From Candidatus Zixiibacteriota bacterium (GTDB lineage Bacteria; Zixibacteria; MSB-5A5; GN15; FEB-12): a DNA stretch of 64,000 nt. The position numbers were made by a program, and so were the translations under genes. The DNA lies in contig JACZWU010000003.1 of the NCBI GenBank assembly GCA_022571985.1, positions 1-64,000 on the forward strand. The letters are read 5' to 3'. The number at the start of each line of letters is the position of its first letter. The first letter of the stretch is position 1. Positions 1 to 64,000 of this stretch are shown here, piece after piece. The notes below the pieces were generated by a model. The model searched no databases, was not told the DNA's origin, and worked only from the letters and a program-made list of their open reading frames with translations.

Positions 1-3000
1 CAAATAGGCACTCAAATTAGTGCTCTTGTTCTTCAACTGAAGCTTGCCTCGGATAGATTCCCGGTGTTTATGAATTGTCAGGGTGGACAGATTTAAAACA
101 GAGGAGATTTCTTTGGAAGATTTCCCTGCTCTGATGAGTTCGCAAATATCCAGCTCCCTTGGACTAAGTTTAACAAGATTCTTTCTGAAGTCATCTATTC
201 CTTTGCCAACTATAGATTTGAGTGAGTTTTCCAAAAGTGCTATATCTTTGGGTCCTAAATTGCCGCCTCTTGCTTTTAGTTTCTTGACGATTGGCATCAG
301 AAGGCTTTCTACGCTTTCGGAAATTTGCTCTCTGAAGTTCTTTTTTTCACTTTCCAGATGCTCCAGAATCTGATTAAGCGCGATGTTTTTATGGGTGAGC
401 TCTTCGCGTTCGGTGCGAAGTCTCTCAGTAGTTATTCTCAGGTTAGCTGAAGTTTTTTTCTGCTCTTCTGTAAGCTGGGCATTTTTTACTGCGACAGCCA
501 GATATCTCGAGACTACTGCCAATGTTGCTATCTCATGCTCGGTCCAGCGATGAGATATGTCGGAATCAAGCCAGATAAGACCTTTTAGACCCACAGCGTG
601 AGTAACAGGAGTATTGATCATTGCCCGGACCTGTATCTCTTCCAACTGGCTGCGAAGTGGCGCTACCATTTCATCAATCAATACGTCATTAGTTACAACA
701 TGCCCTTTTGTCAGGGCTTTGACGAACTCAGGTGCATCTGACGTATAAAATTCTGAACCCTCGATATTTTTCATGTTCGACGGGCCGACAGATGCCATGC
801 ATCTATAAAGATTCTCGTCAACTCTGACACCGTAACTTACTCTGTAATCAGGAAACATTTTGTAAATGCTCTTTAAGGTGTCTGTCACGACCTCCTGTAT
901 TGACATATCCGAGGTTATTTCCATGGCGATATCTTTAACCAGCCTTAACCTTGTTTTTCGTTCTTTAATCGCCATTTCAAGTTGGACTTGTTCGGTAATA
1001 TCAAGAAACGTTCCAAAAGATCTTAATGGCTTACCATTATCGTCATTTAAGTTTTCCCAGCGATCACGGATATACTTAATTCTGCCATCTTTCATTACTA
1101 TCCTGTATTCTATCACGCCCGATGTCATATCTCGAATTGAGTCATTATAAACTTTGTCGACATGTGCCCGATCGTCCGGGTGAAGAGCTTCTAAATAGGT
1201 TTCATAATAAAGAACAGGTTCATCCGGGTGGAACTCAAATATACGATATGCTTCATCCGACCAAATCGCCTCATTACTGGCAAAGTTATATTCCCAACTT
1301 CCCAGGTGAGCAATCTGCTGAGCATGGGACAGGCTTTTTTCACTTGCCTTTAGTTTTTCTTCCGCCTGCTTTCGCTCAGTAATGTCCAGAATATAAGAGA
1401 TAAAGTGCAGGGGATTGCCCTGCGCATTTCGTACAATCGTAGAGGAAAGCTCTGCCCAGATAACGTGCCCATCCTTGTGTATATATCGCTTAATAAACCT
1501 TGCATCGTTAATCTTGCCTGACAACGTATCTCGGATGACCTGTAAGCCAACTTCCAAATCTTCCGGATGAGTGACGTCCATAAAGGTCTTACTTTCGAGT
1601 TCTTCTTTGGAATAACCGAACATTTTGCAGGCCTGGGTATTGACCATCGTGAAACGGCCATCGAGATCCACCAGACAAATCGCAATATTTGCAGTCTCAA
1701 AGGCAACTCGAAAACGCTCATTGGCTTCTGTTAGTGCCTTCTCCGCTCGCTTGCTTTCGGTAATGTCCCTTGATATCGCTAACAAGCATGTCTCGCCGTG
1801 TAGGTCAATGAGCTCTGCAGAAACACGGCAAGTCAGAATTTCTCCGGATTTTCGGCGAAATTCTATCTCCATATCTCGAACTCTAGATTCCTTTTGCAGA
1901 ATGTTCTTAAGAACTTCCCGGTCAGCAGGATTTTTAAATATTCCAAGCTCAAGAGACGTCTTGCCTATGACTTCCTGGCGAGTATATCCAAGCATTCGTT
2001 CAGAACTCGCGTTTACTTCTATAAATTTAGCATCTGCAAGCCGGGAGATAGTAATTGCATCCGGGCTGGAAATAAACGCCTTTTCAAATTTTTCTTCGCT
2101 CTTTTGCAGTGCCTCCTCCGCCCGTTTGCTCTCGGTAATGTCCCTTGATATCGCTAACAAGCATGTCTCGCCGTGTAGGTCAATGAGCTCTGCAGAAAAA
2201 CGGCAAGTGAAACTTTCTCCGGATTTGCGACATAATTCTAACTCGAATTCCCGGACTCTGGATTCTTTTTGCAAGATTTTCTTAAAAACTTCCCGGTCAG
2301 CAGGATCTTTAAATATTCCAAGCTCAAGAGACGTCTTGCCTATGACTTCCTGGCGAGTATATCCGAGCACTTTTTCAAAACTTGAGTTTACTTCTACAAT
2401 TCGACCGTCTGCAAGCCGGCTGATGGAAATGGGATCAGGCCCGGATTCAAACGCCTTTTGGAATTTTTCTTCGCTCTTTTGCAGCGCCTCCTCCGCCCGC
2501 TTGCTCTCGGTGATGTCCCTTGAAATCGCGAGCAAGTATGTCTCGCCGTGTAGATCAATGAGCTCTGCAGAAAAACGGCAAGTGAAACTTTCTCCGGATT
2601 TTTTACATAATTCTAACTCGAAATCCCGGACTCTGGATTCTTTTTGTAGAATGTTCTTAAAAACTTCACGGTCAGCAGGATCTTTAAATATTCCAAGCTC
2701 AAGAGACGTCTTGCCTATAACTTCCTGGCGAGTGTATCCAAGCATTCTTTCAAAACTTGCGTTTACTTCTACAATTCGACCATCTGCAAGCCGGGAGATA
2801 GTAATGGAATCTGGGCTGGCAATAAACGCCTTTTGGAATTTTTCTTCGCTCTCTTGCAGTGCTTTCTCCGCCCGCTTGCGCTCGGTGATATCGCGCCCAT
2901 TGATTACAAATCCTTTAATCTCTTTGTCAGGCCCATAATACGGACGATAATAGATGTCCATGCAACGCTTCCCGTAAATCGGAAAATCAACCCAATTCTC

Positions 3001-4350
3001 ATAGTGAACTTCATTCCCCAGTAAACACTTTTCCGCATTTGGTCTGATTACTGTCTCAAACTGCCTATTACCTCTAATCTTAGAAACTGTATTCCCTACA
3101 ACTTCACTAATGGTTTTGCCAAAAGCCTTTACGTAACTCTCATTTACCGCAAGATAAACAAAATTCTTGTCCAGCAGTGCTAACATATCTCGGGAATTGG
3201 AGACTATGTCCTGGTAATGGATTGCCTCTTCCACACGTTTGCGATCGGTAATGTCACTTACAACTACGCCCACCGCTCGTGGCTTCCCGTCTATTCCGAA
3301 GATTGGGAAAAAAGCATCACTAAAGTGACGAACTTCCAGAGGATTTTTTGGCAACCGCGCGCTGAATTCACGCTGCTTACTCGCTTTCCCCGTTTCCAAA
3401 ACTTTGTTTAGTTCGGGCAGAATAAATGGCGCTGCCTCGGGGATGACTTCGGCCAGAGGCCTTCCAAGATGCTCTTCAATTGTCAGCCCATTTATGGCAG
3501 CCAGAGTGGAATTGATGCGCAAATATCGAAAATCAGGAGCCTCCAATATGGCCACCCCAGCCGGCATGTTTTGAAAAATTGAGTCCAAATATTTTGAAAG
3601 CTTTAGCAACTCCTGATCTGCCTCGGCCCGCTTGCGCTCGGTAATGTCATGTAGTATCCCTACAAAATTCTTGCTGCCGGTATGTTCATCTTCAAACAAT
3701 CTGGCGAATCCATGGATAACCTTTTTAGCTCCATCAGGACAATTGATACGATACTGAACATCTATTGTGCCATTGTCCTTGCCAGACATAGCATTTTCTA
3801 TAGCTTGTTTTAATTTCCCAAGGTCATCCGGCTCCACCAATTTGTATAATGTTTCTAAGCTCGGTTCATGTTCATTGGGATCAAGCCCGAGTATGTGATA
3901 TACTTCATCGGACCAGATTCCCTTACCTGTCTGCATATCTCTTTGCCAGTGTCCGAATTTCCCCAGCTGTTCGGCACGATTTCTTCGCAGTTCATTTTCC
4001 TGAAAAGCCACAATGGTCGTTTCTCTGGCTGTGACATCGTGTACCCAGATTCTAACCAGCTTTTTATTTTCGTCCGGCAGCATTGAAGCGTAAATCTCCA
4101 AAAACAGTGAGTGCTTCTTGTCTGATTTAAGCGCTACTCGATCAAGTTTGGCTATACCACGTTTTTTGACTGTTTCAAAAAAAGAGCCGAGGTCGATATC
4201 CTTACCGGGGACAGCTATTATGGAATCCAGTTGTGAATTGACCAGGTTATTCGAGCTTGAGCCAAACAGTATTGTCAAACTGTCACTTACGGCAAGCAGC
4301 TTTCGTGTTTGGAAATCGACTACCAGCAGCGGCTCGGTAGCCCCGCGCAT
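1..4350 (-). CDS. Multi-PAS / GAF / LuxR-HTH sensory regulator, C-terminus cut by window edge
   Basis: The frame stays open from about 4416 to base 1 and runs off the left edge, so only the last few residues are missing. From the first ATG (4350) about 1450 residues are visible. I read nine PAS/PAC units: roughly residues 1-100, 130-235, 253-367, 370-488, three near-identical copies at 497-872, then 872-990 and 1002-1117. Most end in the PAC signature DITE(R/S)K(R/Q)AE. A GAF domain follows (about 1122-1270), then a coiled coil, then a LuxR-type HTH (LSPRELDICELI, SSKEISSVLNLSTLTIHKHR). No histidine-kinase or receiver domain is seen, so it looks like a one-component regulator that reads a small-molecule or redox signal; the ligand is unknown. 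Start is uncertain: an in-frame TAA lies at 4417-4419, and a CTG at 4377 has an AAGGGG about 8 bases upstream, whereas the ATG has no visible ribosome site. Confidence 0.85.
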   Translation of the reverse strand, partial: MRGATEPLLVVDFQTRKLLAVSDSLTILFGSSSNNLVNSQLDSIIAVPGKDIDLGSFFETVKKRGIAKLDRVALKSDKKHSLFLEIYASMLPDENKKLVRIWVHDVTARETTIVAFQENELRRNRAEQLGKFGHWQRDMQTGKGIWSDEVYHILGLDPNEHEPSLETLYKLVEPDDLGKLKQAIENAMSGKDNGTIDVQYRINCPDGAKKVIHGFARLFEDEHTGSKNFVGILHDITERKRAEADQELLKLSKYLDSIFQNMPAGVAILEAPDFRYLRINSTLAAINGLTIEEHLGRPLAEVIPEAAPFILPELNKVLETGKASKQREFSARLPKNPLEVRHFSDAFFPIFGIDGKPRAVGVVVSDITDRKRVEEAIHYQDIVSNSRDMLALLDKNFVYLAVNESYVKAFGKTISEVVGNTVSKIRGNRQFETVIRPNAEKCLLGNEVHYENWVDFPIYGKRCMDIYYRPYYGPDKEIKGFVINGRDITERKRAEKALQESEEKFQKAFIASPDSITISRLADGRIVEVNASFERMLGYTRQEVIGKTSLELGIFKDPADREVFKNILQKESRVRDFELELCKKSGESFTCRFSAELIDLHGETYLLAISRDITESKRAEEALQKSEEKFQKAFESGPDPISISRLADGRIVEVNSSFEKVLGYTRQEVIGKTSLELGIFKDPADREVFKKILQKESRVREFELELCRKSGESFTCRFSAELIDLHGETCLLAISRDITESKRAEEALQKSEEKFEKAFISSPDAITISRLADAKFIEVNASSERMLGYTRQEVIGKTSLELGIFKNPADREVLKNILQKESRVRDMEIEFRRKSGEILTCRVSAELIDLHGETCLLAISRDITESKRAEKALTEANERFRVAFETANIAICLVDLDGRFTMVNTQACKMFGYSKEELESKTFMDVTHPEDLEVGLQVIRDTLSGKINDARFIKRYIHKDGHVIWAELSSTIVRNAQGNPLHFISYILDITERKQAEEKLKASEKSLSHAQQIAHLGSWEYNFASNEAIWSDEAYRIFEFHPDEPVLYYETYLEALHPDDRAHVDKVYNDSIRDMTSGVIEYRIVMKDGRIKYIRDRWENLNDDNGKPLRSFGTFLDITEQVQLEMAIKERKTRLRLVKDIAMEITSDMSIQEVVTDTLKSIYKMFPDYRVSYGVRVDENLYRCMASVGPSNMKNIEGSEFYTSDAPEFVKALTKGHVVTNDVLIDEMVAPLRSQLEEIQVRAMINTPVTHAVGLKGLIWLDSDISHRWTEHEIATLAVVSRYLAVAVKNAQLTEEQKKTSANLRITTERLRTEREELTHKNIALNQILEHLESEKKNFREQISESVESLLMPIVKKLKARGGNLGPKDIALLENSLKSIVGKGIDDFRKNLVKLSPRELDICELIRAGKSSKEISSVLNLSTLTIHKHRESIRGKLQLKNKSTNLSAYL
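1741..2865 (-). repeat. Three tandem 375-bp copies encoding near-identical PAS domains
   Basis: The same DNA recurs with an exact 375-base (125-codon) period, about 1741-2115, 2116-2490 and 2491-2865. Landmark stretches such as the one encoding ISRDITESKRAE recur at 1761, 2136 and 2511, and long runs are identical between copies. Each unit is one full PAS+PAC domain, so the reading frame is kept. The nucleotide similarity implies recent duplication or ongoing gene conversion, in contrast to the diverged PAS units on either side. Confidence 0.9.
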
Positions 4351-4515
4351 AAATGCAAAATTATCAAATTTAGACAGTTGCTCTGCCCCTTTGGCAAGAT
4401 GTTTTTCCCAGTTGCTTTATAAAATAATTTTGGGAGTCTCTTTATGAATCACTAAATCATATAGGGTTTGTTTTAGCTTATCAAGTAAAAAATTGCCCGA
4501 CTAAGTCTGGCATAA

Positions 4516-4788
4516 TCAGCCGGCATTCGGAATTGGCAAACTCTTACTTGCGAATCTGTTGTACAACCAGGCGAATACAAATCCGCCGATAAGGCCGTCT
4601 ACAAATCCCCAGACTAATCCGATCAGGCTGCCCATAGCGCTGATGTTGTAGCCTCGATAGACAAGTCCGATTATCGTCTGCTGTCCTGTCTGCCCTTCGA
4701 ATGCGATAATCCACCAGGTAAGAATAAACAGCCCCAGCCCCCAAACAATTCCACCGCTTAAAGCTACAGCCTTCACATTGAGTTTCAT
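4516..4788 (-). CDS. Small membrane protein, holin-like annotation family
   Basis: 90 residues with two or three hydrophobic segments: about 10-30 (GGIVWGLGLFILTWWIIAF) and two glycine-rich helices in the C-terminal half (GSLIGLVWGFVDGLIGGFVF). The start is well supported by AGGAGGG six bases before the ATG. Similar short proteins are commonly labelled bacteriophage holin in databases, but no phage genes surround it here and the pattern of conserved glycines is equally consistent with a small structural membrane protein. No function is claimed. It lies downstream of pcrA on the same strand, separated by 32 bases. Confidence 0.7.
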   Translation of the reverse strand: MKLNVKAVALSGGIVWGLGLFILTWWIIAFEGQTGQQTIIGLVYRGYNISAMGSLIGLVWGFVDGLIGGFVFAWLYNRFASKSLPIPNAG

Positions 4789-4820
4789 GACTTCCCTCCT
4801 TTGTCAATTGTCAAAGAGTC

Positions 4821-7028
4821 TTATCCGACTACTTTTAGTTTGGCGTATTTGGCCATAATTTTTTTCACACCCAGACCGGTAAACATTATTTCGAGTATTA
4901 GAGATTCACCAACGCCCTCGGTGTTCAAAATCTTCCCCCGCCCAAAAGTAGGGTGCTGAACTATACGACCCATACGAAACGTTTCATTTTCTTCATAGAC
5001 ATAATGCACGCCTTTGTTGACAGCGGCAGATTTATTACCGTTGCCATGCGTAAAAAACGGTCTGACAGTAGATTCCTGGCCGTCGAGCTTAAAATAACGG
5101 GAAGAGCGAAAATCCGACTTATCAATTAACTCTTCGGGTATTTCTTTTATGAAGCGTGAAGGTATCGAGGTCACCTCCCCAAAGCGGTAACGTCGTGAGG
5201 CTGTTGACAAAACCAGTTTTTTGCGGGCACGGGTAGCGCCGACATAAAACAGACGCCGTTCTTCTTCGAGTTCCATCGGATCCGAGATAGTTTTGCCCAG
5301 CGGGAAAAGTCCTTCTTCGAGTCCGACTAAGTAGACGGCATCATACTCTAAACCTTTGGCCGAGTGAATTGTCATAAGAGTAACTTTATCTTCGATTTCT
5401 GCGTAGCTGTCGGCATTGGTAAACAAAGATATTTCCGCTAAGTAGTTATCGAGTGTGGCTTGGCCGGTGGAGCGGGCGTATTCTGCGGCGCCCTCAATAA
5501 AGGCTTCCACATTTTCGACTTTGGTCTGGCCGATTATCTGGTCTTCGGAAATTAGTTCTTCTAAGAGCTTAATATCACCAACTAAATCCTGTACCAAGAG
5601 GTCGACCGGCATGACATCTTTGTCCTGGCGATACTTTTCGATAATATCAGTAAACGGTTTTAGTTTTCTGGCGCGCGCAGATAAAGAACTATACTCAGCT
5701 GCTTTTAAGGCAACTTCGTAAAATGATTCTTTGTTTGCAGCTGCCAGCTGTGCGATATCTTCGATAGCTTTATTGCCAAGCCCTCTTTTGGGGTAATTGA
5801 CTACGCGCCCGAAAGCGATATCATCTTTGGGATTGGCAATCAATTTGAGATAAGCCATCAGATCTTTGATTTCTTTTCTCTGATAAAACGAAATGCCGCC
5901 AACAATCTGATAGGGCAGACTGTTTCTTCTGAGCTGCTCCTCAAACGGTCGCGACTGGGCATTAGTGCGGTAAAGAATAACTTTTTCTTTTAGGCTGTTA
6001 CCGGACTGTTGGGAGTCGATAATGTGTCTGACAATTCGTGAGGCTTCGTCATCGGCCGAATCAACCAGAAACAAGCTTAGTTTATCTCCCTCGGCTTTGT
6101 CGCTCCAGAGTTGTTTTCCTTTGCGGGCCTGATTATTGCCGATAACTGCTGAAGCTGCTTTTAATATCAAATTGGTTGAGCGGTAGTTCTGTTCTAATTT
6201 GATTATCTTGGCGCCGGGAAAATCTTTTTCAAAATCGAGAATATTTCTGATATCGGCGCCGCGCCAGCCGTAGATAGACTGATCTTCGTCGCCCACTACA
6301 CAGAGATTTGAATGATCGTCTAAGAGATAGCGCAGAAGTTTATATTGCACATGGTTGGTGTCCTGATATTCGTCGACCATCAGATATTTGTAACGTGATT
6401 TATATTTAGAGCTGATGTCATCGTTGTCACGAAGCAAAACTACCGTATTAAACAAAAGGTCATCAAAATCCATAGCATTGCATTCGTGCAAGCGTCTTTG
6501 ATAGAGGGTGTATATTTTGGCAGTAGCGTCTTCAAAATAGCCGGCTGCTTTGGCAGCAAACCCGGCCGGGCTGATTAGATTGTTTTTGCAATTCGATATT
6601 TTTTTAGCCTGAGACTTGGGTGTGAACTGAGAGCTTGAAAGTCCTAAATCTTTGATACAATTTTTAATCAGCGTCTGCGAATCATCTGAATCAAAAATTG
6701 TAAAGTTGGTCTGATAGTTTAAGAGACCGCCTTCGATTCTCAAAAACCGGGCACAGAAAGAATGAAAAGTAGATACGTTTAGTGCTGAAATATCCGTTCC
6801 CAAAACAGAGGCCACCCTATTTTTCATCTCGCCGGCGGCTTTGTTGGTGAAAGTGACCGCCATCATCTGATACGGCTCAGCCAGGCGCTTATTAAGAATA
6901 TAAGCCAGCCTGCGGGTGAGGACACGGGTTTTGCCCGATCCGGCACCGGCTATGATTAACAGTGGCCCTTCGGTAGTTTCGACAGCCTCACGCTGTTGCG
7001 GATTTAAGTCTTTTAGAAGTCGGCTCAT
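4821..7028 (-). CDS. pcrA: ATP-dependent DNA helicase PcrA/UvrD (SF1A)
   Basis: 735 residues, the usual length for PcrA. The SF1 motifs appear in order: Q-motif LNPQQREAV, Walker A GAGSGKT (28-34), motif II DEYQDTN, motif III GDEDQSIYGWRGA, motif IV LEQNYRST, motif V TIHSAKGLEYDAVYLVG, and motif VI EERRLFYVGATRA. The C-terminus (GRIVQHPTFGRGKIL) matches the small Tudor-like domain that ties PcrA/UvrD to RNA polymerase. The protein is a 3'-5' translocase of nucleotide-excision repair, and it clears recombination intermediates and stalled transcription complexes. UvrD and PcrA cannot be separated by sequence alone, but the tail fits PcrA. Confidence 0.97.
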   Translation of the reverse strand: MSRLLKDLNPQQREAVETTEGPLLIIAGAGSGKTRVLTRRLAYILNKRLAEPYQMMAVTFTNKAAGEMKNRVASVLGTDISALNVSTFHSFCARFLRIEGGLLNYQTNFTIFDSDDSQTLIKNCIKDLGLSSSQFTPKSQAKKISNCKNNLISPAGFAAKAAGYFEDATAKIYTLYQRRLHECNAMDFDDLLFNTVVLLRDNDDISSKYKSRYKYLMVDEYQDTNHVQYKLLRYLLDDHSNLCVVGDEDQSIYGWRGADIRNILDFEKDFPGAKIIKLEQNYRSTNLILKAASAVIGNNQARKGKQLWSDKAEGDKLSLFLVDSADDEASRIVRHIIDSQQSGNSLKEKVILYRTNAQSRPFEEQLRRNSLPYQIVGGISFYQRKEIKDLMAYLKLIANPKDDIAFGRVVNYPKRGLGNKAIEDIAQLAAANKESFYEVALKAAEYSSLSARARKLKPFTDIIEKYRQDKDVMPVDLLVQDLVGDIKLLEELISEDQIIGQTKVENVEAFIEGAAEYARSTGQATLDNYLAEISLFTNADSYAEIEDKVTLMTIHSAKGLEYDAVYLVGLEEGLFPLGKTISDPMELEEERRLFYVGATRARKKLVLSTASRRYRFGEVTSIPSRFIKEIPEELIDKSDFRSSRYFKLDGQESTVRPFFTHGNGNKSAAVNKGVHYVYEENETFRMGRIVQHPTFGRGKILNTEGVGESLILEIMFTGLGVKKIMAKYAKLKVVG

Positions 7029-7226
7029 ATCTTATAAATATGCGCCATGAGTGACCAAAGCAAGAGGTTTGAGTGGAAAAATGAAACCTGACTGCCTTCT
7101 CGATTCGCCAAATGTAACTTATCTTCCCCCCGGATTTCGCTAAGGACCATAGCCCAAATGGGTAGAACAGATGAGGACACGCCTTTGGCGGCCGCCAATG
7201 AATAACAAGAAAACGCGACGGAAATT

Positions 7227-9641
7227 CTATCGAATTAAATTACATGGTCCCGGGGCTGGTCCGCTCCTGAAAATCCTGTCTACCAAGAAAGTCAAATCCA
7301 GAATATTTGCCGATTCTCCGTCAGAATTTACATCTGCCTCACTGGCGCATCCGGAAATTGCCCCGCCCCGAAAGATTCTATCAACGATGAAGGTCAAGTC
7401 GAGAATATTAGCGTCAGTGCCGTCATAATTTACGTCACCACGATTGCCGACACAGCAATCTGCACCTAACTTTGTCCAGAACACCAAATTCTCGGCAGGT
7501 TTACCGCCGGCGATGGTGAAAGCCCCACCTACTACCAGGCGATTGTTATAGACAAGTAAAGCATGTGGAAAATTATTCAAACCTGTCCCCATTGTCGACC
7601 AATTTGTACCATCCCATGATGCGATATAATTAGTTGAATCACCACTTGCAGTCGTAAACTGTCCACCAGCTATCAGCTCATTGCTAAAGACCGTTAAGGC
7701 GCGAACGTAATTGTTCATTCCCGATCCCAATCCCGACCAGCTGCTGCCATCCCAGGCTGCAATATAGGGTATCGCATCGCCATCCACTGTCGTAAAGTGT
7801 CCCCCTGCAATCAACTTGTTGTCATAGACAGTCAGGGCACGAACTGTATTATTCATCCCTGTCCCCAGAGGCGTCCAACTGACTCCATCCCAGGCAGCAA
7901 TTCGATTTAGTCCTCCTGAATTAAAAGCTCCTCCAGCTATCAATTTGTTGTCATAGATTGCAAGTGCATGAACTTGACTTACTCCCGAACCCAGGGTTAA
8001 CCAATTGCTTCCATTCCAAGCTAGGATTGAATTTCCACCTACTATCAGATTGTTGTTATACACAACCATGGCATTGATACCACCACCGGTCCAATTTCCC
8101 ACAATCGACCAGTTACTACCATCCCAGGCGGAAACGTAAGGAATGCAATTTTCTCCTTCACTGATACAACCTCCGCCAGCTATGAGTTTGGAGTCATAGG
8201 TGGTCATGGCATTAACATGTCTGGTTTTTGACACTGTTCCCAGAGCCGACCAAGCGCTCATATCCCAGGAGGCAACACTTCTCACACCAAAATTTCCTGC
8301 TGCATTAAATCGTCCCCCGACTATCAACTTATTGTCGAAAGTCGTTAGAGAAAAAACCCAATCATTTACGCCCGTTCCCAGAGCCTTCCAACTATTACTT
8401 TCCCAAGAGGCAATATACTCAACTAATACTCCTCCTGCTTGAGTAAATTCACCCCCTGCTATCACCTGGTTGTTAAAGGATGTTAAGGCTTTAACAACAT
8501 CATTCATCCCTACTCCAAGAGCAGTCCAAGTTGTTCCGTTCCATGCTCCTATATATCTGATCAAAACAGTACCCGAGAGAGTAAAATACCCTCCTGCAAT
8601 GAGTTGGTTGTTAAGGACATTGAAAGTCAAAACTTTGCCATTCATCCCCTGCCCCAAAGCCGACCAATTACTGCCGTTCCAAGAGGCTATATTTTTTGCC
8701 AAACCACCACCGGCTATCGAGAATTCTCCTCCTACAATCAACTGGCTGTTATAGACAGTTAGGGCAAGTACATCACTGTCTATTCCAGTGCCCAAAGCCA
8801 ACCAGTTGCTCCCATTCCAAGCTGCTATGCGATTAGCCGAAACGCCGCCGGCTTTTATAAACTCCCCGCCAGCGATCAGCTTAGAATCATATACAGTCAG
8901 AACATAAACCGCGCCGTCCATCCCTGTGCCAACAGCCGACCAGGAGCTTCCATTCCATTTCGCTATGCGATTGGCCATTGCACCGCCGGCGACGGAAAAC
9001 TCTCCACCTGCTATCAGCTTGTTGTTATATACAGTAAAAACATTTACGTAGCCATTCACACCCAGTCCCAAAGTTGACCAACTGATCCCGTTCCAAGCTG
9101 CAACATAATTGGCAGCTACTCCGCCTGCAGTGGTAAATGTTCCCCCTGCAATCAATTTGTTTTCATAGACCGTAAGTGCCCTTACATATCCATTCATCCC
9201 GCTGCCTAATGATGACCAGGAGCTACCATTCCAGGCTGCAATATAGTTGACCGATACGCCACTGGCCGTAAGAAACGTGCCTCCAACAATCAAATTGGAG
9301 TTGAAAACAGTTACAGCATTTACTAGCGCGTCCACACCGCGACCGGGTGATATGGAATTATCCCAGTATATATTATCTTCAGTATCAGAAGACATTGCCT
9401 GGCCCGAAACGGATACCTTTGGCTCACCCGTATTGGGATCAATGTAAATATCAACACCTTCCAGATTCAACGCCCCCTGATAGCCGCTACTTTTGACTGC
9501 ATCCAAATCGATGCTGCCATCCTGCAACACGAATTCATTGATATTTTTACTTTTGGAAACATCCTTCTTTTCCGCTGCCAACACACTCGACAGGGACAAC
9601 AATATCCATATTAGAATCAATGTAAGTTTCCTGGAATTCAT
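7227..9641 (-). CDS. Secreted beta-propeller-like repeat protein with dockerin-like C-terminus
   Basis: 804 residues. A signal peptide (residues 1-22, ending SVLA-A) is followed by a short linker and about 13 repeats of about 47 residues, built on IAAWNGSSWSALGTGM...V.ALTVYDNKLIAGGEFT.AGG. The Trp, Gly and IAGG positions are strongly kept, as expected for blades of one or two beta-propellers. The tail carries two calcium-loop motifs, DVNYDG and DVNSDG, each followed by ILDLTF.VDRIFR, a dockerin-type layout typical of secreted proteins in Zixibacteria-like genomes. The start is set by AGGAGG five bases upstream of ATG. It is probably exported or surface-attached; binding partner unknown. It stands alone, flanked by pcrA and rpmA. 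Confidence 0.85.
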   Translation of the reverse strand: MNSRKLTLILIWILLSLSSVLAAEKKDVSKSKNINEFVLQDGSIDLDAVKSSGYQGALNLEGVDIYIDPNTGEPKVSVSGQAMSSDTEDNIYWDNSISPGRGVDALVNAVTVFNSNLIVGGTFLTASGVSVNYIAAWNGSSWSSLGSGMNGYVRALTVYENKLIAGGTFTTAGGVAANYVAAWNGISWSTLGLGVNGYVNVFTVYNNKLIAGGEFSVAGGAMANRIAKWNGSSWSAVGTGMDGAVYVLTVYDSKLIAGGEFIKAGGVSANRIAAWNGSNWLALGTGIDSDVLALTVYNSQLIVGGEFSIAGGGLAKNIASWNGSNWSALGQGMNGKVLTFNVLNNQLIAGGYFTLSGTVLIRYIGAWNGTTWTALGVGMNDVVKALTSFNNQVIAGGEFTQAGGVLVEYIASWESNSWKALGTGVNDWVFSLTTFDNKLIVGGRFNAAGNFGVRSVASWDMSAWSALGTVSKTRHVNAMTTYDSKLIAGGGCISEGENCIPYVSAWDGSNWSIVGNWTGGGINAMVVYNNNLIVGGNSILAWNGSNWLTLGSGVSQVHALAIYDNKLIAGGAFNSGGLNRIAAWDGVSWTPLGTGMNNTVRALTVYDNKLIAGGHFTTVDGDAIPYIAAWDGSSWSGLGSGMNNYVRALTVFSNELIAGGQFTTASGDSTNYIASWDGTNWSTMGTGLNNFPHALLVYNNRLVVGGAFTIAGGKPAENLVFWTKLGADCCVGNRGDVNYDGTDANILDLTFIVDRIFRGGAISGCASEADVNSDGESANILDLTFLVDRIFRSGPAPGPCNLIR

Positions 9642-9832
9642 GAATCCTCCTATGAGAATCTTGATTGAATTAGATTTAATATAAATGAACAGAAAACTCT
9701 ATACAACTGATTTAAAGTCGGAGACGCAGTTATTGCGTAAATTCTCGTCAGTATGGATTCTTACAACGCTGTTTCGCGGAAATGTTAGATTTCTTAACAA
9801 GATGCCAGTAGAAGTAATTCTATTCTGCTGAA

Positions 9833-10102
9833 TTAGCTGCTTAAAGAGTCCTGCGGGTGGACCGAAACTTGTTTATGTGAGCGGCCTACTCTTTGGTATT
9901 CCACGATGCCGTCGATTTTGGCAAACAAAGTAAAGTCTCTGCCCATGCCCACATTTAAGCCGGCTCGGATAGGAGTGCCCAGCTGGCGGACCAAGATAGA
10001 ACCTGCGGTAACTAATTGGCCACCGTAAATTTTGGTTCCCCGCCGCTGACCATGTGAGTCACGACCGTTTTTTGTAGAACCAACACCTTTTTTATGTGCC
10101 AT
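9833..10102 (-). CDS. rpmA: 50S ribosomal protein bL27
   Basis: 89 residues starting [16 protein letters not shown], the family hallmark; the lysine-rich N-terminal tail reaches the peptidyl-transferase centre of the 50S subunit. It contains the conserved GG..V..G.I..RQ.GT block. There is no Firmicutes-type cleavable N-terminal extension. The usual partner rplU (bL21) is not adjacent and not in the window, and obgE, often next to it, sits 40 kb away, so the standard rplU-rpmA-obg operon is broken up. Its own promoter is visible upstream at 10170-10197. Confidence 0.97.
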
Positions 10103-10169
10103 AATAAAACCTCAAAAATTCAATTCAAAATTCGCTATTTGTCCTCTAATTTAAATAGAGGTGACTCCG

Positions 10170-10197
10170 ATTATAACTAATTTCATAAAATTAGCAA
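10170..10197 (-). promoter_or_regulatory. Sigma-70-type promoter for rpmA
   Basis: On the minus strand TTGCTA (10192-10197) and a perfect TATAAT (10170-10175) are separated by 16 bases. A small hairpin, CCTCTA...TAGAGG, lies between the promoter and the rpmA start and could form in the leader. An inverted repeat (CTAATTT..AAATTAG) overlaps the spacer. Supported by sequence match only. Confidence 0.5.
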
Positions 10198-10209
10198 CAG
10201 CTTATTTTA

Positions 10210-12666
10210 TCAGGATTTGGCCGCTTTTTCCTTAGTTTTTGACTTAGAAGCACCAAAATCAAAGGTCAGGCAGTCATTTCCAGCCCCAATTTTCAGATCG
10301 CAGTCGGCGGCATATTGGCCTCTCAAGATTTCTTCTGATAAGGGGTCCTCAAGATACTTGCGCAAGGCCCTTTTGAGTGGCCGCGCGCCGTATTGTCGTT
10401 CGTAGCCCTTGTCGACCAGAAAGTCTTTGGCCGGTTCGTCCAATGTGAACGAAATCCCTTTATCGGCCAGGCGATCGGCAATTTCAGCCACCAGAATTTC
10501 GATAATCTCTTTGATATGACTCTTTTCGAGACTGCGGAAATAGACGACCTCGTCGATCCGGTTAAGCAGCTCCGGGTTAAAGACCTTTTTGAGTTCAGTC
10601 TCAATTTTCTTTTTCATCGCCTCAAAAGTATCGTCATTTTCATCAGCATCAAAGCCGACAGTTTTGCTTTCACCCAATTGACGGGTACCGATATTTGAAG
10701 TCAGAATTATTAGCGTGTTTTTGAAATCGACTTTGCGGCCGAACGAATCGGTCAGCTGACCATCTTCCATCAGCTGCAGTAAGATATTAAAGACATCCGG
10801 ATGGGCTTTTTCGATTTCGTCGAGGAGCACCACCGAATATGGTTTGCGCCGGACTTTTTCTGTCAGCTGTCCCCCCTCTTCGTAACCGACATAGCCGGGA
10901 GGAGCGCCTATCAAACGCGAGACCGCAAACTTTTCCATATACTCAGACATATCAATTCGAATGAGCGAGTCGGCATCATCAAAAAGAAACTTCGCCAGCG
11001 TTCTGGTCAGTTCTGTTTTTCCAACGCCGGTTGGTCCCAAAAACAAAAAGGCACCAATCGGACGTCGGGGGTCGCCCAGTCCTGCCCGGGCGCGCCTGAC
11101 AGCGTTGGAAACAATCTTAATGGCGGCATCCTGGCCGACGATTGTCTTTTTCAGCTCGTCTTCCATTCGCAAGAGCCGCTTTGATTCGCTTTCTTCCAGA
11201 CGGAAAAGCGGAATGCCGGTTATTTGGGCTAATACAGTGGCAACTTCGTCGGCTGTTAAAATCGTTTTATCTTTTTCGCGGGCTTCTTCCCAGTCTTTTT
11301 GAAGCTGCGCCAGATTTTCTTTTTTGGCTTTGATTTCGTCGCGAAGCTGCGCGGCTGTTTCAAAAGCCTGATTCTTTACCGCCTGCTCTTTGCTGTTTTG
11401 AAGTTCGGTCAGCTCATTTTCAATCTCGGTAAACTCTGCTGGTCTGGTATAACTGGCCAGATGCGCTCTGGAGCCGGCTTCGTCAATTAAGTCAATAGCT
11501 TTATCAGGCTGGAATTTGCCCGAGATATAGCGGTTGGAAAGTTTGACTGCGGCTACAATGGCTTCGTCGGAGATTATTAGCTTGTGGTGCTCTTCATACT
11601 TGGAGCGCAACCCTTTTAAAATTGCTATCGTATCTTCTTCCGATGGCGGGTCGACCATGACCATCTGAAAACGTCTTTCTAAAGCGCCGTCTTTTTCAAT
11701 GTATTTGCGGTACTCGTTTAGAGTTGTGGCGCCAATACAGCGAAGCTCCCCTCGTGCAAGTGAGGGCTTGAAAATATTTGAAGCATCGAGAGAACCCTCG
11801 GCACCGCCGGCACCTACGATAGTATGCAGCTCATCAATAAAAATGATGACGTCGTTAGTGCTGATGATTTCATTCATGACGGCTTTGAGCCGTTCTTCAA
11901 ACTGACCGCGGTATTTTGTACCTGCCACCAGCGAGGCCATATCCAGCGTTACTACTCTCTTGTTTTCCAGAGTCTGCGGTATGCGGTTTTCGACAATACG
12001 CTGGGCCAGTCCCTCGGCGATAGCAGTTTTACCCACACCCGGTTCACCTATAAGCACCGGATTATTTTTCTTGCGGCGGGACAAGACTTGTGCCACCCGT
12101 TCGATTTCGTCCTCGCGGCCGATAATCGGGTCAAGTTTCCCCCGGCGGGCGAGCTCCGTTAAGTCACGACCAAAATGATCAAGGGCGGGTGTTTTGGATT
12201 TTTTGCGCTTTTTCTTAAACGAAGATGGTTGGCCGCTTTGAATATTTTTTAGTTCTTCATAAGCTTCTTTGTAATCGATATCGTAAGTAGAGAGCACCTG
12301 GGCGGCGACACCCTCTTCATCTTTTAAGAGCGCCAGTAAAATATGCTCGGTGTCTATATCTTTGGATTTTAATGCCCTGGCTTCCTGTCCGGAAATTTCC
12401 AGAGTCTTTTTGGCACGTGCCGTCAGGGGCAGCTGCCCCATAGTCATAGTACCGCCGGAAGGCTGCACTACCTCTTCAATGGAATTTTTAAGATCGGTCA
12501 GCTCCATCCCCAGATTGTTGATGACATCTACCGCCTTGCCTTCGCCTAAGCGAATTAGCCCCAGCAGGAGATGCTCGGTACCGATGTAGTCGTGTTTAAG
12601 TCTGGCTGCCTCATCGCGGGCGTATTCTATGGCCTTGCGGGCAGCTTCTGTAAACATCTCATTCAT
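10210..12666 (-). CDS. clpC: ATP-dependent Clp protease ATPase ClpC
   Basis: 818 residues. The Clp_N repeat domain ([21 protein letters not shown], then [10 protein letters not shown]) comes first, then AAA+ module 1 with Walker A GEPGVGKT, a UVR-type middle domain (about 415-455), and AAA+ module 2 with Walker [13 protein letters not shown] and sensor motifs. This is the ClpC layout rather than ClpB, which has a longer coiled coil. ClpC unfolds substrates for ClpP, which is encoded at 20707. ATG at 12666 is preferred over the upstream TTG (12672) because the GGAAG motif sits about nine bases before it. It is the last gene of the mcsA-mcsB-clpC run. Confidence 0.96.
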
Positions 12667-12728
12667 ATACAATGTCTTCCTTAGTTATCTATATTATAAT
12701 ATATTCAATTTTTACTTAAGTTGCAAGA

Positions 12729-13793
12729 TCAGTTTCTGCTGCTATCCAGTTGGCTAAGCTTTTCACGCACCATCTGCGCTCTGACGGCATCTCTCTTATT
12801 TGTGTCCATTTCGCTGCCATAAAATTTCTGAAGATGGGCAGGCTGGGATAATAGCAAAATCTCATTTATCAAAGAGACATCGACAAAATCTATAATTTTC
12901 ATAGCATTTCCCAGACGCAAAGCCGACAAAAGATTCATTACTTCATCAGTAGTCAGCATTCTGGCGTTTCTCAAAATTCCGTAAGCCCGCCAGATTTTAT
13001 CTTCCATCATGTCAGCAGCTTCATCCATCAGCCTTTTTCTGGCGTCAGCCTCGTTGTCGGTAATCTCTTTAGTAACCTGCTCAATTTGTTTGATAATCTC
13101 ATCTTCTGACACTCCCAGTGTGTTCTGGTTTGAGACCTGGAAAAGATTCCCTAAAACGTCTGAGCCCTCGCCATAAAAACCGCGCACTGCCAGACCACTT
13201 CTGGTTATACGTGTAATTACTTTTTCAATATCTCTGGTTAAGACCAGCCCGGGCAGGTGAATTAAAACCGACACTCTCATACCGGTACCGGCATTGGTCG
13301 GGCAGGATGTTAAATAACCGAAGTCGTCATCAAAGTCGTATTCGAGATGCCGGCTTACCTCTCTGTCAAATTTTGTAACCATTTCATAGGCGCCGTACGG
13401 GTCAAGGCCGGGCGAGAGTGCCTGCAAACGAAGGTGGTCTTCTTCGTTCACCATAATTGAGACGCGCTCATCATTATCGATAAACAGCGCTTTTGCTTTG
13501 TCGCCGTTTAAGAAATGCGGTGAGATGAGATGACGCTCTATCAAAAAATTCTTGTCAATCTCGTCAAACTCCGGCGCCTTAAAATACATACCGGATTTAA
13601 GAAGCTCCGAATTCTCTCTGGCTGCATCAAAATAACCGACAACCCGTTCCTTGGTCTCGTTGTCGGCAGTGCCCGGGAACTGGCAGCCGGCAACATTACG
13701 CGCCAGACGCACCCTTGTCGAAAGAACAACCATAACTTCGTTGCCCTGCCCTGATAACCAGGCGGCCGGCTGTCTTGCCATATCTTCAAACAT
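12729..13793 (-). CDS. mcsB: Protein-arginine kinase McsB
   Basis: 354 residues, the length of McsB. It carries the ATP:guanido phosphotransferase signature: VVLSTRVRLARN near residue 25, the central LTSCPTNAGTGMRVSVLIHLP (Cys-Pro-Thr-Asn loop), and the C-terminal DEVMNLLSALRLG region. McsB phosphorylates arginines on misfolded proteins, and the mark targets them to ClpC-ClpP. It begins two bases after mcsA stops and is followed by clpC, the standard order. No ctsR gene precedes the operon, so CtsR-type heat-shock control is probably absent or located elsewhere. Confidence 0.95.
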   Translation of the reverse strand: MFEDMARQPAAWLSGQGNEVMVVLSTRVRLARNVAGCQFPGTADNETKERVVGYFDAARENSELLKSGMYFKAPEFDEIDKNFLIERHLISPHFLNGDKAKALFIDNDERVSIMVNEEDHLRLQALSPGLDPYGAYEMVTKFDREVSRHLEYDFDDDFGYLTSCPTNAGTGMRVSVLIHLPGLVLTRDIEKVITRITRSGLAVRGFYGEGSDVLGNLFQVSNQNTLGVSEDEIIKQIEQVTKEITDNEADARKRLMDEAADMMEDKIWRAYGILRNARMLTTDEVMNLLSALRLGNAMKIIDFVDVSLINEILLLSQPAHLQKFYGSEMDTNKRDAVRAQMVREKLSQLDSSRN

Positions 13794-13795
13794 TA

Positions 13796-14353
13796 TTAGC
13801 TTACCTGACTATTCTCTGATTTTTTTTGTTCAACGTTATCCTGCTTGACCAGTTTGAGTTTGTCTCTAATTTCAGCGGCGCGCTCAAACTCCTCATATTC
13901 TATCGCTTTTTTGAGTTCAGCTTCGAGACGTTCGGTTTCTCTGACCGGCACCGGCAGATTGCTTGAGTCTGTTTTCCGCCCAACTCCCGGCATTGTACCC
14001 CGGTGCAGCGAGGCCCCATGCACTTTGCGCATGATCCCTTCCAGACGCGGTCGGAAGGCCTGGTAACATTTTCCGCAGCCAAAGCGGCCGCTGCTGGTAA
14101 ATCCTGCAAAGGTCAATCCGCAGGAAGAACAGGTAAGTGCTTCAGCGTCTTCAAAGGCGGAGCCCTTGGCAGGCAAGGCAGTAGTTAATCCTGACAGAAT
14201 TTCTGCCAGCGGAAAAGGCACATTGTCCAGCGGCGAATGAAATCCCCGGGCCGCGGCGCAATCTTTACACAAAGACAGAGACATCTTTTCGTTATTTACA
14301 ATCTGAGTCAGATGTACTTGTGCTTCGCGCTTTTTACAATCCTGACAGGTCAT
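13796..14353 (-). CDS. mcsA: McsB activator McsA (zinc-finger, UVR domain)
   Basis: About 185 residues from ATG 14353, chosen because AGGA lies about nine bases upstream and the protein then begins MTCQDCKKREAQVHLTQI as in the family. Four CxxC pairs (CQDC, CKDC, CSSC, CGKC) form two zinc-binding modules, and a C-terminal UVR motif (ELKKAIEYEEFERAAEIRDK) is present. McsA activates the McsB arginine kinase and docks it to ClpC. The start lies one base after the lolD stop, so lolD and mcsA are probably cotranscribed. Confidence 0.94.
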   Translation of the reverse strand: MTCQDCKKREAQVHLTQIVNNEKMSLSLCKDCAAARGFHSPLDNVPFPLAEILSGLTTALPAKGSAFEDAEALTCSSCGLTFAGFTSSGRFGCGKCYQAFRPRLEGIMRKVHGASLHRGTMPGVGRKTDSSNLPVPVRETERLEAELKKAIEYEEFERAAEIRDKLKLVKQDNVEQKKSENSQVS

Positions 14354-14354
14354 A

Positions 14355-15059
14355 CTAATTATTCCTGTTTCGAGTTCGCTCAACTGTCCTGCCATCGACT
14401 AATTCCAGTTCCCGATGGCAGCGTCCGGCAAGTTCCCGGTTATGCGTAGCAATCATAAAAGTCGTCTGGTTGCTCTTGTTCAACTCAAACAACAGCTCGT
14501 GAAGTTTCCGGCCGGTTTCAATATCGAGATTCCCCGACGGCTCATCGGCCAGAACAATTTCACAGTCATTAGCCAGAGCTCTGGCTACTGCTACACGTTG
14601 CTGTTCACCTCCCGATAACTGCCTCGGGAAGTGTTTTCTTCTATCCTTTAAACCCACTTTCTCTAAAATCAGTTCCGCCTGTTTTTTGGCATTTTTATAA
14701 GGTTTACCTGCGACCAAAAGCGGCATCATCACATTCTCGGAAGCGGTAAAGTCATCGAGCAAGTAATGAAACTGAAATACAAAGCCGATTTTTTTATTTC
14801 GAAGCAAGGCCAGTTCCCGTTCTGTTTTAGAGCCCAAATTTATACTGCCAATGAAAACTTCGCCGCGGGTAGGTTTATCGAGCCCTCCCAGAATGTGCAA
14901 GAGAGTAGATTTACCGGCACCGGATTCCCCGGTGACAGCTACCATCTCCCCTTTCTCAACAGTTATATCTATACCATTGAGTACGTTGAGATCGGAGTCG
15001 GGCGTCTTAAACGTCCGATGAATACCTTTGGCTGTCAGTGCGCTCTGTCTGCTATCCAT
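14355..15059 (-). CDS. lolD: Lipoprotein-releasing ABC transporter ATPase LolD
   Basis: 234 residues, a single ABC ATPase domain: Walker [10 protein letters not shown] (44-52), Q-loop, signature [15 protein letters not shown] and Walker [13 protein letters not shown]. The PSGNLD ending and short length are typical of the MacB/LolD group. Its partner permease lies directly upstream at 15190-16416. Together they would extract lipoproteins from the inner membrane, which implies an outer membrane and a diderm cell. Confidence 0.9.
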
Positions 15060-15189
15060 ATTCTTTGGCTAATTTCCAATGTTTAACGCCAAGTCAGGGA
15101 CTATCTATATTGTCGCCAAAAACCAATGTTTTCTTATATCCATATTCATTCTTAGCTTAGAAAACCGCTATTTTAGGGCTCTTAGTCAA

Positions 15190-16416
15190 CTACTTTCTCA
15201 GGATATCAATAACCGGCAGTTTGGCCGCCTGCCCTGCCGGATAAAGTGAAGCCAAAAAGCAGACAATTAAGGTAATTCCTCCAACCGCCAGAAAGTCCCC
15301 GATATTGACTTGAATGGGCAGATGGCTGATAAAGTATATATCCGGCGGCAGGGATATTATCTCGAATTTATTCTGTATAAATGCCAGAGAGAACGCCAGA
15401 AACCAGCCTGATACGATACCTATCAAAGCGACTGCCACTCCCTGATATACAAAAATCTTTTTAATCGACCCCGGAGTTGAACCAATCGTCTTTAAAATGG
15501 CAATTTCCGGACGTTTTTCCATGGTCAGCATGACCAGTGTTGAAATAATCGAAAAAGCCGCGACCAGTACAATCAGGCTAAACCCTAAAAACAGCACCAA
15601 TTTTTCAATCTCTATCCAGCTAAACAGATTTTTGTGAAGGATATTCCAGGGGACAACGTCAAAGCGATAGGCCAGAGCCGAATCAATTTTAGGTGCGGTT
15701 TCATCGGCCAGATAAATATCAGTCAGTTTCAGATGTACCGCCGTGGCGGCATCACCGGTACGAAAAAAATTCTGCGCTTTTTTGAGAGAAATATAACACA
15801 GATAGGCGTCAAATTCATGCATGCCCGTTTCAAAAATTCCCGAGACATAAAACTTGGCCACTCTGGGACGCGTTAACCTGGTCAGGTCTTCCCCTTTGAC
15901 AGTATACATCACAATGGCCTCACCTAAATAGACGCCGAGCTTATCAGCCAGACCGCTGCCGAGAATTACGGCCGGTATGGTATCATCGCCGTCGACTATT
16001 GGTTCAAAATCGTAATCACCAACTTTCATTGAAGCTACTATATCAGAAGTTTTACTTTCTGCTTCAGGGTCAATTCCTCTGACTATTACTCCTTCGCTGT
16101 AGGACGGACTGGAAGCGGCCGCTTTGTAGTAGATAAATGGCGAGGCCGCCAGCACGTTTTCAACCTTTTCAGCAACTGCCACAACTTCGTCATAGTTTTC
16201 AAAAGTCGCCCCGGACAAAGGAAAGATTGTAATATGCGAGGTCGTCCCCAAGAGACGGGAGCGAATTTCATGCTCAAAACCGTTATGCATCGACATTACA
16301 AAACAGACAGTCCCCACCCCCAGGGTTACCCCCAGCATGGTAATCAAGGTAGAAACCGATACAAAAAAACGCCCTGACCTGAGGTAGCGTTTGGCGATAA
16401 AAAATTCGTACGACAT
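15190..16416 (-). CDS. lolC: Lipoprotein-releasing ABC transporter permease (LolC/LolE type)
   Basis: 408 residues with the LolC/E layout. The N-terminus (SYEFFIAKRYLRSGRF) precedes transmembrane helix 1 (about 20-45, ITMLGVTLGVGTVCFVMS). A periplasmic MacB-like domain of about 220 residues follows, then three C-terminal helices within an FtsX domain (EKRPEIAILKTIGSTPGSIKKIF is the usual cytoplasmic loop). Only one permease gene is present beside lolD, so the complex may be a homodimer or use a second permease elsewhere. 130 bases separate it from lolD, with no terminator seen. Confidence 0.9.
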   Translation of the reverse strand: MSYEFFIAKRYLRSGRFFVSVSTLITMLGVTLGVGTVCFVMSMHNGFEHEIRSRLLGTTSHITIFPLSGATFENYDEVVAVAEKVENVLAASPFIYYKAAASSPSYSEGVIVRGIDPEAESKTSDIVASMKVGDYDFEPIVDGDDTIPAVILGSGLADKLGVYLGEAIVMYTVKGEDLTRLTRPRVAKFYVSGIFETGMHEFDAYLCYISLKKAQNFFRTGDAATAVHLKLTDIYLADETAPKIDSALAYRFDVVPWNILHKNLFSWIEIEKLVLFLGFSLIVLVAAFSIISTLVMLTMEKRPEIAILKTIGSTPGSIKKIFVYQGVAVALIGIVSGWFLAFSLAFIQNKFEIISLPPDIYFISHLPIQVNIGDFLAVGGITLIVCFLASLYPAGQAAKLPVIDILRK

Positions 16417-16551
16417 CGGCTTTATGAGATTTTTCTGGTCTTAATCTTATTCATTTAATCTTTGATATAACGCAGGAATTAAGTCAAAATCAACCTCTTT
16501 CTTAGCGGCTGTAGAGCTGACAATTTAAAAATGGATTGATAAAAGATATTG

Positions 16552-16573
16552 GGGCGGACTGTTTCGTCCGCCC
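16552..16573. terminator. GC-rich hairpin between lolC and the S41 peptidase gene
   Basis: GGGCGGAC and GTCCGCCC form a perfect 8-bp stem around a 6-base loop just after the S41 peptidase stop. On the minus strand it is followed only by an AT-rich stretch, not a clean T run, so it may be a weak terminator or a member of a dispersed hairpin family; see also 22808 and 23447. Confidence 0.5.
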
Positions 16574-16593
16574 GCAATAGTGCACTGCTATCT

Positions 16594-17949
16594 TTAGTCT
16601 CTGGGGTTGCTGTCGGTGCGGCCGTTATCGTACATGCCAACCAGTTCAATGACATTACCCGAATCATCTCGAACAAGCTTCAATCGAAAGAAATCTAAGT
16701 CGGGCAGTAAAAAAACGTCTTCACTCATCGGCACTAGTGCATACTTTGTGCCCTCATTACGTTGATAAAATAACGAGCCATCTACCAAAGTTATATGTCG
16801 CGGACCGTAGTCTCCGGCGTATTCCTTCATTTTGGACTCGTCAAGTGAAACCGGATTAAGTTCGGCCTTAAGACCATCGTAGGCCCACTTCAGTGAATTT
16901 TTACGCTGCTCGTCTGATTCTGTTTTCATCAAGGTATCGAGCGCTTCCATCTGTGCCCGTTCCAATGCCTTATCACTCGATATCGCTATATCGGGAATCA
17001 CGCCAACCCCTTCCCAGTTCGTTCCGGAGATTGGATTAATTGCCCGTCCGAATGGTAATTTCAGACCGACATTTAAATTCCTGAACAATTTTATATCAAC
17101 CGGGTGGGCTCCGCCTCCGGTTGTGTCACCGATAATTGTTCCTCGCTTTAAGTTTTTCATATTATAGCTGAATTCCTCAGCACCGGAAAAAGTGTGACTG
17201 CTGGTGAGTACGTAAACCGGCACGTCGAAAAGACGAGGTCCCGGAACAAACCCTTGTGTCCAGAACTGTTCTATGGAGTCACTTTCTCTGATATAAAAAC
17301 TGTTTAAGTGGGTCGGCTCTTCAAAAAGATAACTGGAAAGCAGTTGAATCATTGAAGGAGAGCCGCCACCGTTGTCTCGTAAATCAAATATCAGGGCATC
17401 ACAATGTCCCAGGAAATTCATTGCCGCGATTGCAGTCTGTCCACCGAGTTTGGCATCAACAAATTCATTGAATTTTAGATATCCGATATTGCCGGGAAGA
17501 CGCTCCAACTTTTGAAATGCAAAATTGTTATACCTGTAGTCACGCAACATTTCTTCTTCGAAATTTTCATTTTGCTCCTGACCATAGCTCGGAGGGATAA
17601 TCCGAACCCCAAGATGAAGGTCGTGACTCACCGAGCGGAGATCTTCTGTTAAGCGCATCGTAAACTCACGCAGGTCGGTTATTTCTTTATACTCACCTTT
17701 CTTTAAGTTCTTACGAATCAGCTTATTCATCTGCTCTGCAACATCGGGGAAAACATAGGTTTGGCTCAAAGCGGCGGCGACGCTGTCGATCAACTCTGCC
17801 TGAAATTTGCCGTCGATTGTTGGCGGTTCTGGCTGCTGAGCCGAAACAACCTGCGAAACAATAAATATGGCCACCATGCTAAACAGAAATGAAAATAGAA
17901 ATCTGTTTCGCAAAAGCGCTTTTTGTAAAGATTCGGCTTTGATCTGCAT
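16594..17949 (-). CDS. Secreted S41-family serine peptidase
   Basis: 451 residues. The N-terminal hydrophobic stretch (about 15-37, ending VSA) is a signal peptide. The family core includes IGYLKFNEF, LIFDLRDNGGGSPSMI (substrate-binding strand) and the nucleophile region LTSSHTFSGAEEF, where the Ser of FSGAE is the expected catalytic residue, followed by GDTTGGGAHP. No PDZ domain is seen, which makes it closer to the IRBP/tricorn-like branch than to CtpA. A short C-terminal domain of about 90 residues follows. AGGAGG eight bases upstream supports the ATG. It lies 12 bases after the MarR-GNAT gene and is probably cotranscribed with it. Substrate unknown. Confidence 0.9.
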   Translation of the reverse strand: MQIKAESLQKALLRNRFLFSFLFSMVAIFIVSQVVSAQQPEPPTIDGKFQAELIDSVAAALSQTYVFPDVAEQMNKLIRKNLKKGEYKEITDLREFTMRLTEDLRSVSHDLHLGVRIIPPSYGQEQNENFEEEMLRDYRYNNFAFQKLERLPGNIGYLKFNEFVDAKLGGQTAIAAMNFLGHCDALIFDLRDNGGGSPSMIQLLSSYLFEEPTHLNSFYIRESDSIEQFWTQGFVPGPRLFDVPVYVLTSSHTFSGAEEFSYNMKNLKRGTIIGDTTGGGAHPVDIKLFRNLNVGLKLPFGRAINPISGTNWEGVGVIPDIAISSDKALERAQMEALDTLMKTESDEQRKNSLKWAYDGLKAELNPVSLDESKMKEYAGDYGPRHITLVDGSLFYQRNEGTKYALVPMSEDVFLLPDLDFFRLKLVRDDSGNVIELVGMYDNGRTDSNPRD

Positions 17950-17961
17950 TTTTAATTCCTC

Positions 17962-18972
17962 CTAATTAGTTATTTCTGATTCAAGTCTTGTTAAGTCTAA
18001 TTCCATAGCAAAAGTGCGGCGCTGATATTTGCACTCGGGCAGCGGAATTCTTTTTTTTCTTTTAAATCCCAGTTGTTCGTAAATCTTGAGAGCTGATTTT
18101 AACTCCGGTGAGGTGAACAAGTACAACTTTTCGGCTCCAGAATCTCTGGCCAGAACTGCAACCTCTGCGGCCAGGCGCCTGCCAATACCGAAACCGTGCG
18201 CTTCTGATGCGACGCCCATCTTGCACAACTCCAACAGACCAGCCTGGTGGCGTACAAGCGCGCAAGTGCCCACAATATGACCGTCAACTTTTGCAAAAAG
18301 AATCTGCCCGCCTCTACGAATTATTTGACCGTTGGGGTCATTTAGCTGACGATGGTCTTCGCTTTCTACTCTAAAATATTTCTTGAGCCATTCTTCATTA
18401 ATACTTCTGAAATATTTCTTAAATGCCGGCCTATAGGGGAGAATTTCAATTTGCCTGGCAGGTTTTATGTTCAGAGCCTGGAGCACACGCTGGTGCATAT
18501 CTTTCTTATCAAGCTCGATTTCCAAATCATGTAGATGCCCCAGGAGCTTTACATCTACAGATTTTATTAATGCTTTTGTTTCGAAGCGGACGGTTTCCCA
18601 TACTGGCAACAAATTCTTGGCCAGACTGCGTCCTTTGGCAGAAAGCCGGAGCATTCGCCGTCGTTCATCAGAATTTGACTTCCGCCATTTGATCAAGCCT
18701 TCTTTTTCCATCTGCGAGGACAGTTTATTTATGGCCGCATGGGACAATCCTAAGCGATTAGCAGCTTCGGTTACAGACAAGGGCGAATACTTGGATAACA
18801 GATAAAACAGAGTAAACCATTTGGCCTCAAACCGAATTTGCAGATCACCATAAATCCGGCCGACATCACGACCCAATCGATCCGAAAGCCTTCGCAAGCG
18901 GCTGGCAAAGGCCAGCTCTTTTAATTCGATTAGAAAGTCGCTTTTTTCTGTTTTATTCTGAGTCTTGTCCAT
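17962..18972 (-). CDS. MarR-type regulator fused to a GNAT acetyltransferase
   Basis: 336 residues. Residues about 25-150 are a MarR winged helix (YSPLSVTEAANRLGLSHAAINKLSSQMEKEGL, then the RRRM wing). Residues about 180-325 are a GNAT domain with the acetyl-CoA loop (GVASEAHGFGIGRRLAAE) and the C-terminal ALKIYEQLGFKRK. This fusion is a known architecture. It may couple acetylation of a small molecule or peptide to regulation of the downstream peptidase gene, but that link is inferred only from the 12-base spacing. Confidence 0.9.
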   Translation of the reverse strand: MDKTQNKTEKSDFLIELKELAFASRLRRLSDRLGRDVGRIYGDLQIRFEAKWFTLFYLLSKYSPLSVTEAANRLGLSHAAINKLSSQMEKEGLIKWRKSNSDERRRMLRLSAKGRSLAKNLLPVWETVRFETKALIKSVDVKLLGHLHDLEIELDKKDMHQRVLQALNIKPARQIEILPYRPAFKKYFRSINEEWLKKYFRVESEDHRQLNDPNGQIIRRGGQILFAKVDGHIVGTCALVRHQAGLLELCKMGVASEAHGFGIGRRLAAEVAVLARDSGAEKLYLFTSPELKSALKIYEQLGFKRKKRIPLPECKYQRRTFAMELDLTRLESEITN

Positions 18973-19146
18973 AGTTAGAAATTCATACGATTATTTAGGT
19001 AATTAGTTACATAAATTTACGAAGTGTTCCCAACTTTCTGCTTATTTTGTCTGGCTGGTATTCTAAGAACCAATTTGGAACCAAAGTCAAAAAAAGTCCG
19101 TTGCGCTCAGGCATTGAACGGCGTAACTTCTTGCAGGACAAGAATT

Positions 19147-19228
19147 GCGAAAGTGGCGGAATTGGTATACGCGCTGGATTTAGGATCCAGTTCTGCAAGG
19201 AGTGGGGGTTCGAGTCCCCCCTTTCGCA
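19147..19228 (+). tRNA. tRNA-Leu, anticodon UAG
   Basis: The 82-base gene folds fully. Acceptor GCGAAAG pairs with CTTTCGC with discriminator A, the D stem GCG pairs with CGC, the anticodon stem CTGGA pairs with TCCAG around loop TTTAGGA (anticodon TAG, reading CUN leucine codons), and T stem GGGGG pairs with CCCCC around TTCGAGT. The variable arm is about 13 bases, as expected for class II leucine tRNAs. CCA is not encoded. It precedes tig on the same strand. Confidence 0.96.
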
Positions 19229-19230
19229 CA

Positions 19231-19408
19231 CAGGCTAAGCCTGTTTGTTTATGAATTGAGAGACTTGAAAATTCGGGCAAAGCCTGTTTGTTGATGAATT
19301 GAGAGATTCGGAAATTTGAAAATTCAGGCGAAGCCTGTATATTGATAAATTGAGATTTATGATGATTGAAACTTTCAGGCGTTGCTTGTTTGTTGATAAA
19401 TTGAATGA
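19231..19408 (+). repeat. Four imperfect tandem repeats between tRNA-Leu and tig
   Basis: A unit of the form CAGGC-AAGCCTGTTTGTTGATAAATTGAGA starts at 19231, 19274, 19325 and 19376 (spacing 43, 51, 51). Each of the first three carries a small inverted repeat, AGGC..AAGCCT. The units lie directly after the tRNA 3' end and stop about 35 bases before the tig ATG. No ORF is conserved through them. They could be leader or processing structures, or a simple expanded repeat. Confidence 0.75.
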
Positions 19409-19443
19409 TGTAACGAACACAAATGATAGAAATTGGTGAATAA

Positions 19444-20703
19444 ATGAAAGTCGAAGTAACAGAGCTTGAAGGTCTTTACCGCGAATTGGCGGTCGAGATT
19501 CCGCAAAATAGATTTCAAGAAGAGATGGACAAAGAGCTGGAACAACTCCGCCTGAGAGTGACCCTGAAAGGCTTCCGCAAGGGCAAAGCTCCCATGAATA
19601 TGATAAAGAGCAATTACGGTGAAAGCGTCAAATCTGATGTAATTGACAAATTAATCAAAGCTACTTATCCCGAAGCAATTTCGAGTCAGACCTTAAAAGT
19701 TGCCTCACCGCCGCAAGTGACTGATCTGAAAATAGAAGATGATGGCAGCTTTTCTTATAAAGCAAAGGTGGAAGTATTCCCGGATATAAAAAAAGTTGTT
19801 TTTGACGGCCTTAAACTGACCACCACTGATACCGAGGCCAGCGATGCCGAAGTTGACGAATTTATTGAAACATTGCGCGACAGGCGGGCGGAAATGCGGG
19901 ATGTCGACAGAGCGGCCACAGCCAGCGACGTGGTTGTGCTTGACATGACCAAAATCAAGGACCTCAAACTGGCTGTCGATCAGACCGATTTTCCGGATAC
20001 GACTGTTGACCTTTCTAATGCTATGACTCTTAAAGAATTTAAAGAGCATATTCCCGGAATGAAAGTTGGTGAAGAAAAAGATATCGAAGTTAAGTATGCC
20101 GATGACTACTCCGACAGCCGTCTGGCCGGAACAGAAATCACTTACAGGGCCAAACTTAAAGCTGTTAAAGAGAAGATACTGCCCGAAGTTGATGATGCTT
20201 TCGCCAAAGCTGCGGCTGAGGCCGAAACGGTACTGGAGCTGCGGCTGAAAATTCGTAAGGAGATAACAAGACAGAAAGAAGAAGGCCAGAACCGCAATTT
20301 TAAAAGCCAGATTATTACTCAGATGAACGAGAAAAATCCGGTACCGGTGCCGGAATCGATGATTGAAAATTATATACTATCCGTAATTGAAGATTTGACC
20401 AGGCAAAAAGCTGATTTTCAAGAAGAAGAAATTCGCAAAATGTACCGTGTTATGGGTGAGCAGACAATCCGTTGGCAGATATTGTACCACCAGCTGGCTG
20501 AGCAGGAAAAAATTGAAGTTTTGCCGTCAGATACCGAAAAAGTGATTGGACGCATGGCCCAACAGTATAAGATTACCGGCGAGCAGGCCAAGGAGGCAAT
20601 GCTTCGCTCCGGTCGTGCCGATGATATAAGAGAGTCGCTACTTGAAGAAAAAGTGCTCGACCTGATTAGCGGGCGGGCCAAAAAGAAACCGGAGAAAAAA
20701 TAG
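19444..20703 (+). CDS. tig: Trigger factor, ribosome-associated chaperone
   Basis: 419 residues. The N-terminal ribosome-binding domain carries the GFRKGKAP signature (about 42-49), which docks on ribosomal protein L23. The middle region (about 150-240) is the FKBP-type PPIase domain, and the C-terminal part is helical. Trigger factor shelters nascent chains and has prolyl isomerase activity. It heads the classic tig-clpP-clpX operon, four bases before clpP. Confidence 0.95.
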   Translation: MKVEVTELEGLYRELAVEIPQNRFQEEMDKELEQLRLRVTLKGFRKGKAPMNMIKSNYGESVKSDVIDKLIKATYPEAISSQTLKVASPPQVTDLKIEDDGSFSYKAKVEVFPDIKKVVFDGLKLTTTDTEASDAEVDEFIETLRDRRAEMRDVDRAATASDVVVLDMTKIKDLKLAVDQTDFPDTTVDLSNAMTLKEFKEHIPGMKVGEEKDIEVKYADDYSDSRLAGTEITYRAKLKAVKEKILPEVDDAFAKAAAEAETVLELRLKIRKEITRQKEEGQNRNFKSQIITQMNEKNPVPVPESMIENYILSVIEDLTRQKADFQEEEIRKMYRVMGEQTIRWQILYHQLAEQEKIEVLPSDTEKVIGRMAQQYKITGEQAKEAMLRSGRADDIRESLLEEKVLDLISGRAKKKPEKK

Positions 20704-20706
20704 CAA

Positions 20707-21375
20707 ATGGACTTTTACAAATTTTTGCAAAAAGGATTTATGAACACGGACAGTTTTGATAACACTCTGCGCGCTCAGACGCTGGTACCAATGGTAGTAG
20801 AACAGACCGGCCGCGGAGAACGCGCTTACGATATCTACTCACGCCTCTTAAAAGACCGCATCATATTTATAGGTACCCCGATTGACGACCATGTCGCCAG
20901 TCTGGTAATTGCCCAGCTGCTCTTTTTGGAAGCCGAAGACCCGGAAAAAGATGTTTTTATTTATATAAATTCTCCGGGGGGATCTGTCTCAGCCGGACTG
21001 GCTATCTATGACACCATGCAGTATGTCAAACCGGATATTGCTACCATCTGTATGGGCATGGCGGCATCGATGGGTTCATTCCTGTTAGCTGCCGGCGCCA
21101 ATGGCAAACGGGCAGCACTGCCAAATTCCCGTATTATGCTTCATCAGCCAATGGCCGGAACTCAGGGTCAGATTTCTGATATTGTTATCATGACAGAGGA
21201 GTTTGCCAAAACCAAAAAACGGCTTAATGAATTATTAGTTCATCACACCGGCCAGCAGATGGCAAAAATTGAAAAAGATACCGACCGCAACTTTTTTATG
21301 TCGGCCGCAGAAGCCAAAGAGTATGGTATTATTGACAAAGTTTATGACAAAAAAAGCAAAGCGGAAAAAAAATAG
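20707..21375 (+). CDS. clpP: ATP-dependent Clp protease proteolytic subunit
   Basis: 222 residues. The catalytic triad is visible: Ser in [14 protein letters not shown], His in RIMLHQP and Asp in the DTDRNFFM region. [12 protein letters not shown] is the substrate-binding loop. ClpP forms the 14-mer chamber loaded by ClpX and ClpC, both encoded in this window. The start could instead be the ATG at 20740 (AAGGA is close by); the first eleven residues are not needed for the fold. Confidence 0.96.
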
Positions 21376-21389
21376 TTTAAGAACTAATT

Positions 21390-22670
21390 ATGACTGAAGA
21401 TAAAGACGATTCAAAATTCGCACAGCGCTGTTCGTTTTGCGGCAAGCCGACTTCGCAGGTCAAACGGCTCTTCTCGGGTCATGAGTCATCAATTTGTAAC
21501 GAATGTGTAGAACTGTGCAGCGATCTTCTTCACAGCTCACCCGACTACGACGAGCTCGAAGAGATTACAGAACTTTCGCCGCCTGCCGAGATAAAACAGT
21601 TCCTTGACGAATATGTCATAGGTCAGGAGATGGCCAAAAAAACTGTTTCGGTGGCGGTTTACAATCACTACAAACGTGTCAACCATCAGCTGCGTTTAAA
21701 AATGAGCGGCAAGGTTACCCAGAAATCCGAAGATATCGAGCTGGAAAAATCTAATATACTGCTGATGGGACAGACCGGCACCGGCAAGACGCTCATCGCC
21801 CGTTCGCTGGCCAAGTTTTTGAAAGTTCCCTTTACAATCGCCGATGCTACTGTCTTGACCGAAGCCGGTTATGTCGGCGAGGATGTAGAAAATATATTAG
21901 TGCGCCTTTATCAGGCAGCGGATTATAATCAGCAGCTGACCGAGCGGGGAATTATTTATATTGATGAAATCGATAAACTCTCACGCAAGGACGGCAATCC
22001 CTCGATTACCCGCGATGTTTCCGGCGAAGGTGTCCAGCAGGGACTACTCAAAATTCTCGAAGGAACTATCGCCAATATCCCGCCCAAGGGCGGACGTAAA
22101 CATCCCGAACAGGCCTTTGTGCCGATCAACACTGAAAACATTCTGTTTATATGCGGCGGAGCTTTTGACGGCCTTGAAAAAATCGTGGCCCGAAGAATAG
22201 GTAAAAAGACTGTCGGTTTCGGATCGGACAGCATTCATGTCGACACGGATTCCTCAGATATTTTTGAGCATGTCACGCCGGGGGATTTAATAGAGTACGG
22301 CCTGATTCCGGAACTGGTCGGCCGGCTGCCGGTTAGTACCGCCCTGCATTCGCTTGACGAAGATGCGCTACTTAGCATTTTGACCCGGCCCAAAAACGCC
22401 CTGACCAAACAATATGCGCGGCTGTTGGAATTTGACGGCGTCGAACTACGCTTTGAACCTGATGCCTTAAAAGCAGCGGTAAAACTGGCAATGAAGAGAA
22501 AGACCGGCGCCAGGGCGCTGCGGTCGATTTTTGAAAAAGCCTTACTGGAAACAATGTACCTCATTCCCTCATCGTCTGACATTGCAAAAGTTATTATCAC
22601 CGCAAAGACTTTTACCGAGGGTGAAAAACCCATAATGATCACCAAGGCCAAAAGCAAAAAAGCCGGCTGA
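21390..22670 (+). CDS. clpX: ATP-dependent Clp protease ATPase ClpX
   Basis: 426 residues. The N-terminal zinc-binding domain has C..C (CSFCGK) and C..C (CNECVELC), followed by one AAA+ module: Walker A GQTGTGKT, Walker [10 protein letters not shown], pore loop GYVGED, and sensor 2 GARALRSI. It recognises and unfolds tagged substrates and feeds them to ClpP. It lies 14 bases after clpP and closes the tig-clpP-clpX operon. Confidence 0.97.
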
Positions 22671-22712
22671 GCGAATCTTGTGGGCTGACGACTCCGTCTG
22701 TCCCCTTTTTTC

Positions 22713-22732
22713 GGGCTGAATATATTCAGCCC
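22713..22732. repeat. Perfect 20-bp palindrome downstream of clpX
   Basis: GGGCTGAATATATTCAGCCC is a perfect inverted repeat about 40 bases after the clpX stop. It can form a hairpin in RNA but has no T run, so it is more like an intergenic repeat element than a standard terminator. Confidence 0.7.
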
Positions 22733-22740
22733 CTACTAAT

Positions 22741-22828
22741 GTCACCTTTCGACTCCCTCGGCTACGCTTCGGAACTTTGTCCGCTCAGGGTGACGAGTTT
22801 CGTGGGCGGCAGACGTCTCGTCTGCCCC
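22741..22828. repeat. REP-like hairpins between clpX and the DinB gene
   Basis: GTCACC (22741) and GGTGAC (ending 22794) bracket a 54-base segment with internal CCTCGGC/CTTCGG symmetry. Immediately after it, GGCAGACG-TCT-CGTCTGCC (22808-22826) forms an 8-bp hairpin. Together with 22713-22732, three unrelated hairpins fill the 262-base gap. They look like copies of dispersed intergenic repeats. Confidence 0.6.
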
Positions 22829-22932
22829 GTGATATCACATTCCTTAAAATAAATCTTACCTCACTTGACAATTTCGGGCTGCTAACACCTTATTATTTAT
22901 AAATAAGAAACTTAAATCTTTAAGGAGACCGC

Positions 22933-23415
22933 ATGAACCCCAGAGTAGCACCATTTGTCGATTTATATAATTTAAATACTAACTTAGTAAACAAGACCCT
23001 CAAAGATCTTTCCAATGATACCGCCCACAAACGAGTCAACGACACCGGCAGCTCACTGCACTGGATTATCGGGCATATCGCCAACAGCCGGCATTATGTT
23101 GGTGGATTATTTAATGCCGGAACTGAGTTTGAAAAAAGTGAGTTGTTTAACGGCGGCACGCCGTTAAAAGAACCATCGGCATATCCCCCCATTCCAGAGA
23201 TAAAAAAGACTTTTGAAAATGTCTCAGAAAAATTCATGAAGCGCTTAGAAGAGCTGACAGATGATGACATAAACAAGAAGCTCGAGAATAAATTGCCTGT
23301 CAAAGATGAGACCATGCTGGCGGCTATTTCATTTTTCAGCCTTCACGAGAGCTACCATGTCGGACAGCTAAGCTATATTAGAAGACAGCTGGGATTTGAT
23401 GGTTTGACGGGGTGA
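22933..23415 (+). CDS. DinB-family (DUF664-like) metal-binding four-helix protein
   Basis: 160 residues. The predicted four-helix bundle has the DinB/YfiT histidine pattern: HWIIGHIANSRHY near residue 43 and SLHESYHVGQLSYIRRQLG near 130-145. Family members are metal-dependent, often thiol-S-transferase-related enzymes whose substrates are mostly unknown. AAGGAG precedes the ATG. It is a stand-alone gene after the clpX hairpins. Confidence 0.8.
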   Translation: MNPRVAPFVDLYNLNTNLVNKTLKDLSNDTAHKRVNDTGSSLHWIIGHIANSRHYVGGLFNAGTEFEKSELFNGGTPLKEPSAYPPIPEIKKTFENVSEKFMKRLEELTDDDINKKLENKLPVKDETMLAAISFFSLHESYHVGQLSYIRRQLGFDGLTG

Positions 23416-23446
23416 GCAAACTGCCAAATAAAACTGAAACCGGTAA

Positions 23447-23466
23447 CCCGCCTCGCTTGAGGCGGG
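23447..23466. repeat. 8-bp GC hairpin in the DinB-GYD gap
   Basis: CCCGCCTC-GCTT-GAGGCGGG is a perfect stem-loop between the two convergent genes. It is followed by a looser inverted repeat (AAGGGC...GCCCTT near 23500). It could act as a bidirectional terminator, although T tracts are weak. Confidence 0.5.
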
Positions 23467-23579
23467 GCTGTGGTTCCCTAGAAAATGGCAGAACCGCTAA
23501 AGGGCCATGGAGCCCTTCGAGTATTAAAGGCCGGTTTGACTCCTTTTCCCGATATAGCCGTTAAGACAAACTAAATGGC

Positions 23580-23876
23580 TCAAATCTCTTTGGCCAGCTC
23601 AATTATCCGCTTATAGGGAATCGCCATCCAGCTCTCGGCTGCAGCGGCGCCATTAGCCATGCTAATCATTGATACCTTAGCTGCCGAATCGGCATCGGGT
23701 GCCTCGAAAATATCAATAAAATCATATGGCCCCAAAACACCGTAATGAGAAATGAACTTAACTTCCGGGCACTTCTCTTTTACCTGAGACATCCAGGCTC
23801 TACCCAGAGACTCCCGGTCTTTAATGCGCTTGGTGACTTCGGGTGACAGCTTGGTCATTAAGAAAAATGTCTGCAC
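23580..23876 (-). CDS. GYD-domain protein
   Basis: 98 residues matching the small GYD family: MQTFFLMTKLSPEV at the N-terminus, then a central YGVLGPYDFIDIFEAPD and SWMAIP near the end. The GPYDF segment corresponds to the name-giving Gly-Tyr-Asp motif. The fold is a ferredoxin-like alpha/beta sandwich; function is not established. The start codon is GTG with AAGGAGG eight bases upstream. Confidence 0.8.
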   Translation of the reverse strand: MQTFFLMTKLSPEVTKRIKDRESLGRAWMSQVKEKCPEVKFISHYGVLGPYDFIDIFEAPDADSAAKVSMISMANGAAAAESWMAIPYKRIIELAKEI

Positions 23877-24004
23877 TTAAATACCTCCTTTATTGACTAT
23901 TGATTGGCCACTAATGGCCCCTGCTCAAAATTACCTTCCAACAAACTTATTTACAAGTTCAGTTATGAGTCATTATATTTGGTCGATATTTTGGGGAGAA
24001 AACA

Positions 24005-24913
24005 ATGCCTGAGAGAGTAAAAGTATTTATGCAAGACCTTACAAACTTTTTGAAATTCATTATCGTTTTAACCATGCCGGCTGTGTCTTTAGTGGCTGCA
24101 GAGCCCAAAGAAGACACCTCTGGTATTAACTACCGCTACCTTCAGAATTACGATTTTATCACCATGGAAGATACCATCTTTACTTTTGACTCAGAGTTTA
24201 TGATGCCCGAGGGTTACCAACATGCTGATTCTTCTGAGCTCTCCCCTTTTCAGAACTATGTGGCAAATTTCCCGCTATGGCACCAGTTCCTTCCGATTGG
24301 AAACTGGAAAGGCGCCAAAGAATTTGATAAAACAGAGATTTCCCGGCCGGTTCATCTTCCGTACCGGGGTCTGGCATTTACCAGCATAGGCATTCCTATC
24401 AGAATTCTGGCGGAGTACCTTCATGATAATAACCGCGAACTTGAATTCGAAATAGCGCCTATAAACGGAGAAAGACTCAAATACAGCAAATGGCTTTTTA
24501 ACGAGGTCGTCTATGGCCCGCGCAAGGCAGTCCAATATCGCGAGGTGCCTCCCCGAGACACTACCCTCAGTACTTATTACGCCTTTATGAAAACCTGTAT
24601 GCACAGCAGTAATTTCAGGAGTCTGACAAACAACTGCGATTCGGTGGCGCTTTCAGAGCTGAAGCCCGGGGATATCTTTGCAGCCTATAACGAAAACAGC
24701 ACCAAAGGCGAAGTTTTTGTAGTAATGCATATGTTAGTTAGCAAAAAGAAAGGCAATTTGTATGCAGTAGCAACTGGCTGCAAAAAACCGTGCGATTTTC
24801 ATATTCCTCTGTTTAACGGCGACCGCAATAATCCCTGGCTGACAGCAAAAGAGATTTACGAATTAGGCCATGACTACCCCAATAGAGGCTTTTACAGATT
24901 CAAAATTAGATAA
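24005..24913 (+). CDS. Exported protein resembling DUF4846
   Basis: 302 residues with an N-terminal hydrophobic segment (about 15-34, ending SLVAA) that should be a signal peptide or anchor. The order of features fits DUF4846: an early PLWHQFLPIG block, a middle AEYLHD segment, a Y..F mid-region (STYYAFMKTCMHSSN), then ELKPGDIFAAY and a VVMHMLV stretch before PW near the end. The match is by eye, and several usual DUF4846 residues are not obvious. GGGGAG six bases upstream supports the ATG. Function unknown. Confidence 0.6.
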   Translation: MPERVKVFMQDLTNFLKFIIVLTMPAVSLVAAEPKEDTSGINYRYLQNYDFITMEDTIFTFDSEFMMPEGYQHADSSELSPFQNYVANFPLWHQFLPIGNWKGAKEFDKTEISRPVHLPYRGLAFTSIGIPIRILAEYLHDNNRELEFEIAPINGERLKYSKWLFNEVVYGPRKAVQYREVPPRDTTLSTYYAFMKTCMHSSNFRSLTNNCDSVALSELKPGDIFAAYNENSTKGEVFVVMHMLVSKKKGNLYAVATGCKKPCDFHIPLFNGDRNNPWLTAKEIYELGHDYPNRGFYRFKIR

Positions 24914-25006
24914 TTCATCAATTTCATCTTTTCTATTTAAGCCGAAAAACGTTGTCTTTCTTGACTGTCTCAAATTAGTTCGCCATTTTGAATTAACAAA
25001 CCGGAA

Positions 25007-26539
25007 ATGGACAAAAGACTGAAACAGACAAAAATTAACAGTTCCAAGACGGCTGTCCCTGTGGTCCTGGCTAAGGGCTATATTTTTGTCTTACTATTTC
25101 TGATTTCTCAATTACTGATTTCTCAGGCCTCTGCCTTTAATCCAAAAGGACAAACAGTCACTTTTTCGGATTTTAGCTTTATCGTAGATATTGCCAGTAC
25201 AAATGATCGCGTCTTTTTTGCCACTACCGGCGGCCTGATAGTTTACAATAAGTTTTCAGAAAACTGGGAACAGCCGCTGACCGGCAAGTATGGCATCGAT
25301 GACAGAGATATCCAGCGGGTCTGGGCAGACCATTTCGGACAGGATATTTATGTTCAGTCTTCAACAGAATTATTCAAGTACGATTCTCTGGTCGAGCGCT
25401 GGTACCAGATTAGCCAACTGCCCTGGCTGCAGTCTGAGCAAAAAGTGGTTCCGCCTCCCAAGGTAATGTTTGCCCCCCAGGGGTTCAATTATTTAAGCGA
25501 TGGGCAGCTGATCGACCAGGCGGGTAGATATTACAGCTTTAATAATATGGTCGAAGATGCTACCGGCACCCTCTGGATAGGTACCTGGGGACACGGGGCG
25601 GCTACCGCCCTGAGCACCACCGGCCACATTGATTTACTACCCTATGGGCTGATTCAAAACAGGGTCAACGCTATTTTGATGGACGAAGAGTTCCTCTGGC
25701 TGGCCGGTGCAATTATCGATAACTACCGCAGCGGTATAACTATATTTGATCCGGAGTATAACGAATTTGAACATATTGAGTCCGGCCTCTCACACGATTT
25801 TCCTGCCCTGGATATTAACTGTCTGGCCTCAAATCAAAATTTTGTATTTGCCGGCAGCGAGCTGGGAATTATGGTTTTCGACCGGCAGACCCTGCTGCCT
25901 GTCGACCGGCTCAAAAGAAGTGATGGTCTGACTGATGAAAACGTGCTGTCGCTGGCAATCAGAGGCGACTCAATTTTTGCCGGTACGGCCAGCGGCCTTA
26001 ACCTGATCCTGCCAGTAACTGATTCAGGGAGAGTCAGCGGACCGGCAGAATTATTTGGGCAGATAATTTATGACCTTGAACTGGTTGATACAACTTTATG
26101 GATTGCAGCCAGCCGGGGCGCCTATCGCTGGTTTTTCACTACCGGCAAACTCCAGAGGTTTCAGGACCCGCATCTGATTATTTTCAGCAAGTGCCTGGCC
26201 ATCGAACGCTGGCAGGAATTTTTGTGGCTGGCCTCAAGCGACGGTCTGCTTAAGCTGAATCTTAAAACAGGCCAGACAGAGCCGTACCGGGCGCTGACGA
26301 TTGACCGTAACTATCGTGCCCTGGCTGTCAATGATACTATTGCCGTAGCCTCCTCAAGCCTGGGTTTTACCATGCTATTTCACGATAACCCCAAGCCATA
26401 CACCAGGGAATTCACTACCGATGACGGCCTGCCCTCATCCTATATTTTTGAGCTGAAACTCGAAGGGGACTATCTCTGGATTGGTTCAGACCGGGGGCTG
26501 ACCCGCTTTTTGTGGAATAATCCCAGCCGGGTCGATTAG
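25007..26539 (+). CDS. Exported two-component-regulator-type beta-propeller protein
   Basis: 510 residues. A long N-terminal leader ends in a hydrophobic signal segment (about 25-44, VLLFLISQLLISQASA). The rest consists of short beta-propeller repeats of the Reg_prop kind: FFATTGGLIVYNK, LWIGTWGHGAA, IFAGTASGLNLI, LWIASSRGAYRW (approximate) and LWIGSDRGLTRF. Such repeats usually form the sensor part of hybrid histidine kinases, but here no transmembrane or kinase domain follows, so it is a free or periplasmic propeller. The upstream ribosome site is weak. Confidence 0.8.
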   Translation: MDKRLKQTKINSSKTAVPVVLAKGYIFVLLFLISQLLISQASAFNPKGQTVTFSDFSFIVDIASTNDRVFFATTGGLIVYNKFSENWEQPLTGKYGIDDRDIQRVWADHFGQDIYVQSSTELFKYDSLVERWYQISQLPWLQSEQKVVPPPKVMFAPQGFNYLSDGQLIDQAGRYYSFNNMVEDATGTLWIGTWGHGAATALSTTGHIDLLPYGLIQNRVNAILMDEEFLWLAGAIIDNYRSGITIFDPEYNEFEHIESGLSHDFPALDINCLASNQNFVFAGSELGIMVFDRQTLLPVDRLKRSDGLTDENVLSLAIRGDSIFAGTASGLNLILPVTDSGRVSGPAELFGQIIYDLELVDTTLWIAASRGAYRWFFTTGKLQRFQDPHLIIFSKCLAIERWQEFLWLASSDGLLKLNLKTGQTEPYRALTIDRNYRALAVNDTIAVASSSLGFTMLFHDNPKPYTREFTTDDGLPSSYIFELKLEGDYLWIGSDRGLTRFLWNNPSRVD

Positions 26540-26620
26540 GCTGCTTTTTTATTTCCGTAGAGTTTCAGAATTGCTTCGATAACATCGATATATTAGTATA
26601 AGCAGGGTGAATAACTTAAG

Positions 26621-27538
26621 ATGAAAAAATCGATGACTAATATATGGCTGAGAACTGGTGCTGTTTTGATGGGGCTGCTGTTGTGGTTTCATGTGGCTAC
26701 TGAAAAAACCTATAATCACCAGTTGACTCTGCCCATAAACGAAATAATGCTGGCAGAAAATCTGGCGCTGGCAGAAAATCCGCCGGAGTCATTGACCATA
26801 CTAGTCACAGCTTCGGGTAAACAGCTCTTAAGAAACAAGTGGCGCGCCTCGGGTCTGCGGATTAACGCCACTCAATACCGGCCAGGCAGATATAATATTG
26901 ACCTGAACACTTCAAATACCTCTCTGATTGACCCCCGTACGGATTTGTCGATGGACGAAATTTTATCCCCAAATTCATTCCTGCTGAATGTGGATTATTT
27001 TGATCAACAGGAAAAGGAAATCACCCCGAATATTATCATAACGCCAGATGAAGGTTATGCTGTAAAAGAGATTCAGACACCGCTGCCGTCAAAAATAAAA
27101 GTGTCGGGCGCTCGCTCGGTGCTGCGTTCAATTAAATCTCTGACAACTGAACAGAAAGAAGTAAGCGGCCTGCGCAACAATCTTTCATTGACCCTGGCGG
27201 TTATTTATCCCGAAGCCTACGGACTGACTCTGGAGCCGGACTCAATTGAAGTTAACATTGAAATAGTTCCGGTTCAGACACGTCTTTTTAAAAATGTGCC
27301 GATTCTGATTTACAACAGCCCCTCGGGCAAAAGTGTCAGCATTGACCCGCTCAGCGTTGATATAGAAATGACCGGCCCCCCCAAAGAAATTAATCTGCTT
27401 AACAAAAACGCCCTGGTAGCCTCGATAGATTTCGATAAACTAAACGGAGCAGATAGTGCTGTTATCAGTATCGCCTGCCCGCCCCGATTCAGAGTAAAGC
27501 GCTCTTCGGTTTTGAGCGTCAAAATATTCATAAAATAA
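26621..27538 (+). CDS. YbbR/CdaR-like membrane-anchored protein
   Basis: 305 residues. A single N-terminal transmembrane helix (TGAVLMGLLLWFHV, about 11-24) is followed by repeated YbbR-like beta domains (P.N....L.LAENPPESLTILVTASGK; PSKIKVSGARSVLRSIKSLTTE; PLSVDIEMTGPPKEIN). In Firmicutes such proteins (CdaR) sit between cdaA and glmM and control c-di-AMP synthesis. Here neither neighbour is present, and it precedes tsaD by one base, so a role in cyclic nucleotide control is not supported by context. Confidence 0.8.
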   Translation: MKKSMTNIWLRTGAVLMGLLLWFHVATEKTYNHQLTLPINEIMLAENLALAENPPESLTILVTASGKQLLRNKWRASGLRINATQYRPGRYNIDLNTSNTSLIDPRTDLSMDEILSPNSFLLNVDYFDQQEKEITPNIIITPDEGYAVKEIQTPLPSKIKVSGARSVLRSIKSLTTEQKEVSGLRNNLSLTLAVIYPEAYGLTLEPDSIEVNIEIVPVQTRLFKNVPILIYNSPSGKSVSIDPLSVDIEMTGPPKEINLLNKNALVASIDFDKLNGADSAVISIACPPRFRVKRSSVLSVKIFIK

Positions 27539-27539
27539 A

Positions 27540-28541
27540 ATGCTGACTCTGGGAATAGAGACGTCCTGCGATGAAACAGCCGCAGCCGTTGTACGAGATG
27601 GACAGGAAGTGCTGGCCAATATTATATCATCACAATCAATCCATTCAAAATTTGGCGGCGTTGTGCCGGAAATTGCCAGCCGGCAGCACTTAAAAACTAT
27701 CCTGCCGGTTTATGAAAAGGCGTTAAGAGAAGCCGGAGCAAATCTGGATAACATCGATCTGATTGCGGCAACAAACGGCCCGGGACTAATAGGCCCGCTT
27801 TTAGTTGGTCTGACTTTTGCCAAAGGGCTGGCCTTTGCCAGAGAGATCCCCTTTGTGGCGGTTAATCATCTGGAGGGACATTTGGTGGCCAATCTTTTAG
27901 AGCACAGTGAACTCAAGCGACATCACCTGGCCCTGATAGTATCGGGCGGACATACCCTGCTGGTTGAAGTCACAGATTTTGGCGAGTACCAGCTGCTGGG
28001 GGCTACCAAAGATGACGCTGTGGGCGAAGCCTTTGACAAAGTGGCCAAGCTCCTGGGGCTGGGCTATCCCGGCGGCGCCAAACTTGATAAACTGGCCCAG
28101 AGCGGTAACCCAAGTTTTGTTAAATTCCCCAGAGCGCTGAGATTAGAAAAGAGTTTTGAGTTTTCTTATTCCGGCTTAAAGACCGCAGTCGCTTTGTATT
28201 TGAAAAGCTTAAGTGAAACTGAGAAAGAAAATCAGAAAGCGGATATTGCGGCTTCGTTTCAGGAAGCGGCCGTAGAAGTTCTGGTGGATAAAACCGTTTT
28301 AGCTGCTGAGCAAAAAAATATATCTGATATTGCCTTATCCGGTGGGGTCGCCGCCAACAGCCGGCTGAGGTCACTAATGCAGGAGAAATTATCAAATTCG
28401 GGCGGGCGGCTCTTTTATCCCGAAATAAAACTTTGCACCGATAACGCCGCTATGATTGCCGCTGCCGGATTTTACCGCTATCAAAAAAATGGCCCCGACG
28501 AGTTTAATATAGACGCGACTCCTTACCTAAAGCTTGTCTGA
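27540..28541 (+). CDS. tsaD: tRNA N6-adenosine threonylcarbamoyltransferase
   Basis: 333 residues. MLTLGIETSCDETAAAVV is the family N-terminus, and the iron-binding histidines are in NHLEGHL. The ASKHA nucleotide-binding segments (VSGGHT, GAKLDKLA, ALSGGVAAN) are all visible. It transfers threonylcarbamoyl to A37 of ANN-decoding tRNAs together with TsaB/TsaE, which are not in the window. The start lies one base after the YbbR gene stop. Confidence 0.97.
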   Translation: MLTLGIETSCDETAAAVVRDGQEVLANIISSQSIHSKFGGVVPEIASRQHLKTILPVYEKALREAGANLDNIDLIAATNGPGLIGPLLVGLTFAKGLAFAREIPFVAVNHLEGHLVANLLEHSELKRHHLALIVSGGHTLLVEVTDFGEYQLLGATKDDAVGEAFDKVAKLLGLGYPGGAKLDKLAQSGNPSFVKFPRALRLEKSFEFSYSGLKTAVALYLKSLSETEKENQKADIAASFQEAAVEVLVDKTVLAAEQKNISDIALSGGVAANSRLRSLMQEKLSNSGGRLFYPEIKLCTDNAAMIAAAGFYRYQKNGPDEFNIDATPYLKLV

Positions 28542-29510
28542 CATAAAAGTGGGATATACAGAAGACCTATTGACCTTGCACAGTTATGACGACTTTTCCT
28601 TTTTGTGTCCTTTAGTCCTGTTAGTAGATCCAACTCATCCCACAACATCTTTCCCCATACATCGTTATTCATTGCCTTGTCAGGCTTTTCAACGCGCTTA
28701 TCCAGTTTAAACAAGGCTCCATTGATTGCACTACGATCTTTATGCGAGAGCATCAGATTGGCAATGGGCTCTCCCGCGACCGCAGGTGGCTTTGCAAGGA
28801 AAACTGCCCCCATCCGGTAGAAATAACCCGTGAGTCCGACGGATAGCCACCTCTTGGTCAACTCTGGATCTGATTTATCGGAAGATGAACCCGGGATTGA
28901 ATGCGACAGAAGAGACCCTCCCAGCATATCGTCGAGCCAACTCCGCAGCGATCACTCGGTGACATGTCTTGGTCCTTTCATATGCAGTCATTGGACTGTG
29001 AATTCTGATGCTTTCAAGATCATCCCAGTCGATTTCTTTATAGTATGGTGCAATCACATGAAGGACCAATCCGTCTGATTGCTGCATCCTCTCTAACAAT
29101 AGCTGGGTGAACAGAAACGGTCCCATAAGGTTCGTGGCAAACATCAACTCATGACCGCTGGGCAGGATGTTCGGACCCTTTTTTGGGATTTGGGCAACGG
29201 CAGATAATATCAGTCCATGTATCTTCGGAAACCGGTTCATAGCCTCCGCAGCCGCGAGTCTTACAGACTCCATATCAGAGAAGTCGACTACCAACGTGGC
29301 AATGTCCGTATCCTGATAATCGATCTGCGCTTCAGACAAAGCGACACGGATAGAATCCGCCCTGGCTTCTAATCTCTCGAGCTTACGCCCGAGTAATACA
29401 ACTCTAGCGCCACGTTTTGCCAGCGAGACCGCAGCACCTCCCCCAATGGACCCGGTCGCTCCAGTAATCAGTATTGTCTGCTTAGTTGTCATTTTAATTA
29501 ATTGGTCCAC
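28523..29510 (-). pseudogene. Short-chain dehydrogenase/reductase split by a frameshift
   Basis: The upstream frame encodes an SDR N-terminal part: TGATGSIGGGAA (Rossmann glycine motif) near residue 18, and YERTK as the YxxxK catalytic motif. It stops at RVSSVAFNPGFIFR. The adjacent frame continues from ...IPGSSSDKSDPELTKRW into the expected SDR C-terminal region (LTGYF, NDVWGKMLWDELDLLTGL). The junction is near 28885-28895. Either a one-base frameshift inactivated the gene or it is an assembly or base-calling error. The tail overlaps the end of tsaD by 19 bases. GTG 29510 and ATG 29492 are both possible starts. Confidence 0.75.
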
Positions 29511-30003
29511 TAGTTATGTTACATATTAGACCGTTAGATTGCATCAAAATTTTGCCCCTATCTCATAAACGCACGAGTTTTAAGACATGAAAAATGTGTC
29601 CCATAAACGGCCGTTTTCGGCACTAAATATCACAGTACCGAAACCTATTTATCAAAACCTCACGTTTTAACGAGTTTTGGCACAGCGAAATGGTGTGTCA
29701 TAACGTACGTTTTTGGAACGGTGTTATTTTAGTAGTAGCATTTTTCTCTGTTTAATTTTCCTTGCTTCTTTTTGGTAAATTAAACTATTTATGTAACATA
29801 GCATTTGGTAAAACTTTTGGGGTAATGTTCAATATATTAAATTCATGATGAGTGGATAAATACCGTTTATTATTCCAGATTCCTATCACAATATATCAAT
29901 AGATGGATATATTTTCCAGTCCATAAAGGTGATATGAGTCAAAATATTACACATATTGACACTGTTGGGCAAAACGGGTCATACAACCGGAGGAGAGAGT
30001 TAC
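29511..30003. other. Gene-free AT-rich stretch with palindromic repeats
   Basis: No convincing ORF on either strand. The left half holds a set of related palindromic motifs (see 29564-29720). The right half (29740-29940) is AT-rich with no clear hairpin or promoter. The segment lies between the broken SDR gene and the NAT gene, and its base composition looks lower in GC than the flanks. Confidence 0.6.
29564..29720. repeat. Cluster of related short palindromic motifs
   Basis: CATAAACG- or CATAACG-starting units lie at 29564, 29602 and 29699, and a variant CACGTTTTAACGAGTTTTGGCAC sits near 29661. Two contain perfect palindromes (AAACGGCCGTTT, AACGTACGTT). Each is followed by TTTT..GGCAC/GGAAC or a close variant. 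They look like repeated protein-binding or recombination sites, but no matching recombinase is in the window. Confidence 0.6.
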
Positions 30004-30762
30004 TTGGACATTGAGGCTTACCTCGAACGCATCGACTATCGTGGCTCTTGCGCTCCCAATGCTCAGACTTTACGAGATATGCATCTGGCGCACCTATTGA
30101 CAGTACCTTTTGAGAACCTGAGCATTCACGCGGGAGAACCGATTATTCTTGAAGACGACGCGTTATTTGAGAAGATTGTTGTGAAGCGGCGCGGTGGTTT
30201 CTGTTACGAACTCAACGGACTATTCGCCGCGTTGCTACGCGCTTCGGGTTTCAATGTTTCAATGCTTTCAGCCAGAGTTGCGAATGGTAATGGGGGTTTT
30301 ACACAAGACTTCGACCACATGCCGCTGATAGTCTCGCTCGATGAACGTTGGCTTGTGGATGTTGGATTTGGTGATACGTTTCGGGAGCCGCTGCTCATAG
30401 ATAACTCAAATGTGCACGAGCAGATCGGACGCGCTTACCGTATCGTTTCTGATGATGAATACCTGATCCTTATGGAGCGTAAGAATGGTGATGAATGGAA
30501 GGCGCAGTATCGATTCAATCTGCAACCCTATCAGTATGCTGACTATGCCGCGATGTGCCATTATCATCAAACCTCGCCAGAGTCACACTTCAAACAACGC
30601 CGCATCTGCTCAAGAGCAACACCAGGAGGACGTGTGACACTGAGCGAGATGCGATTTATTACGACTACTTTGAAGGGTGAGCGGCAGGAGCGCGCGCTGA
30701 CGAACGAAGAAGAATATGCGACGATGCTGCGCGAGCATTTTGGCATCATAATGAGAGAATGA
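30004..30762 (+). CDS. Arylamine N-acetyltransferase
   Basis: 252 residues from TTG 30004, which GGAGGAG (29989) precedes by about eight bases and which gives the family-like start xDIEAYLERIDYRG. The catalytic triad is complete: Cys67 in RGGFCYELN, His in FDHMPLIV, and Asp in VDVGFGD. NATs transfer acetyl groups from acetyl-CoA to arylamines, hydrazines and related amines. An upstream TTG (29956) is in frame but has no ribosome site and adds unrelated residues. It sits in a patch of decayed genes, suggesting acquired DNA, but is itself intact. Confidence 0.93.
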   Translation: MDIEAYLERIDYRGSCAPNAQTLRDMHLAHLLTVPFENLSIHAGEPIILEDDALFEKIVVKRRGGFCYELNGLFAALLRASGFNVSMLSARVANGNGGFTQDFDHMPLIVSLDERWLVDVGFGDTFREPLLIDNSNVHEQIGRAYRIVSDDEYLILMERKNGDEWKAQYRFNLQPYQYADYAAMCHYHQTSPESHFKQRRICSRATPGGRVTLSEMRFITTTLKGERQERALTNEEEYATMLREHFGIIMRE

Positions 30763-30820
30763 TTCATGTGGCTGGCCTGCCACCACTCTTTAGCCCACCT
30801 TCTATGCTGCAGATTAAGCC

Positions 30821-31036
30821 CTAATATTGCTTAATTTCTCGTAAACCTAGGTGTTTCGGCATAAGGAAAATGTGATTCATAAACGGAGTTCCTTGGAGGA
30901 GGCCCCAGTCCCAATCATTTATTGATGCCGCATGAACTTTTACCAGTACTTCATAGTCCTTGGGAGTAGGTTTTTCTATTTCATTGAGTTGAAGAACATC
31001 CGGTGGTCCGTACTTTGTATATATGATGGCTTTCAC
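30821..31036 (-). pseudogene. Fragment of a zinc-type alcohol dehydrogenase / quinone oxidoreductase
   Basis: From GTG 31036 (GAGGAGG five bases upstream) the frame reads (V)KAIIYTKYGPPDVLQLN then VLVKVHAASINDWDW, a clean N-terminus of the NAD(P)-dependent medium-chain dehydrogenase family. It stops after about 71 residues, whereas full proteins have about 320-340. The GroES-like domain is cut short and the Rossmann domain is absent, so it is a remnant. A strong ribosome site remains. Confidence 0.8.
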
Positions 31037-31252
31037 AGTATCCTCCTCACAATTTGTATTGATCAAACATATTTAAATATTTCGAAAAGGAAAACTGCTT
31101 ATTCTAATTTTTAGAATTCCTGATTTATTGAGTCTAAGAATTATTAAGCGAGATAAATGCTCGTTTTATAGCCTAAATCGGAATTGAAAGCGAGATTTTA
31201 CTTAGGAGGTAACGTTTACTTAACAGTTCACTTTACCGACACGGATTTCTGC

Positions 31253-31441
31253 TTAGCCGTAAACTTCACTTTGATTACACTTGCAAACGCCCATGTTTCT
31301 GGACTTGTATTTCCAGGCTCCGCTCTCGGTCTTAACCGCTTTTACGTGGCGGATATACTGAAAATGCTCTTTGCAAACCGGGCAATCCACCGTTTGGGCT
31401 TTCTTTGCAGATTTGTCAGCAAAACTTTGCTTTTTAGCCAT
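31253..31441 (-). CDS. Small zinc-ribbon-like protein
   Basis: 62 residues. CPVCKEHF near residue 20 and CKC near residue 53 form a possible C4-type zinc site around a basic, aromatic centre. I do not recognise a named family. It is the last of four overlapping genes; its start overlaps the 31434 gene by eight bases. Confidence 0.7.
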   Translation of the reverse strand: MAKKQSFADKSAKKAQTVDCPVCKEHFQYIRHVKAVKTESGAWKYKSRNMGVCKCNQSEVYG

Positions 31442-31673
31442 CTCTCATTAACTCCTTATCAACTACCTCAAAACTCTCAGTCTCCAATCGCAGTTCCTGT
31501 TTGACTGCCAGAAGTAACTGAGTTGTTTGATACAATAAATCAAACTCTTCGTTTGAACCAAATGTTCCAGTATCACCGGAGGCTTTGGCAAACTTTGCCA
31601 CGGCCGTCTGATAATCTCTTTTTTTAAGCGCCACCAGCGCCTGACAATATGCTTTTTCAGAATCAACCAGCAT
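31434..31673 (-). CDS. Short helical protein, possibly TPR-like
   Basis: 79 residues, mostly predicted helix: AYCQALVALKKRDYQTAVAKF is compatible with one TPR-like hairpin. No family recognised. It overlaps its upstream neighbour by 11 bases and the downstream zinc-ribbon gene by 8, so translation is likely coupled. Confidence 0.65.
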   Translation of the reverse strand: MLVDSEKAYCQALVALKKRDYQTAVAKFAKASGDTGTFGSNEEFDLLYQTTQLLLAVKQELRLETESFEVVDKELMRDG

Positions 31674-32361
31674 AAGAACTTTCTGCCTTAGCCTTTTTAA
31701 TCAGGCTCTCGGCTGCTTTGAGCCGTTTTACATATGGTTCAACCAAGTAATTCTTCAAGCGCAGGTAATATATGATAAAGCCTGAAAGAATCAAAGCCTC
31801 TTCATTTAGCTGCAAATAGGCAGAATTAAGACAGTCATCTAAGGCTGATAAAATATGGCCCTTGCCGCCAGAGACATCTTTCCAGCGCTTGAACATAGAC
31901 TCAAAATGCTCGGTGAATTTTAAAATCGAGTCCTTTTCAATTTCGGCAAGCGTCTCTCCGCCGCGCCTGAGAACTAATTTCTGAAGCTTACGGTCGAGTT
32001 TTCCGGGCTCAGGCTTTAGTGTGTCCTGCCAGCGCTCGATTTCGGAACTGACTTTTTCTGATTCCTGAGATTTTTCAGGATTGGTTGTGAGACCATCTTT
32101 GATCTGCCCCAATATTTTACTTATCCGCGAGGCATCGGCAGGACGAATCGTCTTCTCGGTCAGCCAGTCATTATGCTCGGCAAACCAGTCGCCGACTTCC
32201 ATCGAAAAATCTTTCTCTGTTGATTCCTGGCGAGCTATATCATCGAGCCGGTTGATACCATCCAAGACAGTCAGACGCTCACCTTTGAGCTCAACTACCC
32301 GGTGCAGGAATGACTCCAGCACAACTTCCAGAGATTTCATGGTGCGGGTTCTTTCAGTCAA
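31663..32361 (-). CDS. Helical/coiled-coil protein of a DUF4388 operon
   Basis: 232 residues rich in Glu, Lys, Leu and Arg with long heptad-compatible helices and no signal peptide or recognised domain. Hydrophobic ALILSGFIIYYLRL near residue 200 may be buried in a bundle. The second Met (residue 8) is an alternative start. It overlaps the DUF4388 gene by eight bases. Function unknown. Confidence 0.65.
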   Translation of the reverse strand: MTERTRTMKSLEVVLESFLHRVVELKGERLTVLDGINRLDDIARQESTEKDFSMEVGDWFAEHNDWLTEKTIRPADASRISKILGQIKDGLTTNPEKSQESEKVSSEIERWQDTLKPEPGKLDRKLQKLVLRRGGETLAEIEKDSILKFTEHFESMFKRWKDVSGGKGHILSALDDCLNSAYLQLNEEALILSGFIIYYLRLKNYLVEPYVKRLKAAESLIKKAKAESSYAG

Positions 32362-33262
32362 CTGGCGTCTCCAGAAAGGCAGTTTTCAGACGCTGCTGAC
32401 TTGTTTTGGTGACCGTCTTTTGAGCCAGAAATTCCTCAAAAAGATTGGCCAGCCGGTTGACCATCTGGTCTAAAGGCATGGCCGTGGGAGATTCGGTTTT
32501 CTTTTCACACTCGGTAATAATACCGGCAATTTTTAGCCGGGCCAGCCGAATCAAAGTTTCATCGTCACCAATTTGGCTCATCTCGCAGATTTCCTTGATT
32601 GTCCGGTGACCATCGACTAAGGCCATAATATTCCACTCCGTGGCCGGCATGGCCACCTCTCTTTTCAGGCCTGCCTGCGTGGCGGCGATAGTATAAACTG
32701 AACCAGTGTCCGGCAAAGCTGTCTCAGCCATATTCAGCTCATCAAATCTGCGAAGCCCCTCAAGAATTACGTTCTCTACCGAGAGCCGCACTGTTATTTC
32801 TTCTTCTGTGGGTAATTGATTCTCGTAGAATTTGAACGAACCTGTCTGCCAGCTTAGAAGAGAATACAGGAGCTCTTCTATCTGAGTTTTGACTGCCGCC
32901 TCAAGGTCGCTGCGGCTGATATAATTCTGGTCAATCAGTATTTCGCCAAGCCTGGCAGAGGTTTCGGACTCTGCCTGTATTTTGACTGCATCCTCAAGCT
33001 GCTGAGCTGTTAAAATCTCCAATTCCTTAAGCAGCTGACCAATATGGTAAGTCTGCTGCGGGCCATAGGCATAGGTGATATGGCCGTCTCTGAAATAAAC
33101 CATAACGATAGCGCTTTGGTTTTGAATCGCCAGCGTTCCGGTTTTACGGGTGGTTGCTACCAGCTGCAGAATCTCAGGCAGACTGAAATTTTCTATACTT
33201 CCCTGTAAATCGAGCTCTTTCAAGTTACTCCCTTGAGAAGATTCCGATATGTTATTACCCAT
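32354..33262 (-). CDS. DUF4388 (PATAN-like) domain protein
   Basis: 302 residues. The N-terminal domain (about 16-130) matches DUF4388: LQGSIENFSLPEILQLV, then TGTLAIQ, FRDGHITYAYG and IGQLLKE. A second region (about 110-150) reads RLGEILIDQNYISRSDLEAAVKTQIEE, a repeat common in DUF4388 and type II secretion-type regulators. The C-terminal part resembles a small winged-helix or response module (LVDGHRTIKEIC). DUF4388 proteins act with small GTPases and response regulators in Myxococcus and cyanobacterial signalling; none are adjacent here. AAGGGG about seven bases upstream supports the ATG. First gene of the four-gene run. Confidence 0.8.
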   Translation of the reverse strand: MGNNISESSQGSNLKELDLQGSIENFSLPEILQLVATTRKTGTLAIQNQSAIVMVYFRDGHITYAYGPQQTYHIGQLLKELEILTAQQLEDAVKIQAESETSARLGEILIDQNYISRSDLEAAVKTQIEELLYSLLSWQTGSFKFYENQLPTEEEITVRLSVENVILEGLRRFDELNMAETALPDTGSVYTIAATQAGLKREVAMPATEWNIMALVDGHRTIKEICEMSQIGDDETLIRLARLKIAGIITECEKKTESPTAMPLDQMVNRLANLFEEFLAQKTVTKTSQQRLKTAFLETPVD

Positions 33263-33338
33263 AGGTTGCCCCTTCTTTAAGGTACTTTAACCTTGAGGAT
33301 ATATCCTGGCGGTTATGGTGTCAAATTTGAAACTAGGG

Positions 33339-33378
33339 CAATATCACTTTTTTTATTCCAATAAAAAGCGTGATATTG
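33339..33378. promoter_or_regulatory. Long inverted repeat in the divergent DUF4388/recX gap
   Basis: CAATATCAC (33339) and GTGATATTG (33370) form a 9-bp perfect arm; inside it TTTTTATT and AATAAAAA add a second symmetric arm. The repeat lies about 50 bases upstream of recX and 75 bases upstream of the DUF4388 start, well placed for an operator that controls both. No known regulator motif matched by eye. Confidence 0.55.
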
Positions 33379-33427
33379 TACGCTTTGGCTAACGAGAAAC
33401 TAACCTTATATTAGGCCTGGGTTAAAT

Positions 33428-34090
33428 ATGAGTAAAAACACGCAAATCTATTACAAAATTCTAAAGCTTAAAAGAGGTCCGGTGACGGCCAGCCTGACAA
33501 TTGACTCTCTGGAAAAACCTGTGAAGGTCCCTCTGGAACTGGTTAACAGAGAAGCCCTCGAAGAAAAGATGCTGATATCGGCAGTTCTATTAAGCGATTT
33601 AAATGACGAAGCCGAAGATCTGCAATGCGAAACCAAAGCTGTGGCATTATTGTCACGGCGGGACCACTCTGTCGGAGAGCTGAAAAGAAAACTACGTCAG
33701 AAGAAATTCAGCGAGGAGGCTATCAGCCGAACAGTCTCTATCTATAAAAAAAGCGGGCTTTTAGATGACAAAAGCTATGCAGAAAAGATAGTCAGCCGCC
33801 AGTTGGCAGAGAAACCATCCGGCAGGCCGTATTTGATATCTCTGCTTATGAGCAAACTTATCATGCGTGAACTGGCCGAAGAAACCGTAAACTCGCTCTA
33901 CCAGAGCGAAGACGAGCTTGGTCTGGCTGTCAGCGCTCTGGGCAAGCGCTGGAATCAATACAGCCAGTTTGAACTTGAAGAGGCCCGCCGCAAAGCCTAT
34001 AATTATCTCTCCCGAAAAGGCTTCAGCTATGGTATTGCCAAAGAGGCCTTTGAACAGCTAAGGCAAGAGCAAGAGGAATATAGAGATTAG
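33428..34090 (+). CDS. recX: Regulatory protein RecX
   Basis: 220 residues. Three-helix repeat units typical of RecX are visible: RRDHSVGELKRKLRQKKFSEEAI, then LLDDKSYAEKIVSRQL, and ending SYGIAKEAFEQL. RecX binds RecA filaments and dampens recombinase activity. No recA lies beside it here. The stop codon TAG (34088) overlaps the AUU start of alaS by one base. Confidence 0.88.
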   Translation: MSKNTQIYYKILKLKRGPVTASLTIDSLEKPVKVPLELVNREALEEKMLISAVLLSDLNDEAEDLQCETKAVALLSRRDHSVGELKRKLRQKKFSEEAISRTVSIYKKSGLLDDKSYAEKIVSRQLAEKPSGRPYLISLLMSKLIMRELAEETVNSLYQSEDELGLAVSALGKRWNQYSQFELEEARRKAYNYLSRKGFSYGIAKEAFEQLRQEQEEYRD

Positions 34091-36713
34091 AACAGCTGAT
34101 TTACGAGAGTCATTTTTAAGCTTCTTTGAAGGCAGCGGACACAAACGCCTGCCCTCGTCGCCGGTGATTCCTTTTGATGACCCTACCCTGCTCTTTACCA
34201 ATGCCGGCATGAACCAGTTCAAAGATGTTTTTACCGGTCAGCGTAAAGTTGACTACAAGCGGGCTGCCTCCAGCCAGAAATGTATCCGCGCCGGAGGTAA
34301 ACATAACGACCTTGACAATGTCGGTTTTACCGCGCGCCATCATACATTTTTTGAGATGCTGGGGAATTTTTCGTTTGGTGATTATTTCAAAGAAGAGGCT
34401 ATCAAATTTGCCTGGGAATGGCTCACCAAAGAACTAAAACTTCCGTCCGACCGGCTTTATGCCACAGTCTATCAGGAAGATGATGACGCCTTTGCGCTGT
34501 GGGAAAAGATAGCGCCACAGTTAAAAAACGGCCGCATCCTGCGCTTTGGCAAAAAAGATAATTACTGGTCGATGGGCGAGCTTGGCCCCTGTGGTCCCTG
34601 TTCGGAAATTCACTTTGACCGCGGTGAAAAATTTGGAAGCGGCACAAGCGATGTAGTCAACGGTGAAACCGACCGCTTTGTGGAAATCTGGAATCTGGTT
34701 TTTATGCAGTACGATCAGCTGCCCGGCGGGAAGATTATCGACTTGCCCAAGCCGTCTGTTGACACCGGAGCCGGTTTAGAGCGCTTAGCCGCTATAAATC
34801 AAAATGTCGAAACAAATTATCATATAGACCTCTTTAAAAATATAATTGCTGCTATCAGCGAAATAACCAATTCTGACTACAAGAAAAATATTGCCTCGCA
34901 TCATGTCATAGCCGACCACTTAAGAGCCTTAACTTTTGCCATCGCCGATGGCGCCGGTATTTCAAACGAGGGTCAGGGCTATGTTTTAAGACGAATCCTC
35001 CGCCGCGCCGCCAGACACGGCCGTAATTTAGGCGTGAACGAGCCATTCATCTACAAACTGGTGCCGGTGTTAGTTGAAGAGATGGGACAGATTTACCCTG
35101 AAATCAAAGAAAAGCGTCCGCATATTATTAACGTTATACATGCCGAAGAAGAATCGTTTGGCCGCACTCTTGAGACAGGTCTGCATCATATAGAAGAAAT
35201 CGTGGGTGACTTAAAAAACAGCAAAACCCGGGTCTTTCCCGGTGAGGAAGTGTTTCGACTTTATGACACCTACGGCTTTCCCTATGACTTAACAGAAATC
35301 ATCGCCGCCGAGCACGGCCTGACACTTGATAAAGACGGTTTTGATAAGTCCATGTCTAAGCAACAGGAACAGTCGAAATCGTCAACGAAATTAGTAGTGG
35401 ATTTTTCAGTTCCTATAGAATGGTCTGCTGCAACTGAATTTGCACGCGACAATTTGACAATTGAAACAAAATTAGTCGAAGCAACAGAGATAGATTCTAA
35501 GGAAGCAGATAAAATCCTAGTTGGGGTAGTACTCGATAAAAGCCCTTTCTATGTGGAATCAGGCGGACAAATCAGTGATACTGGAAAAATCATTGGACCA
35601 AATTTTGAAATTCAGGTGTCGGCTATGGAATCTCAGTCAGGTACTTATTTACATAAGGGTGTCGTAAAGGAAGGGACCCTCAATGATATCTTAAAATCCG
35701 TCAAAGAGGGTGCTATTGTTAAAGCTCAAGTCAACTCAGAGCGGCGCTGGGACATCATGCGTAATCATACCGCTACTCATCTGGCGCAGGCGGCACTTAG
35801 AAAAGTTCTGGGGACGCACGTCAGGCAGTCCGGTTCGTATGTCGGTCCCGACAGACTGCGCTTTGATTTCTCGCACCATCAGCCGCTGACAGCCGATGAA
35901 ATCCGGCAGGTCGAAGAATTGGTCAACGGCGAAATAATTAAAGGCGCTATCGTAAACACGGAATTGATGCCTCTTGAAAAAGCCAAAAAGACCGACGCCA
36001 TGGCCTTGTTCGGTGAAAAATATGCCGATGATGTGCGGGTTGTATCAATAGACAAATTTTCCAAAGAACTTTGTGGCGGCACGCATGTGGAAAACGTCGG
36101 GCAGATTGGTCCTTTCAGAATCACATTGGAAACAGGCGTGGCCTCGGGCGTAAGGCGTCTGGAGGCTGTAACCGGCCGAGAAGCTCTTAAGCTGATGCTG
36201 TCTGACAAAAATCTTATGAGACAAATTGGCACGCTGATAGGACGAACGGGAAACGATATTGTCGAAGGTGTAGAGCAGCTTAAAGAAAGTAACAGTTCTT
36301 TACAGCGTGAACTGAAAAAAGTCAAAGCTAATATGTTTTCCGGTTCACAGAGTACGATCGGAGAATCTACAAAGATTGGCGGCGTTAATATGCTTACCCA
36401 TGATTTTGGCGAGACCGATAAAGATATCATGGCCGGCTGGATTGATAAGCAGAAAGAGAGCGCCGAAGCGGTGGTGGCATTGGGGCTGGGACAGGTTAAC
36501 GGCAAGAAGACATTTATGGCTTCGGCCAGTTCTCAAGCGACGACCAAGTTCAAAATTGATATCGGTAAATTTTCCAAAGAACTGCTGCCGGAGTTTGGCG
36601 GCCGTGGCGGCGGCAAAATAAATTTTGCACAGGGAAGTGTGGCGATTGAAACAGAAGTTAAAAACTTTTTTGAGAGAGCCAGGAAGTTATTTATAAAACA
36701 TAGAGGCAACTAA
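34086..36713 (+). CDS. alaS: Alanyl-tRNA synthetase, likely AUU start
   Basis: About 875 residues if started at ATT 34086. The family N-terminus is clear: RTADLRESFLSFFEGSGH then SSPVIPFDDPTLLFTNAGMN. The editing-domain HTATHLAQAAL and the C-terminal CGGTHV (zinc/editing site) are visible, and the DHHA1 tail is near the end. The nearest canonical start, GTG 34164, would delete the first 26 conserved residues. No ATG, GTG or TTG exists in frame between the upstream TAA (34059) and 34164. AGAGGA ends eight bases before ATT, inside recX. AlaS charges tRNA-Ala. It overlaps the recX stop. Confidence 0.93.
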   Translation: MRTADLRESFLSFFEGSGHKRLPSSPVIPFDDPTLLFTNAGMNQFKDVFTGQRKVDYKRAASSQKCIRAGGKHNDLDNVGFTARHHTFFEMLGNFSFGDYFKEEAIKFAWEWLTKELKLPSDRLYATVYQEDDDAFALWEKIAPQLKNGRILRFGKKDNYWSMGELGPCGPCSEIHFDRGEKFGSGTSDVVNGETDRFVEIWNLVFMQYDQLPGGKIIDLPKPSVDTGAGLERLAAINQNVETNYHIDLFKNIIAAISEITNSDYKKNIASHHVIADHLRALTFAIADGAGISNEGQGYVLRRILRRAARHGRNLGVNEPFIYKLVPVLVEEMGQIYPEIKEKRPHIINVIHAEEESFGRTLETGLHHIEEIVGDLKNSKTRVFPGEEVFRLYDTYGFPYDLTEIIAAEHGLTLDKDGFDKSMSKQQEQSKSSTKLVVDFSVPIEWSAATEFARDNLTIETKLVEATEIDSKEADKILVGVVLDKSPFYVESGGQISDTGKIIGPNFEIQVSAMESQSGTYLHKGVVKEGTLNDILKSVKEGAIVKAQVNSERRWDIMRNHTATHLAQAALRKVLGTHVRQSGSYVGPDRLRFDFSHHQPLTADEIRQVEELVNGEIIKGAIVNTELMPLEKAKKTDAMALFGEKYADDVRVVSIDKFSKELCGGTHVENVGQIGPFRITLETGVASGVRRLEAVTGREALKLMLSDKNLMRQIGTLIGRTGNDIVEGVEQLKESNSSLQRELKKVKANMFSGSQSTIGESTKIGGVNMLTHDFGETDKDIMAGWIDKQKESAEAVVALGLGQVNGKKTFMASASSQATTKFKIDIGKFSKELLPEFGGRGGGKINFAQGSVAIETEVKNFFERARKLFIKHRGN

Positions 36714-37480
36714 TGAGACACGGACAAGTCTTTCAACAATTGATCAGCATCAAAGAAAATCGGGGCGGCGGCTTTTTGCTCTTAATCGACCCCGACCGCT
36801 ATGGACAAAACCAGGGTCTGTCGATGGCCGAAGCAGCCGAAGACTGCGGAGTTGACGCTATTTTAGTCGGTAGTTCGTTTATGCTGAACACAAACTTTTC
36901 ACAATCTGTCAAAGAAATAAAACGTGCAACCAAACTTCCGGTGATTATTTTCCCAGGTTCGTTCGCGCAGCTGACGCCTGAGGCCGATGCGGTTTTGTTC
37001 ACCTCGCTGATATCGGGACGTAATCCGAACTATCTGATCGACGAGCAGGTACGCGGGGCGCCGCTGGTCAAAAAATTTAACTTAGAGACTATCGCGACAG
37101 GTTATATGCTGATAGAATCGACTTCGTTGACATCGGTGCAGTTTATCTCCGGCACTTTACCGATTCCAAGAACTAAACCGGACATCGCCTGTGCCCATGC
37201 TCTGGCGGCCCAGTATCTGGGTATGAAAATGGTCTACCTTGAAGCCGGTTCAGGCGCAACTCAGGCCGTGCCGGATGAGATGATTCAGATGACAAGCTCG
37301 TATGTTGATATTCCGGTTATGGTCGGCGGCGGTCTGAGCAGTCCCGAAGAATGCGCTAAAAAGATAGAAGCCGGCGCTTCGTTTATTGTCTGCGGAAACT
37401 CACTCGAGGATGATCCCAGCCATAATTATTTAAGAGAATTAACTTCAGCAACCCACTCAAAAGAACAAGTGACCGTATGA
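36713..37480 (+). CDS. Geranylgeranylglyceryl / heptaprenylglyceryl phosphate synthase family
   Basis: 255 residues of the GGGPS/PcrB TIM-barrel family. LLLIDPDR near residue 22 is the phosphate- and Mg-binding DPD motif; VGSSFML, PGSFAQLTPEADAVLF, YLEAGSGA and VGGGLSSPEE are the usual barrel-loop motifs. In Archaea this enzyme makes the first ether bond of membrane lipids; bacterial homologues make prenylglyceryl phosphate of varying chain length. It shares one base with the alaS stop (TAATG) and overlaps gmhA by four. Substrate chain length cannot be told from sequence. Confidence 0.9.
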   Translation: MRHGQVFQQLISIKENRGGGFLLLIDPDRYGQNQGLSMAEAAEDCGVDAILVGSSFMLNTNFSQSVKEIKRATKLPVIIFPGSFAQLTPEADAVLFTSLISGRNPNYLIDEQVRGAPLVKKFNLETIATGYMLIESTSLTSVQFISGTLPIPRTKPDIACAHALAAQYLGMKMVYLEAGSGATQAVPDEMIQMTSSYVDIPVMVGGGLSSPEECAKKIEAGASFIVCGNSLEDDPSHNYLRELTSATHSKEQVTV

Positions 37481-38067
37481 AAAAAGATGAAAAACTAATT
37501 TTTCTAAAAAACTTAGCAGAGGAATCTTCTATCCTGCGCAAATCAATGGTTGAAGAACTGGGGCCACAAATACTTGAACTAGCTGCGGTAATTTCCGGAG
37601 TAATCGGCACCGGCGGCAAACTTCTTCTGGCCGGCAATGGCGGCTCGGCCGCGGACTCTTCGCATTTTGCCGGAGAGATGATTGTGCGGCTCTCTGCTGA
37701 AAGAAACAGACAGGCGCTACCGGCTATAGCGCTGTCTGCCGATACGGCGGTGTTGACTGCTGCCGCCAACGATTTTGGTTTTGAAAATGTTTTTGCACGG
37801 CAGGTTGAAGGCCTCGGACAAAAAGGGGATATGCTCTTTGTTCTGTCGACTTCTGGCAACTCCCCTAACTTAATTAAAGCAGTCGACACTGCCAAAAGAA
37901 TGGGAATCATTACGGTCGGACTGCTGGGCAATAGCGGTGGTAAACTCGCCAAAGCGGTCGACCGCGCGCTGGTAATACCGCATCCCTCCACACAGCGTGT
38001 TCAGGAAGAGCATATATTTATCATTCATATTCTGGTAGAACTGGTTGAAGGTGATTTGATTAAATGA
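37477..38067 (+). CDS. gmhA: Sedoheptulose-7-phosphate isomerase
   Basis: 196 residues with one SIS domain: GGKLLLAGNGGSAADSSHFA, then LPAIALSADTAVLTAAANDF and FVLSTSGNSPNLIKAV. It converts sedoheptulose 7-phosphate to D-glycero-D-manno-heptose 7-phosphate, the first step of LPS heptose synthesis. The ATGA overlap with GGGPS and the O-antigen-ligase-like gene that follows fit an outer-membrane glycan role. A heptose kinase is not in the window. Confidence 0.92.
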   Translation: MKKDEKLIFLKNLAEESSILRKSMVEELGPQILELAAVISGVIGTGGKLLLAGNGGSAADSSHFAGEMIVRLSAERNRQALPAIALSADTAVLTAAANDFGFENVFARQVEGLGQKGDMLFVLSTSGNSPNLIKAVDTAKRMGIITVGLLGNSGGKLAKAVDRALVIPHPSTQRVQEEHIFIIHILVELVEGDLIK

Positions 38068-39332
38068 CCGCCGCCAAGAAAAACTGGCTGAATAATCTTA
38101 TTTTCTATTTTTTTAGTCTTTTTCTTTTCACTTCTACATTTTCAATTGCCTTATCACAGATTTCTCTGGGGCTGGCTCTAATCTTTTTTTTAACCCTGAT
38201 AATTTTGACAAAGAAGAACTTTTTCGAGCCGGAACTAAAATATTTCTATTGGGCTGTGGGCGTCTACCTGCTCTGGAATGTCATAGCTGCGCTGGCCGGT
38301 GGAACTCCTCTGAAATCTCTACTTATGTTAAAAGAAGAATGGCTGTTTTTGATAATTCCGATAACCCTTCATCTTATGCGTCAAAAGTTTTACCGCAGCG
38401 CCCTGATGATGATGCTCTCTGCCGCTATGATTCTCGTTTCTATCTATGCCATAGTACAGCACTATACCGGCTGGCACTGGTTTCGGTCGTGGGCGCCTCC
38501 CGTTGCCTCGGACCAGACTTATTACGCCTCCGGCGGTTTTCACCATTACCTGACCTTCGGCAACTACTTTGCACTGGCTGCTACTTTTCTTTTAGCCTAT
38601 GCGCTGCTTCAAAAAGAAATAGTTACCAGAAAATTAAATATGCTGTTTCTTTCTGCTGCCTTTTTGGGGCTGGTTTCGGTCGTCTTTTCTTACTCGCGGA
38701 TGGCAGTAGCGGCGCTGCCTCTGCCGGTCCTGTTCATTGCTTATCTGAAAGGACGCCGATGGCTCTTTAGCGCCATTGTTCTGGTTTTAATAATTGCCGC
38801 CTCTGCATTAGTGGGTATGGGTGAGCTGTCGTTTAAGTTTACAGACGGACTATTAAAAGATATTTCAAAATCTAATCAATCGTCCAGACTGTTCATCTGG
38901 GAAAAGACCTTCGATTTGATTAAAGACCAGCCTCTCTTTGGTGTCGGCCATGGCAATTTCGAAACTGCCTACGCTCAGCTGCTCGACTCTTCCAGGGGAG
39001 AAACAATTAACAGACCCCACGCTCATAACGACGTCATTGACAAGGCTGCCGTCACCGGCATCCCCGGAGCTATTGCATATTTGCTGATCTGGGTAGTTCT
39101 CTTCTGGTATTTGCACCGGGGCTGGCACAACAGCCAGCTTGGCAGAAGCAAAAGAATATATTGCGCGGCTGCGGCGGTCGGCTCAATCGCTTTTTTTATG
39201 ACATCGCTTTCTGAAGCTACTTTTTCAGATGAAGAGGTCAGACAGCTGTTGATGTTTGTCTGGGCAGCCGGTCTGTACCCGCTGGTAGCAGATAAATCCG
39301 CTCCTCGGCTGCCAACGCAGGAAACTTCTTGA
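38064..39332 (+). CDS. O-antigen ligase-like integral membrane protein (WaaL family)
   Basis: 422 residues with about 10-12 predicted membrane helices and a periplasmic loop ending RPHAHNDVIDKAAVTGIPGA, the conserved His-containing signature of O-antigen ligases and polymerases (Wzy_C). The catalytic Arg/His pair cannot be fixed by eye. It overlaps gmhA by four bases, supporting an LPS context. Confidence 0.85.
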   Translation: MTAAKKNWLNNLIFYFFSLFLFTSTFSIALSQISLGLALIFFLTLIILTKKNFFEPELKYFYWAVGVYLLWNVIAALAGGTPLKSLLMLKEEWLFLIIPITLHLMRQKFYRSALMMMLSAAMILVSIYAIVQHYTGWHWFRSWAPPVASDQTYYASGGFHHYLTFGNYFALAATFLLAYALLQKEIVTRKLNMLFLSAAFLGLVSVVFSYSRMAVAALPLPVLFIAYLKGRRWLFSAIVLVLIIAASALVGMGELSFKFTDGLLKDISKSNQSSRLFIWEKTFDLIKDQPLFGVGHGNFETAYAQLLDSSRGETINRPHAHNDVIDKAAVTGIPGAIAYLLIWVVLFWYLHRGWHNSQLGRSKRIYCAAAAVGSIAFFMTSLSEATFSDEEVRQLLMFVWAAGLYPLVADKSAPRLPTQETS

Positions 39333-39370
39333 CAATTCATTGATATAAAGCTTTATAGACTAAAGTAATT

Positions 39371-39625
39371 ATGGCAGCAAAACAAAAAATGAAACGGGAC
39401 GACAACTCCGAAGAGTTTAAATGGCCTTTTGGAAAACGTAATTATATGTTTTTTGGAGCGGCCATGCTCTCAATTATTGTTGGCTATATTGCGCTTGGTC
39501 AGGGTTCTATAACTCTGGCGCCGATTCTTTTGGTTTTGGGCTATTGTGTGTTGGTTCCGATCTCGCTTATCATCAAAGGTGACCCCGATCAGGACGAGTC
39601 AGAAATAACCGAACGAGAAAACTAA
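39371..39625 (+). CDS. Small membrane protein resembling DUF3098
   Basis: 84 residues. A charged N-terminus (WPFGKRNYMFFGA) is followed by two helices with a short turn (ILVLGYCVLVPISLII), which fits the DUF3098 pattern F.FGK.NY...LAPI...GY. The C-terminus is acidic. Function unknown. It sits between the O-antigen-ligase-like gene and a convergent gene. Confidence 0.65.
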   Translation: MAAKQKMKRDDNSEEFKWPFGKRNYMFFGAAMLSIIVGYIALGQGSITLAPILLVLGYCVLVPISLIIKGDPDQDESEITEREN

Positions 39626-39655
39626 TCAGTCAGCTTTGTTTTCTAATTTTAGAAT

Positions 39656-42166
39656 CTAATTATTCCTGAAATTTTCAACTCTGTTTTTGTACTGTTTGAT
39701 AAGGGCTGAAGTTTCGTCGTCTGAGGTGGTTTCGGCGATAATATTAAACGAGGCCTTGTAGCGGTCGGGGGTAACCAGCACCCAGCCGCCATTTTCAAAA
39801 ATGCGAACGCCGTCTATGAGCTGATGTTTTTTGTCTTTGGCCTCTGTAATGAGTTTTCTTAACACCCTGCCCTTGCTGGACCAGGGACAAGGCACAGCAG
39901 CAGTCTGACTTTTGTAAATATCCAGCTTCTGGCGCAGAGCCGCTAATGTTTCACCCGATTCTGCCAGCATTTCCAGTATTTTAATAACTGACAAAATTGC
40001 ATCAGAGGCTTTCTGGAAACCGGGGAAAATAAAGCCGCCAATAGTGCCGCCCACGAAAGAAACTTCACCTTTGCGGAATATCTCCATCATAGCCAGATGT
40101 GTGCTCGGAACGCGGATAACTTCAACATTATGTTCAGCTGCAATCTTTTCAACTCCCATGGAAGCGTTGACCGGCACAGCTATTTTTTTCACTTGATGAA
40201 GTTTCAAAAACAGCTCAGTAACTATTAATAGCAAGAGCTGGTCGTCTATCGGCAGACCGTCACCGTCGACTACTTTTATTTTTTCAGCCGCGGGATTTAT
40301 TACAAATCCGATATCGGCATTTAAAGATTTTACGATTGAAGAAACTTGTGCCGTCGAAGCCAGAAACGACATCTCGGCGCCTCCCGCAAGTTCCCGACTG
40401 GGATTAAGCGAGGCGTTCAGTTCGACTGCCGAGACTCCCAGCTCAGAAAATATTGCCGGGAAAATCTGAGTTGAGGCGCCGTTAGAATGATCTATGACAA
40501 TTTTGACTCCGGCTTTTTTGATAACATCTTTTTTTATGTGTGACATAAATTCGCGGCGGTAATCTTCGAGCAAGAATTTGGGTCTGTTCAGACGGCCGAT
40601 TTTATCAAGCGTGACGCGCTGATAATCTTCGCCTATGTACAGCCTTTCTACTTTCTTTAATTTCGATGCCGGCATATCCAGTCCGTCGCCGTCAAAAAAT
40701 ATAATATCTATCAGCCGGTAGTCGAGCGGGTTGTGCCGGAAATAAATGCCGGCCGAGTAACTGCCGTTGTGCAGACAATAACGCACCACCGGAATGGGCA
40801 GCATTTCTAAATCATCGGCGGTTACTCCGGCTGCCAGGATTCCGGAGAGCATGCCTCTTTTTAAGAGACGCGAAGCATCCGAGGCATCACGGCTGGTTAC
40901 CAGCGAACTGCCTTCACCTAAAAACGCCCCAAAAGCAGAGCCTATTTTGACTGCCATCTCCGGAGTGATTTCAGTCAGGGCCAGACCGGTAATTTTGGAA
41001 TCCGTAAAAAGCTCCCGGTTCCATTTTTCTCCCCAGACCATTGAACTTGAAACAACAGCGCCATCATCGACACTTTTACCCGGCCAGATTTTGCAGTTGG
41101 CTTTGACCGTGGCCGAATCTCCAATGGTGCATTCGTCGGAGACGACTACGTTGTCTAAGAGCTGTACATTTTGGCCGAGTTTGGAGTTGCTGCAGACTAT
41201 CGCTTCGGTCATCGATGTTTTTGCGCCGATTTTTGTATTTTCCCAGATGATACTTTTTTTGATAAGTGCCTCTGCACCAATTTCTGAATTGGCACCGATT
41301 ACACAGTTTTCCAATCTGGCTGATTCCGATATTTGAACACCTTTGGCTATGAACACTTTTCCTTTGATAAAAATCTTCTCAGGAAGAATTGCCGATTTGT
41401 CGTAAAAAAGAATTCCATTTTCATATTTCTTGCTCTTATAAGAGGAAATCTCTGCCGGGGGCTTGTCATCAAACAGGTCATAGTGCACCTGACGGTATTC
41501 GTCGATATTGCCGACATCGCGCCAGTAGCCATCTGAAATGCGGCCGTACAGTTTCATTTTATTTGAGAGCATTTTAGGATAAAGGTCCTGCGAAAAATCA
41601 AAATTGGTTCTTTTCGGAATCATATTTATTACGGCTGGTTCCAGAATATAGATGCCGGTATTAATAGTATCAGAAAAAGCCTCGCTCCAGGTAGGCTTCT
41701 CCAGAAATCTGACAATCCTGTCGTCTTCATCTGTGATGACAATGCCATAAGCCAGCGGATTATCAAGGCGGGTCAGAAGAATAGTCGCCTCCGCCTTTTT
41801 GTCCTGGTGCCACTTTATCGCCTGGCCTAAATCAAAGTTTGTTATCAAATCTCCGGATATTACTATGACCGGTTCGCTAGTGTCCTCCAGCGCAAAGGCT
41901 ACGGCTCCGGCGGTGCCATAATCTTCTTCAGGTTTAATGTATGACATATTGACGCCAAATTTGCTGCCATCTCCGAAATGTTCTTTAATGGCGTCTGACT
42001 GGAAATAAAGCAGCGCGGTAATATCGGTCAAGCCATGCCTGGCCAGCAGTGAAACCACATGTTCCATCATTGGTCTATTTAAAACTGGCACCATCGGCTT
42101 CGGCCTGTTAATTGTGAGCGGCCTGAGTCTGGTTCCAAAACCTCCGGCCATGACAATCGCTTTCAT
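39656..42166 (-). CDS. Sugar-1-phosphate nucleotidyltransferase fused to a degenerate phosphomutase domain
   Basis: 836 residues. Residues 1-235 are an NTP-transferase: MAGGFGTRLRPLT, KPMVPVLNRPMMEHV, FLEKPTWSEAFSDTINTG. Residues about 255-370 are left-handed beta-helix hexapeptides (IGANSEIG, IGAKTSM). Residues about 380-836 have the alpha-D-phosphohexomutase layout, but the catalytic SHNP serine is replaced (FRHNP) and the metal loop DGDGDR is degenerate (DGDGLPI). Similar fusions in Actinobacteria also lack the serine. The likely role is GDP-mannose or related nucleotide-sugar supply for glycans; the substrate is not fixed. The start overlaps the HAD phosphatase end by four bases. Confidence 0.85.
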   Translation of the reverse strand: MKAIVMAGGFGTRLRPLTINRPKPMVPVLNRPMMEHVVSLLARHGLTDITALLYFQSDAIKEHFGDGSKFGVNMSYIKPEEDYGTAGAVAFALEDTSEPVIVISGDLITNFDLGQAIKWHQDKKAEATILLTRLDNPLAYGIVITDEDDRIVRFLEKPTWSEAFSDTINTGIYILEPAVINMIPKRTNFDFSQDLYPKMLSNKMKLYGRISDGYWRDVGNIDEYRQVHYDLFDDKPPAEISSYKSKKYENGILFYDKSAILPEKIFIKGKVFIAKGVQISESARLENCVIGANSEIGAEALIKKSIIWENTKIGAKTSMTEAIVCSNSKLGQNVQLLDNVVVSDECTIGDSATVKANCKIWPGKSVDDGAVVSSSMVWGEKWNRELFTDSKITGLALTEITPEMAVKIGSAFGAFLGEGSSLVTSRDASDASRLLKRGMLSGILAAGVTADDLEMLPIPVVRYCLHNGSYSAGIYFRHNPLDYRLIDIIFFDGDGLDMPASKLKKVERLYIGEDYQRVTLDKIGRLNRPKFLLEDYRREFMSHIKKDVIKKAGVKIVIDHSNGASTQIFPAIFSELGVSAVELNASLNPSRELAGGAEMSFLASTAQVSSIVKSLNADIGFVINPAAEKIKVVDGDGLPIDDQLLLLIVTELFLKLHQVKKIAVPVNASMGVEKIAAEHNVEVIRVPSTHLAMMEIFRKGEVSFVGGTIGGFIFPGFQKASDAILSVIKILEMLAESGETLAALRQKLDIYKSQTAAVPCPWSSKGRVLRKLITEAKDKKHQLIDGVRIFENGGWVLVTPDRYKASFNIIAETTSDDETSALIKQYKNRVENFRNN

Positions 42167-42843
42167 TTCTGGCTTTGTCCCTTCATATATCCTAAGTCGA
42201 CCAATTTCGATTTGACATCATTAAAATCATTATAATCCAGATACTCAATACTATTGTCACTGCAATATTTTTTAAGGTCTTTTTTGGCAAAGAGGACATC
42301 GGCTGCTCTGGCAGCGCAGACATCGGAATAGCCGTCCCCTACAAAGACAATATCGAATTCACCCGGGTGCTGTTTTTTTAAGTCTTCCAGCCGTTCTTCT
42401 TTACAGCTGCCGCAACTCTGGCAGCGACGATTGTCATAAGGAAATATGATAGACACTCCGCCGTTTTCAAATATCGCCTTATTGCTGATAGCTTTAATTC
42501 CGGCCAGATCATATTTATCTAATAGAAACTTTATGTAAAAATCCAGTCCGTCTGAAATAATAGTCAAGGAGATTTTCTGCTGCCGGCAGGTTTCGACAAA
42601 CTTCGGAAAAGCGATGTCCAGTTTGAAATCTTCGAGAAATTCTAACGCCTGCTCTTTACTGGTTTTTACCAGAGCAGCTTCACGAATCAGGCATTCGCGA
42701 GTCGACATCTCTCCCGATTTCCAGGCAGGCAGCAGTTCATCGTTTTTGCCACCTGAAAAGTGATGAAAAAAACTGTAGCCAACATCGCGCTCTGAAATCG
42801 TACCGTCAAAATCTACCGCTATCAGACATTTTTTTTCTCTCAT
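42163..42843 (-). CDS. HAD-IB family phosphatase (MtnX/SerB-like)
   Basis: 226 residues. Motif I is DFDGTISERD (catalytic Asp pair), motif II sits around TIISDG, and motif IV is VGDGYSDVCAAR. A CQSCGSCK cluster near residue 140 is a possible metal or redox site. Such enzymes are phosphoserine, phosphosugar or thioribulose-type phosphatases; the neighbours suggest a sugar phosphate, but this is inference. It overlaps genes on both sides by four bases. Confidence 0.85.
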   Translation of the reverse strand: MREKKCLIAVDFDGTISERDVGYSFFHHFSGGKNDELLPAWKSGEMSTRECLIREAALVKTSKEQALEFLEDFKLDIAFPKFVETCRQQKISLTIISDGLDFYIKFLLDKYDLAGIKAISNKAIFENGGVSIIFPYDNRRCQSCGSCKEERLEDLKKQHPGEFDIVFVGDGYSDVCAARAADVLFAKKDLKKYCSDNSIEYLDYNDFNDVKSKLVDLGYMKGQSQK

Positions 42844-43130
42844 GATAGACTCACCCCCAGATAAATGGCGACAGCAAGAATCATCATAAAGGCATAGCTC
42901 CAGATCATAAAAGTTTTGTTACCGGTGCTCTTAAACTGCAGAGCGAAAACTACCAGTCTGCCTACGGTCAATATCATAAACGATATCACACACCAAAGGC
43001 TTATTTTTTGTGCAATAGGATATTCCAGATAAAGCAGTGCGGATATTGTTAGACTCAGAGCCAGCGCCAGATACCAGAAAGACAATTGATACTTATGCAG
43101 CCAGTCATTTTTTTGCAGCCTGTCCATCAT
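42840..43130 (-). CDS. Small three-helix membrane protein
   Basis: 96 residues with three hydrophobic helices (LSFWYLALALSLTISALLYL; IWSYAFMMILAVAIYLG; an additional central one) and basic, polar termini. No family recognised. It overlaps the TauE permease gene by four bases and the HAD gene by four, so it is part of the same operon. Confidence 0.7.
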   Translation of the reverse strand: MMDRLQKNDWLHKYQLSFWYLALALSLTISALLYLEYPIAQKISLWCVISFMILTVGRLVVFALQFKSTGNKTFMIWSYAFMMILAVAIYLGVSLS

Positions 43131-43891
43131 AATAATGACTCCAATGCGCTGCTTAATAACTTGTAGGCAGTAAACAGCATCACAATCAGAAATACAATCT
43201 TAACCGCCAGCGGTTTGGCCAGTGTGCCCAGTTTGCCGCCAATCATGCCACCAATGACCACGCCCAATATAACCGGCATGGCAGCAGCGGCGTCCAGTCG
43301 TCCCAAGCCAAGATAAACAGCCGTGGCTGCGGTAGCAGAAAAACCTATGACCATGGCCGAAGTTCCTCTGGCTACTTTCAGATCTTTACCAAACAGAAGA
43401 TAAAGCGCCGGAATAAAAAAGATACCGCCGCCGACACCCAGAGTGGCCGCTACTGTACCGGTAAAAAGTGCAACCGTTGCTGCCATAAAATAGTAGAAAG
43501 TCTTATTGTCAGCATGCCATTTATGCTCAGATTCATTTTTTTTCTTAAAAAGCATAAGAGCCGCATAAACTACTAAGACTGAGAAAATCAACTGAATTAT
43601 ATTCGAAGGTATATAGGCACTCAGCATACTGCCGGCCACACCGCCAATCGTCATGAAAACTCCCAGGACAACAGCGAGTTCATTGTCTATCAGATTTTTT
43701 TTCAAGTACGGCGTAGATGCGGACATTGAGCCCACTATAATCGCGGCCATAGAAATTGGCGCGGCATCTTTTATATCCATGCCCAGAACAATGGCCATGA
43801 AAGGCACCATTATAATACCGCCGCCAAGCCCCAGATAACCGCCGATTAGGCCTCCGGTTAAGCCACAGCTAATGTATAAAATTACTTCCAG
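43127..43891 (-). CDS. TauE/SafE-type sulfite/anion permease, likely CTG start
   Basis: 254 residues from CTG 43891, with 6-7 membrane helices. The N-terminus then reads (M)EVILYISCGLTGGLIGGYL followed by GLGGGIIMVPFMA, the family signature for helix 1 with GxGGG. The first canonical ATG (43810) would remove helix 1. No ATG, GTG or TTG lies between the in-frame stop and 43810. AAAAAGGA lies about seven bases upstream of the CTG. The start overlaps the upstream peptidase gene by 23 bases. Likely substrates are organosulfonates or sulfite. Confidence 0.82.
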   Translation of the reverse strand: MEVILYISCGLTGGLIGGYLGLGGGIIMVPFMAIVLGMDIKDAAPISMAAIIVGSMSASTPYLKKNLIDNELAVVLGVFMTIGGVAGSMLSAYIPSNIIQLIFSVLVVYAALMLFKKKNESEHKWHADNKTFYYFMAATVALFTGTVAATLGVGGGIFFIPALYLLFGKDLKVARGTSAMVIGFSATAATAVYLGLGRLDAAAAMPVILGVVIGGMIGGKLGTLAKPLAVKIVFLIVMLFTAYKLLSSALESLL

Positions 43892-45455
43892 TTTTAGTTC
43901 CTTTTTTTAAGGCCCGAATAGCAATCTGAATCGGTTCGTATTCGGCAGCAAAGGCATCTTTGTAAGAACGGTAAGCGCCAAATTTTCTCTCTAGCGCCAG
44001 CTGTCTCAGACGGAGCCAGATAAAATCTGCAAATTTTTTGAAGTATAATTTATCTGCCTGCCGCGAATTTTCTGTAAGGATAGCTGCCACTTTTTTTATG
44101 TTTTTCGTCTCTGCCTGGAACTCCAGGTATTTTGCAATTTTTGTTGTCTCAGATTCAAATTGAAAATTGTCGGCCAGGGCAAATTCTTTGAGCCTGGCGA
44201 CCCACAAGTCACGAGTTTCCGATGTATTATTTGCACCAATTATTTCATCCTGAAATTCGTGAGCAAATCGAAAAAGAGCCAGCGAGCTCTCCAGTTCATT
44301 ATAAAAGGCATTCGTTTCTATATACTCAATATACAAGTCGGGAATGATGCCACCGTCACTTTCAGCATTTGCTTTATTGGGAGAATTTATGAATTTTCTC
44401 CCCTCAAAATAGTAACGCGAGATGGTCAGTCTGAGGCCGTCTCCGTCCGGCAATCTGAAATATCCCTGCACCAGACCTTTGCCAAAAGTAGTATCGCCTA
44501 CTATCAGTGCTTTACCTGAATACTTAAGAGCTCCGGCGACTATCTCCGATGAAGAGGCCGAGTTGCTATTGACCAAAATAGCCAGCGGCAATTCGGGCAG
44601 GTCTATTTCATTTTTGGCATAATACTCTTCGCTTTCCCAGCGAGACCTGCCAAACGAGCCGACAATAAATTGATTTTTCTCAAAAAACAGATCTACTGTT
44701 CTTCTGGCTTCTTCAAAAAGGCCACCGGGATTATCACGCAGGTCGAGAATCAGTCCCTTGACAGCTTGAGGATTGATTAATATCAGAGAATCAAGAGCGG
44801 CTTTTAAGTCAGCTGTGGCACCGGCATCAAAATCCAAAAGCCTGATGTATACAAAACTGTCAGGCGTAATACCGGCGTATGGCACATGAAGAAAATCTAT
44901 TCTTTTTCTTTCTATCTCAAGCTGCAAAGTGTCGCCGGTGGCAGGTCTTAGAACTGTGGCAGTTATAGCAGTGCCTTCTTCACCTTTTACTATTTTTATC
45001 GACTCGTCAGAAGGCAAGCCGTCAAGGCTGATTGAATCAACTTTTGTAATAATATCACCGGCTAAAATACCAGCGACCGCCGCCGGACCATTTTCTCGTA
45101 CTGAGATGATGAGCAGACCTCTTTTTTCGGCTGTTACCGAAACTCCTATGCCATGATAGCCGCCGCTCAATTCATCTACAAACCGGTCCAGTTGCTCTTT
45201 ATTTATATAACTGGAAAACGGATCGAGCTGCTCGAAGATTGCCTGGCGGGCCGAAAGCATAGCGCTCTGCCAGTTGATGGTATCGGGGTAAACGTCGCGA
45301 ATAATTCTGGCGGCCCTGAACAAACTCTGCGAATATCTCACGGCCGGGTCAGAGATTACAATAACAGCCATCCCTCCGGTGATAGAAATCGTAAGAGCCA
45401 AAAATAGAATGGTCAGAATAAGTGATTTTTTGTCATAAAACGGATTCTTACTCAT
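43869..45455 (-). CDS. C-terminal-processing S41 protease with PDZ domain
   Basis: 528 residues. An N-terminal signal anchor (about 12-36, ILFLALTISITGGMAVIVI) is followed by a PDZ domain (about 85-165, GIGVSV...SVRENGPAAVAGILAGD), then the S41 core: LILDLRDNPGGL, NSNSASSSEIVAGAL (Ser nucleophile) and GDTTFGKGLVQ (Lys general base). A C-terminal helical tail follows. CtpA-type enzymes trim periplasmic proteins and lipoproteins. It overlaps tmk by four bases and the TauE gene by 23. Confidence 0.93.
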   Translation of the reverse strand: MSKNPFYDKKSLILTILFLALTISITGGMAVIVISDPAVRYSQSLFRAARIIRDVYPDTINWQSAMLSARQAIFEQLDPFSSYINKEQLDRFVDELSGGYHGIGVSVTAEKRGLLIISVRENGPAAVAGILAGDIITKVDSISLDGLPSDESIKIVKGEEGTAITATVLRPATGDTLQLEIERKRIDFLHVPYAGITPDSFVYIRLLDFDAGATADLKAALDSLILINPQAVKGLILDLRDNPGGLFEEARRTVDLFFEKNQFIVGSFGRSRWESEEYYAKNEIDLPELPLAILVNSNSASSSEIVAGALKYSGKALIVGDTTFGKGLVQGYFRLPDGDGLRLTISRYYFEGRKFINSPNKANAESDGGIIPDLYIEYIETNAFYNELESSLALFRFAHEFQDEIIGANNTSETRDLWVARLKEFALADNFQFESETTKIAKYLEFQAETKNIKKVAAILTENSRQADKLYFKKFADFIWLRLRQLALERKFGAYRSYKDAFAAEYEPIQIAIRALKKGTKTGSNFIH

Positions 45456-46102
45456 GTCAGCTTTAGTTTTCTTTTTAGGATTGCTTTGACCTGCTCAAAA
45501 ATCATATCAGGTAAAGGAGAGCTGTCTATTAGTTTGACCCGGCGCTTTTCATCTGTCGCAATCTTTTGAAAGCCTCTTCTCACTCGCTTGTGAAAAGCCA
45601 GCGACTGTGACTCTAACCTGTCGGGGTTTTTGCCGCGCCTTTTTGCGGCGGTTTTCAAATCAACATCAAAGACAAATGTCAAATCCGGTACGATGTTTCC
45701 GGTGGCTATTTTGTGCAGAGATTTGACCATCTTAATGTCAAGTTTGCGACCATAGCCCTGATAAGCGGTAGTACTGTCGTAAAACCGGTCACAAAGAACT
45801 ACCGCGCCATTGGCTAAAAGAGGTCTGATCTTTAAAGCGGTTAATTCTGAACGGGCAGCCTCATATAATAGCAATTCCGTCAGATCCGGGATAGCCAACT
45901 TTTTATCTAATAGAATCTTCCGGAGCTTTTCAGCCACGGGTGTTGAGCCTGGCTCGCGCAGCAAGATAACTTCTTTTTTTAATTTCTTGAGATAGTTAAG
46001 AACTTTTCCGGCCTGAACTGATTTTCCGCAGCCATCAATCCCCTCAAAAGTTATCAGCCGTCCTTTATGTTTATTTTGCTTCTTCACTATATAACTTTTC
46101 AA
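45452..46102 (-). CDS. tmk: Thymidylate kinase
   Basis: 216 residues. The N-terminal FEGIDGCGKSVQ is the Walker A of dTMP kinases, followed by LLREPGSTPVAEKLR and DRFYDSTTAYQGYGR (dTMP-binding DR-Y). The LID region (RRGKNPDRLES) is present. It makes dTDP for DNA synthesis. The start is ambiguous: TTG 46102 or GTG 46087, neither with a clear ribosome site; the family usually begins near KGRLITFEG. Confidence 0.95.
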   Translation of the reverse strand: MKSYIVKKQNKHKGRLITFEGIDGCGKSVQAGKVLNYLKKLKKEVILLREPGSTPVAEKLRKILLDKKLAIPDLTELLLYEAARSELTALKIRPLLANGAVVLCDRFYDSTTAYQGYGRKLDIKMVKSLHKIATGNIVPDLTFVFDVDLKTAAKRRGKNPDRLESQSLAFHKRVRRGFQKIATDEKRRVKLIDSSPLPDMIFEQVKAILKRKLKLT

Positions 46103-46113
46103 TAAAGTTTTAT

Positions 46114-46147
46114 AAAAAACCGGCGATTACATCAATTCAATCGCCGG
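46114..46147 (-). terminator. Rho-independent terminator after ino1
   Basis: On the minus strand CCGGCGATT and AATCGCCGG form a 9-bp stem with a 10-base loop, followed by TTTTTTATAAAA. It lies 31 bases after the ino1 stop and ends just before the tmk start, so tmk should have its own promoter or arise from read-through. Confidence 0.85.
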
Positions 46148-46177
46148 TCACAATATCTAACTAAACTGTCGGGAAAT

Positions 46178-47404
46178 CTACTTTTTCTTCCTGACAATCC
46201 TTTTTGGTCTGGGGCGCCTGACAGCTTTGGCGGCCATAGCCGGAGCGGTCTTTTTGCTTACTGAGACCGCTTTGGCTGTCTTCTTTTTACGCTTGATGGC
46301 GGGAGTAGTTGTCTTAGCGGCACTCTTTTTCCAGCCATATTTGGTTATGAATTCCTCAGTCAAAATTCGGGCCTCTTCGTCGGTATACTGTACCGGCGGG
46401 GACTTTTTGAAATAGGAAGAAGGACCGTTCAGCGCTCCGGACAGTTTATTATCAAGGGCCAGCTTGCAACAGCGGACAGCGTCAATTACCACTCCGGCCG
46501 AGTTGGGGCTGTCCCAGACTTCCAGCTTTAATTCAATGTTAAGAGGTACATCTCCGAAAGTCGTCCCTTCCATACGGATATAGGCCCATTTCCGGTCTGA
46601 AAGCCAGGGCACATAATCCGAAGGGCCGATATGAATGTTATCTTTGCCCATATCGTAAGGCAGCTGGCTGGAGACGGCGTTAGTTTTGGAAATCTTCTTG
46701 GATTCCAGACGGGAGCGCTCTAACATATTTAAGAAGTCAGTATTGCCCCCAAAATTTAACTGATAGGTATGGTCGAGTCTGACGCCGCGGTCATAAAAAA
46801 GCCGTGTCAAAACCCGGTGGGCTATTGTTGAACCGACCTGCGACTTGATATCATCACCGATAATCGGCAGACCTTTTTTCTCAAAGCGTTTTTGCCAGTA
46901 TTGCTCTCTGGCAATAAAGACCGGAATGCAGTTAACAAAACCACAGCCGGCTTCAAGAATTTGTTCGACATACCACTTGGTGGCCTCTTCGGAACCAACC
47001 GGCAGATAATTTATGACAACATCAGTGCGCGTTTCTCTTAAGAGTTTGACAATATCAACCGTGTCACCGGGAGCTTTTTCTATGACTTGAGAAAGGTAAT
47101 GCCCCAGACCGTCATGGGTCATGCCGCGCATGACTTTGACGCCGGATTTTGGCACGCCTGAAAATTTGAAAGTATTGTTGGGCTTGGTGAAGATGGCCTC
47201 AGACAAATCTTTGCCGACTTTGTTTTTATCGATATCAATCGCAGCCGAAAACTCAATATCTCTAATATGATATCCACCCAGATTGACATGCATCAACCCC
47301 GGTACCAGATCATCATCTTTGACGTTCTTATAATATTCTACTCCCTGTACCAGGGACGAGGCGCAGTTGCCGACCCCGATGATAGCTACTCTGACTTTTG
47401 ACAT
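46178..47404 (-). CDS. ino1: Inositol-3-phosphate (myo-inositol-1-phosphate) synthase with basic tail
   Basis: 408 residues. The N-terminal Rossmann motif [14 protein letters not shown], the family stretch [16 protein letters not shown], and [15 protein letters not shown] are typical of the bacterial/archaeal enzyme, which converts glucose 6-phosphate to L-myo-inositol 1-phosphate with NAD+. About 45 extra residues at the C-terminus are Lys/Arg/Ala rich ([27 protein letters not shown]), a histone H1-like or nucleic-acid-binding tail not needed for catalysis. AAGGAG about nine bases upstream supports the ATG. A sigma-70 promoter lies at 47453-47481. Confidence 0.94.
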
Positions 47405-47452
47405 ATAACATAACTCCTTTAAAAATTTCTTTTGTTACTTAGGCGAGTTTCG

Positions 47453-47481
47453 AATATATCCGAGTCTAAGAGAAATGTCAA
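47453..47481 (-). promoter_or_regulatory. Sigma-70 promoter for ino1
   Basis: On the minus strand TTGACA (47476-47481) and TATATT (47453-47458) are separated by 17 bases. The predicted start of transcription is about 40 bases upstream of the ATG. It is a near-consensus match. Confidence 0.75.
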
Positions 47482-47528
47482 TTTCTATTTGCTTTTTTCG
47501 GCTTGTTATATACCTTAAGTATATTATA

Positions 47529-47546
47529 TATGACTATATAGTCATA
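47529..47546. promoter_or_regulatory. Perfect 18-bp palindrome, probable TetR operator
   Basis: TATGACTATATAGTCATA reads the same on both strands. It overlaps a candidate -10 element (TATATG, 47527) of the TetR gene, whose -35 (TTGTTA, 47503) is 18 bases upstream, and it lies about 48 bases upstream of the ino1 -35. Length and symmetry are typical for TetR-family dimers. Confidence 0.7.
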
Positions 47547-47583
47547 AAGGCTTGAAATTTGACGAATATGAAGATATACAATA

Positions 47584-48231
47584 ATGATTGATGAAAACCA
47601 GATAGCCGAGCTGGTCCGAAGAAAAGTAGTTACCGAAACTTTCCGGCGGCTGCCGCCCGCTAAAAAGGAAAAGCTATATTCTGCCGCTCTACATATTTTT
47701 GCCAAATATGGTTACGACGGTATGGCCATTGACCAGTATTGTGCCAATGCTAAAATATCCAAAGGTTCATTCTTCCAGTATTTCCCTTCTAAGACTCACC
47801 TGCTGGAGTTTGCTCTGCTCTTGTTTGACAACAGCCTGACAGAAGTTTCCAAAAAATTAAGAGAAACAGAAACAGCGGTAATGGCCAAAGACCGGCTGCT
47901 GCAACTGATTCTGGCACTGGGCGGCAGAGATGTTCTTCAGGCGGTTGAAAAGAAATTTTATCTGTTTGCCGTAAACTCTCTCCACCATAGCGCCGTAGCC
48001 GTAGAGGGCATGCAGCTTGAGCGTCATCTTTATGATTTTATTGCTGAGGTAATCAGGCGCGCCGTAGAAACCAGAGAGGTTCGTTCCGATTATGCCACCG
48101 AGGCAACCATTAGATTCACAGCCCGTACTATTGACGGCATCCTCACAGATTTTTTCTTAAGCGGCAAAATCCCCGACCGAGATACAACTGTGCCCCTGAT
48201 TGAATACTTGTTTGAAGGAATTAAGAATTAA
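47584..48231 (+). CDS. TetR-family transcriptional regulator
   Basis: 215 residues. The HTH at about 28-75 reads KLYSAALHIFAKYGYDGMAIDQYCANAKISKGSFFQYFPSKTHLL (family pattern, KGSFFQYFPSK is the recognition helix and turn). The helical C-terminal domain would bind an effector. It is divergent from ino1, with the palindrome at 47529 in its own promoter, so it probably represses itself and perhaps ino1. Effector unknown. Confidence 0.92.
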   Translation: MIDENQIAELVRRKVVTETFRRLPPAKKEKLYSAALHIFAKYGYDGMAIDQYCANAKISKGSFFQYFPSKTHLLEFALLLFDNSLTEVSKKLRETETAVMAKDRLLQLILALGGRDVLQAVEKKFYLFAVNSLHHSAVAVEGMQLERHLYDFIAEVIRRAVETREVRSDYATEATIRFTARTIDGILTDFFLSGKIPDRDTTVPLIEYLFEGIKN

Positions 48232-48307
48232 TAAACTTCGATTATCTTACCTACTCTGATATCAATTTTTTCAAATTCTTCAAATGAAATCAGGCTGTTC
48301 ATAGCTG

Positions 48308-49246
48308 CTAGTTCGCGTTCACTTCTACTTTAACTTTATAATCGTTCATAGCCAGCAGTTTTTCCTGTCTGATACGAACAGCGGCTTCAGTCATAGGAAA
48401 ATCCGGACCGACATGCTCCAGCATGATAGAAGAGGTGGCCGCTGCAAAGCATCCGGCCCGCCGCAAATCACCACCCGTCTTAAAATATTCAAAAGTAAAA
48501 CCGGCCATATGGGTATCACCGCAGCCAGTGGCATCGACGACATTGGCATCGTAGGGTGGAATATCATAAAACTCTTTGCCGTCATATACAATCGAACCCA
48601 AATCGGCCAGGGTAACGATAACAATTTTCGCTCCCCAGGACTTTATAATCTCTGCCGCTTTGTAAGGATTTTCACGGCAGTCAATGCCGGTCAAGATGCG
48701 CCCTTCCAGTTCGTTGGGCTTGACGATATCAAACAGCCCCAGAATTTCTTCAATCCCTTCAACCTTATGATGATAAATTTCATTTCGATCATCTGCTCCG
48801 CGAATTAACCCCTGCGGATCGCAAAACATAAGGCCCTCAAAATTATTTCTGATTTTTTTTATTTCATCAAAAGAAACTTCACCCAGAATCGGACCGATCA
48901 AGACAGCTTGTGAATCTTTATATAAAGACGGCGCCAGCTGTTTTATATTATCAGCCCGCTCAATTAGTTTTAAGGTCCTGTTGCCAAAATCATCGTAATA
49001 GTCCAGCGAGAAGCCGCCTGTTTTTTCTGAAGACAGAATTTCATGCTTGATTCCGAACCGATCCAGGTCTTGCTCAAGCTGCTCTTTGTAGTCGTCACCG
49101 GCGCAGCCCACAAATAATACCTCACTGCCAATTTTGCTCAAGGCCAGAGCCGCATTGGTAGAGCAGCCGGAGAGCACCCGGCCTTGCGGCTTGACTTTCT
49201 GAGTCTTGATTAAATCATAAACGGGGTTACCGATGGCAGTAATCAT
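48308..49246 (-). CDS. PfkB-family carbohydrate kinase
   Basis: 312 residues. The C-terminal PfkB signature VVDATGCGDTHMAGF holds the catalytic Asp and anion hole; the N-terminal ribokinase fold has GCSTNAALALSKIG. PfkB kinases act on sugars, nucleosides or inositol. Adjacency to a CDP-alcohol phosphatidyltransferase (one shared base) and closeness to ino1 suggest a sugar or inositol kinase, but the substrate is not shown by sequence. Confidence 0.9.
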   Translation of the reverse strand: MITAIGNPVYDLIKTQKVKPQGRVLSGCSTNAALALSKIGSEVLFVGCAGDDYKEQLEQDLDRFGIKHEILSSEKTGGFSLDYYDDFGNRTLKLIERADNIKQLAPSLYKDSQAVLIGPILGEVSFDEIKKIRNNFEGLMFCDPQGLIRGADDRNEIYHHKVEGIEEILGLFDIVKPNELEGRILTGIDCRENPYKAAEIIKSWGAKIVIVTLADLGSIVYDGKEFYDIPPYDANVVDATGCGDTHMAGFTFEYFKTGGDLRRAGCFAAATSSIMLEHVGPDFPMTEAAVRIRQEKLLAMNDYKVKVEVNAN

Positions 49247-49869
49247 TAAACTTCTTTTTTATCTCCGAGCATTTTCTTGGTGTAAAACAGCCGCTGAATA
49301 GCGGTAATGACAGAAGTCGCTCCGACTATAATTAGCGCCAGTTCAAGCCAGCCGCCATTGGGAAAGGTTCCGGTAGGACGATAGATTTCAATTATGGAGC
49401 CGCCAATAATAACCAAAAATTTCTCCAGCCGTCCCATAATACCGACTGCACAATTCTCAAGTTTGCCGATAGATTCTGCTGCCGCCCTGGTGTAGCTGGC
49501 AATGAGCATGCCAAATAGTGCGAACAGCCCCCAGCCCGGATGAACCGCTCCCGAAAGTGTAATTCCGGCCAGAATAAAAAATTCGCCGTATCTGTCGGAA
49601 ACGTGGTCGAAAAATCCGCCGAAAACAGTTCCGATATTTCCTGCTCTGGCGGTGGAGCCATCAAGCATATCCGTAATCGAAGTTACGATGATAAAAACCA
49701 CTCCCCAAAAAAAATCAGCTTTCCAGAAAAAAATGCCGGAGACCAAAGCCGATATCATAGACACTATCGTAATGAAATTCGGACGCAGACCCATTTTATA
49801 ACAGACTTTCCCCAAAGCTAATGAGTAGCGCTCATACAACATCCGTTTTTGCTGATTTATTCCCGGCAA
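49246..49869 (-). CDS. CDP-alcohol phosphatidyltransferase
   Basis: 207 residues with about six membrane helices and the family signature DMLDGSTARAGNIGTVFG, continuing to FFDHVSD (D-x2-D-G-x2-A-R ... G-x3-D-x3-D). It transfers a phosphoalcohol to CDP-diacylglycerol or a related lipid. With ino1 nearby, phosphatidylinositol-phosphate or archaetidylinositol-phosphate synthesis is the leading idea; phosphatidylglycerophosphate synthase is an alternative. Confidence 0.9.
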   Translation of the reverse strand: MPGINQQKRMLYERYSLALGKVCYKMGLRPNFITIVSMISALVSGIFFWKADFFWGVVFIIVTSITDMLDGSTARAGNIGTVFGGFFDHVSDRYGEFFILAGITLSGAVHPGWGLFALFGMLIASYTRAAAESIGKLENCAVGIMGRLEKFLVIIGGSIIEIYRPTGTFPNGGWLELALIIVGATSVITAIQRLFYTKKMLGDKKEV

Positions 49870-49879
49870 GGCAGATTAG

Positions 49880-52099
<2,220 letters not shown>

Positions 52100-52103
<4 letters not shown>

Positions 52104-52369
52104 TTAAGAGAACCGCCAAAGTAACCAACAGATTGGGACTTCATGCACGGCCGGCGGCTCTGCTCGTCACTACCGCCACAAAATTTAAATCTCAATTTTT
52201 CATCAGCAAGGATTCTATCAGGGTTAACGGTAAGTCAATCATGGGGGTAATGATGCTGGCAGCTGAGATGGGTACTGAGCTAATATTGGAAGTTGACGGC
52301 CCCGATGAAATTGAAGCAATGGCAGCAATTGCAAAAATAATAGAGTCCGGCTTTGAGGAAAGCTGTTAG
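52100..52369 (+). CDS. ptsH: Phosphocarrier protein HPr
   Basis: 89 residues. His15 in NRLGLHARPAA is the site phosphorylated by EI, and the NGKSIMGVM motif holds the regulatory serine used by HPr kinase. The ATGA overlap with dprA indicates coupling. No EII component or HPr kinase is in the window, so its role may be regulatory. Confidence 0.95.
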
Positions 52370-52442
52370 ATAATATCTTGCTTTAAACAATTGCCCCGCT
52401 GTATACTTTCAGAAAGAAACTCAATAACAGAACCATTCAAAA

Positions 52443-54227
52443 TTGATAGTAGTGAAAGCAGCAGACAGACATAAAGTAATTAAAGGCAAACCCATAGCTG
52501 CCGGTATCGTGTTGGGAACCAGCAGAGTTGTGCTGCCGGGCGAGACTCAGGTCGTTGAGGTAGCTGTGCCGGATTCTGCCCTCGGCGCTGAAATTAAATC
52601 CTTAGAGCTCGCGGTAAAAGAAACGGTTAACGAGCTAAACGATTTAAGAGATTCGGCAATCAAGAAAATGGGCGGACCGGCGGCCAAAATTTTCGAAGCC
52701 CAGCTTATGATTGCTCAAGACGAGGAATTTTTAGGCCAGGTAAAAAAAGATATTAAGTCTAAGAAGCTGAATGCTGCTTTTATATATAATGAGCATATTA
52801 AAAGAGCGACAGCCCCTCTAAAAAAATCAGCCGACAGCTATATTCGTCAGATGGCCCTGGATATTGAAGCCGTGGCCAGCCGGATAATTTCGCATTTAAG
52901 CGGCAAGACCAGAAAAAACCATATCATCCCGCCCAATACCGTGCTTATCGGCAAATCATTTACTCCCGGTGAAATCTTAAGTTACCGGCGGCAAAAGGTT
53001 ATCGGTTTTGTAGTGGCCGAAGGCGGTCCGGATTCCCATATGGGACTTATTGCCAGAGCCTTGTACCTGCCAGTTGTCATATCAAAAGACTTAAATCTTT
53101 CAAAGCTCCAAAGCGGCCAGCCCATAATTTTGGATGCGATTGAGGGAAAAGTTATCCTGGCCCCGACGGCTGAGGAAATTTCTGACTATCAGCAGCGCCG
53201 AAAAAGGATGGGTCCGGCGCTCATTACCAGAATCAAACATCTCAAAGATATTCCTCCTAAAACACGCGACGGAGTTGAAGTCCCGGTCGCCGGTAATATG
53301 ACTTTGCCGGGGCCGGCTGAAGAAATTATGGCTGAAAAAAATATCCCTATAGGCCTCTATCGCAGTGAGTTTTTGTATCTGGCCAATGGCACCTTTCCTG
53401 ATGAAGAAACTCAATTTGAACATTATGAACAGGTTGCCCGGAAATTTGCCGGGTCTTCGGTGGTTATCAGAACTTTTGATTTAGGATATGACAAAATGTC
53501 TGCCGACGATGCCTGGCCGCACGAAGAAAACCCGGCTTTAGGTTGGCGCGGCATACGGCCGATGCTTGAAATGAAGAGTTTATTTAAGGATCAAATCAGA
53601 GCGATTCTCAGAGCTTCCAGCAGAAATAATCTCAAAATCCTGCTGCCGATGATTTCCGACATATCAGAATATGACCAGGCTAAAAGACTCATAGCCCAGG
53701 TGAAATTTGAGCTTAAGAAAAAGCGCCTTCGATTTGATGAAAATATCCCGATTGGCATTATGGTTGAGGTGCCTTCGACCGTCTTAATAGCCGACAGCCT
53801 GTTCCCCAAAGTTGACTTCTTATCTATAGGCACCAACGACTTAACACAATATATTCTGGCTGCTGACAGAAAAAATATTAAAGTGGCCGGCCTCTATAGC
53901 TCCTTTCACCCGGCGGTCCTGCAGATGATAAAAATGACCGTGGACAAAGCCAAAATCTATGGCAAGCCGGTTTCCGTCTGCGGTGAAATGGCCGGAGACA
54001 TTCTGGCGCTGCCATTTTTTATAGGACTGAAAATTGATTTGTTATCAATGAGTCCTAATCGTATAGTAGACCTGTGCAGAACCGTAAAAAAAATCGACTC
54101 GAGCTTGGTGCAGCCGTTAGTTCATTCAGTTCTGGCCAGCTCAACCACCTCGTCAGTTATTAAAAGATTGGAAAGTTTTAAAAATGCGATCGGAAGTAGA
54201 AGACAAAAAGGAAACCACTTTGAGTAA
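52443..54227 (+). CDS. ptsI: Phosphoenolpyruvate-protein phosphotransferase (EI)
   Basis: 594 residues. The active His is in GGPDSHMGLIARAL (family GGxTSHxAI). The PEP-binding barrel shows YRSEFLYL, GWRGIRPML, LPMISDISE, SIGTNDLTQYILAADR and CGEMAGD. It passes phosphate from PEP to HPr. TTG 52443 or GTG 52452 could start translation; neither has a clear ribosome site. It overlaps the next gene by 44 bases. Confidence 0.94.
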   Translation: MIVVKAADRHKVIKGKPIAAGIVLGTSRVVLPGETQVVEVAVPDSALGAEIKSLELAVKETVNELNDLRDSAIKKMGGPAAKIFEAQLMIAQDEEFLGQVKKDIKSKKLNAAFIYNEHIKRATAPLKKSADSYIRQMALDIEAVASRIISHLSGKTRKNHIIPPNTVLIGKSFTPGEILSYRRQKVIGFVVAEGGPDSHMGLIARALYLPVVISKDLNLSKLQSGQPIILDAIEGKVILAPTAEEISDYQQRRKRMGPALITRIKHLKDIPPKTRDGVEVPVAGNMTLPGPAEEIMAEKNIPIGLYRSEFLYLANGTFPDEETQFEHYEQVARKFAGSSVVIRTFDLGYDKMSADDAWPHEENPALGWRGIRPMLEMKSLFKDQIRAILRASSRNNLKILLPMISDISEYDQAKRLIAQVKFELKKKRLRFDENIPIGIMVEVPSTVLIADSLFPKVDFLSIGTNDLTQYILAADRKNIKVAGLYSSFHPAVLQMIKMTVDKAKIYGKPVSVCGEMAGDILALPFFIGLKIDLLSMSPNRIVDLCRTVKKIDSSLVQPLVHSVLASSTTSSVIKRLESFKNAIGSRRQKGNHFE

Positions 54228-55296
54228 ACTTGATAACACAGAACAGATGCGCTCGTTGGATCCGGGCAACATGTATAATCATATTTTTGATTTTCCTGAG
54301 CAGCTGGCCAGAGCTCTAAATATTGGCAAAAGCTGGAAAATTGATAAAGATATGTTTCAGGAGATTAAAAATGTAGTGGTTATCGGCATGGGCGGCTCTG
54401 CCATTGGCGGAGATTTGGCCAGGTCGTTTTTGAGTGACAAACTGCTTGTTCCTTTTCATATTTGCCGCCATTACACTTTACCGGAGTTTGTCGACGATGA
54501 ATCTCTGGTCATAGTTTCTTCCTATAGCGGCAATACCGAAGAAACACTGGCAGCGCTCGACGACGCCTTAGGCCGCAAATCTATGATTGCTGCCATAAGC
54601 ACCGGCGGCATGCTGGCCGATGTCTGCAAGATAAATGAAATTCCTATGGCCACTTTGCCGGGGGGAATGCAGCCCCGGGCAGCTCTTGGCTTTTCTTTTA
54701 TTCCACTGCTGATGCTGCTTCAGAAAGTCGGCTTAATAGAAAATATAGAAGAACAGGTCAAGACAGCCATTGAAAGTCTTAAGACATTCAGAGAAGATTA
54801 TACCGAAGATACTCAGCTAAGTGCCAATCCTGCCAAACAACTGGCAGAAAAACTTCTCGGCAAAATAGTAATGGTCTATTCCGGACCAACTTTGACCGAT
54901 GCCGTGGCCGTCAGATGGAAAGGACAGTTTTGTGAAAACTCCAAGACACTGGCCTTTGCCAACCAGTTCCCGGAGTTTAATCATAACGAACTGGTCGGCT
55001 GGTCCGATGTGACCCGTAATTTCACTGATAAACTGGCAGCTATAATACTTCGTGATTCCGCGGATCATTCGCAGGTTAAGAAACGTATGGATATTGTGAA
55101 TCCACTTATCGAAGAAACGGGAGCTGCTGTAATAGAAGTTGAGTCGCGTGGCTCTTCTGAGCTCGAAAGAATTCTCAGCCTTATTCAGATGGGCGACTTT
55201 GTCTCCTACTATCTGGCGATATTAAATGACCAGGACCCAACTCCGGTTTTGTCTATTGAAATGCTCAAAGATGCTTTGTCTGATAAAGATGTTTGA
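54184..55296 (+). CDS. Bifunctional phosphoglucose/phosphomannose isomerase
   Basis: 370 residues with a SIS domain: VVVIGMGGSAIGGDLARSFL and VSSYSGNTEETLAAL, plus the C-terminal PGI/PMI-type segment (FPEFNHNELVGW). The family interconverts glucose 6-P, fructose 6-P and mannose 6-P. It starts inside ptsI; an internal start (ATG 54247 or near) is possible. It would supply mannose 6-P for nucleotide-sugar synthesis. Confidence 0.9.
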   Translation: MRSEVEDKKETTLSKLDNTEQMRSLDPGNMYNHIFDFPEQLARALNIGKSWKIDKDMFQEIKNVVVIGMGGSAIGGDLARSFLSDKLLVPFHICRHYTLPEFVDDESLVIVSSYSGNTEETLAALDDALGRKSMIAAISTGGMLADVCKINEIPMATLPGGMQPRAALGFSFIPLLMLLQKVGLIENIEEQVKTAIESLKTFREDYTEDTQLSANPAKQLAEKLLGKIVMVYSGPTLTDAVAVRWKGQFCENSKTLAFANQFPEFNHNELVGWSDVTRNFTDKLAAIILRDSADHSQVKKRMDIVNPLIEETGAAVIEVESRGSSELERILSLIQMGDFVSYYLAILNDQDPTPVLSIEMLKDALSDKDV

Positions 55297-55382
55297 TTCT
55301 ATGACAAAATAGCCGCTGAGACACTCCTTCATATTACCGCCGAATCGACGCAAACCGTTTACAGATAATAAGTTGAACTATT

Positions 55383-55410
55383 AGCCTGTAAAGATTTCAG
55401 TTGACAGGCT
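55383..55410 (+). promoter_or_regulatory. Inverted repeat overlapping the peptide-gene promoter
   Basis: AGCCTGT (55383) and ACAGGCT (55404) form a 7-bp inverted repeat with a 14-base gap; the right arm covers most of the -35 box. It is well placed for a repressor or attenuating hairpin. Confidence 0.5.
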
Positions 55411-55429
55411 GGTAGCTTCTTTATATAGT
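55401..55429 (+). promoter_or_regulatory. Near-consensus sigma-70 promoter for the peptide/activator operon
   Basis: TTGACA (55401-55406), a 17-base spacer and TATAGT (55424-55429) lie about 115 bases upstream of the exported-peptide ATG. Perfect -35, five of six in the -10. Confidence 0.75.
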
Positions 55430-55542
55430 TTAGCATAGCGGAATTCATAGAACCCGCTCCCCAACAAGCTTCAATAATATTCCGCCAATTTTTGATTGGG
55501 CATAAGGATGTTTTAACATAACCAATATCAAAGGAGTGTAAC

Positions 55543-55893
55543 ATGAAACGCTTAATCTCTGTATTGGCGATGGCGCTAATACTAACAATGATGTCATGGG
55601 GGACTGTAAATTCTGTCGGCGCCCCTGAAAAACTGATCGTAGTTAATTACGACCACCCTTGGGGTGGCGATCATCAAAGTGATGATTTCCCTTTCTCTAT
55701 TTCTGATCCGAAAGGTCCTGTCACGGATGTTCAGAAAACCGGCGGTTTCACGTCCTGGATAACCAACTGGTTCTTAAATAGTATCTACTATCTGAATATT
55801 TTACCGAAGAGCGACATCACTATAGACGTAACCGAAGACACTAACACTAAGAATGATGCAACCAACTCTAACTATATGGGGTCAGGCAAATGA
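55543..55893 (+). CDS. Small exported protein coupled to a sigma-54 activator
   Basis: 116 residues. A signal peptide (residues 1-24, ISVLAMALILTMMSWGTV) is followed by a short mature domain rich in Asp, Trp, Tyr and Asn with no cysteines and no recognised family. AAAGGAG precedes the ATG by six or seven bases. Its TGA overlaps the ATG of the activator (ATGA), so both are likely made together. The pairing suggests a signal or feedback peptide, but that is inference. Confidence 0.75.
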   Translation: MKRLISVLAMALILTMMSWGTVNSVGAPEKLIVVNYDHPWGGDHQSDDFPFSISDPKGPVTDVQKTGGFTSWITNWFLNSIYYLNILPKSDITIDVTEDTNTKNDATNSNYMGSGK

Positions 55894-58127
55894 ACCGAAG
55901 CGTAATACACGGCGATTCGTTCCCGGATGTTGCGTTGCATTATCTAACGTCGCTTATTAAGCGCCGGGAATATGCCAATGTAGTCAAATACTACGAAGAT
56001 AATCGTAGCGAATTTGATGCATTCGGCGGCACCAGAGCAGGTGAATCACTTCATCTGGTGTCACAGGCCTACGCTTCTGTAAATAACCACCCTTCAGCGC
56101 TCAGAACCGCTCGATTGGCTCAGCAAGAAGCCGTCACAGAGGGCGATTCGGTTTTACTCGCTGAGATATTCAGTACTATCGGATCGGCCCTGATTCGACT
56201 GGGTGAATACAAAGAAGCAGAAAAGGCCTTTCGTGATGCGGAGTCTCTTTTCCGCAGAAACGACCACCTCGAAGGACAATGCCGGGCTTTAAATCAGCTC
56301 GCCGGATTGTTTTTCAGACAAAACGATTATCAGAATTCACTGGCAATTTTAACAGATGCTTTGAATATCGCCCACCAACTGGGTGACACCAAAAAGACTG
56401 CCTATATGATGGGCAACCTTGGACGGTTGTATACTTTCTTAGGAGATTTTCCGGAAGCAACCAAGCACCTGCAGCTTAACATCGATGTCTCTACCGAACT
56501 GGATGACTGGCTTGAAGTAGGCAGAGCCTATTTGTCACTCGCCTATGTTCATATTCAAACCGGAGAGTATCAATCAGCTGAAGAAAACCTGCAAAAAGCA
56601 AAAGAGTTCTTGAGCAAACAGAAAAGTGAAAGAGATAATGTTATTTATCTCACTTATCTGGGAGAACTCTATCGTCACATGGGACGACTGACTGAGAGTG
56701 AATCAATTCTAAAAACAGCGCTCAAGCAAGCTGAAGCATTTGCACCCGGCACGACTTTGGCCGGACGCGCTATGCGCCATCTGGCAGAATTGTATGTCAT
56801 AGAGCAGAAGTTCCCGGCTGCCGGTAGAATGGCGGCCAGATCAATGACGATAATGCAAAGAGCCTCTGACAGAGTCGAATGTGGAGCTCTCTACAAACTC
56901 AAAGCAGTTATCGCCGATAACTGCCAGGACAAGGCGGCTTGTCAGAAATTCTTCAACCTTTCCATTGGCATGCTCTCTGATTCGGGAGTACGTTTTGAAA
57001 AGGCGGATACACTTGTAAGGGCAGGCGTAGCTGAAGCTTTCAGTAAGAAGAAACGTCTTATGTTTCTTTTCAGGGCTGAAGAATTCTACGCTCGCTATCG
57101 CATTGCACCGCAATTAGACAAAGTCGGTGCTTTGATTCAGGAATTGGGCGAAGTTCGGTCGGGCACGGCAGCCAGTAAACCAGCTCGGGAATCTGTCGAA
57201 TCCGAATTTCTTACCAATTCAAGTGATATCAAACGCTTTATGAGCCAGCTGGCTATCATCGGCAAAATGGATTTAACGATTTTGCTGACCGGTGAAACAG
57301 GCGTAGGCAAAGATCATCTGGCCCGTTACTATCATTCTCAAGTCAGGCCGGATGGACCGTTTGTAGCCATCAACTGTGCTTCAGTACCGGAGACGCTCCT
57401 GGAGTCGGAACTTTTTGGTTACAAAAAAGGCGCCTTTACCGGCGCGAATTCCGACAAGCTGGGCTTGTTTGCCTCGGCCAACGGCGGCGTTCTTTTCTTG
57501 GATGAAATTGGCGATATGCCGTTTGCCCTGCAGGCCAAACTTCTGGGCGTTCTGGAACACAGACGAGTTCTGCCTCTTGGCTCAACCAAAGAGGTTAAAC
57601 TTGACGTAGCTTTAGTGGCCGCAACCAACCATAACTTAGAAGAGATGGTCGAGCAGGGACTATTCCGGCGGGATCTTTACTATCGTCTGAGCGGCATGTC
57701 ATACCATATTCCTGCTCTGAGAGAGCGCAAAGAAGACATTCCTCTTCTTTTGAATCACTTTATTAACAGTTCGAGCTTAATTTTAGATTCGGGCAAAATC
57801 CCTGAAGAAATGCTACAGCAATTTCTTGAGTATGACTGGCCCGGAAATGTGCGGGAGCTTCAGAATAAAGTGAAGAAACTTGAAGTAATGACACAGCTGG
57901 CAGCCGAAGGTGACTTAGTTGAGCTGACCAGGTCTCTCCTGTCAACCGAAGACGAGATCAGAGACCATAGCTTAACAGAGAAAGTCGCTGAGTTTGAAAG
58001 GCAGCTTATTGTGGAAGCTCTGCTGGCAGCCAAAGGCAACAAGTCCAGAGCGGCCAGACTCCTGGGCATTCACGAGGCTACCGTGCGCACCAAACTGAAA
58101 CGTTACGGTATAAGCCTGGCTGGCTGA
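55890..58127 (+). CDS. TPR-containing sigma-54-dependent transcriptional activator
   Basis: 745 residues. The first about 400 are TPR repeats (SALIRLGEYKEAEKAF, QLAGLFFRQNDYQNSLAIL, NLGRLYTFLGDFPEAT). The AAA+ domain holds Walker A TGETGVGKDH near 467, the sigma-54 contact GAFTGA near 513, and Walker B VLFLDEIGD near 534. A Fis-type HTH ends it (KGNKSRAARLLGIHEATVR, about 708-730). There is no receiver domain; the TPR region is the likely sensor. It has no partner kinase. A near-consensus sigma-54 promoter lies 270 bases downstream. Confidence 0.92.
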   Translation: MNRSVIHGDSFPDVALHYLTSLIKRREYANVVKYYEDNRSEFDAFGGTRAGESLHLVSQAYASVNNHPSALRTARLAQQEAVTEGDSVLLAEIFSTIGSALIRLGEYKEAEKAFRDAESLFRRNDHLEGQCRALNQLAGLFFRQNDYQNSLAILTDALNIAHQLGDTKKTAYMMGNLGRLYTFLGDFPEATKHLQLNIDVSTELDDWLEVGRAYLSLAYVHIQTGEYQSAEENLQKAKEFLSKQKSERDNVIYLTYLGELYRHMGRLTESESILKTALKQAEAFAPGTTLAGRAMRHLAELYVIEQKFPAAGRMAARSMTIMQRASDRVECGALYKLKAVIADNCQDKAACQKFFNLSIGMLSDSGVRFEKADTLVRAGVAEAFSKKKRLMFLFRAEEFYARYRIAPQLDKVGALIQELGEVRSGTAASKPARESVESEFLTNSSDIKRFMSQLAIIGKMDLTILLTGETGVGKDHLARYYHSQVRPDGPFVAINCASVPETLLESELFGYKKGAFTGANSDKLGLFASANGGVLFLDEIGDMPFALQAKLLGVLEHRRVLPLGSTKEVKLDVALVAATNHNLEEMVEQGLFRRDLYYRLSGMSYHIPALRERKEDIPLLLNHFINSSSLILDSGKIPEEMLQQFLEYDWPGNVRELQNKVKKLEVMTQLAAEGDLVELTRSLLSTEDEIRDHSLTEKVAEFERQLIVEALLAAKGNKSRAARLLGIHEATVRTKLKRYGISLAG

Positions 58128-58140
58128 TATATGTGTGTAG

Positions 58141-58169
58141 TGACAGAGAGTTATCCACACTCTCTGTCA
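58141..58169 (+). terminator. 10-bp hairpin just after the activator gene
   Basis: TGACAGAGAG and CTCTCTGTCA form a perfect 10-bp stem, 13 bases after the stop. The following sequence is TTTGCTTTG, so termination could be partial. A DnaA-box-like TTATCCACA sits in the loop, probably by chance. Confidence 0.6.
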
Positions 58170-58232
58170 TTTGCTTTGAAAAAGCAGTCAGCCGGTGTTT
58201 GCGATTACGAATTCATGTTACATCCCTTTTTG

Positions 58233-58271
58233 GGCAGTAACTCTCTGAATATCAGAGAGTTACTGCCTTTT
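58233..58271 (+). terminator. Strong 16-bp hairpin terminator
   Basis: GGCAGTAACTCTCTGA and its complement form a perfect 16-bp stem with a 3-base loop, then TTTTATTATTAT. It should end the activator transcript and insulate the downstream sigma-54 unit. Confidence 0.75.
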
Positions 58272-58280
58272 ATTATTATC

Positions 58281-58301
58281 TGCTCGTAGATTTATACGAG
58301 C
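58281..58301 (+). repeat. 8-bp hairpin
   Basis: TGCTCGTA and TACGAGCA flank a five-base loop. It lies between the strong terminator and the sigma-54 promoter and has no T run. Role unknown; it could be part of a regulatory site. Confidence 0.5.
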
Positions 58302-58352
58302 AAATCATAGCGCCTTAAATTTTGAATACTTCTAGCGTATCATTTAAGTCAT

Positions 58353-58380
58353 TGAACAATAATAAGTTGTCATGTGTTCA
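58353..58380 (+). promoter_or_regulatory. Possible activator-binding inverted repeat upstream of the sigma-54 promoter
   Basis: TGAACA (58353) and TGTTCA (58375) form a 6-bp inverted repeat with a 16-base gap, 20-48 bases upstream of the -24 element. It is closer than most enhancer sites, so the assignment is tentative. Confidence 0.3.
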
Positions 58381-58400
58381 GGGAGTGCTGTAGCAGAAAG

Positions 58401-58414
58401 GGCACGGCTGTTGC
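58401..58414 (+). promoter_or_regulatory. Sigma-54 (-24/-12) promoter
   Basis: GGCACGGCTGTTGC matches the sigma-54 consensus GGCAC-N5-TTGC with the right GG/GC spacing; a T follows. It faces away from the activator gene and into a 110-base segment with no convincing ORF, ending in a terminator. This is the only such match I noticed. Confidence 0.75.
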
Positions 58415-58425
58415 TTAAGAGTGAC

Positions 58426-58530
58426 TTGTCATTTTTGCTCGAAGGGTACTGTCGAGGTACTCCGTTCTTCTTTTCTCTTTGGTGAAGAGGCTGCCCGCAC
58501 GTGAGGGGTGTGCGGGTGGTCTATTTTTTT
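58426..58530 (+). ncRNA. Candidate sigma-54-driven small RNA
   Basis: A transcript starting about 12 bases after the -12 element would run about 105 bases to the terminator at 58494-58530. It contains a first small hairpin (GGGTAC with GTACTC, 58444-58462) and a long CU-rich single-stranded stretch (CTTCTTTTCTCTTT, about 58465-58480), the kind of region that can pair with purine-rich Shine-Dalgarno sites. I saw no ORF with a ribosome site. The RNA is predicted, not shown. Confidence 0.6.
58494..58530 (+). terminator. Rho-independent terminator of the small RNA
   Basis: CCCGCAC (58494-58500) and GTGCGGG (58510-58516) form a 7-bp GC-rich stem, followed within a few bases by TCTATTTTTTT. It is a standard intrinsic terminator, 80-95 bases after the predicted start. 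Confidence 0.8.
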
Positions 58531-58682
58531 GCCCGGTCTCTATTTTAGACGAATCAAGCTGCGCTTATAATTAGTCATATTTTAACAATTCATAAACTTG
58601 TTGCTTTGCCCTGCTTTGAAGCGGATTTTTGACAATCCGCAATTTTTAGAATGTGAATGTTGACTCTGAAGGGAGCCGCCGC

Positions 58683-60122
58683 ATGAAAGCAAACAGTGTC
58701 ATGGTCATTTCGTTTATTGTCTATAGCCTCTTCATAGTCGGAGTTGGTCTGTATTCGATGAAACGAAGCAGGAACACGGATGAGGACTACGTTCTGGCCA
58801 ATCGCGAGCTGGGACCCTGGGCTTCGGCACTATCTGCCTCGGCCTCGTCGGAGTCCGGCTGGGTCATGCTGGGGCTGGTCGGTTTGGCCTTTAACAGCGG
58901 CCTGTCGGCCATCTGGATTATCCCCGGCATAGCAGCCGGTTACTTGTTTAACTGGTTTGTGATAGCAGAAAAACTCAGAAAGGCCAGCCTAAAAAGCGGC
59001 GCGGTGACTTTGCCGCAATTTATTGCCGGCCTGTTTGACAGCGACTCCCGCCTGCTGCGTTTGATTCCTGTTATTGTAATTACAGCGGCTATGTTAGGCT
59101 ATGTAGCAGCACAGATGAACGCCGCCGGCAAAGCTTTTGAAGTTACCTTTGCTCTGCCCTACCAGAGCGGAGTATTAGTCGGGGCTGTGATTGTGCTGGC
59201 CTATACTGTCACCGGCGGCTTTCGGGCAATCTGCTGGACTGATATTATTCAGGCTTCATTTATGTTAGTTGCACTAATTGTAATGCCGCTGGTTATGCTC
59301 AGCGAAGTTGGCGGCTATGAAATATTTAGTTCGATACTGACTGCAACCGACCCCAACTTGCTGAGTCTCTCAGGCGGCATGAGCGGCTATGGTCTATTAG
59401 GCTTTGTCATTGGCATGCTGGGTATCGGGCTCGGTTATCCCGGGCAGCCGCATATTCTCTCCAGATTTATGGCCGCCAAAGACAGCGCCACCGTCAAGAA
59501 AGCCGGACTGATTGCCTTTGTCTGGATGGCGGCAGTTTATACCGGAGCGATTTCTTTTGGCATGTTTGCCCGGGCCTATTTCGGAAAGCTGGCCGATGCC
59601 GAGCAGGCTCTGCCTCTGGCCTGCAGCGAACTTCTGCCCCCCGTGCTGGCGGGTTTTGTCATAGCGGCCATTGTAGCAGCTATCTGTTCTACCGCCGACT
59701 CTCAGTTGATAGTCGTATCATCTGTTATCTCGCGGGATGTTTTCGGCTGGGGGAAAAAAGAAGATAGCTCATCGCCTGAAGTTATCGCGCGCCACCAGCG
59801 GCTCGACCGCTGGGTCTTGGTCGGCCTGGCTGTGGTAGCTGTTTTTTTTGCGCTGACTGAGAACAGAATAATCTTTGACTTTGTGCTTTATGCCTGGTCT
59901 GGTTTAGGGGCAGCCTTCGGGCCGGTAATAATTTTGGGGCTGCTCTGGAAAAAAACCACCAAACAAGGCGCAATTGCAGGCATGCTGACCGGCGGCATTG
60001 TTACAGTCGTCTGGAAAAATGTCGGAGCGCTAAAAGCTATAGTCTATGAACTGGTGCCGGCGTTTTTACTGGCTCTGGCTGTGACCTGGCTGGTTAGCTT
60101 AATGACGCAGAAGGACAAATGA
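58683..60122 (+). CDS. Sodium/solute symporter (SSS family, PutP-like)
   Basis: 479 residues from ATG 58683; GGGAG lies seven bases upstream, and the alternative GTG 58653 has no such site. About 13 membrane helices are expected. Family motifs include NRELGPWASALSASASSESGW (Na-binding TM1 region, approximate), TVTGGFRAICWTDIIQ and ADSQLIVVSSVI. Proline is the best-known substrate of close relatives, but others transport pantothenate or sugars. Confidence 0.9.
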   Translation: MKANSVMVISFIVYSLFIVGVGLYSMKRSRNTDEDYVLANRELGPWASALSASASSESGWVMLGLVGLAFNSGLSAIWIIPGIAAGYLFNWFVIAEKLRKASLKSGAVTLPQFIAGLFDSDSRLLRLIPVIVITAAMLGYVAAQMNAAGKAFEVTFALPYQSGVLVGAVIVLAYTVTGGFRAICWTDIIQASFMLVALIVMPLVMLSEVGGYEIFSSILTATDPNLLSLSGGMSGYGLLGFVIGMLGIGLGYPGQPHILSRFMAAKDSATVKKAGLIAFVWMAAVYTGAISFGMFARAYFGKLADAEQALPLACSELLPPVLAGFVIAAIVAAICSTADSQLIVVSSVISRDVFGWGKKEDSSSPEVIARHQRLDRWVLVGLAVVAVFFALTENRIIFDFVLYAWSGLGAAFGPVIILGLLWKKTTKQGAIAGMLTGGIVTVVWKNVGALKAIVYELVPAFLLALAVTWLVSLMTQKDK

Positions 60123-60147
60123 CAAACAGTTATTTGAGATTTTCATA

Positions 60148-62550
60148 ATGAAGAAAAAGACCAGACAGATAATCGTGATGGTCGTCAGCTTGTGTCTGGC
60201 GGTTGTCTTAGGCGGCGGCTTCTATGTTTACTTCTGGCTCAAAAATTCGGTGCCGATCAGTGACGGCATAATTTTAACAGCTGCAATTGATAGAGAGGTT
60301 GAGATAACATTTGATAAAATGGGCATTCCGCAAATTTGGGCGGAGACAGAGCCTGACGGTTATTTTGCGCTAGGGTTTCTGCATGCTAACGACAGGTTAT
60401 TCCAGATGGATATGGCTCGCCGCATGTCGCAGGGCAGAATGTCTGAGCTGCTGGGGAAATTAGCGATGGAAAGTGACCTGCGACAGCGGCGGATTGGTCA
60501 TAACAGAATTGCAGCTGCGGCAATTAAAAATTTGAGTGAAGCAAACAGCAGAAAACTTCAAGCCTACACCGACGGTGTAAATTATTACAAGAATACGGCC
60601 AAGACTCTGCCGTTTGAGTATCTGCTTTTGGGAAAAGATTTTGAAGACTGGAAAGTTTATGACTGCCTGACTCTTCTCAGTTTTCAATCCTGGTTTTCCG
60701 ACGCACTCCAGAATCATGATCAGTTTTTTCTTAATCTTAGCGAAGCTGTCGGTGACGATTTAGCTAAGTCGCTTTGTTTTATTTATCCGGACTGGGCGCC
60801 AACAACTGTGCCGGAAGCAAAAGATATCAGCAGCAGAAAATCTGCCAATTCTGCTGATATATACGTGCAGCTCAAAGCTGCTGTTAAAACTAAATGGAAA
60901 CCTGTCGAGACGCCTTACCTGATGACCAATTCATCCAACGCCTGGGTGGTGGGTCCGGATAAGAGCAAAAGCGGACAGGCCATGCTAGCCTCTGACCCGC
61001 ACCTTCAGATAAATCAGCTGCCTCAGTTCTGGCAGATGATCGGGCTGCATATTAAAGAAACAAACATTAACGTATTGGGTATTACTGCTCCCGGTCTGCC
61101 CTTTGTCATCATGGGACATAACGGGGCGGCCGCCTGGGCTTTTACTGCCGGCGGAGTTGACATTACTGATTACTACCTTGAAGAAATAAATGCCGAAGAT
61201 TCGACACTCTACCGAACGGCCTCGGGCTGGGAGAAACTCAAATTCGCAGTCGATACAATTATCGCTGCAGACCTTGACAGCTCTGTTATTTTGAAGACAT
61301 CTATCAGCAGACACGGCCCGATTTTCGATAATTTGTCAGAAAATAACAGGATGTATTCATTTAGGTGGGCAGGTTACGATGTTGATTTAAATTTGTCCTG
61401 CAGCGCGGCTTTCGCCCTGCAAGAAGTCACCAGTTTTGAAGAATTTCGTAAAATCGTAACATCATTGGGAGCACTTGATGCCAACTGGCTCTACGCCGAC
61501 AAAAATGGAAACATCGGCTGTCAACTGGGGACGCCGATTCCTATCAGGCAGACGACTAATTTCTGCCTGCCTCTATCTGGCAGCAAAGCCGAGCATGACT
61601 GGCTGGGTTATTATCAGCTGCCTGAGACACCGCACTCTTTAAATCCTGAGCAGAACTGGCTGGGCAGCTGTAACAACCTGCCCTCGCGAAGAGCAGAGTT
61701 TGCAGAACTTAGCGGAAGTTTTATGCCGGGCAGGATAATGCGTCTGACCGAACTGATGAATAAATTTCAAACTGTCTCCACCAGTGATTTAAGCAAATTT
61801 CAAAACGACCGGGTAGATGTCTATCTCCTGCGCTGGAAAGAAACAATGGTCGCCGCTCTGTTTAAACTGGGTGAATCAAACCTGGCTGATATGATTCGAA
61901 ATTGGGATGGCAGTACCTCGGTTAAATCAAAAGAGACAGCAATCGCAGTTGAGTTTACAGAACAATTAAGAAAGCATATTTTTGAAGATGAACTGGGGGA
62001 GCTGGCGGGTGGCGTGCGATCGTTCTGGATAGACGAACTGTTTGAAAAGGCTGATTTACATTTTTGGTTTGATGATATTAATACAGAAAACAAAGTAGAG
62101 ACTGCTTCGGAAATTTCGTCCAAAGCAATGTCGGCAGCTCTAAAAGCAGTAAACGGACGCAGCTGGGGGGAAGTAAACAGCCTGTCGATGAATCATCCGC
62201 TGGGGCGGGTACCGCTTATTGCTGATTTTTTAAATCTTAACCATGGCCCCTGGGACTGGCCTGGAACAAGCAACTGCCTGAACGCTTCCTATATTGTTTC
62301 TAACAGCCGGGACGGTTACAGCACCGTGGTTGGCGCCAGCTGGCGGTTTGTAATAGATTTTGCAAAAGTCGACGAAGCAGAATTTACTCTGCCATCGGGT
62401 AATTCCGGCAACCCCATGAGTGAGCATTTTTTTGATTTCCACAATTTCTGGCGATACGGCGGCAAATGGAAAGTTCCGCTCTCTTATGACCGAGTTAAAG
62501 AAAAAGCTGTCTCTGTTCTGACAATAAAGCCTGACCCAGGTTCGAATTAG
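60148..62550 (+). CDS. Penicillin acylase-family Ntn hydrolase
   Basis: 800 residues. An N-terminal signal anchor (about 7-31, MVVSLCLAVVLGGGFYVYFW) is followed by the alpha chain (GYFALGFLHANDRLFQMDMAR), then the autoprocessing Ser263 in TNSSNAWVVG, DPH (LASDPHLQ) and the beta chain. Family members cut amide bonds in penicillins, acyl-homoserine lactones or related amides; the substrate cannot be assigned. It follows the symporter by 25 bases. Confidence 0.92.
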   Translation: MKKKTRQIIVMVVSLCLAVVLGGGFYVYFWLKNSVPISDGIILTAAIDREVEITFDKMGIPQIWAETEPDGYFALGFLHANDRLFQMDMARRMSQGRMSELLGKLAMESDLRQRRIGHNRIAAAAIKNLSEANSRKLQAYTDGVNYYKNTAKTLPFEYLLLGKDFEDWKVYDCLTLLSFQSWFSDALQNHDQFFLNLSEAVGDDLAKSLCFIYPDWAPTTVPEAKDISSRKSANSADIYVQLKAAVKTKWKPVETPYLMTNSSNAWVVGPDKSKSGQAMLASDPHLQINQLPQFWQMIGLHIKETNINVLGITAPGLPFVIMGHNGAAAWAFTAGGVDITDYYLEEINAEDSTLYRTASGWEKLKFAVDTIIAADLDSSVILKTSISRHGPIFDNLSENNRMYSFRWAGYDVDLNLSCSAAFALQEVTSFEEFRKIVTSLGALDANWLYADKNGNIGCQLGTPIPIRQTTNFCLPLSGSKAEHDWLGYYQLPETPHSLNPEQNWLGSCNNLPSRRAEFAELSGSFMPGRIMRLTELMNKFQTVSTSDLSKFQNDRVDVYLLRWKETMVAALFKLGESNLADMIRNWDGSTSVKSKETAIAVEFTEQLRKHIFEDELGELAGGVRSFWIDELFEKADLHFWFDDINTENKVETASEISSKAMSAALKAVNGRSWGEVNSLSMNHPLGRVPLIADFLNLNHGPWDWPGTSNCLNASYIVSNSRDGYSTVVGASWRFVIDFAKVDEAEFTLPSGNSGNPMSEHFFDFHNFWRYGGKWKVPLSYDRVKEKAVSVLTIKPDPGSN

Positions 62551-62552
62551 TT

Positions 62553-63275
62553 TTATTCCAGAAGATATTTAATTTTTTCAACGTCATTGTTGGCCCTGGC
62601 ATAGTCATCATGACGGCCAATATCCAGCCAGTAGCCCTGATAAGGATATGAATTGATAGCAGCGCCTTTGTCAAGCAGCTCGTACATCAGAGAGTCGAAA
62701 CCATAAGCAGTGTCAACCGGCACAAAGTCGAGTATTTTTTTTGAAAAAACATAAATGCCCATCGAGACGACAAAATTAAAAACCGGTTTTTCGTTAAAGC
62801 CCACGACGTGGCCGCTTTCTTCAACTGACAGCACTCCGTAGTCGGCCTGGCTGTGGCGCTGGTAAGATGCAATCGTCAAATCTGATTTACTTTCGAGATG
62901 CTGTTTAAATAGCTTTTTGAAATTCAGATCGGTTATGACATCAGCATTGGCGACGATAAAATGTTCGGGCAGATTTTTTATCAGTTTTAAGGGACCGACT
63001 GTTGACAGCGGTTTTTCTTCATGTGAATAAGAAATTTTTAGTCCAAGTTTTGAGCCATCCCCCAGAGCTGCTTCTATTTTTTCAGCCAGGTGATTGACAG
63101 CCATATGAATTATTTTTACGCCGGTCCGCTGCATCTGCTTGAGCAGTATTTCAACAACCGGCTGACCGCCTACCGGCATCAGCGGTTTGGGGGTTTCATC
63201 TGTTTCCGGCATCAGTCTGGTGCCTTTGCCTCCGGCCAGCACGACGGCTGTGATTGAATTTTCTATTGTAGTCAT
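62553..63275 (-). CDS. Sugar-1-phosphate nucleotidyltransferase
   Basis: 240 residues of the NTP_transferase family: VVLAGGKGTRLMPETDETPKP (pyrophosphorylase signature), ANADVITDLNF (metal Asp), and GYWLDIGRHDDY. No hexapeptide domain. Candidates are mannose-1-P guanylyltransferase, heptose-1-P guanylyltransferase or a dTDP-glucose-type enzyme. It is followed upstream by an epimerase gene on the same strand, a nucleotide-sugar pair. Confidence 0.88.
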   Translation of the reverse strand: MTTIENSITAVVLAGGKGTRLMPETDETPKPLMPVGGQPVVEILLKQMQRTGVKIIHMAVNHLAEKIEAALGDGSKLGLKISYSHEEKPLSTVGPLKLIKNLPEHFIVANADVITDLNFKKLFKQHLESKSDLTIASYQRHSQADYGVLSVEESGHVVGFNEKPVFNFVVSMGIYVFSKKILDFVPVDTAYGFDSLMYELLDKGAAINSYPYQGYWLDIGRHDDYARANNDVEKIKYLLE

Positions 63276-63287
63276 GTAGTCACTTTT

Positions 63288-64000
63288 TTAGTTTCTGTAT
63301 TGCTGAGCGTGAATATCTGTTATCGCTCCGCTTTTTATGGCTTCAATATACTCACAGATACCATTTGAAATTGTCTTAGTTTTTGAATAGCCCAGAGTTT
63401 TTTGGATTTTATCAAAATTCACCCGATAGTCTCTGGGATCTTCGTCCTTAGCTACAAAAAGAACTTTATCAGCAGCCTCAGGAAGTTCTTTTAAGATAAG
63501 TTCTATCAGAGTTTTTTTCTGAAAGTTTTCAGAGGTATCACCAACGTTGAAGGCCTGAGTTGCCACCATAGACTCATCGGCTTCAAGCATCAGCTGACAG
63601 ACCCGGGCAATATCCTGAGTATGACAGTATGGCCGCCAGAAATCTGCACCATAGATTTCGAGTTTCTCTCCCACAGCCAGAACGGCCGTAAATTCGTTAA
63701 CGGTCAGATCGAGTCTGGGGCGGGGCGACATACCATAGGCTGTTGCAAAACGCAAAATAACCGGAGAAAACGAAGCACTCTTTTGAGAAAACAAGAACTC
63801 TTCAAAATCCACTTTGAGTCTGGCGTAATGTGAAACCGGTTTAAGCTCTGAATTTTCATCGACATAACCATCTTTTGTCTCCATCTTGCCATAATTGCTG
63901 CAGGTTGACGCAAAGATGAATCGTTTTATTTTTTGCTCTTTAGCCAGAGTAGAGAGCGATTGAGAAGCTTCTTTGTTTACTGCGGTTGCTAACTGCCTGT
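63288..64000 (-). CDS. NAD-dependent sugar epimerase/dehydratase, N-terminus cut by window edge
   Basis: The frame is open to the right edge, so the N-terminal Rossmann part lies outside. Visible from the edge: FIFASTCSNYGKM, then HYARLK (YxxxK catalytic pair), ILRFATAYGMSPRPR, the substrate loop and GVCEYIEAI-like tail (approximate). Extended SDR enzymes of this type act on nucleotide sugars. About 237 residues are present; an internal ATG (63884) is not the real start. Confidence 0.88.
   Translation of the reverse strand, partial: RQLATAVNKEASQSLSTLAKEQKIKRFIFASTCSNYGKMETKDGYVDENSELKPVSHYARLKVDFEEFLFSQKSASFSPVILRFATAYGMSPRPRLDLTVNEFTAVLAVGEKLEIYGADFWRPYCHTQDIARVCQLMLEADESMVATQAFNVGDTSENFQKKTLIELILKELPEAADKVLFVAKDEDPRDYRVNFDKIQKTLGYSKTKTISNGICEYIEAIKSGAITDIHAQQYRN

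Follow-up and report, generated by a model that had tools for sequence, protein, structure and literature searches.

Regulatory RNAs joined to σ54 activators, to TPR regulators or to anti-σ factors

CrcZ titrates Hfq/Crc through CA motifs, LuxO is a σ54 activator that drives several Hfq-dependent Qrr RNAs, and SigW is usually freed through proteolysis of RsiW. In Pseudomonas, the crcZ sRNA gene lies next to the σ54 activator gene cbrB (PMC8871633), and in Vibrio the base-pairing Qrr RNAs act in the quorum-sensing path (PMC8043402). In addition, the arbitrium system of Bacillus phages (AimP-AimR-AimX) combines, within a single locus, a regulatory RNA, a TPR regulator and the gene for an exported peptide (PMC13389391), and the srbA sRNA of Pseudomonas aeruginosa has been proposed to affect the mucA anti-σ mRNA (PMC12203948).

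Analysis of a stretch of 64,000 nucleotides from a bacterium of the uncultured phylum Candidatus Zixiibacteriota (the window), together with its relatives, led us to propose, with a probability of roughly 0.8, that one locus in it is a dedicated bEBP-σ54-sRNA switch that represses translation of an anti-σ factor and so frees an ECF σ. With this anti-σ brake blocked by the sRNA, a stress-type gene programme is probably turned on. The RNA family, its promoter, the pair of upstream sites, the gene neighbours and the co-varying complementarity to the target can all be read in the genomes. In the predicted circuit, a σ70-type promoter would express a TPR-containing σ54 activator together with a small exported protein that carries an HPWGG motif; the activator would bind two palindromic sites at about −141 and −231 and drive σ54-dependent transcription of an sRNA of ~104 nt (binding and transcription both being inferred); and the 5′ end of this RNA, or its CU-rich stretch in one bacterial family (f4), would pair with the SD/start-codon region of a zf-HC2 anti-σ mRNA. 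Anti-σ translation would then fall, and the freed SigW-like ECF σ could amplify itself via a putative promoter of its own, TTRAACA-N15-CGTC.

The closest precedent for the layout is CrcZ/CrcY-CbrB, in which the sRNA gene is also a separate unit directly downstream of a σ54 activator gene (PMC8871633). The Zixiibacteriota sRNA differs from CrcZ in that it pairs with one mRNA and that no Hfq was found, and its activator is a one-protein TPR type, unlike the two-component regulator CbrB. LuxO-Qrr is closest in logic, with a σ54 activator driving a base-pairing RNA, whereas the Zixiibacteriota sRNA has another sequence, is single-copy and has an anti-σ target. Like arbitrium, the locus holds a small exported protein, a TPR regulator and a regulatory RNA, but AimR is no σ54 activator, and the HPWGG protein is longer, has a central motif and has no proven role. 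The target operon, an ECF σ closest to SigW plus a zf-HC2 anti-σ factor, recalls SigW/RsiW, except that anti-σ synthesis is predicted to be reduced by an RNA in the present case. The srbA proposal shares the idea of an sRNA acting on an anti-σ mRNA; it concerns a different RNA, and in the accessible portion of that source we found no report of an adjacent σ54 activator module or of co-variation evidence.

Comparison with CrcZ, LuxO-Qrr, arbitrium and srbA revealed no published system with the same full combination, as far as the sources consulted show. The first-pass annotation had called the pairing of an activator with an sRNA an undescribed module; this holds for the sRNA itself, which has no Rfam match and no Zixibacteria paper that we could find, but the placement of an sRNA beside its activator has the cbrB-crcZ precedent (PMC8871633). 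The predicted wiring, in which σ54 turns on an ECF σ via an RNA that removes the anti-σ factor, can be tested at every step in a laboratory host. Because the RNA and its target have drifted by compensatory changes, and the pairing site has moved within the RNA in one family, the system also serves well as a natural example of an sRNA and its target co-evolving in the absence of Hfq.

A conserved small RNA gene behind a σ54 promoter

The sRNA gene occupies 58427-58530 on the plus strand. The box, the lack of a convincing ORF and the intrinsic terminator described by the first-pass annotation were all borne out: a σ54 −24/−12 promoter, GGCAC-N5-TTGC, reads GGCACGGCTGTTGC at 58401-58414 (plus strand) and is conserved in relatives, no plus-strand ORF across the sRNA is conserved among them, and a terminator hairpin with its T run spans 58488-58530 (plus strand), with the stem at 58488-58522, an invariant GAGGGG loop at 58503-58508 and a T7 run that ends at 58530. 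Also on the plus strand are a 5′ pairing stretch (58427-58441), which is antisense to the SD-AUG region of the anti-σ mRNA in trans, hairpin 1 (58444-58462), and a CU-rich stretch (58465-58484) that pairs with the same target in f4. The small hairpin previously noted in the transcript is well defined across most members of the RNA family; the window copy has a weak version of it (z −0.58), and it is stable in most sequences of family f1 and absent in f2. Since a GGCAC-N5-TTGC match is expected 0.55 times per 64 kb by chance, the window sequence alone is little proof, and the locus stands above chance because the box, the distance to the start, the terminator and the loop are conserved across dozens of genera.

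A covariance model, which the window copy matches at 92.6 bits as the single copy of its genome, found exactly one copy per genome in 60 of 132 Zixiibacteriota genomes, and the genomes with the sRNA form four families (f1-f4) of one order. The model overlooked six more f4 copies, located ~115 nt past the activator site, and assembly gaps account for some absences (contig L180 stops on the promoter); judged by their record titles, the analysed genomes are apparently metagenome-assembled. When 58380-58540 was compared with 60 relatives by blastn, copies within the genus were nearly identical, and many of the family's other genera gave strong matches. The aligned copies share one order of elements: GGCAY-N5-TTGC, ~12 nt, (T/C)GTCATTTTT, a hairpin, a CU-rich tract, and a GC-rich hairpin with the invariant GAGGGG loop. 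The spacing from the GG of the promoter to the conserved (T/C)GTCA is constant at 26 nt, which satisfies the criterion of a conserved σ54 element (GG-N10-GC) with fixed spacing to the start. Loss of the −24/−12 element or of the stem in relatives would have counted against the original proposal; both are kept, and six terminator-stem pairs have changed on both sides. The criterion for a trans-acting sRNA, a short conserved non-coding unit with a terminator and no conserved ORF, is also satisfied; the transcript itself has not been seen, and its production is inferred.

At the gathering score, Rfam has no match for the sRNA (the sole Rfam match in the window is a tRNA), and no published Zixibacteria sRNA was found in the literature. 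In the absence of such a paper, it appears that no regulatory RNA combining conservation with a co-varying target had previously been described for this candidate phylum. Two readings were rejected by eye: a CsrA-type role for the GAGGGG loop, since GGA is missing from the window copy (GAGGGGUG), and pairing within the RNA between the loop and either the 5′ end or the CU tract, which are only partly complementary to it across families. Pattern-scan matches in Bacteroidetes records (L037 and L041, from a scan of one genome per species) were judged to be chance.

In many f1 loci (L036, L120, L122 and others), the genes 3′ of the sRNA appear by eye to be BMC shell-type, PduA/EutM-like, EutN-like or RnfC-like, unlike the sodium:solute symporter gene at this place in the window. 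The T run after the hairpin is poor in several relatives, where read-through into the frequently following BMC genes is possible. The earlier description of a stand-alone unit stands, in that the conserved part ends at the terminator whatever gene comes next, and simple read-through into the symporter gene is not supported.

Complementarity to an anti-σ mRNA

The antisense of the sRNA 5′ end, GGAGTAAAAATGAC, resembles a ribosome site, and in f1 it recurs at one conserved place beyond the sRNA, the start of a zf-HC2 anti-σ gene (no genome-wide target ranking was made). This gene lies directly behind an ECF σ gene, and the order Sigma70_r2/r4_2 then zf-HC2 satisfies the criterion for a σ/anti-σ operon. 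In the genome of the window, the ECF σ gene, SigW-like by NCBIfam, is at G000:C4:81225-81785 on the minus strand, with the anti-σ start codon behind it at ~81197 on the same strand. NCBIfam places the ECF σ closest to SigW and the anti-σ factor as RsrA/RsiW-like, both below equivalog cut-offs. The orthologous locus, found via the σ protein, is present in 76 of 129 genomes, with no clear ECF orthologue in f3 at the cut-off used. In the genus of the window (L274, G000:C4), the anti-σ factor is soluble and 85 aa long, lacking the membrane segment found in most relatives.

Upstream of the ECF operon (L285-L314) are a σ70-like promoter and a conserved TTRAACA-N15-CGTC element, which looks like the ECF σ's own promoter, typical of ECF autoregulation. 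A search for an ECF regulon with this pattern gave matches no commoner than a reversed control, apart from the ECF operon itself, and the ECF output of the circuit is inferred without protein data. A divergent MFS transporter gene accompanies the operon in the same loci.

When each genome's anti-σ start region was compared with its own sRNA, at least 13 of 15 pairs were formed at 34 of 42 anti-σ starts versus 6 of 315 other gene starts. Cognate duplexes averaged −27.2 kcal/mol compared with −23.4 kcal/mol for permuted ones, and none of 10,000 permutations was as good, a result also obtained with f1 alone (0/10,000); within f2 or f4 alone, each with five genomes and few, similar sequences, the test was not significant. 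This test was uncorrected for relatedness, which alone should not create complementarity. Compensatory changes in the sRNA/anti-σ duplex include T-A to C-G (G006 and G017), T-A to G-C (G014, with 18/18 pairs), T-A to A-T (G015), A-T to G-C (G078 and G021) and changes at two positions in G009, while all 22 positions are paired in the f2 genome G052, including one added base pair. The sRNA thus satisfies the requirement, for a trans-acting base-pairing sRNA, of complementarity to a trans-encoded target that is conserved and co-varies. Pairing is weaker in the genus of the window itself (13/15 pairs, one of them G-U; 44th of 47 by energy), and it is poor in five f4 genomes and in G003, G036 and G042.

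In f4 the sRNA 5′ end has lost its fit, and the CU stretch (CCAUCUUCUUUUCUCAU) makes 14-16 pairs with the orthologous start in six genomes, so that the pairing site has moved but the target has not changed. The first-pass annotation had foreseen that the CU-rich stretch pairs with SD sequences; pairing with an SD is supported, but in the lineage of the window it falls to the 5′ end (58427-58441), and the CU stretch takes this role only in f4. Likewise, the target search that it advised for the CU stretch led to the anti-σ start in f4 but to no second conserved site in f1. Neighbouring genes (activator, HPWGG protein, BMC) were rejected as targets, their duplex energies being no better than those of other gene starts. 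The f4 sRNAs (L104, L105, L353) keep GGTCATTTTT (or GGTCGTTTCT) near their start despite its misfit to the anti-σ start, which suggests another target. Hfq (PF17209) was found in none of 40 genomes, with control genomes positive, so the criterion for an Hfq-dependent sRNA failed, and Hfq-independence is inferred.

It is necessary to consider whether the conserved stretch is instead a 5′ leader, or attenuator, of the downstream operon. Many f1 genomes do have co-directional BMC shell genes 150-240 nt further on, and a T run is missing after some of the hairpins there; yet the next gene varies among genomes or is on the opposite strand, the conserved unit always stops at the hairpin, the window has its T7 run, and a leader leaves the co-variation with an unlinked anti-σ start unexplained, all of which makes this reading very unlikely. 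A short gene on the opposite strand can be virtually dismissed as the source of conservation: read on the minus strand, the 5′ end gives GGAG-N5-ATGAC, an apparently perfect ribosome site, but the ORF stops after five codons in the window and is short or unrelated in relatives, there is no conserved minus-strand frame, and the σ54 box that such a gene must cross is itself conserved.

The direction of the effect is less directly constrained, as pairing alone shows no sign of effect and only one conserved target was found, so the sRNA might activate or stabilise the anti-σ mRNA, or this mRNA might be a sponge for the sRNA. However, the duplex covers both SD and AUG, from which repression is inferred, and an sRNA duplex over these elements normally blocks the ribosome; a sponge would imply that the sRNA acts mainly on some other target, and the search with the f1 CU stretch gave no such target. 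We therefore regard activation or a sponge as improbable, and retain translational repression of the anti-σ factor as the preferred reading.

The activator, its predicted palindromic sites and a small exported protein

The first-pass annotation placed a TPR-type activator upstream, and Pfam, conservation and an AlphaFold2 model of the TPR part agree that the gene at 55890-58127 (plus strand) encodes a σ54 activator with a TPR superhelix (mean pLDDT 93), an AAA+ domain with GAFTGA (Sigma54_activat) and a Fis-type HTH. The strong hairpin that it noted before the sRNA promoter is also present, at 58232-58268 (plus strand), and is read as the intrinsic terminator of the activator operon. Of the 50 loci in families f1-f3 whose upstream DNA could be read, 49 (all but L096) have the activator gene next to the sRNA, on the same strand and ending 210-480 bp before it, which is the co-occurrence of sRNA and TPR-NtrC genes that the first-pass annotation had advised looking for.

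A palindrome, TTCGTA-N6-TACGAA, is found upstream of the promoter in 50 of 56 regions, compared with at most 8 in shuffles, and nearly all loci contain a pair of them 86-93 bp apart. In the window, predicted site 1 (58283-58300, CTCGTAGATTTATACGAG, no strand assigned) is the only perfect match in the genome (control, 0), and predicted site 2 (58194-58211, no strand assigned), 89 bp from site 1, is degenerate, matching at 8 of 12 positions; in most relatives the perfect palindrome occurs once or twice per genome. In f4 the activator gene lies at a separate, unlinked locus, yet the palindromes remain upstream of the sRNA, which is good evidence that the activator binds them, although binding itself is inferred in the absence of binding data. 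Together with the GAFTGA loop read in the protein, these upstream sites satisfy the criterion of activator sites plus a bEBP that marks a σ54-dependent gene. The adjacency, the site pair, the single RNA per genome and the unit ending at its terminator uphold the idea of a dedicated activator with a dedicated sRNA. The genome of the window encodes a second TPR-NtrC activator (980 aa; G000:C1:628892-632296, L221), just after a small exported protein without HPWGG; no σ54 box with a small RNA was seen alongside.

The activator gene overlaps the end of a gene for a small exported protein of 116 aa with an HPWGG motif (55543-55893, plus strand), preceded by a σ70-type promoter for both genes, TTGACA-17-TATAGT (55401-55429, plus strand), that rests on a consensus match only. 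Wherever there was enough sequence to judge (32 of 32 loci), an HPWGG-type gene precedes the activator, as it does at all nine unlinked f4 activator loci. These proteins are ~110-135 aa long, longer than usual RRNPP pro-peptides, begin with what by eye is a signal-peptide-like start, and have no Pfam or NCBIfam match. Their H-(P/T)-W-G-G motif is near-invariant with acidic flanks (H, W, G and G are invariant in alignment A3), and the remaining protein is barely conserved; the DNA encoding D-H-P-W-G-G-D in the window (55651-55670, plus strand) is the only match of the motif pattern in its genome.

The best structural matches of the activator TPR include Rap, NprR and AimR (Z 22-31), with LGN and MalT tying. 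Its relatives by sequence or fold comprise the peptide-binding TPRs of LGN, Rap, NprR, AimR and kinesin light chain, and also MalT, so a peptide ligand is plausible but not shown. It is possible, though we hold this only tentatively and consider it less likely than not, that the HPWGG protein provides a peptide or export-status signal bound by the activator TPR, making the locus a cell-signalling or secretion-sensing system with a five-step switch. If so, the path from peptide to TPR-bEBP, single-target sRNA, anti-σ factor and ECF regulon would join RRNPP-like sensing with σ54, RNA and ECF control. In one relative (L183, G032:C182), a small exported protein carries two such motifs, DDHPWGGD and DDHSWGGD, and has no adjoining activator.
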